64,000 nucleotides of DNA, taken from positions 434,001-498,000 of the forward strand of contig NZ_JAENIK010000013.1 in assembly GCF_016595465.1 (NCBI RefSeq), in the 5' to 3' direction. How positions within the stretch are numbered: the stretch's first letter is position 1; every line of letters begins with the position of its first letter. The translations under genes and the position numbers were made by a program. Positions 1 to 64,000 of this stretch are shown piece after piece. The notes beneath the pieces are model-generated. The model was given only the letters and a program-made list of their open reading frames with translations, ran no database searches and was not told where the DNA came from. The DNA comes from Luteolibacter yonseiensis (GTDB lineage Bacteria; Verrucomicrobiota; Verrucomicrobiia; Verrucomicrobiales; Akkermansiaceae).

Positions 1-747
1 GGAAAGCTCCCCGGCGTCGCCCGTTGAAACTCCGGCCACCGGGATGGCGGCGGCGAACAGGCGGGGCTCGCTGCCCATGACGTGACAGGTGCCGTAGCCA
101 CCCATCGAATGCCCGATGATATAAATCCGCTTGGGATCGATCGGCAGATCCTTCACCAGCGCTTTCACGAGCTTGATCACCTGCTCCACCTGCCCGTCAT
201 TCCAGCCCCTTCCCTCGCCCGCCTCCGGTTGCGCGGACAACGGTGCGACGAGGATGCAGGGATTTGACGAATAATTCCCCGTCTTCGTGAAACTGTTCAT
301 CCACCCGGCCACCTGCCTGCCGTTCTCCTCATTCTTGCTCTTGCCGTGCAGGGCCAGCACAAGCGGGTATTTTTTCGCCGCATCAAGATCCTTCGCCCCA
401 TACAGGGCGTATTTCAAGCCGTCCCTTTCATCCAGCGCCCAGCTTCCGGTCAGAAGTTTCCCGAAAGGCCCCTCGACAGGCTTCGCCGCTGGCGAAGAAG
501 GAGCCGCCGGAGCCACCGCACCGGAAGACGGCTGGAGCGACACCCAGCTCTGATCCAGCACCGACAGGCGATCCAAGGGAACCGTGAAGGTGGAACCATC
601 CTTACGCTTCAGGGTCACCACGCGGCCATCCGACGAAACAAATTCCGCTTCCAGTTTCCTGCCATCATTGGACGCCCACTCGCGTGCCGCGGAAGTCCCC
701 AGACTTCCGAAACACAGCGATAGGGAAACCAGGAGACGAAGGATCAT
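1..747 (-). CDS. Secreted alpha/beta hydrolase (PHB-depolymerase / dienelactone-hydrolase-like), C-terminus cut off by the window
   Basis: The gene runs off the left edge; 249 codons from the ATG at 745-747 are visible. Residues 1-21 form a signal peptide ending near GTSAA. The next stretch (about 22-68: REWASNDGRKLEAEF to DRLSVLDQSW) resembles the SHD1-like N-terminal domain common on exported Verrucomicrobiota and Planctomycetes proteins. The hydrolase part follows, with LVLALHGKSKNEENG as the oxyanion region and the nucleophile elbow GHSMGG, giving Ser214 as nucleophile. The catalytic Asp and His would lie outside the window. Substrate is unknown; a carbohydrate esterase or peptidase is equally possible. 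It is transcribed away from tRNA-Lys. Confidence 0.85.
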   Translation of the reverse strand, partial: MILRLLVSLSLCFGSLGTSAAREWASNDGRKLEAEFVSSDGRVVTLKRKDGSTFTVPLDRLSVLDQSWVSLQPSSGAVAPAAPSSPAAKPVEGPFGKLLTGSWALDERDGLKYALYGAKDLDAAKKYPLVLALHGKSKNEENGRQVAGWMNSFTKTGNYSSNPCILVAPLSAQPEAGEGRGWNDGQVEQVIKLVKALVKDLPIDPKRIYIIGHSMGGYGTCHVMGSEPRLFAAAIPVAGVSTGDAGELS

Positions 748-897
748 CCTGAATAGCTACCAAAGCAGCCTCCCTGGCGTCAAGGGATCCGCGCCATGTC
801 CCTCCCGCCGTTTTCATGCGGTCCACTCCCTCGATTTCGGCGCGTCCACCATTTCGTCCGGGTAACGGAGAAATTCAAGATTCTCGTAAAAAACAGC

Positions 898-926
898 TTG
901 CCAACGGGGGGCTCCGTCCATACAAA
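898..926 (+). promoter_or_regulatory. Sigma70-type promoter of tRNA-Lys
   Basis: TTGCCA at 898-903 and TACAAA at 921-926 are separated by exactly 17 bases, about 27 bases before the first base of the tRNA. The -35 keeps TTG and the -10 keeps four of six consensus bases. The same TTGCCA hexamer recurs before serA. Confidence 0.6.
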
Positions 927-952
927 GCGCGCCCCCGCACAGGGGAATGAAG

Positions 953-1025
953 GCGAGGATAGCTCAGTTGGTAGAGCAGTTGGCTTTTAATCAATTGGTC
1001 CTGGGTTCGAGTCCCAGTCCTCGTA
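953..1025 (+). tRNA. tRNA-Lys (anticodon UUU)
   Basis: A full cloverleaf can be folded. The acceptor stem GCGAGGA pairs with TCCTCGT (first pair G:U), the D stem GCTC pairs with GAGC, the anticodon stem is at 979-983/991-995, and the T arm contains GGTTCGAGTCC. The loop CTTTTAA places the anticodon TTT at 986-988, reading AAA/AAG lysine codons. The discriminator base is A1025 and CCA is not encoded. Confidence 0.97.
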
Positions 1026-2031
1026 CTTCCTTCATCAAACCCACCGCCTGATGATTCAAAAACGGTGGTACGCGATCCGCCTCGATTCGGAGAACGGCGT
1101 TTGAATCAGACCCTCAGAGCTTCATTGTGAGAACTGTTCTTCCTTCCGATAACGACACCGTCTTGAGTGTGCCATTCTGATCGAATTCATCGCGTCCAAC
1201 TCGCTACCTGTTGGCATGCCCCCTTTGATTCACCCTGATGGCGCTGCCCATGGAGCACCTTCCGGCAATACGACGCAAGGTTTTGGGGACATTTTGAAAA
1301 AAATTTCAGACGCCTTTCCAAGGCCGCGCACCCGATGAGGAGCGCGGCGTTCAATCCCGTGCCAACCCGACGACCGTATCAGGCAACAGAAAATAGTCAT
1401 ATGACAATTCATTTCATTTGGAGATCACCGCATGATCATATCACCGGATCCCACCATCCCATCAGAATACCGCGGCGCACATAAAGTGCATGACACCACA
1501 CCCATATCTTCCAATCTAACAAGAAATCATATGTATTCATGATGAACACATCACTTCGAAAACCAGATTCCCGGCAAGATCACATCTTCGGCAAAAACAA
1601 GGACGAAGTCTGCCACCGCTCCTCCAACAGGCGATTTTTTCATCGGACCATCGCCGACCACACACTTCAGCCGGAACATCCTGTCATACCGACACGAAGC
1701 CATGAATCAGCCACTTTAACAACATTACCGCCATATTTGGAAGGCGATCAGGCCATTCATCCAGTCGTATCACTCCATAGGATCGCATCCTGAGCAGGCC
1801 CGGCGCGGGGAGGGTCATTTGTTAGAGCAAATCGCACGACAACAGTGCATGATGCACAGGACTTAAATGTCATTTGGACAACCTCACATGCTGTCAAACT
1901 GTTAGTAAAAAAACGTTTTCATTGCGGTTTTCGAATCCTCGAAAACCATAATGCCAACCTCGTTGGAAACACGTCACGTGCCCTGGTGAGAGCCCCCCCA
2001 TGCAACTAGAGTAAACACCCCTGAAACAAAC
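1026..2031. other. 1-kb stretch with no supportable gene
   Basis: Between tRNA-Lys and the PEP-CTERM gene the DNA is visibly more AT-rich than the coding regions. Short open frames exist on both strands (for example 1539-1793) but have no recognisable protein character. A small palindrome GTGCAT-g-ATGCAC lies at 1845-1857. The final part must contain the promoter and leader of the gene starting at 2032, though I cannot pick convincing hexamers. Confidence 0.5.
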
Positions 2032-2736
2032 GTGAAAAACATCGCCTATCCCCTGATATTGACAGCCGCATTGATCAGCGCCGCCCCCGCGGCCACCCTG
2101 ATCCAGACAAAAAGCTTCGCCTTCCTGCCGGACGACAGCCAGGATCTGACCTACAACAAGTTCGACACTTCTCTCGGAAGCCTCATCAGCGTGTCCGTGA
2201 GCGTCACCCTGAACAAGACGGGGGGACAGTTCGAAGTCGACAACGACTCCACCACCGCGGGAACCATCACGCTCGAGCACAACGTGATCGGCGGCCTCTC
2301 GGTCGTTTCCGGCGATGTCGGGTTGCTCCGCGACGACCTGACGGCCATCGGATCGAACGGATCGCTCACGGCATCCAGCGTGATGCCGGCCCGCGAGGTG
2401 TTCGGCACCTCAGGTGACGATACCGACACCTTCGACGCCACCGGACAAAGCGACTACGTCCGCTTCAACCCCGCGGACGCTTCGGTCAGCGACTCGGGAA
2501 CGATCGCCTCCTTCGCACAGTCCGCGTTCGAAGGCACGGGAACCTTCGTTCTGAGGGCGAACGCGCTGCAAAGCGTCAACGTGACGGGCTTGGGAGGTCT
2601 CCAACAGGCGATCACCGTGGCGAACGTGTCCGGAGAGGTCACGGTAACCTACAACTACATGCCGATTCCAGAACCAGCATCGGCCCTGCTGGGAGGAATC
2701 GGATGCCTCCTCCTTCTCCGCCGCCCCCGCCGCTGA
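2032..2736 (+). CDS. Choice-of-anchor E domain PEP-CTERM protein
   Basis: This 234-residue exported protein starts at a GTG and has a signal peptide (MKNIAYPLILTAALISAAPAA). The body resembles the choice-of-anchor E family (residues about 25-200, including SFAFLPDDSQDLTYNKF and VTLNKTGGQFEVDND), a beta-rich surface domain of unknown function. The C-terminus is a textbook PEP-CTERM signal: IPEPASALLGG, a hydrophobic stretch and a terminal RRPRR. Exosortase would remove this tail and transfer the protein to the envelope. No exosortase gene lies in the window. A strong hairpin follows the stop. Confidence 0.92.
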   Translation: MKNIAYPLILTAALISAAPAATLIQTKSFAFLPDDSQDLTYNKFDTSLGSLISVSVSVTLNKTGGQFEVDNDSTTAGTITLEHNVIGGLSVVSGDVGLLRDDLTAIGSNGSLTASSVMPAREVFGTSGDDTDTFDATGQSDYVRFNPADASVSDSGTIASFAQSAFEGTGTFVLRANALQSVNVTGLGGLQQAITVANVSGEVTVTYNYMPIPEPASALLGGIGCLLLLRRPRR

Positions 2737-2766
2737 AAACCGCTGTCGGGATCCTCAAAACACAGG

Positions 2767-2796
2767 AAGCCTTCCATCACAGGATGGGAGGCTTTC
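2767..2796 (+). terminator. Intrinsic terminator of the PEP-CTERM gene
   Basis: A 12-bp stem (2767-2778 with 2783-2794, one G:T pair) encloses the tetraloop acag and is followed by a short T run, 30 bases after the stop at 2736. Confidence 0.75.
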
Positions 2797-2958
2797 TGCC
2801 TGAATGGGATCCGGCCGCAGCGTGCTTTCCAGAGATCGGCGGAGCGGCACGCAAAGGGTCATGTGACAATGTGGCAATACCGTCCTTTCCCGCCCACCCG
2901 TCATTGACCGATCAAAATCGGCATGATATGGGATGCCCGCATCTCTCCCCTTAGTTCA

Positions 2959-3147
2959 ATGTCTTCTTATTTCAGGCCATGCCTCCGCTGCGGACGCGGT
3001 ATCGTCCAAGGCGTTACAAAGTGCCCTCATTGCGGCAAGTCGAATGGCCTGCTGTCCAAGTGGCTCACGATCGCCCGATTTTTTGTGCGGCGAAAGCAAC
3101 GACGGTCGCGTGGCAGCCTGACGAACTCTCCCGAAGGAACGGAGTGA
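2959..3147 (+). CDS. Small zinc-ribbon protein
   Basis: This is a 62-residue protein starting MSSYFRPCLRCGRGI. Two CxxC knuckles (CLRC at 8-11 and CPHC downstream) form a typical double zinc-ribbon spaced for one Zn2+, followed by a basic tail (RRKQRRSR). The in-frame ATG at 2923 would add twelve residues with no domain content, so I prefer 2959, where the ribbon begins. It converges on the SNF2 gene with a 22-base gap. Its role is unknown; such ribbons usually bind nucleic acid or a protein partner. Confidence 0.6.
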   Translation: MSSYFRPCLRCGRGIVQGVTKCPHCGKSNGLLSKWLTIARFFVRRKQRRSRGSLTNSPEGTE

Positions 3148-3169
3148 ATGAATATTCCGGAGGTGCCCG

Positions 3170-6100
3170 TCACCCGAGCATCGATTCCAGTTCGTCCATA
3201 CTCCATCCTGCGGCGTCGCCCGTGCCATTTTCATCGATGGCCGAGGCAAGCTCGCGTTTCTTCGCCTGGAGGCGGACAACCTTCTCCTCGACCGTACCCC
3301 GGGTGAGCAAGCGGTAAACCGTCACCGGGCGGGTCTGCCCGATCCGGTGGGCACGATCGGTCGCCTGGGCTTCCGCAGCCGGATTCCACCATGGGTCGAA
3401 GTGAACGACCGTATCCGCCGCCGTAAGATTCAAGCCATACCCGCCGGCCTTGAGACTGATGAGGAAGACAGGCGGGCCATCCGGCTGCTGGAACCGGTCG
3501 ACCAGTTGCTGGCGGTTCCGGGTCCGGCCGTCGAGCCGCAGGCAGTCCCAACCTCGCTCGGAAACGCATTTTTCTATCTCCTGCAGTTGGGTCTGGAATT
3601 GGCTGAAGACGAGCATCCGGTGGTTGCCGTTAACAGCTTCTTCGATCAGTTCCAGCAAACGGCTGAGCTTGGCCGAACGCCGGGGAACCAGCAACTGGTT
3701 GAATCGATCGTTTTTGAGCAGCGCCAGATCGCAGCACGTCTGCCGCAGGCGGAGCAACGCGGTGAGCATCTGCATCCGAGCGGCCCCCTTGTTGCCCGAA
3801 TCCGCGACGGCATCGACACGCTTGCGCCCCTCGACCAGCAACTCTTTGTAAACCCCCTGTTGGTCCGGGCTCAGATCGCAGAACTCGTCAATGAAGAGCT
3901 TCGAAGGCAGTTCGGGAGCGACCTCCTCCTTCGTCCGACGTAGCAGGAAGGGTGAAATCTTCAGCCGGAGCCGCTCGATGACCGCACCAGAAGATTCACC
4001 AACAAGAAGCGGCTGCTCGTAACGATCCTTGAAATCCTCGCGGCTCCCCAGCCAACCCGGCTGTACGAAGCGGAAGATGGACCACAGGTCTTTGACGCCG
4101 TTTTCGATCGGCGTCCCTGTCAAAGCGACCCTGCTGGTGGCGCTGAGTTTTGAGATCGCCTTGGCGTGATCCGTGTCCGGATTTCTCATCAAGCTGGCTT
4201 CATCCACCACCACGGCACGATACTCCCGTTTCAAATGATAAGCCAGATCCCTCGGCAGCGTACCGTAGCTGGTAAGGATCACATCGCCGGATTGAACCCG
4301 CTCACGCTCCGCATCCCGACCCGCCCCATGCAGGATTCTCACCTTCCTCGCCGGAGCAAACTTCCCAAATTCCGCACGCCAGTTGCCAAGCAGCGAGGCC
4401 GTCGCGACCACCATTACAACACCTGAATCATTCGTTCCATCCTGAAACAATCGCTCAATTAAAGCGATTGTTTGAACCGTCTTTCCCAACCCCATGTCAT
4501 CCGCGAGGAGCGCGCCACCGAAGCGCCGGACGCGATCGTGCATCCAACCGGCTCCATGCGTTTGATACGCCCGTAATTCAGCCCGCAATGTCGCAGGAAA
4601 ATCGAATGAAAAATTGTCCCCTCCATTATTATCATTCTGAGCCTTGTTGATTTTATTACGGATTTCACGAATCAGCTCACCGGAGCGCGCCGACGCGATG
4701 AAACGACCGTTTTCCTGCCGCAAATCCATGTCAGAAAACAGAGGGTCGATTACATTCGCAATATCGTCTGAAACGATCAGACGACGTTCGCCCGCCTGCT
4801 TTGTTCCCGCGCCCGCACGCAGCAAACGGCGCACCTCCCCAGCGGGAATCGAAACGCCATCAGTTGTTTGAAACGACAAATCAAAACTCAGCCAATCCTC
4901 ACCTGAGCCCAGGATCTCGATCTTCGGTGAAACGATGGCCACCTGCTTCTGCACGTGATTGAAACGCTCCCCTTCCGTGACCGTCCACTCGCTCCGCAGG
5001 CGGGGAAGTGTCTTGGTGAGAAAGTCGAGAATCGCAGGCTCCCCCTTCATCACCCAACGACCGCTTGAAAAATTCTCCACCGCGAATCCGGCTTTCATCA
5101 TGCGGCTGGCCGCTTGCTCTTCCTTCACCAGATCGCGGACTTCGCACTGATCGGCGATGAGTCTGGGCAGCCCATTCACTTTTCCCAAACCCGGCGGCAC
5201 CGGTTCCGCATTGCCATAACCTACGGATAACTGAGCCTCCAAATGCTGGAGCGACCCCTCCAACAAAAGATTGAAATGAGCGTTAGCGGGAATGAAATGG
5301 AGCTGGTTCAACCAAGATCCTTCCGGAAAATGAAGCCACTCCTGCCATGAGTCGAGGTGGTTGAAAAACCGTTGAATGGGGATTTCCACTGATTTTCCGC
5401 GAGCCAGATCGGAGAAGGCTGTGGCGAGATCCGACGGCAGGCTTCCCTCGCCCACTCTCGTCACGGAGCTTTCCGTGATCTGCCAGAAGGAGCCTCCGAT
5501 CTCGGTCCAAGTGCCCGCCGCCGGGTCCGGCACGAGATGGATCTGATCCCCCCGATGGTCGGCGGAGATGAGTTGGAGCCGTTCACCGGAACGAATCTGG
5601 ATGACAAGCCTGTCCTTCCCTGCCGCCAGGCGGGGATGCTCTGCGATGGATTCGAGGAAAGCCGGCACACGCGGGCCGTCCAGGTTCAGGCTGAGGATCG
5701 GTTTCTGAGCGACGCCTTCCTTGCCTAACCATGCGTTCAGCCGGTCGTCCGCCGGAGAAATTTCCTCGCCTGCCGCGGTGGCGAGGGTGGCGGCGAATTT
5801 TCCACGAGCCAGGGCTTCCCGCCAGTTGAGAGGTAGCAGGATCTGCCAAGGCACGGAGGCTGCGGGTGGCGAGGCCGCTGACTTTTGAACACTCGTTTGA
5901 ACCGGCTTGACCGGAGCGGCAGGCTTCAGGGTCGCCAGACCGGTGGCGACGGCGTGCGCACAGAAGGAACCGGAGCGCTGGTTGTCCGAGCACGGGCATG
6001 TCGTGTCGAGATAGGTCGGGGATTTCACGATGACGCTGACCTTCATCAGCCGCTTGCCCATGCGGACCGTCCCCTGCCAGCCGTTGCCGCCGGCCTTCAC

Positions 6101-6196
6101 GTCCACCACCATCCCGCTGTCGAGCAGGGATTTTCCTTCCTTGAACGCCTGCCAGGCGGCCGCCTTCCTCAGTATTTCTTCCGTCCACGCGATCAT
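3170..6196 (-). CDS. SWIM zinc finger / SNF2-family DEAD-like helicase
   Basis: The 1008-residue protein has three parts. A SWIM-type finger lies near the N-terminus (Cys67, Cys69, Cys79, His81). A long middle region of about 430 residues is typical of bacterial SNF2 proteins. The C-terminal two-lobe Swi2/Snf2 motor has Walker A GLGKT at 569-573, motif II DEAS at 665-668, motif III LTGTPIEN, and motifs V/VI with the diagnostic DPWWNP and DRAHRIGQ. Members are ATP-dependent dsDNA translocases that remodel protein-DNA or RNA-polymerase complexes (RapA-like). Motif II ends in Ser rather than the usual His or Gln. The start is the first Met and a SWIM domain follows it directly. Confidence 0.95.
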   Translation of the reverse strand: MIAWTEEILRKAAAWQAFKEGKSLLDSGMVVDVKAGGNGWQGTVRMGKRLMKVSVIVKSPTYLDTTCPCSDNQRSGSFCAHAVATGLATLKPAAPVKPVQTSVQKSAASPPAASVPWQILLPLNWREALARGKFAATLATAAGEEISPADDRLNAWLGKEGVAQKPILSLNLDGPRVPAFLESIAEHPRLAAGKDRLVIQIRSGERLQLISADHRGDQIHLVPDPAAGTWTEIGGSFWQITESSVTRVGEGSLPSDLATAFSDLARGKSVEIPIQRFFNHLDSWQEWLHFPEGSWLNQLHFIPANAHFNLLLEGSLQHLEAQLSVGYGNAEPVPPGLGKVNGLPRLIADQCEVRDLVKEEQAASRMMKAGFAVENFSSGRWVMKGEPAILDFLTKTLPRLRSEWTVTEGERFNHVQKQVAIVSPKIEILGSGEDWLSFDLSFQTTDGVSIPAGEVRRLLRAGAGTKQAGERRLIVSDDIANVIDPLFSDMDLRQENGRFIASARSGELIREIRNKINKAQNDNNGGDNFSFDFPATLRAELRAYQTHGAGWMHDRVRRFGGALLADDMGLGKTVQTIALIERLFQDGTNDSGVVMVVATASLLGNWRAEFGKFAPARKVRILHGAGRDAERERVQSGDVILTSYGTLPRDLAYHLKREYRAVVVDEASLMRNPDTDHAKAISKLSATSRVALTGTPIENGVKDLWSIFRFVQPGWLGSREDFKDRYEQPLLVGESSGAVIERLRLKISPFLLRRTKEEVAPELPSKLFIDEFCDLSPDQQGVYKELLVEGRKRVDAVADSGNKGAARMQMLTALLRLRQTCCDLALLKNDRFNQLLVPRRSAKLSRLLELIEEAVNGNHRMLVFSQFQTQLQEIEKCVSERGWDCLRLDGRTRNRQQLVDRFQQPDGPPVFLISLKAGGYGLNLTAADTVVHFDPWWNPAAEAQATDRAHRIGQTRPVTVYRLLTRGTVEEKVVRLQAKKRELASAIDENGTGDAAGWSMDELESMLG

Positions 6197-6274
6197 TGCG
6201 GGCGGAGTGTCCCCCGATCCGGCCCAAGGTCAAGGAATGGCGGTCGCACCGGCCCCGTGCGGGTGGGCCGTTCA

Positions 6275-6808
6275 TTATTGGACCTGGATCGCGGTGGCGT
6301 TCACGACGAGCGAATCCGGAGAGGATCCTTCGGCGACCTTGCCGGTCACCGTGACGGTTCCGAGCTTTTTCAAGCCGTTCACCCCTTCGATCTCCTGCTT
6401 CAGGACGCGGCCATCCGCACCGACCACCTGGACCGTCGCGAGCGCCACGAGTTTTTCCTCCTTCGTGTTGCAACAGCTGTCCCAAGGTGTTTCACACTTG
6501 TCATCGGGATTCTCGTTGCAAGCCTTCAGGATGGTTGGGTCACCCAAGGTGAATGCGGCCCGCCCGCCGACGAAAGGGGATTCCGTGCCGATGACACGGC
6601 CTGACAACGTGACCTCGTCGCCCGGTTTCGCGGTGGTGCGGGCGATGTGGATCAGCTTCGCCTCCCCTTTCGGACTGGCGGCGAAAACCGCTTGAAGTTC
6701 GGAGCTTGGGGCGCTGGCGGAGGCTGTCGTGGCCGGGGTGGTGGTTTCCTTCTCCCCGCAGGAGACGAGCAGGCAGGATGCGGCGAGGATGAGATGGAGC
6801 GGTTTCAT
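6275..6808 (-). CDS. Cys-rich lipoprotein, last gene of the ABC export operon
   Basis: A 177-residue lipoprotein with lipobox LVSC (Cys17). After a Thr/Ala/Ser-rich linker comes a domain of roughly 120 residues with alternating beta-type segments (KPGDEVTLSGRVIG, TVTVTGKV), which looks OB-fold-like by eye. Inserted in it is a cysteine loop, with Cys97, Cys105 and the pair Cys112/Cys113 around NPDDKCETPWD. The start is 32 bases downstream of the permease stop, so it is probably co-transcribed. I do not recognise a named function. The cysteines could be disulfides or a metal site. Confidence 0.8.
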   Translation of the reverse strand: MKPLHLILAASCLLVSCGEKETTTPATTASASAPSSELQAVFAASPKGEAKLIHIARTTAKPGDEVTLSGRVIGTESPFVGGRAAFTLGDPTILKACNENPDDKCETPWDSCCNTKEEKLVALATVQVVGADGRVLKQEIEGVNGLKKLGTVTVTGKVAEGSSPDSLVVNATAIQVQ

Positions 6809-6839
6809 GGTGTTGGTTACGGTTTGGTTCGTGTGATTT

Positions 6840-7991
6840 TCAGGAAGAACGGAGAGCGGTGGGAAGCGCTGGTTTCAGGCAGCGGATGGCCGGAGGAAGC
6901 GTGCCGACCAAACCGAGGAGGACTCCGGTGGCAATGCCCGTCAGTGCGACCGCTGGACTGATTTCCAAAGTGAAGGCACCGATGGAAAAAGGAATCGTCA
7001 GGCCATCCAGCAGCAGCAGGGCGATGACGGAAGCCACCAGCGTGCCGATCAGACATGCCAGCGTGCTCTCCTGGATCAGGCTCAGGAGCAGGGACCCTTT
7101 CCCGAACCCGATGGCCTGGAGGGTCGCCATCTCCCGCACCCGCGAGGCGAAGGCGGCGTAAAGCGTGTTGATTCCCCCGAACAACGCCCCCGCCGCGATC
7201 AGGCCGGCGGTGATCCATGTCATGGCCCGCAACGGTTTGAAAAATGCCGTCAACCGGGCATAGTAGTCGCTTTCCTTGAGAGCGCTGAGTTCCAGATCCA
7301 GCCGCTGCTTGGTGAAAAGCTCCGCTTCCTCGAAATCCGCCGGGTTGTCCAAACGGATGGCGATGCAGGAGACGGTATCGCGTTTGGCAAGCACCCGCAG
7401 ATCCCCGAGGGTGGCCCACACTTCGGATTCCAGCACGGTGCCCGGTGCGGCGAATATGCCCGAGACCCTCATCTTCTGGCCGTCGAGCTCCACCCCGGTG
7501 CCGGTTTTCAGGGCCTCCTCCGGCATCCCGAGTTTCCGCCAGGCGAGCTCTCCCACCATGATCTCCCCTGCGGCGGGGAAATTTCCCTCGATCACCCGCA
7601 CCTCCGGGTGGACGCGCAGCGCCTGGTGGGTCACACCACGGAACAAGGCCTGGCCCCGGCGGCCATCATCCAAAGTCAGGTAGTTCATGTAATGGATTTC
7701 GCTGGAAACCGCGCGCACTCCCAGATGTTGGGAAATGCCGGGCACCCCGGCCTCCGCGATGCCGGCGGTCCTGTCCGCCACCTCGCTGCGCTGGATGCTT
7801 TCCTCGGAACCGGCCCCGATGAGGATGACATTGTGCGGCGAGCCGGAAGCGGAGAGCACCCGCTTCATGCCCGTGTTCACCGCGACGGCGGTCATGACGA
7901 GCAGGACGACCAGCGCGCTTCCGCCGATGGTTTGCGCGAGGCGCGTCTTTGATCGGAAAAGATTCCGGATGGCATAGGTGAATGGTAGCAT
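6840..7991 (-). CDS. ABC transporter permease, FtsX/MacB type (second permease)
   Basis: The 383-residue permease starts MLPFTYAIRNLFRSKTR; the ATG at 7989-7991 is preferred because it follows the previous stop by five bases, whereas earlier starts lie inside that gene. The order is a cytoplasmic N-terminus, TM1 (about 20-42), a large periplasmic MacB-type core domain, then three TMs in the last 130 residues. Each permease of the pair contributes half of a heterodimeric channel fed by the ATPase at 9142-9825. Type VII ABC systems of this kind move lipoproteins, peptides or drugs from the periplasmic side rather than across the inner membrane. Confidence 0.9.
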   Translation of the reverse strand: MLPFTYAIRNLFRSKTRLAQTIGGSALVVLLVMTAVAVNTGMKRVLSASGSPHNVILIGAGSEESIQRSEVADRTAGIAEAGVPGISQHLGVRAVSSEIHYMNYLTLDDGRRGQALFRGVTHQALRVHPEVRVIEGNFPAAGEIMVGELAWRKLGMPEEALKTGTGVELDGQKMRVSGIFAAPGTVLESEVWATLGDLRVLAKRDTVSCIAIRLDNPADFEEAELFTKQRLDLELSALKESDYYARLTAFFKPLRAMTWITAGLIAAGALFGGINTLYAAFASRVREMATLQAIGFGKGSLLLSLIQESTLACLIGTLVASVIALLLLDGLTIPFSIGAFTLEISPAVALTGIATGVLLGLVGTLPPAIRCLKPALPTALRSS

Positions 7992-7996
7992 TCCGG

Positions 7997-9145
7997 TCAG
8001 TTGCGTAGGTTTTTGACAATGGGCTGGCTCATGGCCTGCCACGCGGGCCAGAGGGATGCGAAGATCCCCAATGCCAGTGCGGCGGAGATGCCGGCGACGA
8101 CGACAAAGGCGTCCGGCTGGATGGCCAGCGTCTGCCCTTCATTCCCGAGCGTGAAGCTCTGCCACTTGAGGAATCCCGAGGCCAGACCGACGCCGGCGAA
8201 TCCGCCGATGAGTCCCAGCATCCCGCCCTCCCCCAAAACCAGGGTGCCGATGGCCCTGCCCGGATAACCCAATGTGCGGAGCACCGCGTTTTCCTTCACC
8301 CGTCCCCGCACGATGAGGAGCAGGGAATTGGCGACAAGGGCACCCACGGCCACGACGGCACCGAAGCCGAGCCAGCGGGTGAAACCGATCAGCTCGATCA
8401 ACTCGGCGGCCGTTTCCGCGAAGAAAGCCTTCTCTGGCCGCGTGTCGGTTGGCGCCTGGTCGGAATGGAACCGCTCGTCGATGGCTTTTGAAACGGGTTT
8501 CAGGTCCTTCGAGGAATCCACGCGGACATTGAACTGCGTGACCACTCCGAGCCCCGTCTTCGACGCCTGCTGGAGAAACGGCAGTTTCACATACGCCACG
8601 TTGTTGTCCTGGGCGAAGGGAGAGCGGATGATGCCGGACACCGTGACGGCCACCCCCGCGGCATCGAAACGATCACCGGGTTTCAATCCCCTCCGGGCGG
8701 CGAAAACCTCGCCCAACAGGGCGCCGTCATCCCGGTCACTCCATGCCTCCTCGCTGCCGCCGACGATTTTGATTTCCGGAGCGAATTTTTTCAGCAGGCC
8801 GTCCGGCACACCACGGAAGGTGATGACGTCGAGGGATGCGCCGCAATTGTTGACGACGATCTGCACCGGCACCACCTCCCGCACCCCCGGGATGCGGCGG
8901 ATCTCATCCGCGTAATGTTCCGGCAGGCGGCTGGTCGAGGGGCAGTAGCGGTTCTGGCGGTAGACCACCAGAGTGGTATCCGCCGCCGTCGCCTCCGTGG
9001 CCTTTGCAAGCGATCGCTGGAGGGTTTCCACGGCCGTGAACAAAAACATGCCGGACGCCACCCCGAGGACGGTGAGCACAGAACGCACCCGGTGGCGGGT
9101 CAGTTGGATCCACGACAGGCGCAACAGATTCAGGAACGCTCTCAT
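7997..9145 (-). CDS. ABC transporter permease, FtsX/MacB type (first permease)
   Basis: The 382-residue protein starts [24 protein letters not shown]1 is at about 22-42, followed by a periplasmic core domain, with three C-terminal TMs (GAVVAVGALVANSLLL, GGMLGLIGGFAGVGL, VVVAGISAALALGIF). Its ATG overlaps the stop of the upstream ATPase gene by four bases (ATGA), a sign of translational coupling. It is a paralogue of the next gene, which suggests a heterodimeric Lol-type assembly rather than a MacB homodimer. The periplasmic region contains a Cys pair (Cys at RYCPS and NNCGAS). Confidence 0.9.
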   Translation of the reverse strand: MRAFLNLLRLSWIQLTRHRVRSVLTVLGVASGMFLFTAVETLQRSLAKATEATAADTTLVVYRQNRYCPSTSRLPEHYADEIRRIPGVREVVPVQIVVNNCGASLDVITFRGVPDGLLKKFAPEIKIVGGSEEAWSDRDDGALLGEVFAARRGLKPGDRFDAAGVAVTVSGIIRSPFAQDNNVAYVKLPFLQQASKTGLGVVTQFNVRVDSSKDLKPVSKAIDERFHSDQAPTDTRPEKAFFAETAAELIELIGFTRWLGFGAVVAVGALVANSLLLIVRGRVKENAVLRTLGYPGRAIGTLVLGEGGMLGLIGGFAGVGLASGFLKWQSFTLGNEGQTLAIQPDAFVVVAGISAALALGIFASLWPAWQAMSQPIVKNLRN

Positions 9146-9825
9146 GACTGTTCGAGGAGTTGGCCTTTCTCAAGGTGGAGCGTGCGGTCCGCGGCGGCGG
9201 CGGCTCGCGGGTCGTGGGTGACCATGACGATGGTCTTGCCAAGGTCGCGGGTGAGCGCGCGCAGCAGATCGAGGATTTTCGTCGCGGAATCGCGGTCCAG
9301 GTCGCCGGTGGGTTCGTCCGCGACCAGCAGCGGCGGATCCGCGACCAGGGCGCGCGCGATGGCCACGCGTTGCTCCTGCCCGCCGGACAGTTCGCCCGGC
9401 GTGTGGTGCATGCGGTCCTCGAGGCCGACGAGCGTGAGCGCGGTTTCCACCCGCTCCCGGCGCTCTTTTTTCGAGAGCGTGCCGAGCAGCAGCGGCAGTT
9501 CGACATTTTCAAACGCGGTCAACACCGGAACCAGGTGATACAATTGGAAAATGTAGCCCACGTGCCCGGCCCGCCACCGGGTCAGGTCGCGCTGCGAGAG
9601 TTTCGCCAGTTCGCTTCCGGCGATCACCAGCGATCCCGCCGTCGGCGAATCAATGCCGGAAAGCAGGTTCAGCAGGGTTGTTTTTCCCGAACCGGAAGGC
9701 CCCATCAGGGCGAGGAACTCGCCCTTCGGCACGTCCAGATCAAGGGCTTCGAGAGGAGTCACCACGGTGCTGCCCTTGCGGTAGCTCTTGGAGACTCCAC
9801 GGCATTGGATCATTGTTTCACTCAT
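9142..9825 (-). CDS. ABC transporter ATP-binding protein (LolD/MacB family)
   Basis: A 227-residue nucleotide-binding subunit. It shows Walker A GPSGSGKT (42-49), a Q-loop at [10 protein letters not shown], the signature [15 protein letters not shown], Walker [13 protein letters not shown] and an H-loop THD. The LVP following the Q-loop and the PTGDLD Walker B are typical of the MacB/LolD branch. The start at 9825 (MSETMIQ) overlaps the stop of the membrane-fusion gene by four bases, so the export genes are translationally coupled. It powers the two permeases encoded immediately downstream. Confidence 0.95.
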
Positions 9826-11228
9826 GGTTGGATCAGGTTGGGGTTCACTCTCTGGCCGTCGCGCAGGCCCTGCGCGGCCATCACGACCCACTCTCCGGGT
9901 TTGATTCCTTCCGAAACCCGGCGGTAACCTTCCCGTGTGTCGGACGTGGTGGCAGCGGTCCGGCCCTCCACCCGTTTGGTGCGGGGGTCGCAGATCCAGA
10001 CCTTGCCGCCGCTGATGGATTTTTCAGGAACCCACATCGACAGCGTGCCACCGGCGACAGGAGCGGAAGAAGAAGAAGAAGCCGCCACCACAGGCGGTGC
10101 GAGAAACTCGGCCCGGCAAAGCATTTCCGGCCTGAGGATATCCACGGGGTCGAGGATCCTGACCTTCGCCTGCAGGGTGTTCCGCTGCAGGTCCGCCTGC
10201 CCCGTGATGACGGTCACTTCTCCACGGAACACGCGTTCGGGAAGCAGGCTGCAGTGGATCTTCGCGGGCTGGCCCACCTGAAGCCCGGCGGCGTCGGCCA
10301 ATGGCACATCCACCCTCACCTGGAGCTTCCCGGGGTCGTATAAGATGGCGACGGTCGAGCTGTCCGCCTCGTCCATCGACAGCATGCGTTTGTCACCCGG
10401 AGCGACGGCCAGCCGCAGCACCCGTCCGGAAATGGGTGCGGCAATGCGGGTCCGGTCCAGCGCCAGACGAGCCTTTTCCACCTCGATGGCCGCCGCGGCG
10501 ATCCCGTCATCCTTGACCTGCGTCTCCATCTCCAGGCGGGCGATGTCGGCGGCAATTTCGTCCGCCCCCGTCTCCACCATCGACCTCTGCGCCTGCTCAC
10601 GGGCGAGCCGGAGTCTGGCGGAAACCACATCACTCCGGCTCACCGCCCCTTCCGGCAGCCGTTCCACCCTCCCGAACTGGTCGGCGGCCTCGTCCTCCAA
10701 AGTCCGGGCCGCCTCGATCGCGGCCCGCGCGGAAGCCAGTTTTTTCCGGACGGTGAGGATGATCCCCAAATGGCTGGCATGGGAGGAAACCGCCATCCGG
10801 TGGTTCTGCTCCGCAGCCCTGAGCGCGAGCCGCGCGTCGTCCGCGACCAGGGTCGCAAGCAAATCACCTTTCTTCACGGTCTGCCCCTCCAGCACGTTCA
10901 CCGAATCCACCACCCCGTCGATAAGGGCGGTGGCCTTGGTCGGGAGCGGATCGGGCTCGATCCAGCCGCTCGCTTGGAAAAGCATCGGTCCGGACGCGGA
11001 TGGGGCGGCTTGCGTCCGCACGGCGGCGGGTGCCTCGGCCCCCCCCGGTGTGGTGAGGACAATCGCCACATCCACATCCCTGGCCGGCAGCAACCGGTCC
11101 CGGAACAGGGCGAGGAAAATGAGAAGGAAGCCGAAGGCGATGGCCAGGGGCAGCAGCCATGCCGGGGACCGTCGGGAGGGTGCGCGCGGGTCATTCGGAC
11201 GCGCCAGCGATTCTAAAGTGGAATTCAT
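9822..11228 (-). CDS. Periplasmic adaptor (membrane fusion protein, MacA/HlyD family)
   Basis: This 468-residue protein has one N-terminal membrane anchor (about 24-42), a split biotinyl-lipoyl domain (TALIDGVVDSVNVLEGQTVKKGD and RIAAPISGRVLRLAVAPGD), an intervening helical hairpin of about 130 residues, then beta-barrel and membrane-proximal domains. It would link the ABC complex to the outer membrane or to a substrate-delivery partner. It stands first of four overlapping genes (adaptor, ATPase, two permeases), preceded by the Cys/His-rich protein 105 bases upstream. No TolC-like outer-membrane gene is present in the window. Confidence 0.93.
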   Translation of the reverse strand: MNSTLESLARPNDPRAPSRRSPAWLLPLAIAFGFLLIFLALFRDRLLPARDVDVAIVLTTPGGAEAPAAVRTQAAPSASGPMLFQASGWIEPDPLPTKATALIDGVVDSVNVLEGQTVKKGDLLATLVADDARLALRAAEQNHRMAVSSHASHLGIILTVRKKLASARAAIEAARTLEDEAADQFGRVERLPEGAVSRSDVVSARLRLAREQAQRSMVETGADEIAADIARLEMETQVKDDGIAAAAIEVEKARLALDRTRIAAPISGRVLRLAVAPGDKRMLSMDEADSSTVAILYDPGKLQVRVDVPLADAAGLQVGQPAKIHCSLLPERVFRGEVTVITGQADLQRNTLQAKVRILDPVDILRPEMLCRAEFLAPPVVAASSSSSAPVAGGTLSMWVPEKSISGGKVWICDPRTKRVEGRTAATTSDTREGYRRVSEGIKPGEWVVMAAQGLRDGQRVNPNLIQP

Positions 11229-11333
11229 TGTTTATCATGCGGAAATCAGAGGAAAAAGGCATGCCTTTGGAAAAAGACATGCCACAAATGACCACCGGGA
11301 ACAGGCAGCCACCAGTGGTGCGGCTGCACCACC

Positions 11334-11738
11334 TCAAATCCTCCAAACCGCCAGCAGGGCGCGACGGCATCCCTGCGGATCCGGCCCACGGATGGGGGCC
11401 GAAGGATGGAAAACCGCGCCCGCCACGAACCAGACAGCCGGTCCTGCGGAAACAAGCGGTGGCAGATCCACCACCGCCATGTCCGGCATCTCGACATGCC
11501 AGTCCGGCAGGGTCGAATCCGGCACGCTCTTCAGCTCCGCGCAGCATTCCTCATGCTGGTGCGTCTCGCACTCGTCGCAGCATTCCGATTTCCCGGCCTT
11601 TTTATTGGAAGGGGCCTCTTCGGGAACTCCTGTCTCCAGCAAACAGACACGGATGGGAGACGCCGCCGTCGGAAGCATCGCTCCGAAGCAGACCAGCAAC
11701 AACATTGCCAGAAATTGTCTCACAAGAAAAGAAGTCAC
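11334..11738 (-). CDS. Small exported Cys/His-rich protein heading the export operon
   Basis: A 134-residue protein with a signal peptide (MTSFLVRQFLAMLLLVCFGAMLPTAA). The mature part has a dense cluster SECCDECETHQHEECC (Cys53, 54, 57, 65, 66 with His60 and His62) among acidic residues, followed by a Pro-rich, nonpolar C-terminal half. I know no family for it. The cluster would suit soft-metal binding or multiple disulfides. It reads in the same direction as the adaptor-ABC operon and ends 105 bases before it, so it is probably the first gene. A perfect 13-bp inverted repeat lies 100 bases upstream of its start. Confidence 0.65.
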   Translation of the reverse strand: MTSFLVRQFLAMLLLVCFGAMLPTAASPIRVCLLETGVPEEAPSNKKAGKSECCDECETHQHEECCAELKSVPDSTLPDWHVEMPDMAVVDLPPLVSAGPAVWFVAGAVFHPSAPIRGPDPQGCRRALLAVWRI

Positions 11739-11837
11739 GCTGGTGTGAGATCCGGGTCAAGGGAATATTCCAAAAGCAGGCATCCGAAAAACAACGGATG
11801 TTTTCCGGACATTCGGCAGAACCTCCGGATCCCGGCG

Positions 11838-11876
11838 TTTTCTCAGACCGATCGAATTCTTAGCGGTCTGAGAAAA
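11838..11876. promoter_or_regulatory. Perfect 13-bp inverted repeat upstream of the export operon
   Basis: TTTTCTCAGACCG (11838-11850) and its exact complement CGGTCTGAGAAAA (11864-11876) flank a 13-base spacer. It lies between the end of the gene at 11896 and the start of the gene at 11738. As an RNA hairpin it lacks a proper U tract on the minus strand after the stem, so it could be either a terminator for the upstream gene or an operator for the export operon. Confidence 0.55.
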
Positions 11877-11895
11877 ATCCTCCCGCCCGCACTCC

Positions 11896-12282
11896 TCAGC
11901 GGTTCACGATCTCACCCTTGAGTTCGCTCCAGATGTAGACCGCCTCCCCGGTGCGTTCCTGGCGACTTTCCCACATGAACCAGCCGAGCGACTCGTTCCA
12001 GAAAAGGTTGTAGAAAACCATCTTCCTTGCCTGCGAGGCCCCGTCCCGGACAGGCAGGATCGCCGCCACCCGGCGTACGTGCTTCACCTCGAACCCGTCG
12101 CCACTGCGCTCGCTGCCCTCGACGATGAAGGAGATCTGGATGGTGTTGTCCTGGACGTTCGATTTCATGGAAATCAAACGCACCGCGTCTTTCGGCAGGA
12201 GTTCCTTGGTAGGTTCCGCCGCCATTCCGGTGAGCGATGACATCGCAAACACCCCGACCATCGAGAGTAGGAATTTTCTCAT
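11896..12282 (-). CDS. Exported hypothetical protein
   Basis: A 128-residue protein with a signal peptide (MRKFLLSMVGVFAMSSLTGMAA). The mature domain is probably beta-rich, with many aromatic residues near the C-terminus (NLFWNESLGWFMWES, VYIWSEL). No cysteines and no recognised family. It reads toward the export operon but is separated from it by about 160 bases containing a perfect inverted repeat, so it may be a separate transcript. Confidence 0.6.
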   Translation of the reverse strand: MRKFLLSMVGVFAMSSLTGMAAEPTKELLPKDAVRLISMKSNVQDNTIQISFIVEGSERSGDGFEVKHVRRVAAILPVRDGASQARKMVFYNLFWNESLGWFMWESRQERTGEAVYIWSELKGEIVNR

Positions 12283-12711
12283 TTCCAGATGACGTCCGCC
12301 CTCCGGTATTTATTCGAAGAAAATTCGTCATTTTCATCACCCGGATATCGTATTTGCGATGGGTTGATTTCCGGCATGTTTCCCGCGTTTCTTTTTCCGC
12401 GTCCGGTGGATTTTACTGTGAACGAGGAATATGGGTGATAAACCCGCCGCTATGGAAAACCATAAGGAAAACCCGGCTTCCAACAACATCCCACCACCCG
12501 ACCCATGGGGTATCGCGCCAGGCGTGACACCGCAGACCCCTCTCGGCGCGTTCATACAAGGAATTCTGCGACTTTTGAAAAAACAAAGAGGGGGTTCCGG
12601 CAAATGAAAATTCCTCCATGGATACGGGTGGAGCGAATTTTTGCCCCCCGGGACTAGCAAACCTTCGACAGAAACGCGGGCAATTCGTTAGAATTTCATC
12701 CGACATGGCAT
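12283..12711. other. 430-base stretch with no supportable gene
   Basis: It separates the exported protein at 11896-12282 from the EamA gene. Open frames on the minus strand (for example 12413-12706) have no protein-like composition or start context. I see no strong hairpin or repeat. It should carry the promoter for the 12282 gene. Confidence 0.45.
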
Positions 12712-13623
12712 TCAGGTCGCCCGCGAGGACCTCCCGACCCTCCGTAAAACCAGCGGATGCAGCAGGTTCGCCAGCAGGATGGTGGCCGTGCCGATAAAGA
12801 AACCGACGTGCAGTTGCCTGTGCTCACCGAACAACACCGCCGCCGCCGCGATTCCGTAGACGGGTTCCAGATTCAGCGCGAGATTCACCGTGTAGGCACT
12901 GAACTTGCGCAGCAGGTGGATGTGGAATCCGTGGGCGAAGACGGTGCAGACCCAGGCGAGGAACAACAGCCAGAGCCAGTCGAGACGCTGCCATTTCATC
13001 AGGTTTTCAAGACCCGTCCGCCCTTCGAAAACGAGAAGTCCGAGCAGGCAGGTCAGACAGGCTCCCGCCATCTCCCATGCCACCATCAACGCGGGATCAT
13101 GATTTCCCTGGTTCACCAGCCGGCGGTTCAGCACGGGGAAAACAGACGCCAGCAGCGCGCTCAGCAATGCCAGCCCCAGTCCCGCCCAGTGGCCGTTTTC
13201 ATACCCCGCGATGACAACGATACCGAGGAAAACCAGCATCCCCAGCGCGACCTCCAGCGTCCGCACCGGACGCTTTTCCAACAATGGCTCGGTAAAGGCG
13301 GTGAAGAACGAAACCGTGGCCAGCCCGGCAAGGCAGATGGAGATGTTCGAGACCTTGATGGAGCCGAAAAAGCACAGCCAGTGCACGCCGACAATCCCGC
13401 CGATCCCCAACAGCGTCGCCGCCTGCCGCATGGGAAGACGCAGGCGTTTCCGTGCGAAAACCACGACACAGAACGCCGCTCCCAGCGATGCCAGGAACGT
13501 GCGCCATACGACGAGTTGGAGCGCCGGAAGCGAGATCAGATGCCCGAGCACCGCCGTGGTGGCGAGCAGCGCCACCAGGAGGTGGAGCTGCACGAAGACC
13601 CGCTGTGGCTGGGAAGGGCTCAC
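12712..13623 (-). CDS. EamA/DMT-family transporter
   Basis: The 303-residue protein has ten predicted membrane segments in two EamA repeats of five. Typical features are a small cytosolic loop at ARKRLRLP after TM2, a GENGHW-like loop between halves, and NLEPVYGIAAAAVLFGEH in the second repeat, the usual EP...A...L.GE signature. Members export amino acids and small metabolites. It begins at a GTG that overlaps the lysA stop (GTGA), so it is coupled to diaminopimelate decarboxylase. Export of lysine or a related compound is a reasonable guess from context only. Confidence 0.9.
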   Translation of the reverse strand: MSPSQPQRVFVQLHLLVALLATTAVLGHLISLPALQLVVWRTFLASLGAAFCVVVFARKRLRLPMRQAATLLGIGGIVGVHWLCFFGSIKVSNISICLAGLATVSFFTAFTEPLLEKRPVRTLEVALGMLVFLGIVVIAGYENGHWAGLGLALLSALLASVFPVLNRRLVNQGNHDPALMVAWEMAGACLTCLLGLLVFEGRTGLENLMKWQRLDWLWLLFLAWVCTVFAHGFHIHLLRKFSAYTVNLALNLEPVYGIAAAAVLFGEHRQLHVGFFIGTATILLANLLHPLVLRRVGRSSRAT

Positions 13624-14909
13624 AGTTCCCCGGCGATGACGTCATCCAGCGTCTGACGCTTGCGGATGACCGTCGCCGTCCCACCCTCCACGAGGATTTC
13701 CGCAGGCAGCGGGCGTGAATTGTAGTTCGACGCCATCGCGAAACCGTAGGCACCGGCGGACATCAGCGCGATGTAGTCGCCGGGTTGGAAATCCGGCAGC
13801 AGGCGGTCCTGGCAGAAGAAGTCGCCGCTCTCGCAGATGGGCCCCACGACGTCCACCTTGAAGCGCTCGCCTGTCGGGGGCTCCGACAGCGGCACGATTT
13901 CGTGGTGGCCTTCATAAAGCGCCGGGCGGATGAGGTCGTTCATGCCGGCGTCCACGATCTTGAAGGTCTTCGCCGAGCCGCGCTTTTCGAAAAGGCACTT
14001 GGTCAGCAGCACGCCGGAGTTCCCCACGATCAGGCGACCGGGCTCCAGCAGGATTTTCAGCCCGAGGCCCTTGAGGCGTGGGACCAGTTCCTCACCGTAG
14101 CGCGAGATGGTCAGCGGACGCTCTTCCAGAGGCTGGCTTTCCCACCAATCGACCGCGCCGGATTCCAGCGACTCCTTGTAGATGATGCCGATGCCGCCGC
14201 CGATGGACCAGAACTCGATGCCGTGCTTCTCCTTGAGGGTGAGCACCAGCGGTGTCACCTTTTCCACCGCCTCGATGAAAGGGGAAATGGAGGTAAGCTG
14301 CGAGCCGATGTGCATCTGCAGGCCGCGCAGCCTGATGTTTGGCAGCTCCTTCGAAGCACGCTCGTAAAGCTCCTCGATGGCGGTGAAATCCACGCCGAAC
14401 TTGTTCTCGGACTTGCCGGTGGAAATGTATTTGTGGGTCTTCGCGTCCACGTTCGGGTTCACGCGCACGGCGGCGGGTGCGATCATGCCCAGTTCGCCGG
14501 CCACCTTGTCCAGATAGCGCAGTTCCTCCTCGCTCTCGACGTTGAACGAGTAGATCCCCTGCTCCAGCGCATAAACGATCTCGTCGCGGGTCTTGCCGAC
14601 TCCTGCGAAGGTGCAGTGGGCCGGGTCTCCGCCCGCCTTGATCACGCGGAAAAGCTCGCCGCCGGAAACGATGTCGAAGCCCGCGCCCTTCGTGGCGAGC
14701 AGGCGCAGCACAGAGAGATTGGAATTCGCCTTCACCGCGTAGGCCACCTCATGGTCCACGCCGTCCAGCGCGGCGTCCAGCCGGGTGTAGTGGTCGATGA
14801 TCGTGCCCGCCGAGTAGACGTAGAGCGGTGTGCCGTGCTCGGCGGCCAGCGTGGAGAGATCGACGTCTTCGCAGAAAAGTGAACCGTTTTTGTAGGAAAA
14901 TCCGTGCAT
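13620..14909 (-). CDS. lysA: Diaminopimelate decarboxylase
   Basis: The 429-residue fold-III PLP enzyme converts meso-diaminopimelate to L-lysine, the last step of lysine biosynthesis. The PLP-binding lysine is Lys60 in AYAVKANSN. Other signatures are the glycine loop SIGGGIGI, MHIGSQ, EPGRLIVG, and the active-site CESGD and YGFAMASNYNSRPLP near the C-terminus. Length is normal for LysA. The start at 14909 is the first Met before the FCEDVDL strand. It is followed by a translationally coupled EamA transporter and is divergent from fdhD. Confidence 0.95.
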   Translation of the reverse strand: MHGFSYKNGSLFCEDVDLSTLAAEHGTPLYVYSAGTIIDHYTRLDAALDGVDHEVAYAVKANSNLSVLRLLATKGAGFDIVSGGELFRVIKAGGDPAHCTFAGVGKTRDEIVYALEQGIYSFNVESEEELRYLDKVAGELGMIAPAAVRVNPNVDAKTHKYISTGKSENKFGVDFTAIEELYERASKELPNIRLRGLQMHIGSQLTSISPFIEAVEKVTPLVLTLKEKHGIEFWSIGGGIGIIYKESLESGAVDWWESQPLEERPLTISRYGEELVPRLKGLGLKILLEPGRLIVGNSGVLLTKCLFEKRGSAKTFKIVDAGMNDLIRPALYEGHHEIVPLSEPPTGERFKVDVVGPICESGDFFCQDRLLPDFQPGDYIALMSAGAYGFAMASNYNSRPLPAEILVEGGTATVIRKRQTLDDVIAGEL

Positions 14910-14990
14910 CGCGCGAGGGAAGTATCCGCGAATCCCTTCCGGGTAAAGCGAAGAAGTGAGGTTGCCGGTGGCGGGAGGGTCGCCTGCGGC

Positions 14991-15026
14991 CGGTCGTCTA
15001 TGGGTCTCATGGGACCTCTACGACCG
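14991..15026. repeat. Nested inverted repeat between lysA and fdhD
   Basis: CGGTCGT at 14991-14997 is the exact complement of ACGACCG at 15020-15026. Inside, GGTC (15003-15006) pairs with GACC (15013-15016) around TCATGG. Position between two divergent genes allows a regulatory role, but its GGTC/GACC units also resemble the tandem repeat at 44603-44629. Confidence 0.45.
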
Positions 15027-15172
15027 ATGGATTCCGGGGCCAAGCGGGATGACCACCGGTTCACGGATCAGAAAACAAGCCGTCTCCACCTGACTCCACG
15101 GATCTCTCCGCGATCTCCCTGACCGGCCCATTGGAAGGTTGCCGACGCGCCGGGGCATGGCACTCTTCCTCC

Positions 15173-15940
15173 ATGCCAAGCTCGCGGACCATCTTCCTGA
15201 CCCACCACCATCCCGAAGGCTGCAGGGAGGTCGCCGATGAGGTCGCTGTGGAAGAGCCGTTGGAAATCCGGCTGGACGGCCACCCCGTGGCAGTCGTCAT
15301 GCGCACGCCTGGCCACGACGGAGAACTCGCCCTCGGATTCCTCATCTCCGAAGGCATTATTCCGAACAAGGGCACCCTGCGCAAAACCGAGCCGCGACCG
15401 GACGAAAACCGCATCCTGTTGTTCCTGCACGATGGCGTCGGCGTGGATCTCGCGAAGCTCACCCGCCACTTCTTCACCGGCTCCTCCTGCGGCCTCTGTG
15501 GCAAGGCGACGCTCGACGCCATCCTCTGCGAATTCCCACCCATCGGCGGAAAATTGATAATCCCTGACAACGTCATCCTCAGCGCCCCCGCGAAACTCCG
15601 CGCCGCCCAAGATACCTTCCAAACCACCGGCGGCCTGCACGCTGCGGCACTTTTTTCGGCAGGCGGCGATCTCCTCGTCTGCCGCGAGGACATCGGCCGC
15701 CACAATGCCGTGGACAAGGTCATCGGCCACGCCCTGTTGAATGACATTGATCCCGAAACCTCCTTCCTGCTCGTCTCCGGCAGGCTGTCATTCGAAATCA
15801 TGCAGAAGTCGCTTGCCGCCCGCATCCCCGTCGTCGCCGCGATTTCCGCCCCCAGTTCGCTTGCCGTGGACTTCGCGAAAAACTCCGGTCAAGCGCTCAT
15901 TGGTTTCCTACGCCCGCCGGTTTTCAACCGGTATGCGTGA
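15173..15940 (+). CDS. fdhD: Formate dehydrogenase accessory sulfurtransferase FdhD
   Basis: A 255-residue protein. FdhD carries sulfur from IscS to the molybdenum cofactor of formate dehydrogenases. The conserved CxxC is present (Cys106, Cys109 in SSCGLCGKA), as are the N-terminal EEPLEIRLDG, the GxLISEG turn, CREDIGRHNAVDKVIG and VSGRLSFEIMQKS. Start 15173 is chosen because the family begins near here and upstream residues are not conserved-looking. No formate dehydrogenase lies nearby, so its client is encoded elsewhere. Its 3' end overlaps the convergent response-regulator gene by 33 bases. Confidence 0.93.
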   Translation: MPSSRTIFLTHHHPEGCREVADEVAVEEPLEIRLDGHPVAVVMRTPGHDGELALGFLISEGIIPNKGTLRKTEPRPDENRILLFLHDGVGVDLAKLTRHFFTGSSCGLCGKATLDAILCEFPPIGGKLIIPDNVILSAPAKLRAAQDTFQTTGGLHAAALFSAGGDLLVCREDIGRHNAVDKVIGHALLNDIDPETSFLLVSGRLSFEIMQKSLAARIPVVAAISAPSSLAVDFAKNSGQALIGFLRPPVFNRYA

Positions 15941-16639
15941 GGGGGAATCCGATTCCATACACCCAACGTCCAGCCGGTAACCCACCCCCCGCACCGTGAC
16001 AAGATGCCGGGGATCCGCCGGATCAGGTTCCAGTTTCTGCCGCAGGGTGGTGACGAAATTATCGATGGTCCGGGTGCTCGGGTAGGCATGGTAGCCCCAG
16101 ACGACATCTAAAAATTTCTCGCGGCTCACGGCCTCACCTGCATGAGAGGCAAGGAGGCGGAGCATGCCGGATTCCTTTTCGGACAATGGATGCTCCCGCC
16201 CGGCACGCAGGATGTGCCCCCGGAGGAAGTCGATGGTGGCGGCGCCGATCTCCAACACCTCCGGCACGCCCTGCCCGCGTTCCTGGCGGCGGAGCAAGGC
16301 GCGGATGCGGGCGAGCAGTTCCTTCAGACTGAAAGGTTTCAGCAAATAGTCGTCCGCACCGCTGTCCAAGCCTTCCACCCGGTCATCAATCTGCCCCTTC
16401 GCAGTCAACATCAGCACGGGCATGTCACGACCGCGCTGGCGGAGGGAACGACAGACGGCGAAGCCGTCGAGACCGGGCATCATCACGTCTAGCAGAACAA
16501 GATCGTAGGCCTCGGTACAGGCCATTTCCAATCCGGTGACGCCGTCCGCCGCGGCCCGCACACGGTATCCCTCGGCAGCGAGTGTCTCCACAAGCGCGGT
16601 GCGCATGGGGACTTCGTCTTCGATGATGAGGAGGCGCAT
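15908..16639 (-). CDS. OmpR-family response regulator
   Basis: A 243-residue two-domain regulator. The receiver (1-115) has the acidic pair ED at 7-8, phospho-acceptor Asp51 in LLDVMMPGLDG, and Lys in LLKPF. The winged-helix DNA-binding domain (about 130-230) has LSEKESGMLRLLASHAGEAVSRE and RTIDNFVTTLRQKLEPDP..VRGVGYRL. The partner is the histidine kinase at 16977-18653, on the same strand 337 bases upstream. The gap holds a large perfect inverted repeat, so the two genes may not share one uninterrupted transcript. The C-terminal 11 codons overlap fdhD in the opposite direction. Confidence 0.95.
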   Translation of the reverse strand: MRLLIIEDEVPMRTALVETLAAEGYRVRAAADGVTGLEMACTEAYDLVLLDVMMPGLDGFAVCRSLRQRGRDMPVLMLTAKGQIDDRVEGLDSGADDYLLKPFSLKELLARIRALLRRQERGQGVPEVLEIGAATIDFLRGHILRAGREHPLSEKESGMLRLLASHAGEAVSREKFLDVVWGYHAYPSTRTIDNFVTTLRQKLEPDPADPRHLVTVRGVGYRLDVGCMESDSPSRIPVENRRA

Positions 16640-16976
16640 GGGAGAACGTTGATGTTTGATAGTGAAAGACGGGCCCGGGAGTCGAGAACTGCCGGAGGAA
16701 AGTTTGCTGGTTTCCAGTGTTCGGTTTTCAGGGAAAAACCAAGGCGCGGGAGGTGTGGATTCTTAATTTCGATGTTAAAATGCGTGAAATCGTCATCCGC
16801 GGAAATGTCGCCCGGAGTTCAAGCTTCAGCTTGCTCTTTCACCAGTCTCCGAAAGGAACAGTAGGGGCCTGAGAGAGAGCAAGCTGAAGCTTGAACTCCG
16901 GCAGCACCGAGGAACGCACCGCGCTGTTCCGGTTTCGGGAATCCATTGAAAAACGGTTCATGTGTCGGATGCCTGG
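16640..16976. other. 337-base gap between kinase and regulator genes
   Basis: No gene is supportable here. The main content is the 26-bp perfect inverted repeat annotated separately. The remainder should hold the promoter of the response regulator. Confidence 0.5.
16812..16901. repeat. Perfect 26-bp inverted repeat with 38-base spacer
   Basis: The arm at 16812-16837 (starting CCGGAGTTCAAGC) is the exact reverse complement of 16876-16901 (ending GCTTGAACTCCGG). Each arm itself contains the internal near-palindrome AAGCTTCAGCTT. It is not a T-tailed terminator. This is the form expected of a REP/BIME-type dispersed extragenic element or a miniature inverted-repeat element; no target-site duplication is obvious. 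Confidence 0.85.
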
Positions 16977-18653
16977 TTAAAGATCAGGAACTGGAGGCGA
17001 ACGCGGAAAAGTGAGGACGAAGGTGCTCCCCTGCCCGACGCTTTCCACCATCACCTGCCCGCCATGTGCTTCGGCGATTGCTTTCACCAGGCTTAGGCCG
17101 ATGCCGGTGCCTTGGGTCTCACGGCGGAGTTCGTTGCCGAGGCGGTGGAATTTCTCGAAAATCCTCTGGTGCTCGGATGCGGGAATGCCCGGGCCTTGGT
17201 CGGCGACTTCGATGCTCCAGGTGGGTTGCGTGTCGCCGGCTTTGAGGATGATTTCGATCCGACCGCCGGGTGGGGAAAACTTGATGGCGTTGTCGAGCAG
17301 GTTCACCAGCGCCTGCTGGATGGCGGCGGGATCGGCGCGAACCTCAAAAGGCGGAGGCGGTTCGGCCGGGACCAGTTCGATGGATTTCTCGGCGGCCAAC
17401 CGACCCATCAAATTGACGGTTTCCGCGAGCAACGCAGCGGGATCGATGGTCTCGAAATGCCAGCGCTTGCGGCCTTGTTCGATGCGGGCGAAGTCGAGCA
17501 CGTTCTCGATCAGGTTCGAAAGCCTGGCTCCCTCGCGGGAAATCAGGCCGTGGAATTCGCCCGCGGTGGCGGGTTCGATTTTCCCGGCCACCAACGCGTC
17601 CGCCATCAGCCGGATGGAGGCCACCGGAGCGCGGAGCTCATGGGACACGCTGGCGACGAAATCGCTCTTCATCGCGTTCAACCGCCGTTCGCGTTCGACC
17701 GCGCGGTGGATCAGGAATAAGGCCCCGCCCGAAACCACCACGGCGGAGGCGAGCAGGGCCAGCGTCCACCTTGCCTGCTGGCGTGCGGAGGCTTCGATGA
17801 GGTCGGGACGGGTGACCACCACCTCCAGGCGCAGGCTCCGGATGACCGGAGCGGAGGATCGGGAAACAAACACCTTATCCCGAGGACTGCCGGAAAAATC
17901 CACCGGCATGCTCGCGATTACTTCTCCGCCAACAGTCCCTGCGATCATGCGTCCGTTATCCGACAAGCGAAACTCCGCCCACGGCGGATGGGGCACACGT
18001 GATGACCGGAGCATCCGAGCGACGGACTCCGGATCGAGATACCGCAGCAGCGCCCCCGCCTCCGCCATCCACCACATTCCGCCCCGGTCCTCCAGCCATA
18101 TCCCGGTCCCGGCGATTTCCGGATGCCTGCGGGAAACACCGCGCGCCACTTCGCCTGCCGCCCATTCCTCCGACCACTTGCCGTCCAAATACGGGATCTT
18201 GGAAAGCACCACCGCTGTCAGCACGGAAGGTTCCTCACGGACCGCCAAGGCAGCGAGCGCTTCAGCATCCTCCTTCGCCCGGGTCAGCTCATACAAACGG
18301 AATCCCGCGAGCACCCGCCGCGGCAGACCGCTGGCGGAATGCCCGGCCGCCGGGTCGTCACGCAGCTTCCCCAGCGCGTCCGTCTCCGTCCCGTCAAGCA
18401 CCGCATCGCGTCCGGAGAAAACGGTTGGAACGGGAGGATTTGGGAAAAGCCCAACGGATTGGATGTTTTCAAAAAGCACGCCGGCGAGGTAACCCGCCCT
18501 GAGTTCCGCCGCGGACTCCGCCTCCTCCCTCGCGGACGACCACGCCGCCCGCACCTGCGAGCGCGTGCCGAGCCATGCCAGTCCTCCGAGAAGGAGCAGG
18601 GGCAGGAGTACGGCCAGCGTGAGCCAGCGCAGGGATGAGGGACGGCGGGTCAT
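16977..18653 (-). CDS. Membrane-bound sensor histidine kinase
   Basis: A 558-residue kinase starting MTRRPSSLRW, with TM1 at about 8-27 and TM2 at 296-315 enclosing a periplasmic sensor domain of about 265 residues without a family I recognise. The HisKA region has the phospho-acceptor His338 in SVSHELRAPVASIRL. The ATPase domain shows N box LVNLLDNAIKFSPPGG, G1 VADQGPGIP and G2 TGIGLSLVKAI. The earlier in-frame ATG at 18752 lies within the upstream gene, so 18653 is preferred. It sits 37 bases after the stop of the ankyrin-protein gene and upstream of the OmpR regulator. Confidence 0.93.
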   Translation of the reverse strand: MTRRPSSLRWLTLAVLLPLLLLGGLAWLGTRSQVRAAWSSAREEAESAAELRAGYLAGVLFENIQSVGLFPNPPVPTVFSGRDAVLDGTETDALGKLRDDPAAGHSASGLPRRVLAGFRLYELTRAKEDAEALAALAVREEPSVLTAVVLSKIPYLDGKWSEEWAAGEVARGVSRRHPEIAGTGIWLEDRGGMWWMAEAGALLRYLDPESVARMLRSSRVPHPPWAEFRLSDNGRMIAGTVGGEVIASMPVDFSGSPRDKVFVSRSSAPVIRSLRLEVVVTRPDLIEASARQQARWTLALLASAVVVSGGALFLIHRAVERERRLNAMKSDFVASVSHELRAPVASIRLMADALVAGKIEPATAGEFHGLISREGARLSNLIENVLDFARIEQGRKRWHFETIDPAALLAETVNLMGRLAAEKSIELVPAEPPPPFEVRADPAAIQQALVNLLDNAIKFSPPGGRIEIILKAGDTQPTWSIEVADQGPGIPASEHQRIFEKFHRLGNELRRETQGTGIGLSLVKAIAEAHGGQVMVESVGQGSTFVLTFPRSPPVPDL

Positions 18654-18690
18654 GATGAAATGGCGGACGGCATGGGGCAAGATACCGGAT

Positions 18691-21600
18691 TCACTTCGAT
18701 GTCGGCGGGACAATCCTTCTGACAGGTGGCACGGAAGGATGACTGGGGGCATCCATCAAGCGAAGCTCGTCCCCGCCGCGCAGGAATACCATCTGGGGAT
18801 TCGAATCATCCCTGATCCCGCCCCGGGTGACGGCCTCACTCGTCCCCCCGTTCAAAAACCACCAGGCCCGCGGACTGGGCTGCCCCTTTTCCGACGGAAC
18901 GGGCAACAGGCCGAGATCGGTCGCCACATAGTTCAAGGGCCGGATATCGATCGCGGAAAAGCTCACGCCCCCCTGCCCGTCCACCACCTGCACCTGCCCG
19001 GAAAGCACCAGGTTGAAGAACCGGATCTCCCGCTCGTCAAAGCCCTTCCATGGCTCCCCAAGCTTCTCCTCCTTCAAGCGGATGTCCACGATGTCCCCTG
19101 CCTGGAGATCCACGTCCAGCTTGCGGGCCTCCCCGGCGGTCATCCCGTCCGTCATGGAGGAGATCGCTTTCGTCAGATCCACATCAATCACCTTTTCCGT
19201 GCCTCCCTCCTGCAAACGCCGGATCGAGATACGGGACAGGTCCGGGTGGGGCAACAAGGTGAAATCCCGGAAAACACGGGGAACCCCGGCGAGATCCAGC
19301 GCATCAAGCTTGTCCCGCCCGGCCCACTCCCTCCACCGGAGATCACGCGGCACCTGCATGTCCACCAGCGCCTGGATCAATGTCGGTGCCAGGATTCCCG
19401 GTGCCCTGCGATCACCGACGCCATACCTCCGCGTCAGCGGGTGGCCTTCCAGCCGGAGCGTCACCACATCTTCCCGGAAACGTTCCATGCCTTGGAGAAA
19501 GTCTTCGGAAAATTCCACCTTCAAATGATCTCCGGCTTCCAGTTGAAACCCATCCGCCTCTCGGGAGCCGTATTGCAAGCGGACTTCCGGCCAATCCTTC
19601 CGATGGATCACGATATGGCTCGGATTCTCCACCACAATCGCCGTCTGGTTCATCATCCCGGGCTTCACCTCCGGATAATCGGCGGTCTGCCATAACATCG
19701 CCACGACGTCCTGCGCGCTTGCCAAGGGCAGTTCGTCCTTTGTCGGATCGAATATCACGCGATCCCCACGCATGGTCATCCCGCGGTTTTTGCCCTGATG
19801 CTCGATGGTGATGGGGAAGGAGATCCGCTTCCGCAGGGCAAGTTCCATATCAGGCGGGAGCCCCCTGACATACTCATACGCTCCCGCACCTTCCAGACGC
19901 AGGCGGCACAGGACCACATCACCGGCCAGCAGGTCCGGAAATGATTCGCCGCCGGAGAAATCCAGCTCCCTCGCAAGGAATTTCCCTCCATCCCCCCTCC
20001 GCCAGAGCTGCCACCGATACTTCGCAGAAAGGATGGACTCGTCCGTCTTGACGAATGCGAGCCTCGGCCCCTGGGCCAGCAGCCACCTTTCCAACTGCGG
20101 CGGTTTCCCAACGGATGACCCGTCCGAGATGCGCTGGATGTCCAAATTTCCCGCCGTCTGCAGGACGAAACCGACCCCGCCCCGTGCCGCCAGATCCGGA
20201 ATGGCAAAACGTTCGATCAGCACGGGCATGACCCCGGCTTTGGCTTGTTGATAACCCTCGTTCGCCCATCTCGCTTCCGGTAACACGCCCGCATCGGCAA
20301 GCAGGGTCAGACATTCCACCGCGCGGTCCTGGAGTTCGTTTTGTGACACAAGTTGGATAAGGCCCTGGCCCTTGTGGATTTTCCCACGGGGATCCACGCC
20401 GGCATCCAGCAACAACTTCAACAGATCGGGCCTCACCTTCTCGCAGGCAACCGCCAATGGAGGATCGAAACCTTCCACCTCATCCCCACCCTGGGGGTCG
20501 GCACCATGGTCGAGCAGAAGCTTCGCCAGCGAAAGATCCGTCAGATAGGCCGATATCGGGAGCAGGTTCAACTCTCTCGCCGACGCTCCTGCGGCGATCA
20601 GTTTGCCAACGATGCCGAACATGTTCCTTTTTCCCTCCTTTATGACCCTCGTGACCGCACCCTGAAGCTGTTTCTCGAGCCCGGCAGGCTTCGCCCCATG
20701 CTTAAGCAACAAATCCGTTTTTTCCTCTGGTTTGAATTTAGACGAGATCGCAATGGCCAGCGCGGATTTCCCCTTCTCCCGCTCTTCCGCGTTCGCATCG
20801 GCACCCGCGGCCAGGAGCGCTTCGATCAGAGGCAGGCAATCTTCCTCGGAACCGTCGAGGGCGCAGAGCAAGGGAGTCAATGTCTCTCCCGTCCCGGGAA
20901 CCTCGGGCTTCGCTCCCTTTTTCAACAACCACGCCGCCGACTCGTATTTTTGGCTCAGGATCGCGAAATGCAGGGCGCGGCCTCGCACCACCCCCTCCCT
21001 GTTCGGGATGCGGAATTCGGAAACAGCGTCCAGTTCCTCTCCTCCCTCCACAAGCACTTCGGCGGCCTTCAGGTTCCCAGTTCTCAACGCATACAACAGC
21101 GGCGGGATCTCACCGCCAGGGCCTTGCAGGGCTTCCGGCCTCAGGCCTTTTTCCAGCAGGTATTTGAGCACCGCAAGACGGCTCGAATCAATCGCGCTTT
21201 CAAACGCCGCCCTGGCGACGGAACCGGGAACCGGCTTGTTTTCCGCCAGCAGCATCCGGACGACTTCCAGATTCCCCGACCGTGCGGCGTCCTGCAACAC
21301 ATCGCCAGTGAAGGGATCGCATCCGGCATCCAGCATCAGCCTCATCACCCTGGTCCATCCAGAACCACATGCGCTCCGGAAATTCAGCGGGTCCACGAGG
21401 GAGTCCGGCGATGTTTTCGCCAGCGTCTGCAGCCGGGTCATTTCCTGCGCTTCGAGGTCCACCGTCCGGGGCTTCACATCCGCTTTCGCCTCGGCCGGCT
21501 TGGCACCGAGGGCCAGAAGGTTTTCCCGCGCGAGCTTCGTCTCGTTCGCCGCCGTGGGGAATTCCAGAAGCAGGCGCTGGTAGAGCTTGATCGCATCATC

Positions 21601-21867
21601 CTTGCGGTCCTGTTTCCGCCGCACCTCGGCGAGACGGAAAAGCGCCGAGGCGGCGAAATTACCTTCCTCGGAATAGCGGGCGAGGAGTTCCTCATATTGC
21701 TTCGCCGCGGCATCCGGATCGCGCGACACCTCCTCGGCGAAGAGCCCGTCACGCAGGAGGTCGCGGAGGGGAGCCTCCCCGGCATAACCGATGGTGGAGG
21801 AAACAATCAGGCAGAACCCGGTGGTGAGAAGCCCTGCCCGGAAAGCGGAAATGGTTTTGAGCTGCAT
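18691..21867 (-). CDS. Large exported TPR/ankyrin-repeat protein, coupled to a two-component system
   Basis: A 1058-residue protein with a signal peptide (to about 29, IGYAGEAP). Residues 30-125 look like tetratricopeptide repeats (AAKQYEELLARYSEEGNFAASALFRLAEV, DDAIKLYQRLLLEFP). Residues about 150-540 contain degenerate ankyrin repeats (AARSGNLEVVRMLLAENKPV, LLDHGADPQ, LLKLLLDAGVD). The last 480 residues are beta-rich, with repeated AGDxVxxRL-type motifs (LLAGDVVLCRLRLEG, EAGDHLKVEF, QAGDIVDIRLKEE) reminiscent of SLBB-like or capsule-export domains, which is only a resemblance. It is the first gene before the kinase and regulator, suggesting an envelope scaffold or signal-input protein. Confidence 0.8.
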   Translation of the reverse strand: MQLKTISAFRAGLLTTGFCLIVSSTIGYAGEAPLRDLLRDGLFAEEVSRDPDAAAKQYEELLARYSEEGNFAASALFRLAEVRRKQDRKDDAIKLYQRLLLEFPTAANETKLARENLLALGAKPAEAKADVKPRTVDLEAQEMTRLQTLAKTSPDSLVDPLNFRSACGSGWTRVMRLMLDAGCDPFTGDVLQDAARSGNLEVVRMLLAENKPVPGSVARAAFESAIDSSRLAVLKYLLEKGLRPEALQGPGGEIPPLLYALRTGNLKAAEVLVEGGEELDAVSEFRIPNREGVVRGRALHFAILSQKYESAAWLLKKGAKPEVPGTGETLTPLLCALDGSEEDCLPLIEALLAAGADANAEEREKGKSALAIAISSKFKPEEKTDLLLKHGAKPAGLEKQLQGAVTRVIKEGKRNMFGIVGKLIAAGASARELNLLPISAYLTDLSLAKLLLDHGADPQGGDEVEGFDPPLAVACEKVRPDLLKLLLDAGVDPRGKIHKGQGLIQLVSQNELQDRAVECLTLLADAGVLPEARWANEGYQQAKAGVMPVLIERFAIPDLAARGGVGFVLQTAGNLDIQRISDGSSVGKPPQLERWLLAQGPRLAFVKTDESILSAKYRWQLWRRGDGGKFLARELDFSGGESFPDLLAGDVVLCRLRLEGAGAYEYVRGLPPDMELALRKRISFPITIEHQGKNRGMTMRGDRVIFDPTKDELPLASAQDVVAMLWQTADYPEVKPGMMNQTAIVVENPSHIVIHRKDWPEVRLQYGSREADGFQLEAGDHLKVEFSEDFLQGMERFREDVVTLRLEGHPLTRRYGVGDRRAPGILAPTLIQALVDMQVPRDLRWREWAGRDKLDALDLAGVPRVFRDFTLLPHPDLSRISIRRLQEGGTEKVIDVDLTKAISSMTDGMTAGEARKLDVDLQAGDIVDIRLKEEKLGEPWKGFDEREIRFFNLVLSGQVQVVDGQGGVSFSAIDIRPLNYVATDLGLLPVPSEKGQPSPRAWWFLNGGTSEAVTRGGIRDDSNPQMVFLRGGDELRLMDAPSHPSVPPVRRIVPPTSK

Positions 21868-21987
21868 GAGGAGGAGTGAAGCCGGAATTCATACAGCGAT
21901 TGTCATGGAATGGTCATGAGATCGAGAAAAATGGACCCATTGAAAAATACCCCGCTGCGGCGGAAAATGTGATTCATTCCCGCCGAC

Positions 21988-22221
21988 ATGATCTCCGAAC
22001 TCACCGCCCTCCTCCGCCGCCGCGTCGCCATCATCGCCGACCATGCCTGGCGGGACCGGGATGCGGCGGGGCATCTGGACGCGTGGAAACACGTCTCCGA
22101 GGAAATTTCCGCTTGGACGCTGGCCCACCGGACGGAGGTCGATGCCCGGATGCGGCACTACCTCGCGAACGCCAGCTACCAGAAGGCTCTCGCCCATCTG
22201 GAAGGTCTGTCGGCGGAATAA
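21988..22221 (+). CDS. Small conserved-looking hypothetical protein
   Basis: A 77-residue, mostly helical, charged soluble protein (MISELTALLRRRVAIIADHAW to LAHLEGLSAE). No signal peptide, TM segment or cysteine. It is oriented divergently from the ankyrin gene and lies 58 bases before the next gene on the same strand. No function is assignable. Confidence 0.6.
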   Translation: MISELTALLRRRVAIIADHAWRDRDAAGHLDAWKHVSEEISAWTLAHRTEVDARMRHYLANASYQKALAHLEGLSAE

Positions 22222-22279
22222 ATGCGGTTCTGAAATTTCTTTTCAAGGAAACGGCCCGTCGTTACGTATTCCCCGACAC

Positions 22280-23134
22280 ATGAAATTGCTCTTCAACATC
22301 TTCGGCTTGGCTGCTGCCGGTTACCTCGGCTACATGGTGGAGCCCAATCTGCGACTCCAACTCACTGGCCATGAACCCAGCGCGGCGGAGCAAGCCCGCG
22401 ACAAGAAGGTGGTCCTGCAGATTTCGGACGCACCGCAGATCGATCTCGCCAGCCTGAAACCCGAGCAACTGCCACAAACCGTGTTGATCAAGAGCGACGT
22501 GAGCGTGATCGACTCCGCCTCCGGCATGAAGATGCTCATGCAGGCCGGAAACCGTGTGAAGCTGGTCCGCATCGAAGGCGGCAATGTCGTCGTCAGCCCA
22601 GGCGAGGGTCCTTATACCGGACAGATTCCCGCACTTGAGACCGACCTTTTCCAACAACTCGCGGCGAACCCGCCAACCACCGCGCCACAACCGCCCCCCC
22701 CCGCTCCCGAGGCGGAACCCGCGGTGACCAAGGAGGAACCGGCCCCGGCTCCCGAGGCTGCGCCGGAACCCGCTCCGGCAGCCGAACCAGAACCCGCTCC
22801 CGCCGCCGAACCGGCTCCCCTACCCCTTCCGGAACCCAGCGCCGCCCCGGGTGGCGACATGGCTCCCGCCGGCTCCGCCGAAGCAGGCCCCGTCGTCATC
22901 GCGATGCAGGAAAGCATCAAGGCCGGTCAGATCAAGGAGTTCACTTTCGAGCAGGTCCAGGAATGGAAGGAGGAAGCCGAGGAAACCGTGGACGGCGACA
23001 AGTTCCAGACAGGCACCGCCTCCTACCAGGCTGAGACCATTTTCGGCAACAAGGTCATCAAGGCCAAGGCCCTGATCAAGGGCGGCAAGGTCCAGCGCTG
23101 GATCTGGCCGACCAGCGGCATGGAGATCAAGTAA
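22280..23134 (+). CDS. Membrane-anchored protein with Pro/Ala/Glu-rich linker
   Basis: A 284-residue protein. It begins MKLLFNIFGLAAAGYLGYMVEP, a signal anchor. Residues about 45-115 form a beta-type domain (VLIKSDVSVIDSASGMKML, GGNVVVSPGEG). A low-complexity stretch of about 65 residues built from PAPEAAPEP and EPAPAAEP units follows. The C-terminal domain of about 75 residues (TASYQAETIFGNKVIKAKALIKGGKVQRWIWP) seems beta-rich. Domain 1 looks SH3-like by eye. Function unknown. The start at 22280 places the signal anchor at the N-terminus. A strong terminator follows. Confidence 0.75.
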   Translation: MKLLFNIFGLAAAGYLGYMVEPNLRLQLTGHEPSAAEQARDKKVVLQISDAPQIDLASLKPEQLPQTVLIKSDVSVIDSASGMKMLMQAGNRVKLVRIEGGNVVVSPGEGPYTGQIPALETDLFQQLAANPPTTAPQPPPPAPEAEPAVTKEEPAPAPEAAPEPAPAAEPEPAPAAEPAPLPLPEPSAAPGGDMAPAGSAEAGPVVIAMQESIKAGQIKEFTFEQVQEWKEEAEETVDGDKFQTGTASYQAETIFGNKVIKAKALIKGGKVQRWIWPTSGMEIK

Positions 23135-23177
23135 AACACCTGAGCATGAACGGCCGCAGAGATCGCGGCCGCCAGCG

Positions 23178-23218
23178 TGAGCGTCATTTTGCGAAAAAAT
23201 GACGCTCATCCGTTTTTT
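23178..23218 (+). terminator. Intrinsic terminator
   Basis: A 13-bp perfect stem (TGAGCGTCATTTT, 23178-23190, with 23196-23208) encloses loop gcgaa and is followed by six T bases at 23213-23218. A second GC-rich hairpin (CGGCCGC/GCGGCCG) lies just upstream. It separates the 22280 gene from serA. Confidence 0.85.
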
Positions 23219-23231
23219 AAGACGCAAACCC

Positions 23232-23260
23232 TTGCCAGCTTGCAAACGCTGAGGTAACTC
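23232..23260 (+). promoter_or_regulatory. Candidate serA promoter
   Basis: TTGCCA (23232-23237) is separated by 17 bases from TAACTC (23255-23260). The -10 is poor. With the start codon at 23270 the transcript would be nearly leaderless, consistent with the lack of a Shine-Dalgarno sequence. Confidence 0.35.
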
Positions 23261-23269
23261 CCCCCTCCT

Positions 23270-24865
23270 ATGTCAACCTATCGCGTGTTGGTTTCTGACC
23301 CCATTTCGGAAAAAGGTGTGGAAGCACTCCGTTCCTCTCCCGAAATTTCTGTGGACGTAAACACCGGTCTCAAACCGGACGAACTTCTTAAAATCATCGG
23401 CGACTATCATGGTCTCGTCGTCCGTTCCGAAACGAAGGTGACTCCCGCCGTCTTCGCCGCGGCGAAAAACCTGAAAGCGATCGGTCGCGCCGGTGTCGGC
23501 GTGGACAACATCGACCGCTCCGCCGCCACCGACCACGGTGTGGTCGTGATGAACACGCCCAGCGGCAACACCATCTCCACCGCCGAGCACGCCTTCGCCC
23601 TCATGCTCGCCCTCGCCCGCAACGTCGGCCAGGCGCACACCTCGATGATCTCCGGCCGCTGGGACCGCAAGACCCTGCAAGGCGTGGAAATGTTCGGCAA
23701 GCGCCTCGCCATCCTCGGCATGGGCCGCATCGGCACCGAGTTCGCCAAGCGCGCGCAGGCCTTCGGCATCACCGTCGTCGCCTATGACCCCTTCCTCACC
23801 GCCGCCCGCGCCCAGTCGCTCAAGGTCGAGCTCGCGGAAACTCCGGACATCGCCCTCGCCGGCGCGGACCTGGTCACCCTCCACGTCCCGCTCACCCCGG
23901 AGACCCAGCACATCATCAACGCGGACCGCATCAAGCTTCTCAACAAGGGCGCGCTCGTCGTGAACTGCGCCCGCGGCGGCCTCGTCGATGAGGTTGCCGT
24001 CAAGGAGTCCCTCGACGCCGGCCACCTCGGCGGCATCGCGCTGGATGTTTACGAGGTCGAGCCGCCACCCGCCGACTTCCCTCTCTTCGGCGCGAAAAAA
24101 GCCGTCTTCACCCCACACCTCGGAGCCTCCACCGCGGAAGCCCAGGAAAACGTCGGCATCGAAGTCGCCCACCAGGTGAAGAACTTCCTCACCACCGGCG
24201 CCATCGTGAACGCGGTGAACATGCCGAACCTCGACAGCCGCACCCTCGAAAGCGTCGGCCCCTACCTCGACCTCGCCGACTCCCTCGGCAAGCTTCTCTC
24301 GAAGATCGCTCCCGCGCAGTGCGACGCCATCCGCGTCTCCTACCTCGGCCCCGTTTCCGAACTGGATACCGAACTCATCACCCGCAAGGTGCTCACCGGC
24401 TACCTCGCCGCCGCCCACCACGAGGCACAGGTGAACCTCGTGAACGCCCCGGCCATCGCGAAAGCCCATGGTCTCCGCGTCAGCGAGTCCACCGCCGCCC
24501 TCGCCACCAACTGCACCGAACTCATCGAGGTTTCCGCCATCAAGGGTGAAGAGGTCTGCACCGTCGCCGGCACCTTCTTCGGAAAATCCGCCCGTATCGT
24601 CCACATCGCCGGACACTACGTGGAAGTGAACCCCACCGGAAAATTCCTCTTCGTGGAAAACGACGACCGCCCCGGCATCGTCGGCACGATCGGCACCTCG
24701 CTCGGCGGCGCGTCGGTCAACATCGCGAACATGGCCCTCAGCCGCGACCTTCCGAACAAGAAGGCTGTCACCGTCATCGAAGTGGACACCGAGCCATCGG
24801 CGGAACTCCTTGAAACCCTGAGAGCCACGCCGGGCATCATCCGGGTGCTCAGTTTCGAACTATAA
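23270..24865 (+). CDS. serA: D-3-phosphoglycerate dehydrogenase
   Basis: The 531-residue enzyme oxidises 3-phosphoglycerate to 3-phosphohydroxypyruvate with NAD+, the first step of serine synthesis. It shows the Rossmann motif GMGRIG (150-155), the active-site NCARGG with Arg235, catalytic His283 in TPHLGAS, then the intervening substrate-binding (ASB) domain (about 325-450) and a C-terminal ACT domain (about 455-531, DRPGIVGTIGTSLGGASVNI). This is the long, serine-responsive form typical of Bacillus and Mycobacterium. It stands alone between two terminators, so it is probably monocistronic. Confidence 0.97.
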   Translation: MSTYRVLVSDPISEKGVEALRSSPEISVDVNTGLKPDELLKIIGDYHGLVVRSETKVTPAVFAAAKNLKAIGRAGVGVDNIDRSAATDHGVVVMNTPSGNTISTAEHAFALMLALARNVGQAHTSMISGRWDRKTLQGVEMFGKRLAILGMGRIGTEFAKRAQAFGITVVAYDPFLTAARAQSLKVELAETPDIALAGADLVTLHVPLTPETQHIINADRIKLLNKGALVVNCARGGLVDEVAVKESLDAGHLGGIALDVYEVEPPPADFPLFGAKKAVFTPHLGASTAEAQENVGIEVAHQVKNFLTTGAIVNAVNMPNLDSRTLESVGPYLDLADSLGKLLSKIAPAQCDAIRVSYLGPVSELDTELITRKVLTGYLAAAHHEAQVNLVNAPAIAKAHGLRVSESTAALATNCTELIEVSAIKGEEVCTVAGTFFGKSARIVHIAGHYVEVNPTGKFLFVENDDRPGIVGTIGTSLGGASVNIANMALSRDLPNKKAVTVIEVDTEPSAELLETLRATPGIIRVLSFEL

Positions 24866-24930
24866 AATAGCGACGATTCCTGAAAAAACCGTTGCCAACC
24901 CCGATCCTGATTACATACCCTCCTCGCAGC

Positions 24931-25362
24931 ATGAAAAAACTCCTCGTCATCGCTAGCACCTTCGCCCTCCTCAGCGGCGTCGTTGTCGCCGACATCCAAG
25001 CACCTCCTGGTTCCACCTACACGTCCACTCGCAAGCTTGGCCGTGCCTTCAGCAACATTGTTTACGGATTCATGGAAATCCCGGAACAAATGGTGCGCAA
25101 GGACGAGCAATACGGTCGCAAGGCCGGTGCCACCTACGGAACGGTTGATGGAACAAGCCGCGCGCTCCGCCGTCTCGGTTATGGTTTCTACGAACTCTTC
25201 ACCTTCACCTGCCCAACCTATCGTGGTACCTTCAAGCCACCTTATGAGCGTTGCGGTGAAGACAACCGTATCGAAATGAACCCAAGCGACGGACTCTCCG
25301 AGTTCCCGCCTGAACTCGGTGCCGAGGGTTACTTCCAACACAGCCGCGCTCAGAAATACTGA
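24931..25362 (+). CDS. Exosortase system-associated protein, TIGR04073 family
   Basis: A 143-residue exported protein with a signal peptide (MKKLLVIASTFALLSGVVVA). It matches the pattern of the TIGR04073 family: RKLGRAFSNIVYGFMEIPEQM, then a Gly/Thr-rich amphipathic stretch (KAGATYGTVDGTSRALRRLGYGFYELFTF). The family is found in genomes with PEP-CTERM/exosortase sorting, but its role is not known to me. The start follows from the signal peptide. It is expressed as a single gene between serA and a terminator. Confidence 0.85.
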   Translation: MKKLLVIASTFALLSGVVVADIQAPPGSTYTSTRKLGRAFSNIVYGFMEIPEQMVRKDEQYGRKAGATYGTVDGTSRALRRLGYGFYELFTFTCPTYRGTFKPPYERCGEDNRIEMNPSDGLSEFPPELGAEGYFQHSRAQKY

Positions 25363-25386
25363 GATCCCCGGTTGATGCGATTCTTC

Positions 25387-25423
25387 AAATCCCGCCGCTG
25401 GCTCGTCCGGCTGCGGGATTTTT
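25387..25423 (+). terminator. Intrinsic terminator
   Basis: AAATCCCGC (25387-25395) pairs with GCGGGATTT (25413-25421), followed by more T. It lies 25 bases after the TIGR04073 gene. Confidence 0.7.
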
Positions 25424-25563
25424 CGTGGAATGATGTCTCAACCGGCGGAGCGTTTCCATTCGCAAAAAATACCGCCAATTTATCCCGGGACAACGCTTAA
25501 CTTCCCTTCTCGCCCCATCGATTTTCCGTCGCATTTCCGGATAAATTGTGCTAATCCCAGATA

Positions 25564-26700
25564 ATGCGACTGTTTGAATTCATACCCCGGAACATGGAGC
25601 GCATTCTTCAGGAATGGGAGGATTTCGCCCGTGAAATCTGGCCGGGTGACGTGCCGGAGATCGAAATCCTGAGAGACCATGCGGATGAAATGCTCCGCGC
25701 CGTGGCGGCGGACATCCAGACGCCGCAGTCCGAACTCCAGCGGCGGAAAAAATCCCTGGGTGACGGAGATGCTTCCGCTGGCAGCGCTTCGGTGGACCTC
25801 TCCTCCACCCGCCATGCGTTGAGCCGGGTGGAGTCCGGCTTCGACCTGCGGGCGCTGGTTTCTGAATTCCGCGCTCTGCGTGCGAGCGTCCTCCATCTGT
25901 GGAGCTTGGAGCCCGCCGTGGACGTCGGGGAAAAACTCGAAGACATGACGAGGTTCAACGAAGCGATCGACCAGCTTCTGGCCGAATCCGTTCTCAGTTA
26001 CACCGGTCGCATCAATCATTCGCGGGATGTGTTCCTCGGCATCCTTGGTCACGATCTGAGATCGCCGCTGAGCGCGGTGTCCATGTTGGCCGGAATGCTG
26101 GAGGAGCACGGAGACCTCAACGGCATGGCCCTGCAGATGGCATCCCAGATCACTGTCTCCGTGAAGGCGATGGAGCGGATGACCAAGGATCTGCTCGATT
26201 TCACCAGTACAAGACTCGGCGCGAAGATGACCCTCCAACGCCAGCCGATGGACCTCGGGCAACTCGGCCGGGAGGTCATCGAGGAACTCAGGACCATCCA
26301 TCCCACGCGTGTTTTCGACTTTGAAACCAAAGGCTCCTGCGAGGGCGAGTGGGACCCATCCCGTCTGAGGCAGCTCATCTCGAACCTGCTGGGCAACGCC
26401 GTGCAGCACGGCTCCCCGGACACCCCGATCGGGCTGTACATCGACGGCAGCGCTGACGAAGTCGTCTTCCATGTCCGCAACCAGGGAAATCCCATCCCAC
26501 GGGACTCCTTCACCATCATCTTCGACCCCATGCGCCGCAGCGGGGATGAAAACCTCTCCAGACCCGTCGGCAGCATCGGGCTCGGGCTCTACATCGCCCG
26601 TGAGGTTGCCACCGCCCACGGCGGTACCATCTCGGTCGGTTCAGGGGAGGAGGAAACCGTGTTTCTCGTCAGGCTCCCCCGCAAGGCCGGGAGGGTTTGA
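25564..26700 (+). CDS. Cytosolic histidine kinase with RsbRD-like N-terminal domain
   Basis: A 378-residue kinase without membrane segments. Residues about 8-145 (ILQEWEDFAREIWPGD..LRDHADEMLRAVAADI, then ALVSEFRALRASVLHLW) fit the RsbRD N-terminal sensor fold used in stress-response kinases. The HisKA box has phospho-acceptor His163 (LGILGHDLRSPLSAV). The ATPase domain shows LLGNAVQHG, VRNQGNPI and IGLGLYIAREV. The G1 box has NQGNPIP instead of DxGxGI, a common variation of this group. No receiver partner adjoins, but the hybrid kinase follows 109 bases downstream. Confidence 0.9.
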   Translation: MRLFEFIPRNMERILQEWEDFAREIWPGDVPEIEILRDHADEMLRAVAADIQTPQSELQRRKKSLGDGDASAGSASVDLSSTRHALSRVESGFDLRALVSEFRALRASVLHLWSLEPAVDVGEKLEDMTRFNEAIDQLLAESVLSYTGRINHSRDVFLGILGHDLRSPLSAVSMLAGMLEEHGDLNGMALQMASQITVSVKAMERMTKDLLDFTSTRLGAKMTLQRQPMDLGQLGREVIEELRTIHPTRVFDFETKGSCEGEWDPSRLRQLISNLLGNAVQHGSPDTPIGLYIDGSADEVVFHVRNQGNPIPRDSFTIIFDPMRRSGDENLSRPVGSIGLGLYIAREVATAHGGTISVGSGEEETVFLVRLPRKAGRV

Positions 26701-26809
26701 ACAGGAGTCTCCCCGCACGCCCCCCTGACATTTTAACTTCCCGGATTTACTGAAGCGGTTTTACTGTGTGAACCGCAGGCCCGTGTCATCCTCAGCCGCA
26801 TTCTTCCCA

Positions 26810-29653
26810 ATGAATCAAGATTCAGAAAAAGCCCGGCTCCGTCTCACAGGCGTCCTCTTCGGCGCGGACACCACGGGACAGGACACCACCGGGATGAGCG
26901 AAAAGCTTCTCAGGGCCTATGTGGAGGCGACCTCCGACGTCGTCTACCGGCTCAACGCCGACTGGACGGTGATGGCCGAGCTGGACGGACGGAATTTTCT
27001 CCTCGACGCCTACTCGCCAAGCACCACCTGGTTCAACGACAACGTGTATGCGGGCGACCAGGAAATGGTCATGGGTTTCATCCAGAAGGCGATCCGGACG
27101 AAAAGCGTGTTCGAGCTGGAGCACCGCGTGAACCGGGTGGACGGCACGGTGGGGTGGACCTATTCGAAGGCGGTTCCCATCTTCGACGACCGGGGCGAGA
27201 TCACCGCATGGTTCGGCGCGGCCGCCGACATCACCCCTCGCAAGCAGGCGGAACTGAACCTGACCTTCCTCGCGGAGATCAGCCAGGACCTCGCGAACCT
27301 GACGGAAGTCGATGAGATGATCGCGACGATATCGTCGAAAATCGCCGCGCATTTCCAACTCTCGCGGTGTGCCTTCGTCGAGATCGACGAGGCGGCGGAT
27401 GAGGCGACCGTCACCCATGACTGGTATCTCGGGGAACAGGCAAGCCTCATCGGCTTGTACCGTATCTCGGAATATCTGACGCAGGAATACCTCGAGGCCG
27501 GGCGGGCGGGAGAACTGTTCGTCGTCAGTGACACGGAAACCGACCCGAGGACCGATGCTGCGAGACTTGCGAAACTCGGAATACGCTCCTTCGTCAACGT
27601 CCCGATGACCCAGAACGGCATCTGGCGTTTCCATCTCAGCATCTACCACTCCCGGCCGTGGAACTGGCGGAAGGACGAGCTCAAACTGATACGGGAGATC
27701 ACCACCCGGCTCTGGGAGCGCCTGGAAAGGCTGCGGGCGGAAGAAGCCCTCCGACTGAGCGAGATCCGCTACCGGACATTGTTCGATTCCATCGACGAGG
27801 GATTCTGCGTCATCGAGATGATTTATGATGAGACGGGAAAACCGTATGATTACCTGATCCTTGAGGTGAATCCATCCTTCGAAGTCCAGACAGGACTCCA
27901 TGATTCTGTCGGAAGGCGGGTCAGTGAATTCTCTCCCGACCATGAGGAGTATTGGTTCGAGATCTATGGCAGGGTCGCCTCCACCGGCGAGCCGGTGCGT
28001 TTTGAAAACGAGGCCAAGGGCCTGGATGGGCGCTGGTTCGACGTATATGCTTTCCGGGTCGGCGGCGAAGGCAGCCGCAGGGTGGCCGCCCTTTTCAATA
28101 ATGTCACCGAGCGGAAGAAAACGGACCAGGCGCTGCGGGAGAGCGAAAGCTTCAACCGCAGCATCATCGACAGCAGCCCCGATTGCATCGAGATCCTGGA
28201 CTTGGAGGGAAACCTGCTCTCGACACGCACCGGCCGCACAATGCCCGGCATCGAGGACATCGGTCCTTTTTTGAACACCTCGTGGATCGACTTCTGGAAA
28301 GGCATCTACCGGGACTTCGCGTTTGCGGCGGTGGAGTCCGCGAAGCGCACCGGAGAGGGCAAGTTCCGCGGATTCTTCCACGACAGGCGGGGGAAACCCA
28401 GATGGTGGGACGTGGCGATCTCCCCGATCCACGATGACACGGGCACGACCTCGCGCCTGCTCGTCGTTTCCCGGGATGTGACGGACCGCCACGAGCTGGA
28501 GGCCTCGCTCGTCGCCCGTGCGGAGCAACTCGCCCGCGCGGACCGCAGCAAGGATGAATTCCTCGCCATGCTCGCCCACGAACTGCGGAATCCGCTCGCC
28601 CCGTTGCGCAATGCTTGCGAAGTGCTTCAAACCTCGGCACCGGGAACCCCCGCACACTCCACGGCCCACGGCATCATGACGCGGCAGATCGAGAACATGA
28701 GCCAGATGATCGACGACCTGCTGGACGTCTCGCGCATCACGCAAGGGAAGATCGAGTTGCGGATGGAAAAGGTGGAGCTGGAAACCGTGCTCAATGCCGC
28801 CGCCAGCCTTGCCCGTCCCGGCATGGAAGCCCGCAACCAGCGGTTCACACTCACCCTGCCGGAGGAACCGGTCTTCCTCGAGGCGGACGCCACCCGGCTC
28901 GACCAGGTTTTCGGCAACCTGCTCACGAATGCCTCGAAATACAGCCCGCCGGGGTCGAATATTTCGATCCTCACCGAACTGGTTCCCGCCGACTGGGAAA
29001 AGTCCGCCCAAGTGGTGATCAGGGTCCGCGACGAAGGCATGGGCATCGCTCCGGAGCTGCTGCCGCATATCTTCGACCTCTTCGTGCAGGCGACCCGCTC
29101 GCTGGACCGCGCGTCCGGCGGGCTGGGCATCGGATTGACGCTGGTGCGGCGTCTGGTGGAACTCCACGGCGGCACGGTGGAAGCCTTCAGCGAAGGCCCC
29201 GACCGCGGCAGCGAGTTCGTCGTCAGCCTGCCGGTGCTGGAGGCTTCGCGGAATCGGGTGAAATCCCCTGCCCCCGCCTCGTCCTCCGACATTCCCAGGA
29301 GAATCCTCATCGTGGATGACAACCGCGACTCCGCGGACACGATGGCCATGCTGCAAGGCATGCGCGGCCACACCACATACATCGCCTACAACGGCCCTGA
29401 CGCACTTGCCGCCGCCGGGGATTTCCTGCCGGAGGTGGTGCTGCTGGACATCGGCCTGCCGGAGATGGACGGCTATGAAATCGCCCGCCGCCTGCGCTCC
29501 ATGTCGTCCATGGCCGGCACGTTCATCGTCGCCGTCAGCGGCTATGGAAGTGATGAGGACGTGAAGCGGGCCATCGCCGCCGGATTCAACCGCCATCTGG
29601 TCAAACCCGCGAACCTCACGACCCTCCGCGAGTGGTTGGCGAATCTGCCATGA
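26810..29653 (+). CDS. Hybrid histidine kinase (PAS-GAF-PAS-PAS-HisKA-ATPase-receiver)
   Basis: A 947-residue cytosolic protein. The order by eye is PAS/PAC (about 25-145, ending FGAAADITPRKQAE), GAF (about 150-320), PAS (about 325-450, FNNVTERKKTDQ), PAS (about 455-575, VVSRDVTDRHE), HisKA with His590 in LAHELRNPLAPL, HATPase (LLTNASKYSPPG, DEGMGIA, LGIGLTLVRRL), and a C-terminal receiver with Asp880 (LLDIGLPEMDG). A GTG at 26768 is possible but the ATG at 26810 is the more likely start. Its stop overlaps the DoxX gene start by four bases. Confidence 0.93.
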   Translation: MNQDSEKARLRLTGVLFGADTTGQDTTGMSEKLLRAYVEATSDVVYRLNADWTVMAELDGRNFLLDAYSPSTTWFNDNVYAGDQEMVMGFIQKAIRTKSVFELEHRVNRVDGTVGWTYSKAVPIFDDRGEITAWFGAAADITPRKQAELNLTFLAEISQDLANLTEVDEMIATISSKIAAHFQLSRCAFVEIDEAADEATVTHDWYLGEQASLIGLYRISEYLTQEYLEAGRAGELFVVSDTETDPRTDAARLAKLGIRSFVNVPMTQNGIWRFHLSIYHSRPWNWRKDELKLIREITTRLWERLERLRAEEALRLSEIRYRTLFDSIDEGFCVIEMIYDETGKPYDYLILEVNPSFEVQTGLHDSVGRRVSEFSPDHEEYWFEIYGRVASTGEPVRFENEAKGLDGRWFDVYAFRVGGEGSRRVAALFNNVTERKKTDQALRESESFNRSIIDSSPDCIEILDLEGNLLSTRTGRTMPGIEDIGPFLNTSWIDFWKGIYRDFAFAAVESAKRTGEGKFRGFFHDRRGKPRWWDVAISPIHDDTGTTSRLLVVSRDVTDRHELEASLVARAEQLARADRSKDEFLAMLAHELRNPLAPLRNACEVLQTSAPGTPAHSTAHGIMTRQIENMSQMIDDLLDVSRITQGKIELRMEKVELETVLNAAASLARPGMEARNQRFTLTLPEEPVFLEADATRLDQVFGNLLTNASKYSPPGSNISILTELVPADWEKSAQVVIRVRDEGMGIAPELLPHIFDLFVQATRSLDRASGGLGIGLTLVRRLVELHGGTVEAFSEGPDRGSEFVVSLPVLEASRNRVKSPAPASSSDIPRRILIVDDNRDSADTMAMLQGMRGHTTYIAYNGPDALAAAGDFLPEVVLLDIGLPEMDGYEIARRLRSMSSMAGTFIVAVSGYGSDEDVKRAIAAGFNRHLVKPANLTTLREWLANLP

Positions 29654-30069
29654 AACTTCCCAAAGGCAGCGGCTGGCTGGCCACTCCGGCGTCCCGTTGG
29701 ATACTCGGAGTCTTCTTCACCATCGCCGGTATCTGCCACTTCATCTGGCCGGAGTATTATCTCCCCATCATGCCGCCCTGGCTCCCGTGGCATCTGCCGT
29801 TGATCTACCTCAGCGGAGTGGCGGAAAGCGCCGGTGGCATCGGGGTTCTGATACCCAAGCTGCGAAGACTTTCAGGCTGGTGGCTCATCGCCACGCTCAT
29901 CGCGATCTACCCCGCGAACATCCAGATTGCGATGGATGGCCTGATCGTGAACGGAAGTCCGGTTCCCCAATGGATCCTCAATTTCCGCCTGCTGCTCCAG
30001 TTCGGAATGATCTGGTGGGTCTGGGCGGGCTGCATCCACCGGCCTGAGGACGATGGCGGTGCGAAGTGA
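29650..30069 (+). CDS. DoxX-family membrane protein
   Basis: A 139-residue protein with four membrane segments (WILGVFFTIAGICHFIW; LPLIYLSGVAESAGGIGVL; WWLIATLIAIYPANIQIAM; LLLQFGMIWWVWAGC). The G-x-x-H-F start and the ESxxxIG second helix fit the DoxX/DoxD-like group, small quinone- or redox-linked inner-membrane proteins of unclear role. The ATG overlaps the TGA of the hybrid kinase gene (ATGA), so the two are coupled. Confidence 0.85.
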   Translation: MKLPKGSGWLATPASRWILGVFFTIAGICHFIWPEYYLPIMPPWLPWHLPLIYLSGVAESAGGIGVLIPKLRRLSGWWLIATLIAIYPANIQIAMDGLIVNGSPVPQWILNFRLLLQFGMIWWVWAGCIHRPEDDGGAK

Positions 30070-30182
30070 CCTTTCCCGCACGAAGGTGGAACATTTCATG
30101 CATTCCGGCGGTCGTTTCGTCCTTCCAAAAGCGGATGTTCATCACAGCCCCTTGGCTTCCTGACACCTTTCCCCGCAGACTC

Positions 30183-30608
30183 ATGATCCAGATCCGCCGC
30201 GCCACCGCATCAGATCACCCGGAACTCGCACGAATCTTCCTGTCCGTCCGCAGGGAAACGTTCGATTGGTGCGATCCCTCGTCGTTCGCCTTGGAGGATT
30301 TCTCCATCCAGACCACCGGTGAGGTGATCTACCTCGCCCATGACGCGGATGAACGGATACTGGGATTCATCTCCGTGTGGGAGGCGGATGGATTCGTCCA
30401 CCATCTCTATGTGGTGAAGGAACGGCAGGGCGAGGGAATCGGAACATCACTGCTGCGGAGCCTTCATCCGTGGCTGCCCCTGCCCTACCGGTTGAAATGT
30501 CTCACCGCGAACTCGGCGGCGCGTGGCTTTTATTCGAAACACGGCTGGCAGGACATCGCCACAGGCTCCGATCCGCTCGGCGACTACGCCCTGATGGAAC
30601 TCGCGTGA
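30183..30608 (+). CDS. GNAT-family N-acetyltransferase
   Basis: A 141-residue single-domain GNAT. It starts MIQIRRATASDHPELARIFLSVR (motif C/D helix), with the central strand GFISVWEADGFVHHLYVVKERQGEGIGTSLL carrying the acetyl-CoA P-loop RQGEGIG (Q/R-x-x-G-x-G/A) and a C-terminal NSAARGFYSKHGW (motif B). Substrate unknown. Start at 30183 is set by the family N-terminus. It ends ten bases before the convergent hybrid kinase gene. Confidence 0.9.
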   Translation: MIQIRRATASDHPELARIFLSVRRETFDWCDPSSFALEDFSIQTTGEVIYLAHDADERILGFISVWEADGFVHHLYVVKERQGEGIGTSLLRSLHPWLPLPYRLKCLTANSAARGFYSKHGWQDIATGSDPLGDYALMELA

Positions 30609-30617
30609 GGCACCGCA

Positions 30618-32573
30618 TCACGGCGTCTGGAGCGTCGCATGGTGTACTTCCGTCACCCTGGCGACGAGCTGGCGCAGATCCTGGGGCGTCGCGGGCTTCA
30701 CCATGTGCTCGTCAAACCCCGCTTCCGTGGTCTTGCGCCGGTCGTCCTCACTCCCCCAGCCACTGAGCGCGACAAGGTAGGTCTGCGGATTGCCGATCCG
30801 GATTCTTTTCGCCGCTTCGTATCCGTCCACACGGGGCATTCCAAGATCCAGGAAAGCGATGTGGGGATTGAGCTCCGCCGTGGCCTCGACCGCCTGTTCC
30901 CCGTCATAAGCCACCTTGCATTCCATCCCCTCCATCTTGAAAAACAACCCCATGATGTCGGCTACGGATGGACTGTCATCGGCCACGACCACCCTGATCC
31001 CGCGATCAGACAGCATGTAAGACTCGCCCGCCGGTGCGGCGGGTTCTCCGATCACCGCACCGGATGGGATCTCTACCGTGAAAGTGCTCCCCAGTCCCTT
31101 GCCCGGGCTTCTGACGGCGATGGTTCCGCCATGCATCTCGACCAGCGACCTCACCACCGTGAGTCCGATCCCGAGGCCGTCCTTCGCACCATTGGTCCCT
31201 TGGTCGAAGAGGTCGAAAATCCGCTCCTGGAGTTCGGGCGTGATCCCGTTCCCGTTGTCGGCAACCGTGATTACGACGGTGCCGTGCGGGGTGGCCTCCA
31301 CTTCCACGGAGATCCTTCCCCCTGAGGGAGTGTATTTCGCGGCGTTTGAAAGCAGGTTGGAAATGATCTGGGTGAGACGGTGCCTGTCCGCAATCACTTC
31401 AAGACCGGGATCGATAACCCCTTGTACGAGCTCGTGCTGGAATTGATCCAACAACGGCTGCACGGATTCCACCGCCTCTGAAATCAACAAAACCAGCGGA
31501 ACCCTCGTCTTCTGCAGCTCGATCTTGCCCGTGGTGATCCGCGAGACGTCCAACAGATCGTCGATCAGATGAGACATCTGGCCCACCTGCCTCTTCATCA
31601 TGCCGCCCACCTTGGCGATGAGATTCCCATCCCCTGGCGAGGAGAGCAGCAATTCCATACCGGTAAGCAGCGGAGCGAGGGGGTTTCTCAGCTCATGCGC
31701 GAGCATCGCCAGAAACTCGTCCTTCCGCTTCGACGTTTCCGCCAGCTTGATTTCCGCGGTTTTCTTGTCAGTGATGTCCAAGGCGGCCAGGATCGAGCGG
31801 ACCGCATGGGCCGACGCGCCGTTCCCTGCGAAAAAGACCCTCTTGTGAACCCGCAGCCACCGCACCCGGCCATCGGCGGCGACCACCCGGTGTTCCATTT
31901 CGAAATAGCCCGTACCCTGCGGGTTCAATGACTCTTCGATTTTTTCAGAAAACTCCTTCCGGTCGTCAGGGTGCAGGGTGGCGTGCACCGCTTCCCTGGA
32001 AACCGTCATCTCTGTCTCGCCGATGCCATACATCCGGGCGGCCTCCGCGGAAAGATGGGTCAGGCCCTCGACATAATCGACGTGTGCGAGGGTGAATCCG
32101 GATACCTCCAGGCCAAGTGTGAGCCGGTCGCTCGTCTCACGGAGCTGCTCCATCGCGATCATGCGTTCCCTGCCGAGGCTATAGCGCTCCACCGCGTTCT
32201 GCACCGCCCGGGTCAGCACCTCCGGCGTGGCCCAGCCCTTGCCAAGGTAGTCCTGGGCACCCGCACGGATCACGTTCTGCCCGCCTGTGACGGAGCCGGT
32301 CAGCACCAGGACCGGGCAAGGTGTCAGCTCCCTGCCATCCCGCAGCGCGGTGATGATCTCGATGGCGTTCATATCCGGCAGACAGAAATCCAGAAGGATG
32401 CAGTCCGGCGGCTCTTCAAGACCGGAAATGATGGCCAGCCCCTCGCGTCCCGTGCGCGCCTCGGTGAACTTCAGACGCTGCATGGAACCCAGCAGCAGCA
32501 TCCTCCGGGTATCGGCGCTGTCGTCCGGAGAATCCTCCACCAAAACGATGTGAAAAGGTTTTTCGGGTTCCAT
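30618..32573 (-). CDS. Hybrid histidine kinase (receiver-PAS-HisKA-ATPase-receiver) of the phytochrome operon
   Basis: A 651-residue protein. An N-terminal receiver (8-130, Asp62 in ILLDFCLPD) is followed by a PAS/PAC domain (about 150-270, SILAALDITDKKTAE), HisKA with His293 in LAHELRNPLAPL, HATPase (LLSNAAKYTPSGG, DNGNGI, LGIGLTVVRSL), and a second receiver (about 530-640, FLDLGMPRVDG). Receivers at both ends suggest it accepts phosphate from the phytochrome relay and passes it on. It starts six bases after the receiver-protein stop, so all three genes are co-transcribed. Confidence 0.93.
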   Translation of the reverse strand: MEPEKPFHIVLVEDSPDDSADTRRMLLLGSMQRLKFTEARTGREGLAIISGLEEPPDCILLDFCLPDMNAIEIITALRDGRELTPCPVLVLTGSVTGGQNVIRAGAQDYLGKGWATPEVLTRAVQNAVERYSLGRERMIAMEQLRETSDRLTLGLEVSGFTLAHVDYVEGLTHLSAEAARMYGIGETEMTVSREAVHATLHPDDRKEFSEKIEESLNPQGTGYFEMEHRVVAADGRVRWLRVHKRVFFAGNGASAHAVRSILAALDITDKKTAEIKLAETSKRKDEFLAMLAHELRNPLAPLLTGMELLLSSPGDGNLIAKVGGMMKRQVGQMSHLIDDLLDVSRITTGKIELQKTRVPLVLLISEAVESVQPLLDQFQHELVQGVIDPGLEVIADRHRLTQIISNLLSNAAKYTPSGGRISVEVEATPHGTVVITVADNGNGITPELQERIFDLFDQGTNGAKDGLGIGLTVVRSLVEMHGGTIAVRSPGKGLGSTFTVEIPSGAVIGEPAAPAGESYMLSDRGIRVVVADDSPSVADIMGLFFKMEGMECKVAYDGEQAVEATAELNPHIAFLDLGMPRVDGYEAAKRIRIGNPQTYLVALSGWGSEDDRRKTTEAGFDEHMVKPATPQDLRQLVARVTEVHHATLQTP

Positions 32574-32579
32574 TGCGAT

Positions 32580-33023
32580 TCAGGGGGCGGCAGGTAGGAC
32601 GACCCCTTCCAGCCAGTAGTCGAAAATCTGGCGCAGGGTTTGAAGGTGGGCGGGATAATGGACCGGCTTCGTATGATAGGCATTGGCTCCCTCCCCATAG
32701 CAGAAGTCGAGATCCTGGGGATTTCCGGAGGAACTCAGAATGACGATCGGCAGGGTCTTGAACCGTTTGTCCTTCCGGAGGATCTGGAGGGCCTGCCTTC
32801 CGTCCCCTTGCGGGGTGTTCAGGTCCAGGATGACCAGCAGGGGCCTCTCGGGGCATCCTTGCGGCGGCTCCGTAAGCGAACGGACGCATTCATCGCCCGT
32901 CGCGGCACGGCGGATCTCGTAAGGCAGATTCGCCTCACGTGCCGCCCTCATGACGGTGTCGAAGTCTTCGTCCGAATCCTCCAGAACGAGAAGATAGCTG
33001 TGGGAAGTGCTGGTGGCATTCAT
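32580..33023 (-). CDS. Single-domain response regulator of the phytochrome operon
   Basis: A 147-residue stand-alone receiver of the Rcp1 type commonly paired with phytochrome kinases. The acidic pair is ED at 15-16 (LVLEDSDED), phospho-acceptor Asp67 lies in LLVILDLNTPQGDG, followed by Ser/Thr LSSSGNPQD and Lys in HTKPVHY. There is no output domain. The ATG overlaps the stop of the phytochrome gene (ATGA), supporting direct phosphotransfer from it. The QGDGRQALQILRKD stretch is typical of Rcp1 proteins. Confidence 0.93.
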   Translation of the reverse strand: MNATSTSHSYLLVLEDSDEDFDTVMRAAREANLPYEIRRAATGDECVRSLTEPPQGCPERPLLVILDLNTPQGDGRQALQILRKDKRFKTLPIVILSSSGNPQDLDFCYGEGANAYHTKPVHYPAHLQTLRQIFDYWLEGVVLPAAP

Positions 33024-35320
33024 GGGAAGGGGACATCCGAGAGGGTGAACGAGAACTTGGTACCACTTCCTGGAGTTGATTCAACCCATACATTTCCACG
33101 GTGTTGGGAAACCAACCGGTGGACGATCGCCAGACCGGCGCCGGAGCCTCCTCCGAAGGCGTCGGTGCCGTGCAGGCGCTTGAATATCTTGAACACGACC
33201 GCATGGTGCCGGGGTTCGATGCCGATCCCGTTGTCAGCCACATGGAAGGCGGTGATCCCGTCCTCCATTTCGCTGAAACCGATTTCGATCTCGCGCCGTG
33301 GTTTGTCGTTATACTTCATCGCGTTCGAAAGCAGGTTCACGAAAATCTCGCGAATCCTCATTCTATCGCACGGAATGGTCGGCAGCGCACGGGGAACTTT
33401 TACCTCGGTGGGAATCTCCTGGCGGCGAGCGCTGACCATTTCCAGCGCCTCGTCCAGCACCTCGTTCAGATCGACGCCGTAAACGGCGATCGTGGACCGG
33501 CCGACGCGGGAAAAATGCAGCAGCGCGTCCAGCAGCGAATCCATCCGGACGGCCAGCCGCTGCACGCTTTCCAGCTTCGCCCTGCGTTCGGTCTCCTCCA
33601 TCTGGCCGCTTTCCATCAGTTGATGGGCGTATTTCGAGATGCCCCGGAGCGGTTCCTTGAGGTCGTGGCTGGCCACATAGGCGAATGCGTCCAGCTCCTC
33701 ATTCGTCCTCATGAGGCTCTCGTTGAGTTCGCTGATCTGCTCGGCACGGGAGACGACGAGTTCCATGATGAGCATGCGGAAACGCAGCGCGGAGTCGATC
33801 TCCACCCGCTTCCAGTTCGCCGACCGGTTCTTGACGGACTCCGTGAAGATCTCGAACGACCTGCGCGGGGTGAGCCTCGGACCATGGGGACCGGTGACGA
33901 CGGGCTTGTCATGGGGATTCCCCCCCCAGTTCACCGTCTGGATGGTTTCCGGACGGAACCAGAGCACATAGGCGTTCTTCTGGCGTGAAAGCGGGATGGC
34001 CAGCAGGCCGCTGCCGACGTCCGCGAATGATTCCGCAGGCGGGTAATCGCGGACCAGCGAATCCGTCGCATAAACCGGCCTGGCCGAGGATGAGAACTCG
34101 GGACGTTCGCCCAGCCAGTCTTTCAGGCCATCCAGTTCGGTCTCGGCGGGGGTACTACCAAGCCGCCACCAGCGGCCGCCATGGAACACCGCGACACCGG
34201 CGGCATCCATCGGGTCCAGGAGATTCGGTGTTGAATCCGTCAACGGGACGAGGCTCGATTCCTGGGAGGCGTTCGTGATGACGCGGTTCTGGATTTCCTC
34301 GATCCGCAACCGGTATTCGAACGATTCCCGCTGCTCCACCGACCGCAATTGCAGCGAGGTCACCTGAGCGAGGAACTCGCAGGCGGCACGCATCTGGTGG
34401 GGAAAAACCTTCGGTGTCTCATGCTGGCAGGCGATGAGTCCCCATAACTCCCCGTCGACCATCAGGGACATCGTCAACGACGCGGCGACCCCCATGTTCG
34501 CGAGGTATTCCGTGTACATGACGGACGCTCCACGCAACGCGCAGTGGGTCATGTCGAGCGGCTTGCCGGTGTCCGGATTCGTCAGCGGCACCATTTCGAC
34601 CACCGGCGACGCGGCATCGGGAAGCGGGCGCACCCATATTTTCTTAAAAATGTCGCGGGCGGGTTTGGGAATATCCTCCGCCGGGTAATGCAGTCCCAGC
34701 CAGGGAGAAAGGTCCTTCCTCTTGCTTTCCGCCACCACCTCGCCATGGAAATCCGGATGGAAGTGATAGACCATCGCACGGTCGATACCGGTCAGCCTCC
34801 GCACCTCTTCCGCGACGATGCCGCAGAATTCACCCACCGTTTGAGCGTTTTGAAGACGCGACACCGATGTCTTCACCATGCCATAGTAATCGGGAAATGC
34901 CTCCGCGGCATCCGCAGCCGGTTCGAATTCCACTATCAGCAAGTCCCCCTGCCGGTGCACCAGCAGATCATAGGAGCCGGAATCCATCACCGGGAGGGTG
35001 ATGAAATAGAGCGGGTTCCGTTCGATCGACTCCCTGCGGGTGAAGCCGAGCAAGGCATTCTCTCCTTCCACCCCGATGAGCGAGGCCACGGGCTTGTCCA
35101 AAACGGATTCCGGACGCAACGCGAAGTGATCCACGACATTCTCGCTCACTTGGACGATGGTCAGATCCTCGTAACGCACCACCGCCATCACACCGCGTGA
35201 CTGGATGCACCCCGGTGTCTGGACAGGTTCGCTGTCGCAATTGGAGATAGTGACGCCGTGTCTCTTGATACTGTAAGGGCCGGACTGCCACGGTGGAATT
35301 GCGTTGCTCTCGATATTCAT
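33020..35320 (-). CDS. Bacteriophytochrome histidine kinase
   Basis: A 766-residue red/far-red photoreceptor. The N-terminal Cys28 (ISNCDSEPVQTPG) aligns with the biliverdin-binding Cys24 of Deinococcus BphP. The PAS (about 30-130), GAF (about 150-325; PAEDIP at 213-218 with Asp216, and His300) and PHY (about 335-505; PRxSFE-type motif PRLTPRRSFE) domains follow. The HisKA box has His552 (ASHDLKEPLRG) and the ATPase domain has LLSNAMKYN, DNGIGI and GAGLAIVHRL. A position that is usually His is Tyr269. The start at 35320 is inferred; earlier in-frame Mets at 35380 and 35446 approach or overlap the divergent heme oxygenase gene. Confidence 0.95.
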   Translation of the reverse strand: MNIESNAIPPWQSGPYSIKRHGVTISNCDSEPVQTPGCIQSRGVMAVVRYEDLTIVQVSENVVDHFALRPESVLDKPVASLIGVEGENALLGFTRRESIERNPLYFITLPVMDSGSYDLLVHRQGDLLIVEFEPAADAAEAFPDYYGMVKTSVSRLQNAQTVGEFCGIVAEEVRRLTGIDRAMVYHFHPDFHGEVVAESKRKDLSPWLGLHYPAEDIPKPARDIFKKIWVRPLPDAASPVVEMVPLTNPDTGKPLDMTHCALRGASVMYTEYLANMGVAASLTMSLMVDGELWGLIACQHETPKVFPHQMRAACEFLAQVTSLQLRSVEQRESFEYRLRIEEIQNRVITNASQESSLVPLTDSTPNLLDPMDAAGVAVFHGGRWWRLGSTPAETELDGLKDWLGERPEFSSSARPVYATDSLVRDYPPAESFADVGSGLLAIPLSRQKNAYVLWFRPETIQTVNWGGNPHDKPVVTGPHGPRLTPRRSFEIFTESVKNRSANWKRVEIDSALRFRMLIMELVVSRAEQISELNESLMRTNEELDAFAYVASHDLKEPLRGISKYAHQLMESGQMEETERRAKLESVQRLAVRMDSLLDALLHFSRVGRSTIAVYGVDLNEVLDEALEMVSARRQEIPTEVKVPRALPTIPCDRMRIREIFVNLLSNAMKYNDKPRREIEIGFSEMEDGITAFHVADNGIGIEPRHHAVVFKIFKRLHGTDAFGGGSGAGLAIVHRLVSQHRGNVWVESTPGSGTKFSFTLSDVPFP

Positions 35321-35420
35321 TAACAGCTGAAAGGAAGCACAACCCCCAAGCCGCAACAACTGTTCTTTATCGCACCTCATATCGGCTTGATGCGGACCGG
35401 AATCCGGCGTAACTCCCGCC

Positions 35421-35993
35421 ATGGGACTCACCCGGGACACGCTCAAAGATCACACGTCGGAGGCACACCGCCGTCTCGACGAAACGGAACCGGTCAAGGG
35501 CCTCGCCGGAGGAACCCTCTCGGAAACCTCCTATGCGAAGCTGCTCGGCATCTACCATGATTTTTTCTCCCATTTCGAAAACAAGATGCGGGAGGACCAT
35601 CGTGACATTGTCGACGAACTGGGTGACTTCCGTTTTTCGAAAACCGGCTGGCTGCGGGAGGATCTCTCAACCCTCGGCAGGGACGCCGGAGTGGATGCCG
35701 GCAGCACTTTTCAAATTCCGGATTCCCTGGCAGGCGTCGCGGGGTGTTTGTATGTCGTCGAGGGGTCCACGCTCGGAGGCCTCCACCTGTCGAAATCGGG
35801 CAAAGGGTTTCCCGGCGGCGCGGGCCGCTTTTACGAGGCTTACGGTGACGACACGATCACGGCGTGGAAAAGCTTCATTGAATGGCTGGAAACAAGGGTG
35901 ACCCAGCCGGAAGAACGGATCTCCGCTTGTGAGGCGGCGGTAAGGACATTCGATTGGTTTGAGGAGCGGTTCCGGCATCACCCACAAGGGTGA
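35421..35993 (+). CDS. bphO: Biliverdin-producing heme oxygenase
   Basis: A 190-residue heme oxygenase starting MGLTRDTLKDHTSEAHRRLDE, with proximal heme ligand His16. The second signature VEGSTLGGLHLSK corresponds to the distal-helix motif. These enzymes open heme to biliverdin IXalpha, the chromophore of bacteriophytochromes. It is divergent from the phytochrome gene with 100 bases between the starts, a common pairing, so both may share regulation. Length is normal for BphO proteins. A hairpin overlaps its stop. Confidence 0.93.
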   Translation: MGLTRDTLKDHTSEAHRRLDETEPVKGLAGGTLSETSYAKLLGIYHDFFSHFENKMREDHRDIVDELGDFRFSKTGWLREDLSTLGRDAGVDAGSTFQIPDSLAGVAGCLYVVEGSTLGGLHLSKSGKGFPGGAGRFYEAYGDDTITAWKSFIEWLETRVTQPEERISACEAAVRTFDWFEERFRHHPQG

Positions 35994-36003
35994 CGCCCTT
36001 GTG
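35983..36003 (+). terminator. Hairpin overlapping the heme oxygenase stop
   Basis: CACAAGGG (35983-35990) pairs with CCCTTGTG (35996-36003). The stop TGA is in the loop. There is no T tract, so it is a weak terminator candidate. Confidence 0.35.
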
Positions 36004-36043
36004 CGAGCCAGGCGGCCAACCGGGCATTCCATTCCCCCTCTGG

Positions 36044-36379
36044 TTACCGTTCTCTGGTCTTTGCCCAGCAGGCGCGCCTCAGGCCACAGTAGAAGAGCGA
36101 GTAGCGGGCGCCGGAAGTCGCGGTCTTCCACTCCTGCTCCGTGATCTCGCGAACCACCTTGGGTTTGCGGACATCGACATATTTACCGGCTCCATCCACG
36201 TAACGGATGTCGGGAGGCTGGAGGGAACCGGTGGGAACACCTATGGTATCCACCGTATAAGCAAGTCCACCCGCCGAACCGTCGCGCACCTTCCAAAATC
36301 TCGGTCTGGCATTGGAGCAGCAGGCGGAAAACATCAACGGGAGGATGACCAGGGTTGCGGCTGAAATGGGTTTCATCAT
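36044..36379 (-). CDS. Small lipoprotein of unknown function
   Basis: About 112 residues. It starts MMKPISAATLVILPLMFSACC, with a lipobox-like FSAC; Phe at -3 is unusual. The mature part is basic with a likely beta region (RYVDGAGKYVDVRKPKVV) and two further Cys near the C-terminus (FYCGLRRAC). Either of two adjacent ATGs (36379, 36376) could be the start. It lies downstream of the RsmB-like gene on the same strand, 28 bases away. Confidence 0.65.
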   Translation of the reverse strand: MMKPISAATLVILPLMFSACCSNARPRFWKVRDGSAGGLAYTVDTIGVPTGSLQPPDIRYVDGAGKYVDVRKPKVVREITEQEWKTATSGARYSLFYCGLRRACWAKTRER

Positions 36380-36407
36380 TTTGGAAGCGGGTCGTTCAAT
36401 GAATGGT

Positions 36408-37595
36408 TCAAGCCGGGTTCTTTTGCAACGACGCCGCGTAGAATCCGTCAAACCCGGTGGCGGAAGGCGACACCGGCTTTTCCTCCAGCAAGGTGAAACC
36501 ACCCTTTGCCAGAAGCCTGTCGATCACCGCCCGGTTCTCCGAGGGCAGGATCGAGCACGTCGCATACACCAGACGTCCGCCCGGCTTCAGCATCGCGGGG
36601 TATTTGTCCAGCAGCTCCGCCTGGATGCCGCGCAGGCGGTCGAGCTGGGCGGGCTTGAGACGCCACTTGAGATCCGGCTGGCGCTTGAGCGTGCCGAGGC
36701 CCGAGCATGGCGCGTCGATCAGCAGACGGTCCGCGACCTCCGCGAAATCGGTGGTGGTGGTGGCGACGATTTCCTTGGACTTCACACACTTGTTGGCGTT
36801 CGCACGCTTGGCGCGGCGGTCGAGTTCAGCGAGTTTTTTTGAATCGATGTCCATGCCGAACACCCGGCCATCCGCCTTCATGAGGGCGGCAAGATGAAGC
36901 GATTTCCCACCCGCACCGGAACAGGCGTCGATGACGCGCTCGCCCGGCTGGGGATCCACCAGCGGCGCGATGGTTTGGGAACCCGCGTCCTGGATCTCCA
37001 CCCTGCCGTCCAACCGCAGGGATTTCGGCAGGGCTTTCCCCGGAGCGAGTACCAACGCGTCCGGCAACCCGGGAACCTCGGTGGCGGTGATGTTGAAACC
37101 GGCCAGCCACTCGATGGCGGCGGGTCGCGTGGTGCGGAGCGTGTTTACCCGGAGGAACACCGACGCGCGCTGGTTCAGCGCGGCAAGCTCCGCATCCCAG
37201 GCGTCGCCCAATTCCGCGACGCCCAGTTCATCGATCCAGTCCGGGATCGACTCACGCACGGCGCGCGGTTGGTCCGCCAGCTCCGCCTCGCGTGCCTTGA
37301 TCTCTTCCGCGGATCTGCCGTTGTAAGTCCACCACTCGGGAATCTCATACCCCATCCGGACCCACTGCGCGGCGCAGAGGGCGGTGGTTTCCTCGCTATC
37401 CACAAGAAAGCCGAGGGCACGCCGCCAACGGGCGACCTCGAACACCGTCTCGGCGATGAAAGCACGATCCCGCTTGCCCCACTTCGGATTCTCCTCAAAG
37501 GCGGTGGCGAGCTCGTGATCGAGGACCTTGTGCTCGCGGAAGACGGACTTTGCGATGGTCGAGGCGGCCTCGGCGAGGATGCGGTGCATTTTCAT
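36408..37595 (-). CDS. RsmB-like rRNA (cytosine-C5) methyltransferase
   Basis: The 395-residue NOL1/NOP2/Sun enzyme would use SAM to make m5C in RNA. It has an N-terminal NusB-like region (MHRILAEAASTIAKSVF to RWRRALGFL) followed by the catalytic domain with SAM-binding DACSGAGGKS (223-232), the release cysteine in DAPCSG (Cys297) and the nucleophile in ATCS (Cys347). The NusB-like start argues for RsmB (16S m5C967) rather than RsmF or a tRNA enzyme, but assignment by eye is tentative. A second Met lies two codons in. Confidence 0.88.
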   Translation of the reverse strand: MKMHRILAEAASTIAKSVFREHKVLDHELATAFEENPKWGKRDRAFIAETVFEVARWRRALGFLVDSEETTALCAAQWVRMGYEIPEWWTYNGRSAEEIKAREAELADQPRAVRESIPDWIDELGVAELGDAWDAELAALNQRASVFLRVNTLRTTRPAAIEWLAGFNITATEVPGLPDALVLAPGKALPKSLRLDGRVEIQDAGSQTIAPLVDPQPGERVIDACSGAGGKSLHLAALMKADGRVFGMDIDSKKLAELDRRAKRANANKCVKSKEIVATTTTDFAEVADRLLIDAPCSGLGTLKRQPDLKWRLKPAQLDRLRGIQAELLDKYPAMLKPGGRLVYATCSILPSENRAVIDRLLAKGGFTLLEEKPVSPSATGFDGFYAASLQKNPA

Positions 37596-37743
37596 GAAGG
37601 CGGACCGTTCCCTAAATGCGGCGGCGTGGCAAACCTGCTTTGTGAAAAAAGACTGAGCTTGCTGGCGGTCTCCCCTGAAATGAGCGGAATGATCTGGCCG
37701 GATCGGCTTTTTCCCTCCAGACCATGGAGAAAATCATCACGCC

Positions 37744-38445
37744 ATGGAAAATCAGCCACCCCGATCACCGGATGATGCGGCAGGCACGAGCGGGCTGGCA
37801 ACGACGGCCTTGGCCCTCGGGATCTTCAGTCTCATCCTTGGTCCCGTCACAGGGATTCCCGCCATCGTCATCAGCCACATGGCCATCGCACGAATCAGGG
37901 AATCCGGTGACTCCATCAAGGGCCGTGGACGCGCGGAGAACGGCCTGATCATGGGTTACGTTTTCTCAATCGCAATTCCGGTGGTCCTCGTCGCCTCCAT
38001 GAAATTCAATGCGAATCTGATGAGAGGCTACCAAATCTCAATCACCCAAGCCCATGCCACGTCGCTGGAATCCACCGTGGATGCTTTTGTGGAGGAATAT
38101 GGCAGAATGCCGGCCAATGGCGCCACCGACACAACCTTCGTATCCGACAAGGACACCACAGTGCTGGAAACCCTGATGGCATACGAAAACATTCTGAATC
38201 CGAAGGAAATCAGGTTTCTCTCATTCATGGAGCCGGAAAAAAGCGGCATCACCTTCAGTGCGGATCGCCTTAGTGTGAAGAGTCTCCGCGATGTATGGGG
38301 TGGCCCCTTCAGAATCCGCTTGGATCTCGATGAAGACGGAAAAATCGAGGTGAACGGAGAAGTTGTGGACAACCGGAGAGTTGCGGTTTGGAGCGACGGG
38401 CCCGATCAAAAACCGGGGACCAGCGACGACATCAAATCCTGGTGA
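37744..38445 (+). CDS. DUF4190 membrane protein with pseudopilin-like C-terminal domain
   Basis: A 233-residue protein. The first 90 residues are the DUF4190 type with two TM helices (LATTALALGIFSLILGP..IPAIVISHMAIARI and GLIMGYVFSIAIPVVLV). The C-terminal part (ATSLESTVDAFVEEYGRMPANG to VAVWSDGPDQKPGTSDDI) resembles the soluble domain of GspG pseudopilins, including the calcium-site-like tail SDGPDQKPGTSDDI. There is no prepilin cleavage site, so it is not a conventional pseudopilin. It is divergent from the RsmB-like gene. Role unknown. Confidence 0.75.
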   Translation: MENQPPRSPDDAAGTSGLATTALALGIFSLILGPVTGIPAIVISHMAIARIRESGDSIKGRGRAENGLIMGYVFSIAIPVVLVASMKFNANLMRGYQISITQAHATSLESTVDAFVEEYGRMPANGATDTTFVSDKDTTVLETLMAYENILNPKEIRFLSFMEPEKSGITFSADRLSVKSLRDVWGGPFRIRLDLDEDGKIEVNGEVVDNRRVAVWSDGPDQKPGTSDDIKSW

Positions 38446-38675
38446 AAAGATCCCGCCTCCGTCCTCCTCACAAACCGGAGAAAAGGTGAATGACGGCAAG
38501 ATCCACGAAAAATGAAAAGGCAGCATCCGGTCCTCATCTTTCCGAGAAATCTCTCCAATTCCTGCCTTCCTTGTCTTTCACGTATTCCGTGGTCCCCCTT
38601 CCCTTTTCCACAGGACCAGTCCCCCCGGATTTAAAATCAATCGACATTTCCCCCCGTCTGCTTCGTATTTCCGCC

Positions 38676-39830
38676 GTGCCGACTGTCCAACTCAAGTATC
38701 AAACGTTCCATCCCTCGATCTGGCCGAAAATGATCGGCGAGGTCTCCCGTGACGCGACTCCGGGATCATTCGTACTCGTCTTGGGCAAGGAAGGCACGCC
38801 CTTCGGCTGGGGACTTTGGAACCCGAAATCCCGCATGCCGCTACGCGTCGTCAGCCACTCGCTCGACGAAATCGACGACGAAACATTCTTCGAAAACGCC
38901 ATCCGGCGCGCCGCCAAGCTGCGCCGCGACATGCTCAGGCTGGACGGCGAGACGGACAGCTACCGCGCCATCCACGGCGACGCGGACTTCATGCCCGGCA
39001 TCGTGGCGGACAAGTTCGGCGATGTTCTTTCCGTGGAAATCACCAACCTCGCCGCATGGCAGCGCCTGCCGAAATGGCTGCCTCTGCTGCATGAATGCTT
39101 CGATACCAAACGCGTCGTCGTGGGTGTCGACCAGGATCTCGCCCGCGTGGAAGGCATCCCGCACCGTGGCGGCGTGGAATCCGACAACGTGCGCTCGGTA
39201 AAAATCCGCGAGCACGGCATCCGCTACGAGGTCGATTTCTCCGCGGGTCACAAGACCGGCTTCTTCTGCGACCAGCGCGACAACCGCCGGAAATTCGGCG
39301 CGCTCGCGGCAGGCCGCACGGTGCTGGACCTCTGCTGCTACACCGGCGGCTTCGGTATCTCCGCAGCCCTCGCGGGTGCGGAGGAAGTCACCGGCGTGGA
39401 CCTGGACGAGACCGCCATCGCCATGGCCAAGCGCAATGCGAACCTCAACAACGTGAAGGTGAGACACACCCACGCCGATGCATTCACCTGGGCCCGGACC
39501 ATGATCGAAAACGGCCGCACCTGGGACCTCGTCATCGCCGATCCGCCGAAGTTCATCCACGGCCGCGAAGACGAGATCGGCACCGCCAAATACGCGGACC
39601 TCAACAAGCTCGCCCTCCAGCTCGTCGCACCGGAAGGACTTTACGTGACCTGCTCCTGCTCCGGCATGCTTGGAGCCGGTGAATTCGAGCGCATCGTCAT
39701 CGGCGCGGCCCACCGCCGCGACAAGCGCATGCAGATGTTCGACCGCACCGGAGCCGGCCCCGACCATCCCACCCTCTCGAACTACCCGGAATCCCGCTAC
39801 CTCAAGGTCCTCTGGTCGCGGGTCATCTGA
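38676..39830 (+). CDS. RlmI-like class I rRNA (cytosine-C5) methyltransferase
   Basis: A SAM-dependent methyltransferase of about 384 residues resembling RlmI (23S rRNA m5C1962). An N-terminal PUA-like domain (PGSFVLVLGKEGTPFGWGLWNPKS) precedes the EEHUB-like region and the Rossmann domain with FFCDQRDNRRKFG, VLDLCCYTGGFGISAA, and the catalytic DPPKF and CSCSG motifs. The frame is open upstream to 38490, but the first conserved-looking residues follow the GTG at 38676, where I place the start. It converges on ppk2. Confidence 0.85.
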   Translation: MPTVQLKYQTFHPSIWPKMIGEVSRDATPGSFVLVLGKEGTPFGWGLWNPKSRMPLRVVSHSLDEIDDETFFENAIRRAAKLRRDMLRLDGETDSYRAIHGDADFMPGIVADKFGDVLSVEITNLAAWQRLPKWLPLLHECFDTKRVVVGVDQDLARVEGIPHRGGVESDNVRSVKIREHGIRYEVDFSAGHKTGFFCDQRDNRRKFGALAAGRTVLDLCCYTGGFGISAALAGAEEVTGVDLDETAIAMAKRNANLNNVKVRHTHADAFTWARTMIENGRTWDLVIADPPKFIHGREDEIGTAKYADLNKLALQLVAPEGLYVTCSCSGMLGAGEFERIVIGAAHRRDKRMQMFDRTGAGPDHPTLSNYPESRYLKVLWSRVI

Positions 39831-39880
39831 TCTGGTGAAATAAACGACATCTTGGAATTCACACCGCGTCTATTCGAAGT

Positions 39881-39902
39881 GAAGCGACCTTGCTGTCGCT
39901 TC
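39881..39902. terminator. Bidirectional hairpin between rlmI-like gene and ppk2
   Basis: GAAGCGAC (39881-39888) pairs with GTCGCTTC (39895-39902) around loop cttgct. It lies 50 bases after one stop and 28 before the other, in a convergent gap. Confidence 0.55.
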
Positions 39903-39930
39903 TCTCACTCCCGGCCGCAGGGCGGCACTC

Positions 39931-40758
39931 TCAATCCTGGATCCTTACCGTCGCGGGGTCCCAGTTGATCGGAGGGAACTCCATGTTCAGCTTCTTCAAC
40001 GTATCCAGCATGATGCGGGCCACGCAGAGGTTCCGGTACCACTTGCGGTCCGCCGGAACCACATACCATGGCGCGTATTCCGTGGAGGTCTCGGTGATGA
40101 TGTCCTCGTAGGCGCCCATGAAATCGTCCCAGCGCGCGCGGTCCACCAGATCGTCCGGGTGGATCTTCCAGTGCTTCGCCGGATTGTCCAGGCGGGCCTG
40201 CAGGCGCTTCTTCTGCTCGTCCTTGGAGATATGCAGGAAAATTTTCACGATCGTGGTCCCCTCCTCCGCCAGCATGCGCTCGAATTCCACCACATGGCGC
40301 TGGCGGCGTTTCCACACCTGTTCCGGGTAGATCTTCTTCACCCTCACCGCGATGATGTCCTCGTAGTGGCTGCGGTTGAAAATCACAAGCTGCCCGGTGG
40401 ACGGCACCTTGGCATGCACCCGCCACAGGAAATCATGCGCCAGCTCCTCCTCGCTCGGCTTCTTGAAAGAACACACGTGGATGCCCTGCGGGTCGATTCT
40501 TGAAAAGACGTCCTTGATGCAGCCATCCTTGCCCCCCGTATCCATCGCCTGCATCACCACCAGGATGCGGTGCTTGTTCTGCGCGTAGAGCTTTTTCTGG
40601 AGCCCCTGGAGCTGCACCTGGAGCTCGTCCAACTGCATCTCGCTCTCCGACTTGTTCGCCCCGAGGTAAAGGGATTTTTCGCTGCTATCGACCTTCTGGA
40701 GGTCCAGTCTCGTGCCGGGCCTCACTCCATATCGTTCCAACGCTCCAATTACAGGCAT
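39931..40758 (-). CDS. ppk2: Polyphosphate kinase 2 family protein (polyphosphate:nucleotide phosphotransferase)
   Basis: A 275-residue P-loop enzyme that moves phosphate between polyphosphate and nucleotides. The Walker A-like loop is DTGGKDG (73-79), the lid and Walker B area has FNRSHYEDIIAVRV, and the stretch DPQGIHVCSFKKPSEEELAHDFLWR is typical of the TIGR03709 group, which includes class III enzymes able to phosphorylate both AMP and ADP. Class is inferred from resemblance. The start at 40758 (MPVIGALERYGVRPG) leaves a 123-base divergent gap to the ppx-like gene. Confidence 0.92.
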   Translation of the reverse strand: MPVIGALERYGVRPGTRLDLQKVDSSEKSLYLGANKSESEMQLDELQVQLQGLQKKLYAQNKHRILVVMQAMDTGGKDGCIKDVFSRIDPQGIHVCSFKKPSEEELAHDFLWRVHAKVPSTGQLVIFNRSHYEDIIAVRVKKIYPEQVWKRRQRHVVEFERMLAEEGTTIVKIFLHISKDEQKKRLQARLDNPAKHWKIHPDDLVDRARWDDFMGAYEDIITETSTEYAPWYVVPADRKWYRNLCVARIMLDTLKKLNMEFPPINWDPATVRIQD

Positions 40759-40807
40759 GGAGGTTGTTATCACCCTCAAAAAGCCACATGACAAGTCCCG
40801 ACTGGTC

Positions 40808-40827
40808 CCGTGACGGGTCCGTCACGG
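40808..40827. promoter_or_regulatory. Perfect 8-bp inverted repeat in the ppk2/ppx intergenic region
   Basis: CCGTGACG (40808-40815) and CGTCACGG (40820-40827) flank GGTC in the 123-base gap between divergent polyphosphate genes. It could be an operator. A TGACA element lies about 20 bases upstream, but no complete Pho box is present. Confidence 0.45.
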
Positions 40828-40881
40828 TTTTACCACATTTTGGAGATTGAACCCGGGCCGATTGCGCGTTGTCTTAGGGCG

Positions 40882-42441
40882 ATGCCGAACTCCGTCCCAC
40901 CTGAGAGAAACGCACTGATCGCGGACAATCTTTTCACAGCCCTACACATCGGGGCGAGTTCGGTCTCCATGATGGTCGCGGGAAAGGAGGCGGACGGCAC
41001 GCTCACTCCGGTGGATTTCCTCGAACAGCCCGTTCCTCTCGCGGGCGACATTTTCCGCAGCGGGAATGTCAGCGCCTCCACCACCGAACGCATCGTCTCG
41101 ATCATCAAGGGTTATCAGGAATCCCTCGCCGAGATGGGTCTCGACCCCCACGCCGTCACACGGGCAGTGGCGACGAACATCCTCAGCGAGGCGGCGAACC
41201 ACGAGACCGTCATGAACCGCATCCGCATCGCCTGCGGATTGAAGGTCGGCACCATCGACGACGGCGAGATGACCCGACTCATCTACCTGAAAACCCGCCG
41301 CCGCCTGTCCAGCCTGCCCGCCATGCAGAAGGACACCACGCTCGTCCTCCACGTCGGCCCCGGGAACACGCGCGCCCTGTTGTTCCAGAACGGCCGCATC
41401 ACCCGCTACACCAGCTACCGCATGGGCACCCACCGCACGCGCGAGGCGGTGGAGGGCACCCACGCGGAGGGAAGCGCGATGCTCCGGGTCATCCGCGAGC
41501 ACGCCTACGGAAATCTCGCCCAGATCCGCTTCGATTTCTCGGACGTGGAGGTGGACGGCCTCATCCTCATCGGCTACGAAATCCAGTCCGTCTCCGTCCC
41601 TCTCACGAAGGCCCTCCAATCCTGCCCCACGAAAGCCATGCGCCAGTTCACCGCGGAGGCGGCGAACCTGAGCGACGTGGAGCTGATGAAACGTTTCCAG
41701 CTCGACTACCAGACCGCGGACGCCCTCATTCCGGCGCTGGAAATCAACCTCGCCGTCGCGGAAACCTTGAAACTCGACGAGGTCCACATCCCCACGAGCG
41801 AATACGAGCAAGGCCTGCTCCACGACCTCCTCGTCACCCAGGAACTCACCGGGGCCTTCGCGGACGAGGTGCTGCGTTCCTCCCGGATCCTCGCGGAACG
41901 CTACCAGTCCGATCCCAGCCACGGCGAACACGTCGGCAATCTCTGTGCGCGTTTTTTCGAATCCCTGCGGGACCTTCACCAACTCACCGAGCACGACGCC
42001 CTGCTGCTTCAGGTCTCCGCGATCCTGCACGAGGTCGGCACCTATATCAGCCCGCGCGCCCACCACAAACACTCGGAGTATATCATCCTCAACTCGGAAA
42101 TCTTCGGACTCGACCGGTTGGACGTCACCATTGTCGCGCTCGTCGCCCGCTACCACCGGCACTCGGGCCCCCGGCTGGACCACCCGAGCTACGCCGCGCT
42201 CAGCACCGACGACCGCATCCGCGTCTGCAAGCTGGCCGCGCTCCTCCGTGTGGCGGACGCCCTCGAGCGCACGCACGCCCAGCGCATCGCCCAGTTGGAA
42301 ATCCGCATCGCCTCCGGAAAACTCCGCATCCGGCTGCCGGGCCTTGTCGATGCCGACGTGGAACGCCTCGCCATGGCGTCCAAGGCGGATATTTTCGAAC
42401 AGGTCTTCGGCCTGGCGGTCGTCATCGACGAGGACAACTGA
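40882..42441 (+). CDS. Ppx/GppA-like phosphatase with C-terminal HD domain
   Basis: A 519-residue protein arranged like exopolyphosphatase/guanosine pentaphosphatase: two ASKHA lobes (about 15-300) and a C-terminal HD-type helical domain (about 320-500; HGEHVGNLCARFF, ILHEVGTYIS, HHKHSEYII). Normal members start with D-x-GSNS and have DIGGGS. Here the equivalents read HIGASS and HVGPGN, with Asp replaced by His in both, and the EEAR loop reads GEMTR. Exopolyphosphatase activity is therefore uncertain. It is followed by ppk1 31 bases downstream, so polyphosphate metabolism is the likely context. Confidence 0.85.
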   Translation: MPNSVPPERNALIADNLFTALHIGASSVSMMVAGKEADGTLTPVDFLEQPVPLAGDIFRSGNVSASTTERIVSIIKGYQESLAEMGLDPHAVTRAVATNILSEAANHETVMNRIRIACGLKVGTIDDGEMTRLIYLKTRRRLSSLPAMQKDTTLVLHVGPGNTRALLFQNGRITRYTSYRMGTHRTREAVEGTHAEGSAMLRVIREHAYGNLAQIRFDFSDVEVDGLILIGYEIQSVSVPLTKALQSCPTKAMRQFTAEAANLSDVELMKRFQLDYQTADALIPALEINLAVAETLKLDEVHIPTSEYEQGLLHDLLVTQELTGAFADEVLRSSRILAERYQSDPSHGEHVGNLCARFFESLRDLHQLTEHDALLLQVSAILHEVGTYISPRAHHKHSEYIILNSEIFGLDRLDVTIVALVARYHRHSGPRLDHPSYAALSTDDRIRVCKLAALLRVADALERTHAQRIAQLEIRIASGKLRIRLPGLVDADVERLAMASKADIFEQVFGLAVVIDEDN

Positions 42442-42472
42442 CCCTTATCATTTCCAAATTTCGAATTTGCCC

Positions 42473-44569
42473 ATGTCCACCCCCTATCTCAACCGCGAAC
42501 TCTCCTGGCTGGAATTCAACCAACGCGTCCTCAACGAAGCCCTCCGCGAAGATCTGCCATTGCTGGAACGCGTGAAATTCCTCGCGATCACCGCGTCAAA
42601 CATGGACGAGTTCTTCCAGGTCCGCATCGGGGGACTCATGCTCATGCGCCGCAGCGGACGCAAGACACCGGACGCCTCCGGCCTCACCCCCACGCGGAAC
42701 CTCGCGGTGCTCAGGCAGCGCATCCTCAAGATGTGCGCGGACCAATACACGCTGCTCACCGGCACCCTTGTGCCCGCCATGGAAAAAGCAGGCATCCTAC
42801 CCCTGCACCCCCGCCAGCTCACCGTGCGCCAGGCAGGCCAGGTGGAGGCGGCCTTCGAAGATCTCATCTTTCCGCTGCTCACCCCGCTCGCGGTTGACCC
42901 GGATTCTTCGCCTCCCGTCGTTCCCGCGCTTCAGATCACCGTCGCCTGCCGTCTTCTGGACCCGGAAACCCAGAATACCCGCTACGCGCTTATTCCCATA
43001 CCCGAAGCGTTGGGACGCCGCATCCATGTCTCGGTGGAGGGCGAGGGCCATGCCTTCGTTCTCATCGAAGACCTCGTCGCGTCACAGGCCTTACAACTTT
43101 TTCCCGGGGAGAACGTCATCTCCACCACCGCGTTCCGCGTCACGCGGAATGGCGACATCGCCGTGCAGGAGGAGGACGCCATCGACCTCGCGGGCGAGAT
43201 GGAGGACGTGCTCACCGCCCGCCGCTTCGCGGACACCGTCCGGCTCGAACTCCGCTCGGACGCCCCTCGCGACCTCGTCCGTGTCATCAAGGCCGTCACC
43301 GGCAGCGGCCCCCAGGAAATCTACCGTGTGGACGGCCCTCCCGGCCTAGCCTCGTTCATGGAGCTGGCCTTCCTCCCCGGCTTCGACCACCTCAGGGATG
43401 TCGATTGGCCGGCGCAGAACTCCCCCGCCATCGCTCCCGGCGCATCCATGTTCGAGACCATCGCCTCGAACGATGTCCTGCTTTTCCACCCTTACGAATC
43501 CTTCGAACCGGTGCTCCGTCTCATCGAAGAAGCGGCGGAGGACCCCGACGTCATCGCGATCAAGCAGGTCCTCTACCGCACCGCCAGGAAGTCCCGCATC
43601 ATCGACGCCCTTATCAAGGCGGCGGAGAACGGCAAGCACGTGACCGCCCTGGTCGAACTGAAAGCCCGCTTCGACGAAGCCCGCAACCTCGACCGCGCCG
43701 ACGAACTCCAGCGCGCCGGAGCACAGATCGTCTACGGCGTGAAAGGACTGAAAACCCACGCGAAAATCTGCCTCATCGTCCGCCGCGAGGCCGGACGCCT
43801 GCGGCGCTACGCCCACCTCGGCACCGGAAACTACAACGAGACCACGTCCCGTCTCTACACCGACCTTTCCTACCTCACCTGCAAACCGGAGTATGGAAAC
43901 GACGCCTCCCTCTTCTTCAACGCCGTCACCGGCCGCTCCAAGCTCCTCCGCTTCCAGCGTCTCGTCCCGGCCCCGACCGCGATGAAACCCACCCTGCTCG
44001 ACCTCATTGCCAGCGAAGCGGAGCGCGCCAAGCAGGGACTCCCGGCCCGCATCATCGGCAAGGTGAACTCCCTGCAGGATCCGGACATCATCAACGCCCT
44101 CTACAAGGCTTCCCAGGCCGGGGTTGAGATCAAGCTCAACATCCGCGGCATCTGCTGTCTCAAGCCCGGCGATCCCAAGTATTCCAAAAACATCGAAGTC
44201 ATCTCGGTCATCGACCGCTTCCTCGAGCACGCCCGCCTGTTCTACTTCCACCAGGGCGGCAATCCGGAAGTATACATCGCCTCCGCCGACTGGATGACCC
44301 GCAACCTCGAAAAACGCGTCGAACTCATGATCCCCATCGAGGAGCCCGCCCTGAAAAGGCGCCTCGTCCGGATCCTCGAGGCCTTCTTCCAGGACAACAC
44401 CCAGGCCTCCCGCCTCATGCCGGACGGCACCTCCCAGCGAATTGTCCGCGGCAAGGGCCAGAAAGCCTTCCGTGTCCAGGAACACTTCCACCAACAGGCC
44501 CGCAAGGCGGCGAAAGCACGCGAGCACGAACGTGCCATGACCTTCGAACCCCACGTGCCTGCGGAGTAG
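42473..44569 (+). CDS. ppk1: Polyphosphate kinase 1
   Basis: A 698-residue enzyme that polymerises ATP gamma-phosphate into inorganic polyphosphate. The N domain begins MSTPYLNRELSWLEFNQRVL, the family signature. The nucleotide-site motif HPYESF (339-344) is present. The autophosphorylated histidine is His429 in LKTHAK, supported by HLGTGNYNE. RGICCLKPG and ASADWMTRNLEKRVE, of the second PLD-like C domain, follow. Length matches the family. It is in an apparent operon with the ppx-like gene. Confidence 0.97.
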   Translation: MSTPYLNRELSWLEFNQRVLNEALREDLPLLERVKFLAITASNMDEFFQVRIGGLMLMRRSGRKTPDASGLTPTRNLAVLRQRILKMCADQYTLLTGTLVPAMEKAGILPLHPRQLTVRQAGQVEAAFEDLIFPLLTPLAVDPDSSPPVVPALQITVACRLLDPETQNTRYALIPIPEALGRRIHVSVEGEGHAFVLIEDLVASQALQLFPGENVISTTAFRVTRNGDIAVQEEDAIDLAGEMEDVLTARRFADTVRLELRSDAPRDLVRVIKAVTGSGPQEIYRVDGPPGLASFMELAFLPGFDHLRDVDWPAQNSPAIAPGASMFETIASNDVLLFHPYESFEPVLRLIEEAAEDPDVIAIKQVLYRTARKSRIIDALIKAAENGKHVTALVELKARFDEARNLDRADELQRAGAQIVYGVKGLKTHAKICLIVRREAGRLRRYAHLGTGNYNETTSRLYTDLSYLTCKPEYGNDASLFFNAVTGRSKLLRFQRLVPAPTAMKPTLLDLIASEAERAKQGLPARIIGKVNSLQDPDIINALYKASQAGVEIKLNIRGICCLKPGDPKYSKNIEVISVIDRFLEHARLFYFHQGGNPEVYIASADWMTRNLEKRVELMIPIEEPALKRRLVRILEAFFQDNTQASRLMPDGTSQRIVRGKGQKAFRVQEHFHQQARKAAKAREHERAMTFEPHVPAE

Positions 44570-44602
44570 ATGGCAGAGAAGACCGGGCTGATGGACAAAT
44601 AG

Positions 44603-44629
44603 GACCTATGCGACCTATAAGACCTATGA
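44603..44629. repeat. Three tandem 9-bp direct repeats
   Basis: GACCTATGC, GACCTATAA and GACCTATGA follow each other at 44603, 44612 and 44621 in the gap between ppk1 and the HAD gene. Only the last two bases vary. Confidence 0.7.
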
Positions 44630-44719
44630 AGCCATCGCACTCTTCCCTTCCCTGAAAACTGAAAGCCGGCAAACTCTCTCAATCTCTCCCACTGATCACC
44701 CGGCATTTTCACTTCTTCC

Positions 44720-45367
44720 ATGCACATCCTCTTCGACCTGGACGGCACCCTCACCGACTCACGCCCCGGCATCATCAATTCCATCCGCCACTCGCTTGCG
44801 GAAAACCAGCTCACTGTCCCGGAGGCGGACGCGCTGCTGTGGTGCATCGGCCCGCCGATCCTGGAGAGTTTCAGGAAGCTCGTCGGTCCGGACCAGCCCC
44901 ACCTGTTCGATCCGACCGTCACGAAATACCGCGAACGCTACAGCGAGACGGGTATTTTTGAAAACGAGGTCTACCCTGAGATCGTTGACACCCTGGCCGA
45001 ACTCCGGCAACTCGGCCACACCCTGCATGTCGCCACGTCCAAGGCCGAGATCTATGCCAAACGCATCATCACCCACTTCGAGCTCGACCGCTTTTTCACC
45101 AGCGTGAACGGCAGCGAACTCGACGGCACCCGTGCGGACAAGGCGGAACTCATCGCCCACATCCTTCTTCAGCAGGGCATATCACCCGCCGAGGCGGTGA
45201 TGATCGGAGACCGCGAGCACGACATGATCGGCGCGACCAAAAACAACCTGCCCGCCATCGGCGCGCTCTGGGGCTACGGCACCGGCAAGGAATTGATGGA
45301 ATCCGGTGCCACCCTCTGCGCCCGCGTGCCGCACCTGCTGCCGGAGATGATCAGCTCGTTGGAATGA
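44720..45367 (+). CDS. HAD-superfamily hydrolase (phosphoglycolate-phosphatase-like)
   Basis: A 215-residue class-I HAD phosphatase. Motif I is DLDGTLTDS (nucleophile Asp7, acid Asp9). The helical cap is about 15-85. Motif II is VATSK, motif III the Lys near GTRADKAEL, and motif IV GDREHDMIGA. It resembles the Gph/HisB-N-like group that removes phosphate from phosphoglycolate or nucleotides. It starts 150 bases after ppk1, so it may be a separate transcript. Confidence 0.9.
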   Translation: MHILFDLDGTLTDSRPGIINSIRHSLAENQLTVPEADALLWCIGPPILESFRKLVGPDQPHLFDPTVTKYRERYSETGIFENEVYPEIVDTLAELRQLGHTLHVATSKAEIYAKRIITHFELDRFFTSVNGSELDGTRADKAELIAHILLQQGISPAEAVMIGDREHDMIGATKNNLPAIGALWGYGTGKELMESGATLCARVPHLLPEMISSLE

Positions 45368-45517
45368 GCCATCGGGTCCCGTGAACCTCCTTGGGGAGGG
45401 ATCTCGCTGCACTTCTCTTGCACAGGACCGCGCCATCCCCCGCGCGCGAAGGGCTTCCATTTCCCGTTCGAAAACCCGTTCGCCCTCCGCCACATTCGCT
45501 GTATTCTTCCCGACAGA

Positions 45518-47257
45518 ATGAAATCACTGGTCGCCGTCATCGCCGCGTTCATGGGAAACCGGAGCAGCCGCTCGAATTTCAAGACGCTGCTGCGGCTCAT
45601 CTCGCTCCTGGTGTTCCTGGTCATCCTCTACAGCGTCTTGTTCCATCTCGTGATGGAGCGCGAGGGCCAGCATTTCAGCTGGATCACCGGCGTCTATTGG
45701 ACTCTTACGGTGATGACCACCCTCGGCTTCGGCGACATCACGTTTCATGGCGACCTCGGGCGGTTTTTCTCAATTTGCGTGCTGATGACGGGGGTGATGT
45801 TCCTGCTCGTCATCCTCCCCTTCACTTTCATCGAGTTCTTCTATGCCCCGTGGATGAAGGCACAGGCATCCGCGCGCACACCCCGTGAACTGCCTGCGGA
45901 CAGGCGGAACCATGTCATTTTCACCAACTACGACCCCATCACCGCGGCTCTCATCCCCTTGCTGGAAAAATACGGACACCCCCATGTCGTGCTGTGCCAG
46001 AACATCACCGAAGGACTGGAACTCTACGAACAGGGCCTCTCCGTCGCGGTCGGGGATCTGGACGACCCCGAAACCTACCGGAAAATGCGCCTTCCGCAGG
46101 CGGCCATGCTGGTGGCGACGCGGTCGGACGTGCTCAACACGAACATCACCTTCACCGCCCGTGAAATGGCGGAGCACGTGCCCATCGTCGCCTCCGCATC
46201 ATCGGACAACTCGCGCGATGTCCTGGAACTCGCAGGCGCCACCCATGTCCTGCGCATGGAGCGGACGATGGGACAGGCGCTCGCCCGCCGGGTCATCGGG
46301 AAGGACTGCGAGGCACACGTCATCGGCGAGATGGACGGCCTCCAGATCGCCGAGGCGAATGCCGCGGGTACCGAACTGGAAGGGCTCACGCTCGCGAACT
46401 GCGGCATCCGTTCCCGCACCGGCGTCAACGTCATCGGCGTCTGGGATCATGGTCGTCTGACCACCGCGGAACCGGAGATGGTCATCCGCCGCCAGACGGT
46501 GCTTGTCCTCGCGGGCACCGCCGGACAGATCGCCGCCTACGATGCCACCTTCGGTCTCAAGGTTTGCGGGCAGTCCCACGTCGTCATCGTTGGCGGAGGC
46601 CGCGTCGGGCGGATCACCAGCGAGATACTCAAGGAAGCGGGCCTCTCCACGACGATCATTGAAAAGCTCCCCGCGCGTGTCACGGACCACCCGGAAGCCG
46701 TTGTCGGGGATGCGACGAAAATGGACGTGCTCAAGGCCGCGCGCACGCGGGAAGCGGACACCATCATCATCACCAGCCACGATGATGACCTGAACATCTC
46801 CCTCACCATCTTCTTCCGCAGGCTGCGCGAGAATTTCCAGATCATCTCCCGCTGCACGCTGGACCGGAACGTCCAGACACTCCACCGCGCCGGGGCGAAC
46901 CTGGTGCTCTCCTCCGCATCCATGGGCGCGAACACGATCTTCAACATGATCCGCGAGGACGACAACCTCCTGCTCGCTGAGGGTGTCTTCATCTTCCCAT
47001 CCCCCGTGCCCCGCAGGATGGCCGGCCGCCGCCTCGCCGATTGCGCCGTACGGACGGAGACCGGCTGCACGATCATCGCCGTGGAAAACAATGGCGCGCG
47101 CACCGTGAACCCCGAGCCGGATCTCATCCTTCCCGCCAAGGGAAAACTGCTGCTCATCGGCACCTTGGAAGCCGAGGAAAAATTTCTGAAAGCCTTCCAA
47201 TCCGAACTCGCGCCTGTCGGACTGCGCCGGTATTGGAAGCGTTCGGCAAAAGCATGA
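45518..47257 (+). CDS. Potassium channel with duplicated RCK/TrkA domains
   Basis: A 579-residue membrane protein. TM1 (about 25-45) and TM2 (about 82-108) bracket a pore loop with the filter TLGFGD (68-73), in the K+ channel T-x-G-Y/F-G-D pattern. The cytosol holds RCK1 (about 128-260, HVIFTNYDPI), a TrkA-C domain, RCK2 (about 347-470) with the NAD-binding motif VIVGGGRVGRI, and a final TrkA-C domain (to 560). The GFGD filter and tandem RCK organisation recall MthK and GsuK. In RCK1 the usual GxGxxG is lost (TNYDPI), so only RCK2 is likely to bind nucleotide. Confidence 0.92.
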   Translation: MKSLVAVIAAFMGNRSSRSNFKTLLRLISLLVFLVILYSVLFHLVMEREGQHFSWITGVYWTLTVMTTLGFGDITFHGDLGRFFSICVLMTGVMFLLVILPFTFIEFFYAPWMKAQASARTPRELPADRRNHVIFTNYDPITAALIPLLEKYGHPHVVLCQNITEGLELYEQGLSVAVGDLDDPETYRKMRLPQAAMLVATRSDVLNTNITFTAREMAEHVPIVASASSDNSRDVLELAGATHVLRMERTMGQALARRVIGKDCEAHVIGEMDGLQIAEANAAGTELEGLTLANCGIRSRTGVNVIGVWDHGRLTTAEPEMVIRRQTVLVLAGTAGQIAAYDATFGLKVCGQSHVVIVGGGRVGRITSEILKEAGLSTTIIEKLPARVTDHPEAVVGDATKMDVLKAARTREADTIIITSHDDDLNISLTIFFRRLRENFQIISRCTLDRNVQTLHRAGANLVLSSASMGANTIFNMIREDDNLLLAEGVFIFPSPVPRRMAGRRLADCAVRTETGCTIIAVENNGARTVNPEPDLILPAKGKLLLIGTLEAEEKFLKAFQSELAPVGLRRYWKRSAKA

Positions 47258-47401
47258 TCCATTAGCCAACGGCCGGCGGAAACGACTCCCGCAGTGTGTC
47301 CAAAACAGGGGAGGCGGAAGAGGAGTTGGAATTTCAGGTGACGATTCCAATGACTCACTAACGGCTTGCCTCGTCGCCCGCCCTTCGGCGAATGATACCC
47401 C

Positions 47402-48319
47402 ATGGCAGCTGGCAGTCTTCTCACCCTCCTTGATGACATCGCGACGATCCTCGACGACGTCTCCATCCTCACCAAAAAGGCCGCGGCCAAGACCGCCGGA
47501 GTCCTGGGCGACGACCTCGCGCTGAACGCCCAGCAGGTCAGCGGGGTCGTTTCCTCCCGCGAGCTGCCCGTCGTCTGGGCCGTCGCGAAAGGCTCGTTCA
47601 TCAACAAGCTCATCCTCGTCCCGCTGGCGCTTCTCATCAGTGCCTTCGTGCCGTGGGCCATCACGCCGTTGCTGGTGATCGGCGGACTCTACCTGTGCTT
47701 CGAAGGGGTGGAGAAACTCCACCACGCCTTTTCCCACCGCCATGAAAAATCAGAGGCGGAGGCCGGCCGGGACATCGCGGAACTCGCGGCCACCACTCCG
47801 GAAGCCAAGGTGGAATCCGAGGCGGAGAAGATCAAAGGCGCGGTCCGGACCGACTTCGTCCTCTCCGCCGAGATCATCGCCATCACGCTCGGCACCGTGG
47901 AGAACCAGGATCTCATGCGGCAGTTCAGCGTGCTCTCCGCCATCGCCCTCCTCATGACGGTCGGCGTCTATGGACTGGTCGCGGGAATCGTGAAGCTGGA
48001 TGACGCGGGCCTCTACCTCACCAAATGCCGTGCCGCCGCCCAGCAAAGCATCGGACGCGCCATCCTGTGGGCGGCCCCCTATCTCATGAAGACGTTGTCC
48101 ATCCTCGGGACCGCCGCCATGTTCCTTGTCGGGGGAGAAATCGTCACACACGGTATCCCGCCTCTCCACCACGCCATTGAAGACGTGGCACACACCGCCG
48201 GGGCCCTATCGATCGTTGCCGGTCCCATACTCAATGGCATCTGTGGATTGATCGCCGGAACCATCGTGCTGCTCGCATTCACCGGGATTCAAAAAATGCG
48301 AGGGAAAACCGCACATTGA
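47402..48319 (+). CDS. DUF808-family inner-membrane protein
   Basis: A 305-residue protein that matches the YedI/DUF808 family. It begins [43 protein letters not shown], a conserved stretch, followed by TM segments at about 72-95 and, further on, [25 protein letters not shown] and others. Family function is unknown; it is usually called a transporter of unknown substrate. It stands alone between a K+ channel gene and the convergent methyltransferase, which it nearly touches (11-base gap). Confidence 0.9.
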
Positions 48320-48330
48320 TGGCCCACGGA

Positions 48331-49191
48331 TCAATGCCCGCCATGCGCTTCTCCGTCCTCAAAACCAAAAACCCGCCTGACTGAAGCCATTTCCGCAGTG
48401 AGCCTTCCCGATTGCTCCCTTACCGTCAGCGGTTCCTCCACCACCATCTCCTCTTCACAAAATTCCGGAAAACGGCAGGCGAACAACGTGAACAGCGGCT
48501 CCAGGGTCTCGCGGGGAATCACATCCCTCAGCTTCACGATCTTCAATCCCGATGCGAGAATCCCATCGACCGCACGCTGCTTCTGACGGGAAGGAAAGCA
48601 CAGGACGAACCAGCCATCCGGCGTGAGGTGCCGCACCGCGGCACGTGCGTAGTCCGAGACATCCCCACGCAGCTCGAAACGCGCATGAGCCTTCTGCGAA
48701 TCCTGCGGGATCACGCCCGAGCCTTCCGGAAAATACGGCGGACTGCCGGTGATGAGCGGAAATTTCTTATCCAGTGCCAGATCCCTCAGATCTCCCAGCG
48801 AGTCCTCCACCCGACCTTTCAACCCATTGCATTCCAGATTCGCTTGTAACAAACGGTAGCTGATCTCCTGCGCCTCCACGCAGGTGAGGCGCGCTTCCGC
48901 ACCCATGCCCCACAGCGTCAGCAGCCCGACCGTGCCGATACCCGTTCCCAGATCCAGATGTTCGGCCACCTCGGGTGACACCTGCAGCGCGTACCACGCG
49001 GTCAGGACATCGTCGATGGAATGACGGTGCCCTCCCTTGCGCTGGGCGATGAGCCAGCCTGCGGGGCTGCCGGAGTCGTCACGCCACGGCTCCCGCTCCG
49101 CCAACCCGATCGGTCCCGTCAGGGCGTCCAGTGTGATCCGTTCGTTCAGTTCCAGTTCCAGCCTGCGCCGTTCTTCTTGCCAATGCTCCAT
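48331..49191 (-). CDS. TrmN6-like N6-adenine methyltransferase
   Basis: A 286-residue Rossmann methyltransferase. The SAM motif I is DLGTGIGTVGLLTLWG and the catalytic NPPY-type motif appears as SPPYFP. RKGGHRHSIDDVLTAW corresponds to motif X of the tRNA1(Val) A37 N6-methylase TrmN6 (YfiC). The first position of the catalytic tetrapeptide is Ser rather than Asn or Asp, which is unusual for an N6-adenine enzyme; another substrate is possible. The start at 49191 (MEHWQEERRR) is used because it leaves 125 bases to the divergent arsR. Confidence 0.82.
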   Translation of the reverse strand: MEHWQEERRRLELELNERITLDALTGPIGLAEREPWRDDSGSPAGWLIAQRKGGHRHSIDDVLTAWYALQVSPEVAEHLDLGTGIGTVGLLTLWGMGAEARLTCVEAQEISYRLLQANLECNGLKGRVEDSLGDLRDLALDKKFPLITGSPPYFPEGSGVIPQDSQKAHARFELRGDVSDYARAAVRHLTPDGWFVLCFPSRQKQRAVDGILASGLKIVKLRDVIPRETLEPLFTLFACRFPEFCEEEMVVEEPLTVREQSGRLTAEMASVRRVFGFEDGEAHGGH

Positions 49192-49306
49192 GATTCCACG
49201 TGGGGCGGGGATTTTCCACCCGGCGGAACTCAAGCGGCTGGCGGCGACGGATGCACTCAGAAAAATTCGCCGAAACTTTGGGTTGCGCGATCCGATTTTT
49301 GCTATT

Positions 49307-49326
49307 AGTTAACCATATGGTTAACT
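49307..49326. promoter_or_regulatory. Perfect 20-bp palindrome covering the arsR start codon (likely autoregulatory operator)
   Basis: AGTTAACCATATGGTTAACT is its own reverse complement, and its central ATG at 49317 is the start codon of the ArsR-type gene. ArsR repressors bind such inverted repeats near their own promoters. A candidate -10 (TATTAG, 49303-49308) overlaps the left edge, so a bound dimer would block initiation and the transcript would be nearly leaderless. Confidence 0.75.
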
Positions 49327-49661
49327 TTCCACCGGAGCACCTCGATCTCACGTTCGCCGCCTTGGCGGATCCGACGCGGCGGCGCATCCTGGAGGATCTC
49401 GCGGGCGGTGAGCGTCGCGTCACGGACCTCGCCAAGCCCTACGCCATGTCCCTACCCGCGGTTTCCAAGCATTTGAAAGTCTTGGAAAACGCGGGACTCA
49501 TTTCCCGCCAGCGCGAAGGACGCGTCCACTCGCTCAAGCTGGAAGCCGCTCCGATGAAGCAGGCCCAACAATGGATCGAAGACTACCGCCGCTTCTGGGA
49601 GGACCGGTTCGACCGCCTCGATGATTATCTCAAACAACTCCAAAACCACGAAAAACCATGA
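49317..49661 (+). CDS. ArsR-family transcriptional repressor
   Basis: A 114-residue winged-helix regulator. It begins MVNFPPEHLDLTFAALADPTRRRILEDLAGGE, with the recognition helix around SLPAVSKHLKVLENAGLISRQREGRVHSL. There is no CxC metal site, so it is of the AHSA1-linked type rather than a metal sensor. The preferred start lies inside a palindrome. Its ATGA stop overlap with the next gene shows translational coupling to the SRPBCC protein. Confidence 0.93.
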   Translation: MVNFPPEHLDLTFAALADPTRRRILEDLAGGERRVTDLAKPYAMSLPAVSKHLKVLENAGLISRQREGRVHSLKLEAAPMKQAQQWIEDYRRFWEDRFDRLDDYLKQLQNHEKP

Positions 49662-50590
49662 ATTCCACAGATCCCACCGAAACCGTCAACGCCGTCAACA
49701 CCACCGACCCGACCAGCCTGCTGGAGCTCCTGATCACACGGGTGTTCGACGCGCCCCGTTCCCTCGTTTACGAAGTCTGGACCAGGCCTGAACACATCGT
49801 GAACTGGATGGCACCGCACGGATTCACCATTCCCGAAACCTCGGGGGAGCTGGAAGTGGGTGGAAGATGGAATTGCCTCATGATCGCGCCGGATGGCACC
49901 CGTCACCCCCTCCACGGAATTTATCAGGAAGTCATCCCGGAGGAACTGCTCGTGACCACCCACTGCTGGGAGGACGAGGACGGAAACCCCGAACACGAAA
50001 CCTACCTCGCCGTCAGGTTCGCCGATGAAGAAGGAAAAACCCGCGTCACGCTGGAACAGCGGAACTTCAAATCCGAGGAATCCCGGGATGGCCACATCGA
50101 TGGCTGGACACAGAGCCTCGAACGGCTCACCACCTTGCTTGAAACACACCCTCCCGTAGTGGTGGAGCGGTTGCTCGACGCGCCCGTTTCAAAGGTCTGG
50201 CAGGCGCTGACAGATCGCGAGCACTTCAAACACTGGTACTTCGACCTCGCGGAATTCCGGGCGGAAGTGGGATTTGAATTTGATTTCGACGCGGGCGAGG
50301 AAGGAAAGACATTCCTCCACCACTGCCGAATCACCAGCGTCATTCCTGAAAGGGAACTGGCCTACACCTGGCGCTACGCCGGCCACGAGGGGGATTCGCT
50401 CGTCACCTTTTCCCTGACTCCTGAAGCCGGAAAAACCCGTCTGAGGGTGACCCACACCGGCTTGGAAACCTTCCCGCCGATCCTGGACTTCGCCCGTGGC
50501 AATTTCCTAATGGGCTGGACCGACATCATCGGCAGGGGTCTGAAGAACTACGTGGAAGGTTCCGGAGCATCCGCGGCCGCGCACGACTGA
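49658..50590 (+). CDS. Tandem AHSA1/SRPBCC-domain protein
   Basis: A 310-residue protein with two activator-of-Hsp90-homologue (SRPBCC) domains. Domain 1 (about 22-140) starts LLITRVFDAPRSLVYEVWTRPEHIVNWM and has SGELEVGGRWNCLM. Domain 2 (about 155-295) starts VVVERLLDAPVSKVWQALTDREHFKHWYF and has RLRVTHTGLETFP. Most homologues carry one domain, so this looks like a fusion or duplication. These folds bind hydrophobic ligands; the ligand is unknown. It is the only gene downstream of the ArsR repressor and is coupled to it. Confidence 0.9.
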   Translation: MNSTDPTETVNAVNTTDPTSLLELLITRVFDAPRSLVYEVWTRPEHIVNWMAPHGFTIPETSGELEVGGRWNCLMIAPDGTRHPLHGIYQEVIPEELLVTTHCWEDEDGNPEHETYLAVRFADEEGKTRVTLEQRNFKSEESRDGHIDGWTQSLERLTTLLETHPPVVVERLLDAPVSKVWQALTDREHFKHWYFDLAEFRAEVGFEFDFDAGEEGKTFLHHCRITSVIPERELAYTWRYAGHEGDSLVTFSLTPEAGKTRLRVTHTGLETFPPILDFARGNFLMGWTDIIGRGLKNYVEGSGASAAAHD

Positions 50591-50701
50591 GAGGATCATT
50601 CCGTCCCCCGATCACCCGGCGGCGTGGTTCCAATCCGCGCCCTTCCGCCCGCCATTTCTCCGACCTTGCCATTCCCGCGTTCACCCCCTACACCCCTCGG
50701 C

Positions 50702-52099
50702 ATGCCTACTGTTGCCATCGTCGGACGCCCCAATGTCGGTAAGTCCGCCCTCTTCAACCGCCTTGCCGGGAGGAAGATCGCCATCGTCCACGACCAACCG
50801 GGCGTCACGCGTGACCGCATCGCCGCGCCGTCCAAGGCCACCCAGGTCCCCTGCACCCTCATCGACACCGGTGGCATCGGCGGCGGCATCGAGGACGGCT
50901 TCGACGAACAGGTCACCATCGAGGCGGACATCGCGATGCAGACGGCGGATCTCATCCTCTTCGTGGTGGACGCCCACGCCGGCCTGACCGCCACCGATCA
51001 GGCGCTCGCGCAAAAGCTCCGCAAGGCCAAGCCTCCCGTCCTCTTGGTCATCAACAAGGTGGACGACGACAAGCACGAGCGCTCCTACTCCGATTTCACC
51101 CGCCTCGGCCTGGGGAACAGTGTTTTCGTCTCCGCCGAACACGGCCGGAACTTCGGCGTGCTTTGCGACGAAATCGACGCGGTCATCTCCCCGCTGGTTT
51201 CGGAAAACGAAGCGGAAGCCGTCGTCGCGGAGGAAATCGGCATCAAGCTCGCCATCGTCGGCAAGCCGAACGCCGGCAAGTCCTCGCTGGTCAACGCCAT
51301 CCTCAAGGACGAGCGCACCATCGTCTCCGACATCGCCGGAACCACTCGCGACGCGGTTGATCTCCCCTACACCTTCGAGGGAGAGAAATTCACGCTCATC
51401 GACACCGCCGGCCTCCGTCCCCGCGCCAAGCGGGACAACTCGGTGGAGGTTTTCTCCGCCATGCGCACCGAGAAAGCCGTGCGCCGGGCCGATCTCTGCG
51501 TGCTGGTGATCGACCTCGCCGCAGGCATCACCGCCATGGACCGCAAGGTGGCCCAGCTCATCATGGAGGAGAAAAAGCCATGCCTCATCGTGCTGAACAA
51601 GTTCGACCTCTTCCACCCCGGTGCCAACCGCAGCGCGCGCCTTGAGGAAGCGACCACCCACGTCCGCAACGAACTTTTCTTCCTCCACTACGCGCCCTTC
51701 GTCGCCTGCTCCGCGAAAACGGGCGGCTCGGTGGATCACGTGCTCCGCGAAGCCCTGAAAATCAAGAAGGGTGCCCAGAACATCCCCGGCACCGGCCAGC
51801 TCAACCGCATCCTCCAAGGAGCGTTCGAAGCCACCCCGCCTCCCATCGACAACAAGCTCCGCAAGCGCCTCAAGCTTTACTACGCCACCGCCGCGGTGGA
51901 GGAAAAATACAGCGTCATTCCGGTGCCGACCATCGTGCTCTTCGTCAACGACAAGCGCCTCATGGCCCAGAGCTACGAGTCCTACATCGTCAACAAATAC
52001 CGCGCCGCCCACCCCGCGCCTGGAATTCCCGTCATCCTGTCCGTCCGCTCGCGGTCACGGAAGGAATGGGAACCGAGGCAAAAGCCCCAAGGGCATTGA
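50702..52099 (+). CDS. der: Ribosome-assembly GTPase Der (EngA)
   Basis: A 465-residue tandem GTPase needed for 50S subunit maturation. G domain 1: G1 GRPNVGKS (8-15), G3 DTGG, G4 NKVD. G domain 2: G1 GKPNAGKS, G3 DTAGLRPRAKRDNSVE, G4 NKFD, followed by the C-terminal KH-like domain (RILQGAFEATPPPIDNKLRKRLKLYYAT). Start 50702 is fixed by the conserved MPTVAIVGRPNVGKSALFN. An essential housekeeping gene in bacteria, with no special neighbours. Confidence 0.97.
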   Translation: MPTVAIVGRPNVGKSALFNRLAGRKIAIVHDQPGVTRDRIAAPSKATQVPCTLIDTGGIGGGIEDGFDEQVTIEADIAMQTADLILFVVDAHAGLTATDQALAQKLRKAKPPVLLVINKVDDDKHERSYSDFTRLGLGNSVFVSAEHGRNFGVLCDEIDAVISPLVSENEAEAVVAEEIGIKLAIVGKPNAGKSSLVNAILKDERTIVSDIAGTTRDAVDLPYTFEGEKFTLIDTAGLRPRAKRDNSVEVFSAMRTEKAVRRADLCVLVIDLAAGITAMDRKVAQLIMEEKKPCLIVLNKFDLFHPGANRSARLEEATTHVRNELFFLHYAPFVACSAKTGGSVDHVLREALKIKKGAQNIPGTGQLNRILQGAFEATPPPIDNKLRKRLKLYYATAAVEEKYSVIPVPTIVLFVNDKRLMAQSYESYIVNKYRAAHPAPGIPVILSVRSRSRKEWEPRQKPQGH

Positions 52100-52155
52100 G
52101 CAACCGGAGATAAGGGTGAAAGGAGGGTTTTCAGTTCCCTCCCCATTCCTTACGA

Positions 52156-52183
52156 GAAGAGGCGGTCGTGCGACCGCCTCTTC
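52156..52183. terminator. Bidirectional terminator between der and the halogenase
   Basis: GAAGAGGCGGTCG (52156-52168) is the exact complement of 52171-52183. It lies 57 bases after der and just before the convergent halogenase gene's end. Confidence 0.8.
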
Positions 52184-52193
52184 CCAAATTTTC

Positions 52194-53684
52194 TCATGCG
52201 TCGGAATTCCACTTCCAGCCCGGGTGGTGGACGTAGGCCAGTGCCTCTTCCGAACGGATTCCGCGGCTTGCCTCCTGAATGAAGCCCGCCTTGCGGTTGT
52301 TCCAGATTTCGAGCTCCTTCTCGGTGGGCTTGTAGCGGTTCTTGTAGGGAACCTTGTTGCCGACCAGCATCACCAGGAACCCTTCCAGGCCGAAATCCGT
52401 CTGCGTGTTCGGCAAACGGTAGCGGCAGAAACCGGTGGGTCCGTTTTCCTGATAGAACCTGATCAGTTCCGCCACGCCCGAGACATCGGTGTCCTCCTGC
52501 GCCTGCCGCCAGAACGGTGTGTCCAGCAGGGTGTTGAACTTGTAGTGGATGGCGAGGAAATCCTTCACGTCGCACCACCCCCTGTAGGTGAGATCATTGA
52601 ACAGATCTCGGATGGTATCCGTCGGCTCGAGATTGGTGTGGATCAGGAAATCCACCAGCGTCTGGGTGTGGGAGCAGAGCATCATCAGTCCCGTGGACTC
52701 CAGCGGCTCGACAAAGCCACCGGAATTCCCCAGTGTGACGACATTGCCCACCCACTGGCGGCGGAAGCAGCCGGAGCGGAATTTCACGATCTTCGGGTCG
52801 GACTTGATCTTGGGGTTCTTCCGGTAGAATTCCTCGGCGGCGTCATCGTCCGAGATGGCCTGCGAGCAATAGACGTAGCCGCGGTTGATGATTTTCTCCA
52901 GATCGATCTGCCACGCCCAGCCGGCGTTCATGGTCTCGGCGGTGGTATAGGGCTGGATGAGTTCGTCGGTCCTTTCCCAACCGCCCACGACCGCACGGTC
53001 GCAGAAGAGGGATTTGTTGAAGCTGACGAAGGGTTCTTCCAACGCCTTGCCCATCAGCTCGCTGCGGAAACCGCTGGCGTCGATGAAAAAGTCCGCCTCA
53101 AGCCGCTGGCCGTCCTGGAGCTGGATCGCGGCGATGCCGTTCGGCCCGCGTTCGACTCCCTCCACCTCGCCATCGGTGAACTCGATGCCGTGCTCGCGGG
53201 CGACGACCTCGAGCACCTGGACGAAGTTCTTGTTCTCGATGTGGAACGCATGCCATTCGTGGATGTCCGGAGCGCCGTTCGCCTGACGGGGGAACGCCAT
53301 TTCCTGGCGCATGAGGGCACCCGGAAGACCGGCGTTGTCGAAGCTGTCGTCGCAATAATATCCAGTGGGTTTGGCGAGGTCCGACCAATGGGAATCGAGC
53401 TGGAGATTGAATGTGTAATCGAAACGACCACGCGGTCCCCAGAGGAACTTGATGCCGAGTTTCCACGTGGGCCGGGCGATTTCGTAGAACCTTTTCCTCG
53501 AAATCCCGAGGTATTCGAAAATGTGTCTCGGAAAATTCGGAGTGGTTGCCTCACCGACACCGATGACGCCGATGGATTTGCTGCGCACGACGCGCACGTT
53601 GAGCTGGGGGATCTTGCGTTTGAGGGAAATGGCGGAGACGAGACCGGCACTTCCCGCACCGAGGACGAGTAGGTTTTTGATCAT
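52194..53684 (-). CDS. Flavin-dependent halogenase (tryptophan 7-halogenase family)
   Basis: A 496-residue protein. FAD-binding GAGSAG lies at 9-14, followed by the halogenase signature GVGEATTP (42-49). By alignment from memory with PrnA, the catalytic Lys79 corresponds to Lys75 (RPTWKLGIKF) and the EPLESTG motif (326-332) keeps the substrate/chloride-site residues. The W-x-W-x-I-P motif appears as WAWQID (256-261), with Asp replacing Pro. Members use FADH2, O2 and chloride or bromide to halogenate aromatic rings. No tryptophan or polyketide gene, and no flavin reductase, is nearby. The start is its first Met. Confidence 0.9.
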   Translation of the reverse strand: MIKNLLVLGAGSAGLVSAISLKRKIPQLNVRVVRSKSIGVIGVGEATTPNFPRHIFEYLGISRKRFYEIARPTWKLGIKFLWGPRGRFDYTFNLQLDSHWSDLAKPTGYYCDDSFDNAGLPGALMRQEMAFPRQANGAPDIHEWHAFHIENKNFVQVLEVVAREHGIEFTDGEVEGVERGPNGIAAIQLQDGQRLEADFFIDASGFRSELMGKALEEPFVSFNKSLFCDRAVVGGWERTDELIQPYTTAETMNAGWAWQIDLEKIINRGYVYCSQAISDDDAAEEFYRKNPKIKSDPKIVKFRSGCFRRQWVGNVVTLGNSGGFVEPLESTGLMMLCSHTQTLVDFLIHTNLEPTDTIRDLFNDLTYRGWCDVKDFLAIHYKFNTLLDTPFWRQAQEDTDVSGVAELIRFYQENGPTGFCRYRLPNTQTDFGLEGFLVMLVGNKVPYKNRYKPTEKELEIWNNRKAGFIQEASRGIRSEEALAYVHHPGWKWNSDA

Positions 53685-53770
53685 TGGGTTTGGGTAACCG
53701 GATTATCGGGATGGCCCTCGTTAGATCAATCGGAAATATTACAAAATACATACGTATTCACGTTATTCCG

Positions 53771-55219
53771 TCACGGTGCGGCGGGGATTCCGCGATGCGG
53801 CACCTCCACCTTTTTCCCGAAAAGGGTGAGGAGTGGTCCGGTCATCATCGTGGTGACGAGAGCCATGATGACGAGCATCGTGAAGATCTGCGGGGAGAGG
53901 ATGCCCAGGTCGTAGCCGATGTTCAGGGCGATGAGTTCCATCAGTCCGCGGGTGTTCATGAGAGCGCCGAGCTGCAAAGAATCCCGCCAGCTCATGCCCG
54001 TCATGCGCGCCACGACGGCGCTGCCACCCAGCTTTCCGACGGTGGCCACCGCGATGATGCCGAGACAGATCAACCATCCACGCAAGTCGTCCAGCAGCCC
54101 GAGTTGCGTCCTGAGGCCCGTGAAGGCGAAGAAGAGCGGGAGGAACAGCACGGTGCTGAAATTCTCAACACGGACGCTGAGCTTGTGACGGATGTTCCCC
54201 GCGTGCGGCATGATGACTCCCGCGAGGAACGCGCCGAACAGCGCATGAATCCCGATGATCTCGGTGGTCAGGGCGGCCCCCAGCACGACACACATCGTCA
54301 GCGCCAGCAACCCGCGCGAGGGTGACTCGGCTTCCAGATTCTTCTGTCCGATCCAGCGCGGCAGGCCCGGCCTGACGATGTAGAGCATCACCGTCACGAA
54401 CGCCACCACCAGCGAGAGGTTGAAGGCGGACGCCGCGATGCTGGTGGAGCGGGCGATGGCGACCACGAAGGCGAGGATGCTCCACGCCGTGACATCATCC
54501 ACAGCAGCACAAGTGATGGCGGTGCTGCCGAGGGTGGTCTTTGTGAGTCCCCGGTCCTGCAGGATACGCGCCAGCACCGGAAACGCGGTGATGCTCATGG
54601 AAATCCCCATGAAAAGGGCGAAAGCCGTGAATCCCGCGCCCGATCTGGCGAGTGTTTCATAAAGGAAATACGCCAGCACCACACCGAGAAAATACGGGAT
54701 CACAATCCCCGCATGGCTGACCAGCACCGCCGTGTGAGCCCTTTCCTTCACCTTTCCCACCTCCAGCTCCATCCCCACGGTGAACATGAAAAGGCAGACT
54801 CCGATCTGGCTCAGGAGTTTCAAGGTGCCAAGCGAGGTGGCGGGAAACACGAACGCGAAAAAATCCGGAGCCAGCAGGCCAAGGAGCGACGGCCCCAGCA
54901 ATATCCCCGCGACCATTTCCCCGACCACCGCCGGCTGGCCCAGCCGGGTGAACAGGCCGCCCATCAATCGCGCGGCGGCGATGATGACGAGCATCTGGAC
55001 AAACAAATGGCTGAGCGGCTCGTTCGCGTGCTGCCGGACACCGTCCCATAGCGAACCATTTCCGGCCGTGTTTGCCTTCATCACGACAGGCGCGCCTGCC
55101 GCGAGTTCGCTGGCGGTGGCGGTAGGACCTTGAAGAGACGCCCCTTGATGAAGGACTCCAAAAATACCCAGACCCACGAAGGCCAGGATGAGCGTGTAAA
55201 TAAGGGCGCTGTTCTTCAT
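53771..55219 (-). CDS. CPA2-type cation:proton antiporter (Kef-like)
   Basis: A 482-residue antiporter beginning MKNSALIYTLILAFVGLGIFG. It has a signal-like first helix, then the twelve-TM Na+/H+ exchanger core: GQPAVVGEMVAGILLGPSLLG, FMFTVGMELE, ITAFPVLARIL, CAAVDDVTAWSIL, FGAFLAGVIMPH and NTRGLMELIALNIGYDLGI. No RCK/TrkA-N domain follows. It may exchange K+ or Na+ for protons. It is likely separate from the halogenase (86-base gap). An upstream start would extend into a region lacking a membrane segment, so 55219 is chosen. Confidence 0.92.
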   Translation of the reverse strand: MKNSALIYTLILAFVGLGIFGVLHQGASLQGPTATASELAAGAPVVMKANTAGNGSLWDGVRQHANEPLSHLFVQMLVIIAAARLMGGLFTRLGQPAVVGEMVAGILLGPSLLGLLAPDFFAFVFPATSLGTLKLLSQIGVCLFMFTVGMELEVGKVKERAHTAVLVSHAGIVIPYFLGVVLAYFLYETLARSGAGFTAFALFMGISMSITAFPVLARILQDRGLTKTTLGSTAITCAAVDDVTAWSILAFVVAIARSTSIAASAFNLSLVVAFVTVMLYIVRPGLPRWIGQKNLEAESPSRGLLALTMCVVLGAALTTEIIGIHALFGAFLAGVIMPHAGNIRHKLSVRVENFSTVLFLPLFFAFTGLRTQLGLLDDLRGWLICLGIIAVATVGKLGGSAVVARMTGMSWRDSLQLGALMNTRGLMELIALNIGYDLGILSPQIFTMLVIMALVTTMMTGPLLTLFGKKVEVPHRGIPAAP

Positions 55220-55283
55220 GACGGCGGACAGAATCCCCTCGCCCCCGGCAAAACTCAAGCTCCCGGATCGTCCATTTGCAATT

Positions 55284-55306
55284 TGCACAAACCACCTGTT
55301 TGTGCA
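55284..55306. promoter_or_regulatory. Perfect 9-bp inverted repeat upstream of the antiporter gene
   Basis: TGCACAAAC (55284-55292) and GTTTGTGCA (55298-55306) flank a 5-base spacer, about 65 bases upstream of the antiporter start on the minus strand. The surrounding DNA is AT-rich. It may be an operator or a leader hairpin. Confidence 0.5.
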
Positions 55307-55425
55307 TGCGTTTCGCAATGTTTCCACCTCATTAACATCTTCATAAAACATTGATTTATCAATAATTCAATCCCGACCAGATCCGGCATTCATCCTGCGC
55401 AAGGCGGCATCGACCAGCCACCGCC

Positions 55426-55878
55426 ATGAACTCCACACCACCAACCCGTGAATCCCGCCATCCGAGGGGAATCATCCAGGTCGCTCTTGCGGCCGCCATT
55501 GCCATTACCCCCATCCTCATCAAGAGCCATCTTGACGACAACGCACAGGCCGCCATCGCGCGGGAATATGATTCATCCCGCAACGAGGTGCTGTCCCGCA
55601 TCGATACCGCTGTCAGGAATCATGACCTCGCCACCCTGCGAGGCATCGAGTCGAGATATGGAGGCTCCGTGAATGATCCGGAATTCAAATCTGTCCTGAA
55701 CGCCGGCATGGCGAAGGTCACCGCGAGGGAAACAGAGATCGAATTGCTCATTTCAAAACACCTCGATCTGGTCCGGCATAAGGAAGAGGTCAGTTTCCGC
55801 CCGAACCCGAGGCAGCCACAGATAGCGCGCGAGGATCATCAAGGCGCTGTCCAGCAACTTTCCATTCTTCCCCACTGA
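55426..55878 (+). CDS. Membrane-anchored hypothetical protein
   Basis: A 150-residue protein with an N-terminal signal anchor (GIIQVALAAAIAITPILI), then a helical charged region (DDNAQAAIAREYDSSRNEVLSRIDTAVRNHDLATL) likely to form a coiled coil. No motif is recognised and no Shine-Dalgarno sequence precedes it. Coding potential is moderate: composition is protein-like through about residue 115 and less so at the end. Confidence 0.5.
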   Translation: MNSTPPTRESRHPRGIIQVALAAAIAITPILIKSHLDDNAQAAIAREYDSSRNEVLSRIDTAVRNHDLATLRGIESRYGGSVNDPEFKSVLNAGMAKVTARETEIELLISKHLDLVRHKEEVSFRPNPRQPQIAREDHQGAVQQLSILPH

Positions 55879-56047
55879 AGCAATGCATATTGCATGTTTT
55901 CTCGTGCATTCCCCCTCCCGCTTCTCCTCGCCAGCTCGGCAATATTCACAACAACCTTTTGATACATAGCAAAATAGATACATCCGATCCACTTGGCCCG
56001 CACCCTGCGATAGAACAACCACCTTCAGTTAATCAACCGTTAATACC

Positions 56048-56566
56048 ATGAACTCCATAATGAAAAAATCCGCATTCGCTGGCTGCGTCGCACTCGGAGC
56101 CCTGCTCACCAGTTGTGTCGACCCTTATGCCACCGGACCCACCCACTCGACGGTCACCACCACCTATCGCACGGGCTATGAAGTCCGCAGCCTGCCATCA
56201 GGCTATCGTACGGAAACCATCGGGGGCTCACGCTATTACAGCCATAACGGGACCTACTATCAGTCACGGTCCGGCCGCTATGTCGTTGTGGAGGCACCGC
56301 GCCGGGGATATGACAACCGCTACGACGATCGCAAATACGGCAGCCGTGACCGGGACCGCCGTGATGGACATGACTATCGGGACCGTGACGGCCGCGACAG
56401 AGGCCGCTATGACGGTCCTCCCCGCGGAGGCCGTGATGTGATTGTCACGAGGCTTCCCTCGGGTTATCGGACGGTAAACTACAGAGGCGGGGTTTATTAC
56501 CAATCCAAGGACGTGTATTACCAACGTCGCGGCACCGGATACGTGGTCGTCACCCGCCCCTATTGA
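56048..56566 (+). CDS. Lipoprotein with duplicated Tyr-rich motif (DUF6515-like)
   Basis: A 172-residue lipoprotein with lipobox LTSC (Cys23). Two related modules flank a low-complexity Arg/Asp/Gly/Tyr-rich spacer: LPSGYRTETIGGSRYYS with NGTYYQS and YVVVEAP in the first, LPSGYRTVNYRGGVYYQS with DVYYQR and YVVVTRPY in the second. The pattern resembles small DUF6515-type envelope proteins, often near stress or desiccation genes. A downstream Met at 56060 is also possible. It precedes the DUF3309 gene on the same strand, 48 bases away. Confidence 0.75.
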   Translation: MNSIMKKSAFAGCVALGALLTSCVDPYATGPTHSTVTTTYRTGYEVRSLPSGYRTETIGGSRYYSHNGTYYQSRSGRYVVVEAPRRGYDNRYDDRKYGSRDRDRRDGHDYRDRDGRDRGRYDGPPRGGRDVIVTRLPSGYRTVNYRGGVYYQSKDVYYQRRGTGYVVVTRPY

Positions 56567-56614
56567 TCTTTCATTCAACAACCATTTTCATTCAACAACC
56601 AACCACCCACGATC

Positions 56615-56767
56615 ATGACCACCATCTTGTTAGTCATTCTGATTCTCGCATTGCTTGGAGCGCTTCCCACCTGGGGCCATAGCAGAAGCTGGGGCTACGG
56701 TCCCAGCGGCGGGCTCGGGCTCATCCTGCTGATTCTTGTCATCCTCATGCTGATGGGGCGGATCTAG
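56615..56767 (+). CDS. DUF3309 small membrane protein
   Basis: A 50-residue protein. It is MTTILLVILILALLGALPTW, then a Ser/Tyr/Gly loop (HSRSWGYGPSGGLG), and a second hydrophobic helix (LILLILVILMLMGRI). This is the conserved pattern of the DUF3309 family (about 50 residues, two short TMs). Function unknown; family members are common in soil bacteria. It ends in TAG at 56765-56767, where the palindromic CTAG also serves the convergent gene. Confidence 0.9.
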   Translation: MTTILLVILILALLGALPTWGHSRSWGYGPSGGLGLILLILVILMLMGRI

Positions 56768-57624
56768 TGGAATTCCACTCCCGCCCGGACCGGATAGTGA
56801 TCCGACGGATAAACCCCATCGCGGTTTTTCCTGATGATTTCCGAATCAATGATCCGTGTTCCGGCCGGGACAAAAATATAGTCGATTTTGGCGGTGTCGC
56901 GAACCCCCGTGAACATGCTCATGGTCCCGGATTCGACCAGCGGCACCGCCGGATTCAGCTCGCGCCAGGTATCCAGAAACCGGCGCGGGCTGTTTTTGAT
57001 GTTTGAAATCGCGGGATTGGTTTCATTCGCATTGAGGTCTCCCGTGATGATGACGGGCGTCGAGGCGGGCAGCGCGGCGAAATGTTCGAGGATGAGCGCC
57101 GTCCCTTTCTCCCGCGCTTCCTGGGATTCGTGATCGAGGTGCGTGTTGTAAAAATGAAGAACCCGTCTGGTGCTGCGTTCCTCCAGCTTCGCCCAGGTAC
57201 AGATGCGCGTGACGTGGTTCTTCCACGTGGTGGAATTCGGGATGGCGGGCGTGTCGGACAGCCAGAAGGTGCCGGACTCGATCACGTTGAAGCGATCCTT
57301 CCTAACCAAGATGGCCGCATATTCGCCGACGGTTTTCCCATCCTCGCGGCCCACCCCGATCTCCTGGTAGCCGGGGACCCTCATCGCAATGTCATCCAAC
57401 ATCGAACGGAACGCCTCCTGCAGGCCGATGACATCCGCCTTGTCCTCGCGGATCACCTGGGACGCCTGGTCCCGGCGTGCCAGCCACGTCTTCTCACCGG
57501 TGTCTCCGGAATTGATGTAACGAAGGTTGAAGCTCATCACACGGACCGCCAGCGGCGGTTCCTGGGCCTGGAGGGTAAGGGATGTCATCACGAGGGCTAG
57601 CGCGGAAAAAATGGAGTGACGCAT
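56764..57624 (-). CDS. Exported endonuclease/exonuclease/phosphatase-family protein
   Basis: A 286-residue protein with a signal peptide (MRHSIFSALALVMTSLTLQAQ). The EEP fold shows SFNLRY, DVIGLQEA, the core Asp/His motif ITGDLNANE, FDYIFVP-type KIDYIFVPAG and the final SDHYPV. These proteins hydrolyse phosphodiesters, for example nucleic acids, sphingomyelin or inositol phosphates. Substrate not assignable. Upstream in-frame Met codons exist but lack signal-peptide character, so I place the start at 57624. Confidence 0.92.
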   Translation of the reverse strand: MRHSIFSALALVMTSLTLQAQEPPLAVRVMSFNLRYINSGDTGEKTWLARRDQASQVIREDKADVIGLQEAFRSMLDDIAMRVPGYQEIGVGREDGKTVGEYAAILVRKDRFNVIESGTFWLSDTPAIPNSTTWKNHVTRICTWAKLEERSTRRVLHFYNTHLDHESQEAREKGTALILEHFAALPASTPVIITGDLNANETNPAISNIKNSPRRFLDTWRELNPAVPLVESGTMSMFTGVRDTAKIDYIFVPAGTRIIDSEIIRKNRDGVYPSDHYPVRAGVEFH

Positions 57625-57790
57625 GGATCGATGGGTGCTTTTTTGGAAACGCAATGAAGCAAGCAGGTCTTCCAAAAGCGGGAAAGCCCGCGGTACTGAA
57701 AATTTTCGGTGAAACATTCCACACCGTGATCCCGGTATGAATGGCGGCAATTATCCCGTGTAACATTCACCCACTCCTTTTCCCAAAACC

Positions 57791-59074
57791 ATGAATCCCA
57801 CCGACTCCACACGCCGTCAGTTCCTCGCCACAGCCGCAGCCACCACGGCCATCGCGGGATTTCCGAACATCGTCCGCGCGGAAGGAGCGAACGCCGCGGT
57901 CCTGAAGATCGGCCTCATCGGTGCGGGCGGGCGCGGCACCGGAGCCGCCAGCCAGGCGCTCACCGCGGATCCGAATGTGAAGCTGTGGGCCGTGGGCGAC
58001 GCGTTCGAAAGCCAGATCGGCAGCAGCCTGAAGAACCTCGCCACCTTCGGCGACCGGGTGGAAGTGGCGGAGAACCGCCGTTTCTCCGGCTTGGACGCCT
58101 ACCAAAAAGTCATCGAGAGCGGTGTGGACGTGGTCATTCTTGCCAGCCCTCCGGGATTCCGCCCCCAACACCTCCGTGCGGCGGTGGAAGCGGGAAAGCA
58201 TGTCTTCGCGGAGAAACCGATGGCCGTGGACGTCGCGGGCGTGAAATCCGTGCTGGAGTCCGCCCGGATCGCCAAGGAAAAAGGACTCACCCTGCAACAC
58301 GGCTTCTGCTGGCGATTCTCACCGAACACCCGCGCGGGCTACGGCAAGCTGCTCTCAGGAGAACTCGGTCGCGCGGTCTCCGTTTACGGCACCTATCTGG
58401 GTGGCGTGCCCAAGCCTTCCACCTCCATCGACCAACGGAAATCCGAATGGGCGGATGTGGAGTGGCACATCCGCAACTGGATGGCCCACGAATGGCTTTC
58501 AGGCGGCCCGCTGCTGGAACAGGCCATCCATACCGTGGACAAGGTGGCATGGGCTATGAACGATGTTGCCCCCATCGCGGCCCGCGGTTCCGGAGGACGC
58601 ACCCAGCGCGGCGACGATGGAAACGTGTGGGACAACTACAGCGTCACCTTCGAATATCCCAACAACGTCTTCTGCCACGTGGGCCAACGCCAGATGCTGG
58701 GAACCTTCAGCGAGGTGGTCGACCGGGTTTTCTGTGAGAAAGGCACTTTGGAAGCCCCGACGCGCGTGATGACCAAGGACATCACCGGCAAGACGACATG
58801 GGCCTACCGGGGGGAAACGACCGACATGTACCAGGTCTGCCACAACGAGTGGTTCGCCGCGATCCGCAAGGGCGAGCCGCTCAACGCCGGAGTCTATATG
58901 GCGAACAGCACCATGCTGGGAATCCTCGGACGCGAGGCCGCGCACTCGGGACAACGGATCACCTGGGACGAACTGTGGAATTCCAAACAGGACTTCGCGC
59001 CGGACGACCTGAAAATGACCGACAGTTTTCCCAAGGAAGCCGTCCCCGCTCCGGGCAAATACACGCTCGCCTGA
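57791..59074 (+). CDS. Tat-exported Gfo/Idh/MocA-family oxidoreductase
   Basis: A 427-residue protein with a twin-arginine signal (STRRQFLATAAATTAIAG) that exports a folded NAD(P)-bound enzyme. The Rossmann motif is IGLIGAGGRGTG, followed by the EKPMAVD motif and the C-terminal GGPLLEQAIHTVDKVAWAM region of the Gfo/Idh C domain. Verrucomicrobiota and Planctomycetes carry many such paralogues, often acting on sugars or glycans. It is the first gene of an apparent operon with an FGE-like protein (six-base gap), ApbE and an HD hydrolase. Confidence 0.93.
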   Translation: MNPTDSTRRQFLATAAATTAIAGFPNIVRAEGANAAVLKIGLIGAGGRGTGAASQALTADPNVKLWAVGDAFESQIGSSLKNLATFGDRVEVAENRRFSGLDAYQKVIESGVDVVILASPPGFRPQHLRAAVEAGKHVFAEKPMAVDVAGVKSVLESARIAKEKGLTLQHGFCWRFSPNTRAGYGKLLSGELGRAVSVYGTYLGGVPKPSTSIDQRKSEWADVEWHIRNWMAHEWLSGGPLLEQAIHTVDKVAWAMNDVAPIAARGSGGRTQRGDDGNVWDNYSVTFEYPNNVFCHVGQRQMLGTFSEVVDRVFCEKGTLEAPTRVMTKDITGKTTWAYRGETTDMYQVCHNEWFAAIRKGEPLNAGVYMANSTMLGILGREAAHSGQRITWDELWNSKQDFAPDDLKMTDSFPKEAVPAPGKYTLA

Positions 59075-59080
59075 CCGCCG

Positions 59081-60190
59081 ATGAAATCCGCTGCCATCGT
59101 CTCCCTGGCGGGATGCCTCATCGCCCCGCACCTGCTCGCGGAGCTGCCGAATCCCCAACTGCTGCCGACCACCCGCGCCATTTCCGAAATCATCGCGAAG
59201 ACTCCCGATCCGGAGGCTTCCGCAATGAAATCCTACGTGGAAAAGGTCAAACTGGCGGGCGACGCGAACCTCGACCTCATTGCCATCCAAGGCGGTGAAT
59301 TCTCCCTCGGTTCGCCCGAAACCGAAGCGGGTCGCAAGCCGGATGAAGGACCACAGCGGAAAGTGAGGATCGATCCGTTCTGGATGGGAAAACTTGAGAT
59401 TACCTGGGAACTTTACCGTCCGTTCATGGAAAACGGCAAGGCCCGCAACAAGGACGGCACGCTCAACCGGGATTCGAACCTCACTACCAGCGAGGCACCC
59501 GCCGTACAGGCCGGTGAGACGCTGAACGACACCATCACCCAGCCTACCCCGCCCTTCATGCCGATGAACCTCGGCATGGGTGATGGCTATGCGAAGGATT
59601 TCCCCGCCATTTCCATGACCCAGCACGCGGCGGGCAAGTTCTGTGAATGGCTCAGCGAGCAAACCGGGCATTTCTACCGGCTGCCCACCGAAGCCGAGTG
59701 GGAATACGCCTGCCGCGCCGGCACCACCACCGCGTGGTCGTTCGGGGACGATGCGGCCCAACTGCCGGATTACGCGTGGTTCGCGGACAATTCGGAGTTC
59801 CAATATCAGAAGGTGGGCAAGAAAAAGCCGAACCCGTGGGGACTCCATGACATGCATGGCAACGTGGCCGAACTGGTGCTTGATCAATATTTACCGGATA
59901 GCTACGCGAAATTCAAGGATGGCGAAAGCAATCCCTGGGTGCCCGCCCCCCTCCGCTATCCCACCGTCGTGCGCGGCGGCCATTGGGATGCGGACGCCGT
60001 CATGCTCCGCAGCGCGGCACGTCTTGCCAGCAGCAAGGATTGGAAGGTCATCGACCCGCAGATCCCGAAATCCATCTGGTTCTTCACCAGCGCCCCATGG
60101 CTCGGCTTCCGCGTGGTAAGACCGTTGAAAACCCCGCCGGTGGAGGAAATGCACCGCTACTGGAACATGGGCCCGGGACCAACCGAGTGA
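59081..60190 (+). CDS. Exported formylglycine-generating-enzyme (SUMF1)-like protein
   Basis: A 369-residue protein with a signal peptide (MKSAAIVSLAGCLIAPHLLA). The SUMF1 domain has IQGGEFSLGS, VRIDPFWMGKLEITWELYRPF, RLPTEAEWEYACRAGTTT, GLHDMHGNVAEL and the C-terminal VRGGHWDADAVMLRSAAR..LGFRVVR. Cysteines of true FGE active sites are not obvious at the C-terminus, so this is probably a C-type-lectin-like binding protein rather than an active enzyme. Stop TGA overlaps the apbE ATG by one base (TGATG). Confidence 0.9.
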   Translation: MKSAAIVSLAGCLIAPHLLAELPNPQLLPTTRAISEIIAKTPDPEASAMKSYVEKVKLAGDANLDLIAIQGGEFSLGSPETEAGRKPDEGPQRKVRIDPFWMGKLEITWELYRPFMENGKARNKDGTLNRDSNLTTSEAPAVQAGETLNDTITQPTPPFMPMNLGMGDGYAKDFPAISMTQHAAGKFCEWLSEQTGHFYRLPTEAEWEYACRAGTTTAWSFGDDAAQLPDYAWFADNSEFQYQKVGKKKPNPWGLHDMHGNVAELVLDQYLPDSYAKFKDGESNPWVPAPLRYPTVVRGGHWDADAVMLRSAARLASSKDWKVIDPQIPKSIWFFTSAPWLGFRVVRPLKTPPVEEMHRYWNMGPGPTE

Positions 60191-61158
60191 TGCGGATGAA
60201 CAGACCGGTGCCACCATGCAAACTCTCCGCCGCGCTGATCATTCTTGCGGCATCGCTCGCACCATTCTTACAGGCCGGAAGTCCATTTCAGAAATTCACC
60301 TTCGAGCGCGGCATCATGGCCACACGCTTCGCCATCACCTGCTATGACGACGACGCCGCGCAAGCGAAAGCAGCGGCGGATGCCGCCTTCGACGCTGCGG
60401 AGAGAATCAACCAGGTCGCCTCGGACTACATCGCGGACAGCGAATTACTGAACCTGTCGAAGCACTTTCCCGGAGAACCCGTCGCCACGTCCCCCCTGCT
60501 CTTCAAGCTCATTTCTGAAGCCCGGGGATTCGCGGAAAAAACCGACGGTCGCGTCGACCCGACACTCGGACCTTTCACCAGACTCTGGCGGGAGTCGCGC
60601 AGGAGAAAAACACTGCCGGACGAGGCCACACTCACGAAAGCCCGTGAGGCAGTGGGCTGGAAGAGCCTCGTCCTCGATCCCCATCTTTCCACCATCGCCC
60701 TGATGAAAGGAGGCATGCGCCTCGATCTCGGCGGCATCGCCAAAGGTCAGGCCGCGGATGCCATGCTCGCGGTGATGGCCACCCATGGCATTTCACGCTG
60801 CTGCATCACCGCCGGCGGGGACGTCCGTCTCGGGGATGCTCCCCCGGATGACACGGGATGGAAAATCCAAGTCCATACCCGGGAAAAAGAGACGGAGAAA
60901 TCCCTCACGCTTGCCAATTGCGCGGTTTCCACCTCGGGGGAACTGCACCAGTTCATCGAGATCGATGGCACGCGCTACTCACACATCATTGATCCGGCGA
61001 CCGGACTCGGTCTCACCCGCACCACCGCCGCCACCGTCATCGCTCCGGACGCCACCACCAGCGACGCGCTGGCCACCGCCTGCTGCGTGGCCCCTCCCGA
61101 CATCGCGAAAAAAATGGCCCTCGCGGCTGGTGCCACCGACGTGATCCTTTCAGAGTGA
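60190..61158 (+). CDS. apbE: FAD:protein FMN transferase (ApbE family)
   Basis: A 322-residue protein with an N-terminal signal (LSAALIILAASLAPFLQA). ApbE attaches FMN covalently to Thr in periplasmic flavoproteins. Signature motifs are MATRF near the N-terminus, DPTLGPF, LDLGGIAKGQAAD, TAGGDVRLGD and the C-terminal SHIIDPATGLG..SDALATACCV. It overlaps the FGE-like gene stop (TGATG), so it is coupled. The flavinylated client is not obvious; the Gfo/Idh protein upstream binds NAD rather than flavin. ATG at 60190 or the in-frame Met two codons later could serve as start. Confidence 0.93.
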   Translation: MRMNRPVPPCKLSAALIILAASLAPFLQAGSPFQKFTFERGIMATRFAITCYDDDAAQAKAAADAAFDAAERINQVASDYIADSELLNLSKHFPGEPVATSPLLFKLISEARGFAEKTDGRVDPTLGPFTRLWRESRRRKTLPDEATLTKAREAVGWKSLVLDPHLSTIALMKGGMRLDLGGIAKGQAADAMLAVMATHGISRCCITAGGDVRLGDAPPDDTGWKIQVHTREKETEKSLTLANCAVSTSGELHQFIEIDGTRYSHIIDPATGLGLTRTTAATVIAPDATTSDALATACCVAPPDIAKKMALAAGATDVILSE

Positions 61159-61168
61159 CGTCATTCCC

Positions 61169-61804
61169 ATGCCCGACACCGATTCCCGCTGGCCCGCTGT
61201 TTTTTCCAATCTCTTGCAGAACCACTCCGTCGCGGACGCCGCCCACGACATGCAGCACATCCGCCGCGTCGTGGCGAACGCCCGGCGGCTCACCTTGGCG
61301 GAAGGAGCGGATTGGGAGATCGTGATGCCCGCGGCCTGGCTGCACGACTGTGTGGTCGTGCCCAAATCATCGCCACAGCGGAAGCAGGCTTCCCGACTCG
61401 CCGCGCGGCAGGCCGTGGTCTGGTTGGAGGAAAACGCCTGGCCGCATGGGAAGCTGGCGGAGATCGGCCACGCCATCGAGGCCCACAGCTTTTCCGCCGG
61501 TATAGAAACCCGCACGCTGGAAGCCATGGTCCTGCAGGATGCGGACCGCCTAGACGCGCTCGGTGCCGTAGGGCTGGCCCGCACGCTGATGCTCGGTGCG
61601 GAAATGAAACGGGAGTTCTACCACCCCGAGGATCCGTTCTGTGAAGACCGCCCGCCGGATGATTCGGTTTACACCCTGGACCACATCTACCAGAAACTGC
61701 TCACCCTGGAAGGAACGATGAAAACCGAATCAGGAAGAAAGGAAGCGGTGAGGAGAACCGAATTCTTACGACAGTTTCTGGATCAGATGAAGGACGAGGT
61801 CTGA
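61169..61804 (+). CDS. HD-domain phosphohydrolase
   Basis: A 211-residue soluble protein of the YedJ-like HD group. Metal-site elements are AHDMQHIRRV (His), AAWLHDCVV (His-Asp), HSFSAGIETRTLEAMVLQDADRLDALG (Asp). Members hydrolyse phosphate esters of nucleotides. It begins ten bases after apbE, so it is likely the fourth gene of the operon, though its function does not obviously fit with the others. Confidence 0.88.
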   Translation: MPDTDSRWPAVFSNLLQNHSVADAAHDMQHIRRVVANARRLTLAEGADWEIVMPAAWLHDCVVVPKSSPQRKQASRLAARQAVVWLEENAWPHGKLAEIGHAIEAHSFSAGIETRTLEAMVLQDADRLDALGAVGLARTLMLGAEMKREFYHPEDPFCEDRPPDDSVYTLDHIYQKLLTLEGTMKTESGRKEAVRRTEFLRQFLDQMKDEV

Positions 61805-61825
61805 ACAAACGGAGAAACCGCCGGA

Positions 61826-62074
61826 TCACCCCTCGCGGCTGATCCAGCCGCGTGTCACCTCGTAAACATACCAATCTTCAAGCTTCTTCCGCGCCCACGG
61901 GGTCTTGCGGAGAAAGGTGAGGCTGGACTTGATGGTGGGATCGAACATGAAACAGCGGATCTGGATCTGGTCCGCAAGCCGCTCCCAGCCATGGGCCTCC
62001 ACCATGCGGGTGAGGACCTTCTCCAACGTGATGCCGTGGAGAGGATCGTTCGGATGGGGAATCGGGTCGGACAT
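61826..62074 (-). CDS. VF530-family (DUF2132) protein
   Basis: An 82-residue protein matching the VF530 fold: NDPLHGITLEKVLTRMVEAHGWERLADQIQIRCFMFDPTIKSSLTFLRKTPWARKKLEDWYV. It is a small helical domain whose biological role is not known; members have been suggested to bind DNA. It is transcribed away from the operon on the plus strand. It starts 126 bases downstream of the 62200 stop on the same strand, past a strong hairpin, so it is probably a separate transcript. Confidence 0.9.
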   Translation of the reverse strand: MSDPIPHPNDPLHGITLEKVLTRMVEAHGWERLADQIQIRCFMFDPTIKSSLTFLRKTPWARKKLEDWYVYEVTRGWISREG

Positions 62075-62127
62075 CGCGGGCAGCCTAGTGAACGGCCTTT
62101 CAAGAGTCGAGTGGGGAATATGGAGGA

Positions 62128-62158
62128 TGGCCCGGCGGACAGGATATCCGCCGGGCCA
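62128..62158 (-). terminator. Terminator-like hairpin after the PEP-CTERM repeat gene
   Basis: TGGCCCGGCGGA (62128-62139) pairs perfectly with 62147-62158 around a 7-base loop. It lies 41 bases downstream of the stop on the minus strand. The T tract is poor. Confidence 0.65.
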
Positions 62159-62199
62159 AATGCACCGGACAACCGGCCCGCTCAGGGCAGGAACGGCGA

Positions 62200-64000
62200 T
62201 CAGTTCCTGCGGCGGCGCAGCAAGGCGAACAGACCGAGACCACCGAGCAATGCGGTGGCGGGCTCCGGAATGACCAGCGCGATGTTGTTCGTATTCACGC
62301 CATTGTTGTAGGCATAGTCGATGTGATAGCCCGACGGGATGATTCCGGTGATCCCGGCGAAGGCGGCACCGACAAGCGATCCATAGCTGGCGAACACGTA
62401 GGCTCCGTCATTCGCGGCCTCTCCGAGCTGGCTGAGATCCAGCGTGGCATTCGTAATGTCCAGACTTCCCAAAACGGCGAGCAGGTCGACCGTGCCGGTT
62501 CCCGTGCCGTCATATTCCACCTGCAGGGTGCCGCTGATGGTGGCGGAGGCTGCGGTGAGTTTGCCGATGGAGTTGCCCGGTGCGACGATGGCTCCGGAAT
62601 TCACGACCAATCCTCCGACCGTTCCCTCGCTGCCGCCGATTTTCGCATCGCTGCTCACCGTGACATTGGAGGAGGCGAGCGAACCATTGACCAGAAGCGT
62701 ACCGGCGGTGACGGCTGTGGCTCCGGTGTAGGTGCTGCTGTTCCCGGTCAGGGCGAGCGTACCGCTGCCGGACTTGGTGAAAGATCCGCTGCCGGTGAAG
62801 GACTGGGAGGCGGTCAAGGTGAAATTCTGGGTATCGATCTTCGCCCCGCCGGAAAGGATTTCCGCCGTGTCGAAACCAGCGATAAAGGTGGCGGAGTCGC
62901 CCGTCGCCTGGAGCACGCCGCCGTTGAAATTGGCGGTGGCGGTGCCCGCGGCACCACTGAGTTCCGTGGTCCGGATGGTGCCGCCGTTCAGGTTGACGGT
63001 GCCGGTACCGGTGCCCACCCCGACGACCAAGCGGCTCGTGCGGAAATCCCCCGTGCCGGAAATGGTGAGGGTGCCGGTGGCGGTGTTGTTTTTCCCGATG
63101 TTGGTGATGCCGCCGGTCACATTGATGAGTCCGCCGCTCAGAAGCACCGTTCCATTGGAGGTGGAGTCACCGCCCACGACAAAATCGCCCGAACCCGCCT
63201 TGGTGATGGTTCCGCCCGTCATGGTGAGCTTGCCCACTCCGTTGGCGTTCCGCCCGACGACAAACCAGGAATCGGCGGAAAGCGTGCCGCCGCTCATGTT
63301 GTAGTTGCCGTTCGATGTACCGGAACCGATCCAGAACTCGCCATTCGTAGCGATCGCTCCGGCGGTCTGGTTGAGAGTCCCTGTCGATCCGTCTCCGACG
63401 ATGAATGCGGTTCCGCCGTTGGTTTTGGTCAGGGTTCCGCCATTGACGTTCAGGACACCCGTCCCAGTACTGCGGCCGATCGAAAGCCAGCTGTTGGTAT
63501 TGATCGCGCCGGACGCGCTCAATGTGACGGTGCCGTGGCTCCCCGCACCATCACCGATCTGGAATTCGCTGGTTCCGTTGTTGTTCAAGGTTCCGCCCGA
63601 GATGTTGAGGAAACCATTGCCCGCGCTTTGCCCGATGCGGAACTGATTGCCGGTGGCTTTGTTCAACGTGCCTCCGGACATGTTCAGCGTGCCGGTGACG
63701 AGATTTCCACCGGCGGACCCATTGCCGATGACGGTGGCGTTTCCGATGTTGACCGTGCCGCTGTCCAGGTTGAAAACGCCGGTGCTGGAATTGGTTCCGA
63801 CGTGGAATTCGCTGGTGACGGCAAGCGTGCCGGAGGTGTTGATGTTGGCGGTCCCGTTGCCGCCGGAGCCGTTGTCGCCGCCGCCCACCCGGAGATGTCC
63901 GTTGACCGTCATGCTGCCGGTTCCCTGGCCGTATCCCGTCAGGGTGCCGCCCGTTGCCGCGGTATTCGCGAGATTGTAAACACCGGTTCCGCCATTGTGC
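62200..64000 (-). CDS. Large beta-solenoid PEP-CTERM protein with autotransporter-type repeats (5' end outside the window)
   Basis: The frame is open from the stop at 62200 to the window edge (about 600 residues visible). It is built of many imperfect repeats of 20-30 residues, rich in Gly, Thr, Asn and Ser, with alternating patterns like TGTLNMSGGTLNKATGN and FRIGQSAGNGFLNISGG, as in beta-helical autotransporter passengers. Near the C-terminus, SGSGTLALTGNSSTYTGAT and LLVNGSLASSNVTVSS match autotransporter-associated repeats. It ends IPEPATALLGG, a hydrophobic helix and RRRRN, a PEP-CTERM signal. It is probably a surface or extracellular adhesion protein sorted by exosortase. Confidence 0.92.
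   Translation of the reverse strand, partial: HNGGTGVYNLANTAATGGTLTGYGQGTGSMTVNGHLRVGGGDNGSGGNGTANINTSGTLAVTSEFHVGTNSSTGVFNLDSGTVNIGNATVIGNGSAGGNLVTGTLNMSGGTLNKATGNQFRIGQSAGNGFLNISGGTLNNNGTSEFQIGDGAGSHGTVTLSASGAINTNSWLSIGRSTGTGVLNVNGGTLTKTNGGTAFIVGDGSTGTLNQTAGAIATNGEFWIGSGTSNGNYNMSGGTLSADSWFVVGRNANGVGKLTMTGGTITKAGSGDFVVGGDSTSNGTVLLSGGLINVTGGITNIGKNNTATGTLTISGTGDFRTSRLVVGVGTGTGTVNLNGGTIRTTELSGAAGTATANFNGGVLQATGDSATFIAGFDTAEILSGGAKIDTQNFTLTASQSFTGSGSFTKSGSGTLALTGNSSTYTGATAVTAGTLLVNGSLASSNVTVSSDAKIGGSEGTVGGLVVNSGAIVAPGNSIGKLTAASATISGTLQVEYDGTGTGTVDLLAVLGSLDITNATLDLSQLGEAANDGAYVFASYGSLVGAAFAGITGIIPSGYHIDYAYNNGVNTNNIALVIPEPATALLGGLGLFALLRRRRN

Follow-up and report, generated by a model that had tools for sequence, protein, structure and literature searches.

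A six-gene operon in the stretch of DNA analysed here (64,000 nucleotides of Luteolibacter yonseiensis contig NZ_JAENIK010000013.1, positions 434,001 to 498,000; hereafter the window) appears, with confidence somewhat above even, to be a heavy-metal efflux operon for a thiophilic cation of the copper or zinc group, carrying its own metal-sensing leader peptide. The evidence is comparative and points to a conserved gene block with invariant cysteines, to leaders of constant position and spacing under purifying selection, and to structured RNA in which the leader stop codon pairs with sequence before the next gene. The operon is real and present as called: the number, order, strand and coordinates of its genes agree with those given in a preliminary description, and the ABC components are backed by Pfam (Table 1). 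On the (-) strand the order is a Cys-rich protein (CYS), adaptor, ATPase, permease 1, permease 2 and a lipoprotein (LIP). The preliminary description had read the locus as metal or redox export at the envelope flanked by two Cys-rich partners; our analysis supports the metal export and revises the role of the secreted Cys-rich protein.

Table 1. Features of the operon in the direction of transcription (positions in the window).
Feature	Position	Strand	Remarks
CYS, putative leader gene	11334..11738	(-)	GTG start; small, probably exported Cys-rich protein, tail IRGPDPQGCRRALLAVWRI
Structured intergenic RNA	11229..11333	(-)	Three predicted hairpins
Third hairpin + TTTTT, terminator-like	11258..11283	(-)	Possible attenuator
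Periplasmic adaptor	9822..11228	(-)	HlyD_D23 (Pfam) / TIGR01730 RND_mfp
ABC ATPase, LolD/MacB-like	9145..9822	(-)	ABC_tran (Pfam)
FtsX-type permease 1	7997..9145	(-)	MacB_PCD + FtsX (Pfam); invariant C68, C101
FtsX-type permease 2	6840..7991	(-)	MacB_PCD + FtsX (Pfam)
Lipoprotein LIP	6275..6808	(-)	Predicted OB-fold; invariant C97, C105, C112, C113 (CxTPWDxCC)

Of the ATGA overlaps described earlier between the core genes, those of adaptor with ATPase and of ATPase with permease 1 are present, making two of three junctions, while the permease genes are spaced 5 nt apart. The four LIP cysteines had been placed correctly. The CYS cluster, given earlier as CCDEC-x-H-x-H-x-CC, is present with a different spacing and reads CCDEC-ET-H-Q-H-EE-CC. 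An in-frame GTG at 11723 marks the beginning of the match to the CYS profile, and the gene may start there instead of at 11738. Between CYS and the adaptor lies a gap of 105 nt, and the adaptor scores above the TIGR01730 RND_mfp cutoff (119 versus 94.9 bits). No outer-membrane gene adjoins the operon at this locus. As first noted, neither Cys-rich protein is recognisable, in that neither attains the threshold score of a family in Pfam or NCBIfam: CYS gave a weak match to DUF4567 (E 0.0037, 17.9 versus 27 bits), and LIP matched no Pfam family, one NCBIfam family at E 0.62, and two solved structures in a sequence search at E about 1.

We examined the loci of the best 80 of 498 LIP relatives. The adaptor, ATPase, two permeases and LIP occur in this order at 65 of these best 80. 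Twelve of the 15 incomplete loci have permease 2 and continue with the block up to the end of the contig (in one of them, L142, some 1.2 kb separate the block from LIP), and two lie on contigs without room for the block (L091 and L149). The sole misfit among the best 80 is L098, where the 1.1 kb upstream of LIP contain no permease match. Within the same best 80, a leader precedes the adaptor at 60 of the 63 loci with enough sequence, one of them doubtful. The script filter for leaders, which used a hydrophobic N-terminus and a Cys/His count, flagged 61 of the 63, including one falsely (L126), where reading in three frames shows a leader tail and no intact front. The leader of L112, which by its equal length is probably the same contig as L066, is frameshifted, and none was seen at L110. 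The Cys-rich genes are thus conserved beside the ABC genes in relatives, as the preliminary description had expected of a genuine system. Three further leader matches, on contigs without LIP (G044, G056 and G025), also adjoin an adaptor. Recurrence of the block in 65 of 80 loci, together with dN/dS of 0.16–0.50 in all 13 close CYS pairs (>55% identity), argues for more than chance.

By their labels, 78 of the best 80 loci belong to Verrucomicrobiota in the wide sense, and the block extends to records labelled Kiritimatiellia and Lentisphaerae. The other two are L124 and L125, the latter labelled Longimicrobiales, and further phyla may hold the operon, since only the best 80 of 498 were examined. 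In a phylum-wide draw of 387 genomes, 52 carry LIP, the genome of the window among them; a search of plasmids gave no match. It should be noted that the locus sets were drawn partly from the same genomes; entries with identical last 60 residues were removed. Searches by title and abstract in the open-licence literature found no description of the operon, and as far as these searches reach it is undescribed.

An outer-membrane efflux gene follows LIP within 450 nt at 24 of the best 80 loci, so the exporter is probably tripartite, built around a core resembling LolCDE; the one such gene tested matches Pfam OEP. An adaptor and a MacB-type ABC core with an outer-membrane channel are shared with MacAB-TolC and DevBCA, and one ATPase with two different FtsX-type permeases is shared with LolCDE. 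By sequence, the solved structures nearest to permease 1 are LolC, then a streptococcal MacB-like permease, then LolF. However, MacAB joins ATPase and permease in one polypeptide and has one permease type, whereas here the ATPase is separate and the permeases are distinct; unlike LolCDE, the operon has an adaptor and, at those 24 loci, the outer-membrane gene. The NCBIfam cutoffs for all three systems were missed: MacB (at most 215.9 versus 966 bits) and MacA; DevA (212.5 versus 295.8), DevB (37.2 versus 129) and DevC (29.4 and 14.3 versus 290.35); LolD (243.7 versus 307.75) and LolCE (29.3 and 41.8 versus 362.45).

The four LIP cysteines are present in 81 of 81 sequences, and C68 and C101 of permease 1 in 82 of 82. 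Structure prediction (AF2, pLDDT 88.4) gives LIP an OB-fold, for which YgiW ranked first in Foldseek (E 4e-3). VIA gave a Z of 8.1 over 83–86 residues against both YgiW and CcmE, although many OB-folds score Z 8–9 with LIP and a Z near 8 is by itself no proof of relationship. As modelled, LIP thus resembles the periplasmic OB-folds of YgiW (BOF) and CcmE, but differs from them in its Cys4 stretch, CxTPWDxCC, and in matching no Pfam or NCBIfam family by sequence. No CcmE match to LIP was found in Pfam, NCBIfam or the sequences of solved structures. The LIP and permease 1 cysteines could also be structural disulfides.

Metal export by the operon is well supported by the genomic company that the leader family keeps. 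We inspected 16 leader-profile matches away from the ABC operon, of which 15 are real, and 14 of these 15 paralogues precede an RND pump gene, with the leader directly before the next pump gene. Nine of the 14 RND genes lie above the TIGR00914 (CusA/CzcA) cutoff; the other five are below it or not among the matches listed. The pumps include both TM4 types, AxG and DFG, which we take to mark the monovalent HME class and the divalent class, respectively. One such paralogue is in this genome, and the arrangement is also seen in other genera of Akkermansiaceae (g21 and g24). In addition, a CusA/CzcA-like RND gene lies within 10 kb of the ABC operon at 8 of the best 80 loci, from few lineages and counting one weak match (25% identity, half length) and one on the other strand; the two tested were both above the TIGR00914 cutoff. 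The logic of metal efflux, the HlyD_D23 adaptor and, in Verrucomicrobiota, the leader family are shared with CusCFBA and CzcCBA, but the ABC operon is driven by an ATPase and has no RND pump. Redox or thiol export was also considered, and no evidence for it was found.

We compared 73 leaders, including one candidate without a tail (L125) that was excluded from alignment A6. The distance from the Cys cluster to the C-terminus is nearly constant (median 69 residues, SD 3.3; SD of total length 11.0), although the sequence of the linker between cluster and tail is nearly random, with an ungapped identity of 8.6% across 40 positions. Of three stretches compared, conservation is highest (20%) in the final 20 residues. 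All 73 have at least four cysteines after residue 20, a count that must be read with the Cys/His component of the script filter, and two loci have His-rich forms (L032 and L033). A Pro-rich motif lies mostly 15–18 residues from the end and is followed by the conserved tail; PP falls within the last 15 residues of 23 leaders and within the last 18 of 45, while CYS of this locus has RGPD and no PP in the tail. The leaders combine export, as judged from the hydrophobic N-terminus, with a Cys/His cluster and a position directly before metal genes.

The RNA between leader and adaptor is structured. Gap RNA folded with a mean z of -2.56 (65 loci) versus -0.23 and -0.36 for coding controls (64 each). 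RNAalifold found no consensus pair in two broad MAFFT gap alignments (22 and 13 sequences), which we put down to divergence, and pairing was therefore assessed by permuting 5' and 3' segments between loci, at first with 65 of 72 gaps (75–155 nt, codons included). Among the controls on these gaps, 1,487 of 2,000 permutations reached the observed value for the 5' end against the adaptor gene, 1,977 for the 5' end against the leader gene and 135 for leader positions -60 to -40 paired with the end of the gap. Of three shuffled controls, one likewise gave a low count (2 of 2,000). In a scan of 54 gaps, left after a length cut (62) and removal of eight close relatives, none of 2,000 permutations reached the pairing observed between the CYS stop-codon region and the sequence upstream of the adaptor. 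Pairing to the last 50 nt ahead of the adaptor peaked at the stop codon (z -6.7), and 13 of 16 windows stayed within z 2.0. The partner falls mostly between about -26 and -11 relative to the start of the adaptor. Small subgroups do yield pairs, some of them covarying: 19 in one of six sequences, of which 10 are altered on both sides in at least one sequence, and six in one of 11 sequences, three of them altered in this way. Rfam gave a single chance-level match over 11150–11900 (15.7 versus a gathering score of 40).

Given the fixed spacing, the conserved tail, the position before the pump and the RNA structure at the stop codon, CYS likely senses metal as a nascent chain, in the manner of CutF and CruR, and is better understood as a leader acting in cis than as part of the pump. 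From here we infer metal binding, stalling, the direction of the switch, transport and the kind of metal. Periplasmic metal would be expelled by a machine resembling MacAB and LolCDE, made up of the adaptor, a dimer of the ATPase and the two distinct FtsX-type permeases and cooperating with an efflux channel in the outer membrane. LIP would pass the metal to this machine via its four cysteines, with C68 and C101 of permease 1 as possible receivers. The first gene would encode no pump component but a leader threaded through SecYEG during synthesis, whose Cys/His cluster, about 69 residues from the C-terminus, reaches the periplasm while the chain is still nascent. Metal on the cluster would stall the ribosome at the conserved C-terminus, opening the helix between the stop-codon region and the sequence upstream of the adaptor, and more pump would be made.

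Metal sensing by a nascent exported protein has so far been shown for CutF and CruR (PMC9973294 and PMC9426467). As described there, CutF of Rhodobacter capsulatus (cutFOG; DUF2946) is a small Sec-exported Cys protein encoded before metal genes, with a conserved C-terminus and RNA structure over the start region of the next gene; PP within the last 15 residues was the filter for CutF-type leaders (PMC9973294). CruR of Bordetella pertussis (DUF2946) is described as a copper-sensing nascent leader with a Cys motif and RAPP at a required spacing, acting on a TonB receptor operon through Rho (PMC9426467). Measured against these accounts, the present leaders are like CutF in being Cys-rich and exported, in preceding metal genes and in their conserved C-terminus and RNA at the next start, and like CruR in holding a Cys motif at a fixed distance from the C-terminal region. 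Unlike CutF, with its CxxxC, they have a CCxxC...CC-type cluster, a Pro-rich motif set back from the end by a tail, and an ABC exporter as target. RAPP lies three residues from the end of CruR, whereas strict RAPP or RGPP occurs in just 8 of the 73 leaders. Membership in DUF2946 was rejected: 0 of 61 members match the profile at E <= 1.

Several other explanations bear on what CYS and the ABC genes do. CYS could act in trans as a periplasmic metal-binding protein, a CusF-like buffer or chaperone, with the RNA serving mere translation coupling. The cysteines of all 73 leaders, dN/dS below 1 and the His-rich forms would suit such a protein, but a linker that is free in sequence and fixed in length, a tail that is the most conserved of the stretches compared and the same placement before RND pump genes would not, and we consider this quite unlikely; the envelope partner originally proposed is disfavoured likewise. 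That CYS is itself the exported substrate, a Cys-rich peptide, is highly improbable: it is small, exported and encoded beside an exporter, but its paralogues precede transporters of a different class, it has its own Sec-type hydrophobic start, and the tail and RNA features would be left unexplained. It is also unlikely that metal stress only induces the ABC genes while their substrate is something else, such as a lipoprotein, a lipid, heme or a thiol compound. The kinship of permease 1 with LolC, the MacB-like permease and LolF, and the likeness of the LIP fold to the heme chaperone CcmE (and to YgiW and many OB-folds), lean that way. However, the four invariant LIP cysteines, the missing CcmE sequence match and the RND genes behind the leader family speak for metal, and an adaptor with an outer-membrane gene implies expulsion rather than lipoprotein sorting.

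With CYS still taken as a metal-sensing leader, control could lie in attenuation of transcription, as with TnaC or CruR, instead of in an opening of the adaptor ribosome-binding region. The hairpin with TTTTT in the gap of this locus and the action of CruR through Rho (PMC9426467) would fit, but the stop-codon region pairs mostly with adaptor positions around -26 to -11, which is what translational control would predict, and the T-run hairpin does not look general by eye; attenuation is accordingly unlikely.

More broadly, and tentatively at a little under even confidence, we propose that non-DUF2946 nascent-chain metal sensors with a 69-residue ruler and a stop-codon helix occur throughout Verrucomicrobiota, controlling RND pumps and an undescribed ABC machine for metal efflux that includes a lipoprotein with a Cys4 OB-fold. 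If so, this would be a second nascent-sensor family, unrelated in sequence or far diverged, in another phylum and controlling an ABC exporter, and the RND pumps would be joined by a tripartite metal pump that runs on an ABC ATPase and has a lipoprotein of a new kind, the Cys4 OB-fold. The fixed spacing and stop-codon helix yield concrete, testable predictions on communication between ribosome, translocon and metal, and the proposal would also suggest roles for two Verrucomicrobiota protein families that have no Pfam or NCBIfam name.

Two minor observations concern the leader surroundings. The T-run hairpin was seen at this locus and, by eye, does not look like a general feature; hairpin and T-run sites number four in the kilobase versus 1.0 expected from shuffles. 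Among the paralogues, L197 is without the usual tail end, and three end in C (two in L194 and one in L195).

The ABC operon looks ordinary; comparison with relatives suggests that it is a conserved system that probably exports metal under the control of a leader-peptide sensor, and the support for both sensor and metal export is comparative. The six genes of the preliminary description were confirmed, in the order CYS (a small exported Cys-rich protein), adaptor, ABC ATPase, two FtsX-type permeases and LIP (a Cys-rich lipoprotein). The ATGA overlaps described for the core genes hold at two of three core junctions and not at the third, where 5 nt separate permease 1 from permease 2. Pfam matches are HlyD_D23 for the adaptor, ABC_tran for the ATPase, and MacB_PCD and FtsX for both permeases. 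The adaptor scores above the TIGR01730 cutoff; the ATPase and permeases do not reach those of LolD, LolCE, MacB, DevA and DevC. The genome holds one LIP copy, with no outer-membrane efflux gene directly after LIP in the window. A small, exported-looking protein encoded immediately upstream of CYS had no tblastn match in 40 relative stretches and is therefore placed outside the conserved unit.

Coordinates of the operon and of features at other loci (L-numbers, fetched loci)
Feature	Location	Position	Strand
Six-gene operon	window	11738-6275	-
CYS	window	11738-11334	-
LIP	window	6808-6275	-
Small protein upstream of CYS	window	11899-12282	-
CYS split by frameshift	L066	about 4620-5000	
CYS tail	L126	about 5100-5300	
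His-rich small protein	L122	18271-18846	
His-rich small protein	L142	4351-4707	
His-rich small protein	L148	12180-12515	
ERPPRN ORF	L153 (window's own genome)	10573-10938 (reversed coordinates)	
LIP homologue	L188	2210-2728	-
LIP homologue	L189	2274-2738	

LIP is present in 43 of 99 genomes from the window's genus and order (own genome counted), and of 387 genomes drawn across the phylum, the window's own again included, 52 have LIP and 27 have a CYS profile match. A scan of named genomes found 498 LIP relatives, and locus counts rest on the best 80 of these. Adaptor, ATPase, permease 1, permease 2 and LIP occur in that order in 65/80. Twelve of the remaining 15 have permease 2 plus whatever else the contig holds, in two LIP lies where the contig ends, and at L098 the 1.1 kb upstream of LIP has no permease match. 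In 24 of the best 80 loci, LIP is followed within 450 nt by an outer-membrane efflux gene; the one tested matched Pfam OEP. Because the block is conserved and this gene recurs, the system resembles a tripartite exporter whose permease is heterodimeric. According to a MacB review, LolCDE and DevBCA are heterodimeric, and metal export by YbbAP is a suggestion only (PMC8277102). It should also be noted that a full block (adaptor 38% identity) occurs in L125, a record labelled Longimicrobiales, reflecting transfer or a mis-binned contig. Two genomes of g21, a genus of the window's family, carry LIP homologues (33–34% identity), with no ABC genes matched in the 12.5 kb (L188) and 5 kb (L189) fetched around them.

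The LIP model is a confident OB-fold (mean pLDDT 88.4). In Foldseek against PDB the top match was periplasmic protein YgiW (E 4e-3), with none below E 0.001; VIA-align gave Z about 8–9 to many OB-folds, including YgiW, CcmE and MCM N-terminal domains. C97, C105, C112 and C113 of LIP (CxTPWDxCC) are invariant in 81/81 sequences, as are C68 and C101 of permease 1 (82/82).

Of 63 loci with sufficient sequence, 60 have CYS upstream of the adaptor, one of these doubtfully; the other three hold a frameshifted copy, a tail without a front, and nothing. The frameshift (L066) is a real change or a sequencing error, and the tail (L126; RGSPPP...VRYSVFLV, front not intact) is decayed, rearranged or badly sequenced. 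CYS evolves fast yet is under purifying selection (dN/dS 0.16–0.50, 13 close pairs computed). Among 73 distinct sequences, 69 end in I, L or V, and 69 have L, W, F or Y at the third-last position; R-[AGDS]-[PS]-[PTSDC] falls within the last 35 residues in 40, and strict RAPP/RGPP occurs in only 8. Linker sequence is close to random. The distance from the last cluster cysteine to the end has a median of 69 residues and an SD of 3.3, compared to 11.0 for total length; this tightening is real, yet partly framed by definition, since the search range (55–90 from the end) alone would limit the SD to about 10.

This anatomy resembles that of CutF, CruR and the RAPP/RGPP peptides. Copper on nascent exported CutF of Rhodobacter capsulatus delays export and opens a stem-loop that covers the next gene (PMC9973294), CruR of Bordetella senses copper via CXXC and RAPP, which must be set at a particular spacing (PMC9426467), and RAPP/RGPP peptides are found before metal genes (PMC12992588). 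Membership of CYS in DUF2946 was rejected: 0/61 members match, and the PP position also differs.

The gap between CYS and adaptor (median 98.5 nt, 72 loci) is more stably folded than its shuffled versions: across 65 loci z averages -2.56, with 66% of values under -2, and two sets of coding controls from these loci (64 per set) average -0.23 and -0.36. The 20-nt segment from the CYS stop codon onward pairs better with the final 60 nt upstream of the adaptor when both come from one locus than when they are exchanged between loci (0/5,000). Two of three shuffled controls were null and one was low (2/2,000), and adaptor-gene and leader-gene segments gave no comparable pairing. In a scan along the gene (54 loci), only windows that begin at -20, -10 and 0 relative to the stop codon gave a signal (z -4.0, -5.5 and -6.7), the other 13 staying within 2.0; on the 3' side, the paired strand falls for the most part between about -26 and -11 relative to the adaptor start. 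Odds from these permutations are optimistic because related loci are counted as independent. Covariation was absent on broad alignments and present to some extent in small groups, with a weak formal signal.

The window's genome has a second CYS copy (profile, E 2e-22), 64 nt upstream of an outer-membrane efflux gene, after which comes a CusA/CzcA gene. All 16 profile matches off the ABC operon were fetched, and 15 have at least partial CYS anatomy (L185 does not). An RND gene follows 14 of these 15 paralogues; at the remaining one (L187), one ORF precedes the contig end. Of these 14 RND proteins, nine score above the TIGR00914 cutoff (CusA/CzcA); another four, each from g21, list TIGR00914 as sole family and fall short (629–634 vs 701.45 bits), and the L197 protein had no match at the threshold applied. 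A P-type ATPase at one locus clears the cadmium-family cutoff and narrowly misses the copper-family one. In 8/80 loci (best 80 of 498 LIP relatives) an RND gene occurs no more than 10 kb from the ABC operon, one of these genes being a weak match; both of the two tested pass TIGR00914. The seven better genes carry the TM4 motif AxGxxxDxxxxxxEN, which we take to be the Cu/Ag type, and pumps behind paralogues include both AxG and DFG types. Given the RND linkage and both TM4 types, metal efflux is well supported as the predicted function, copper is a fair guess for the exported metal, and zinc-group metals may be exported.

A His-rich small protein occurs in metal RND clusters and, in L142 and L148, about 1.65 kb after LIP; the L122 copy is unmatched in Pfam and NCBIfam. 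In the window's own genome, a further small Cys/His-rich ORF, distinct from CYS and ending ERPPRN, stands ahead of an additional outer-membrane-efflux-like gene and an RND-like one; it is perhaps a second leader type.
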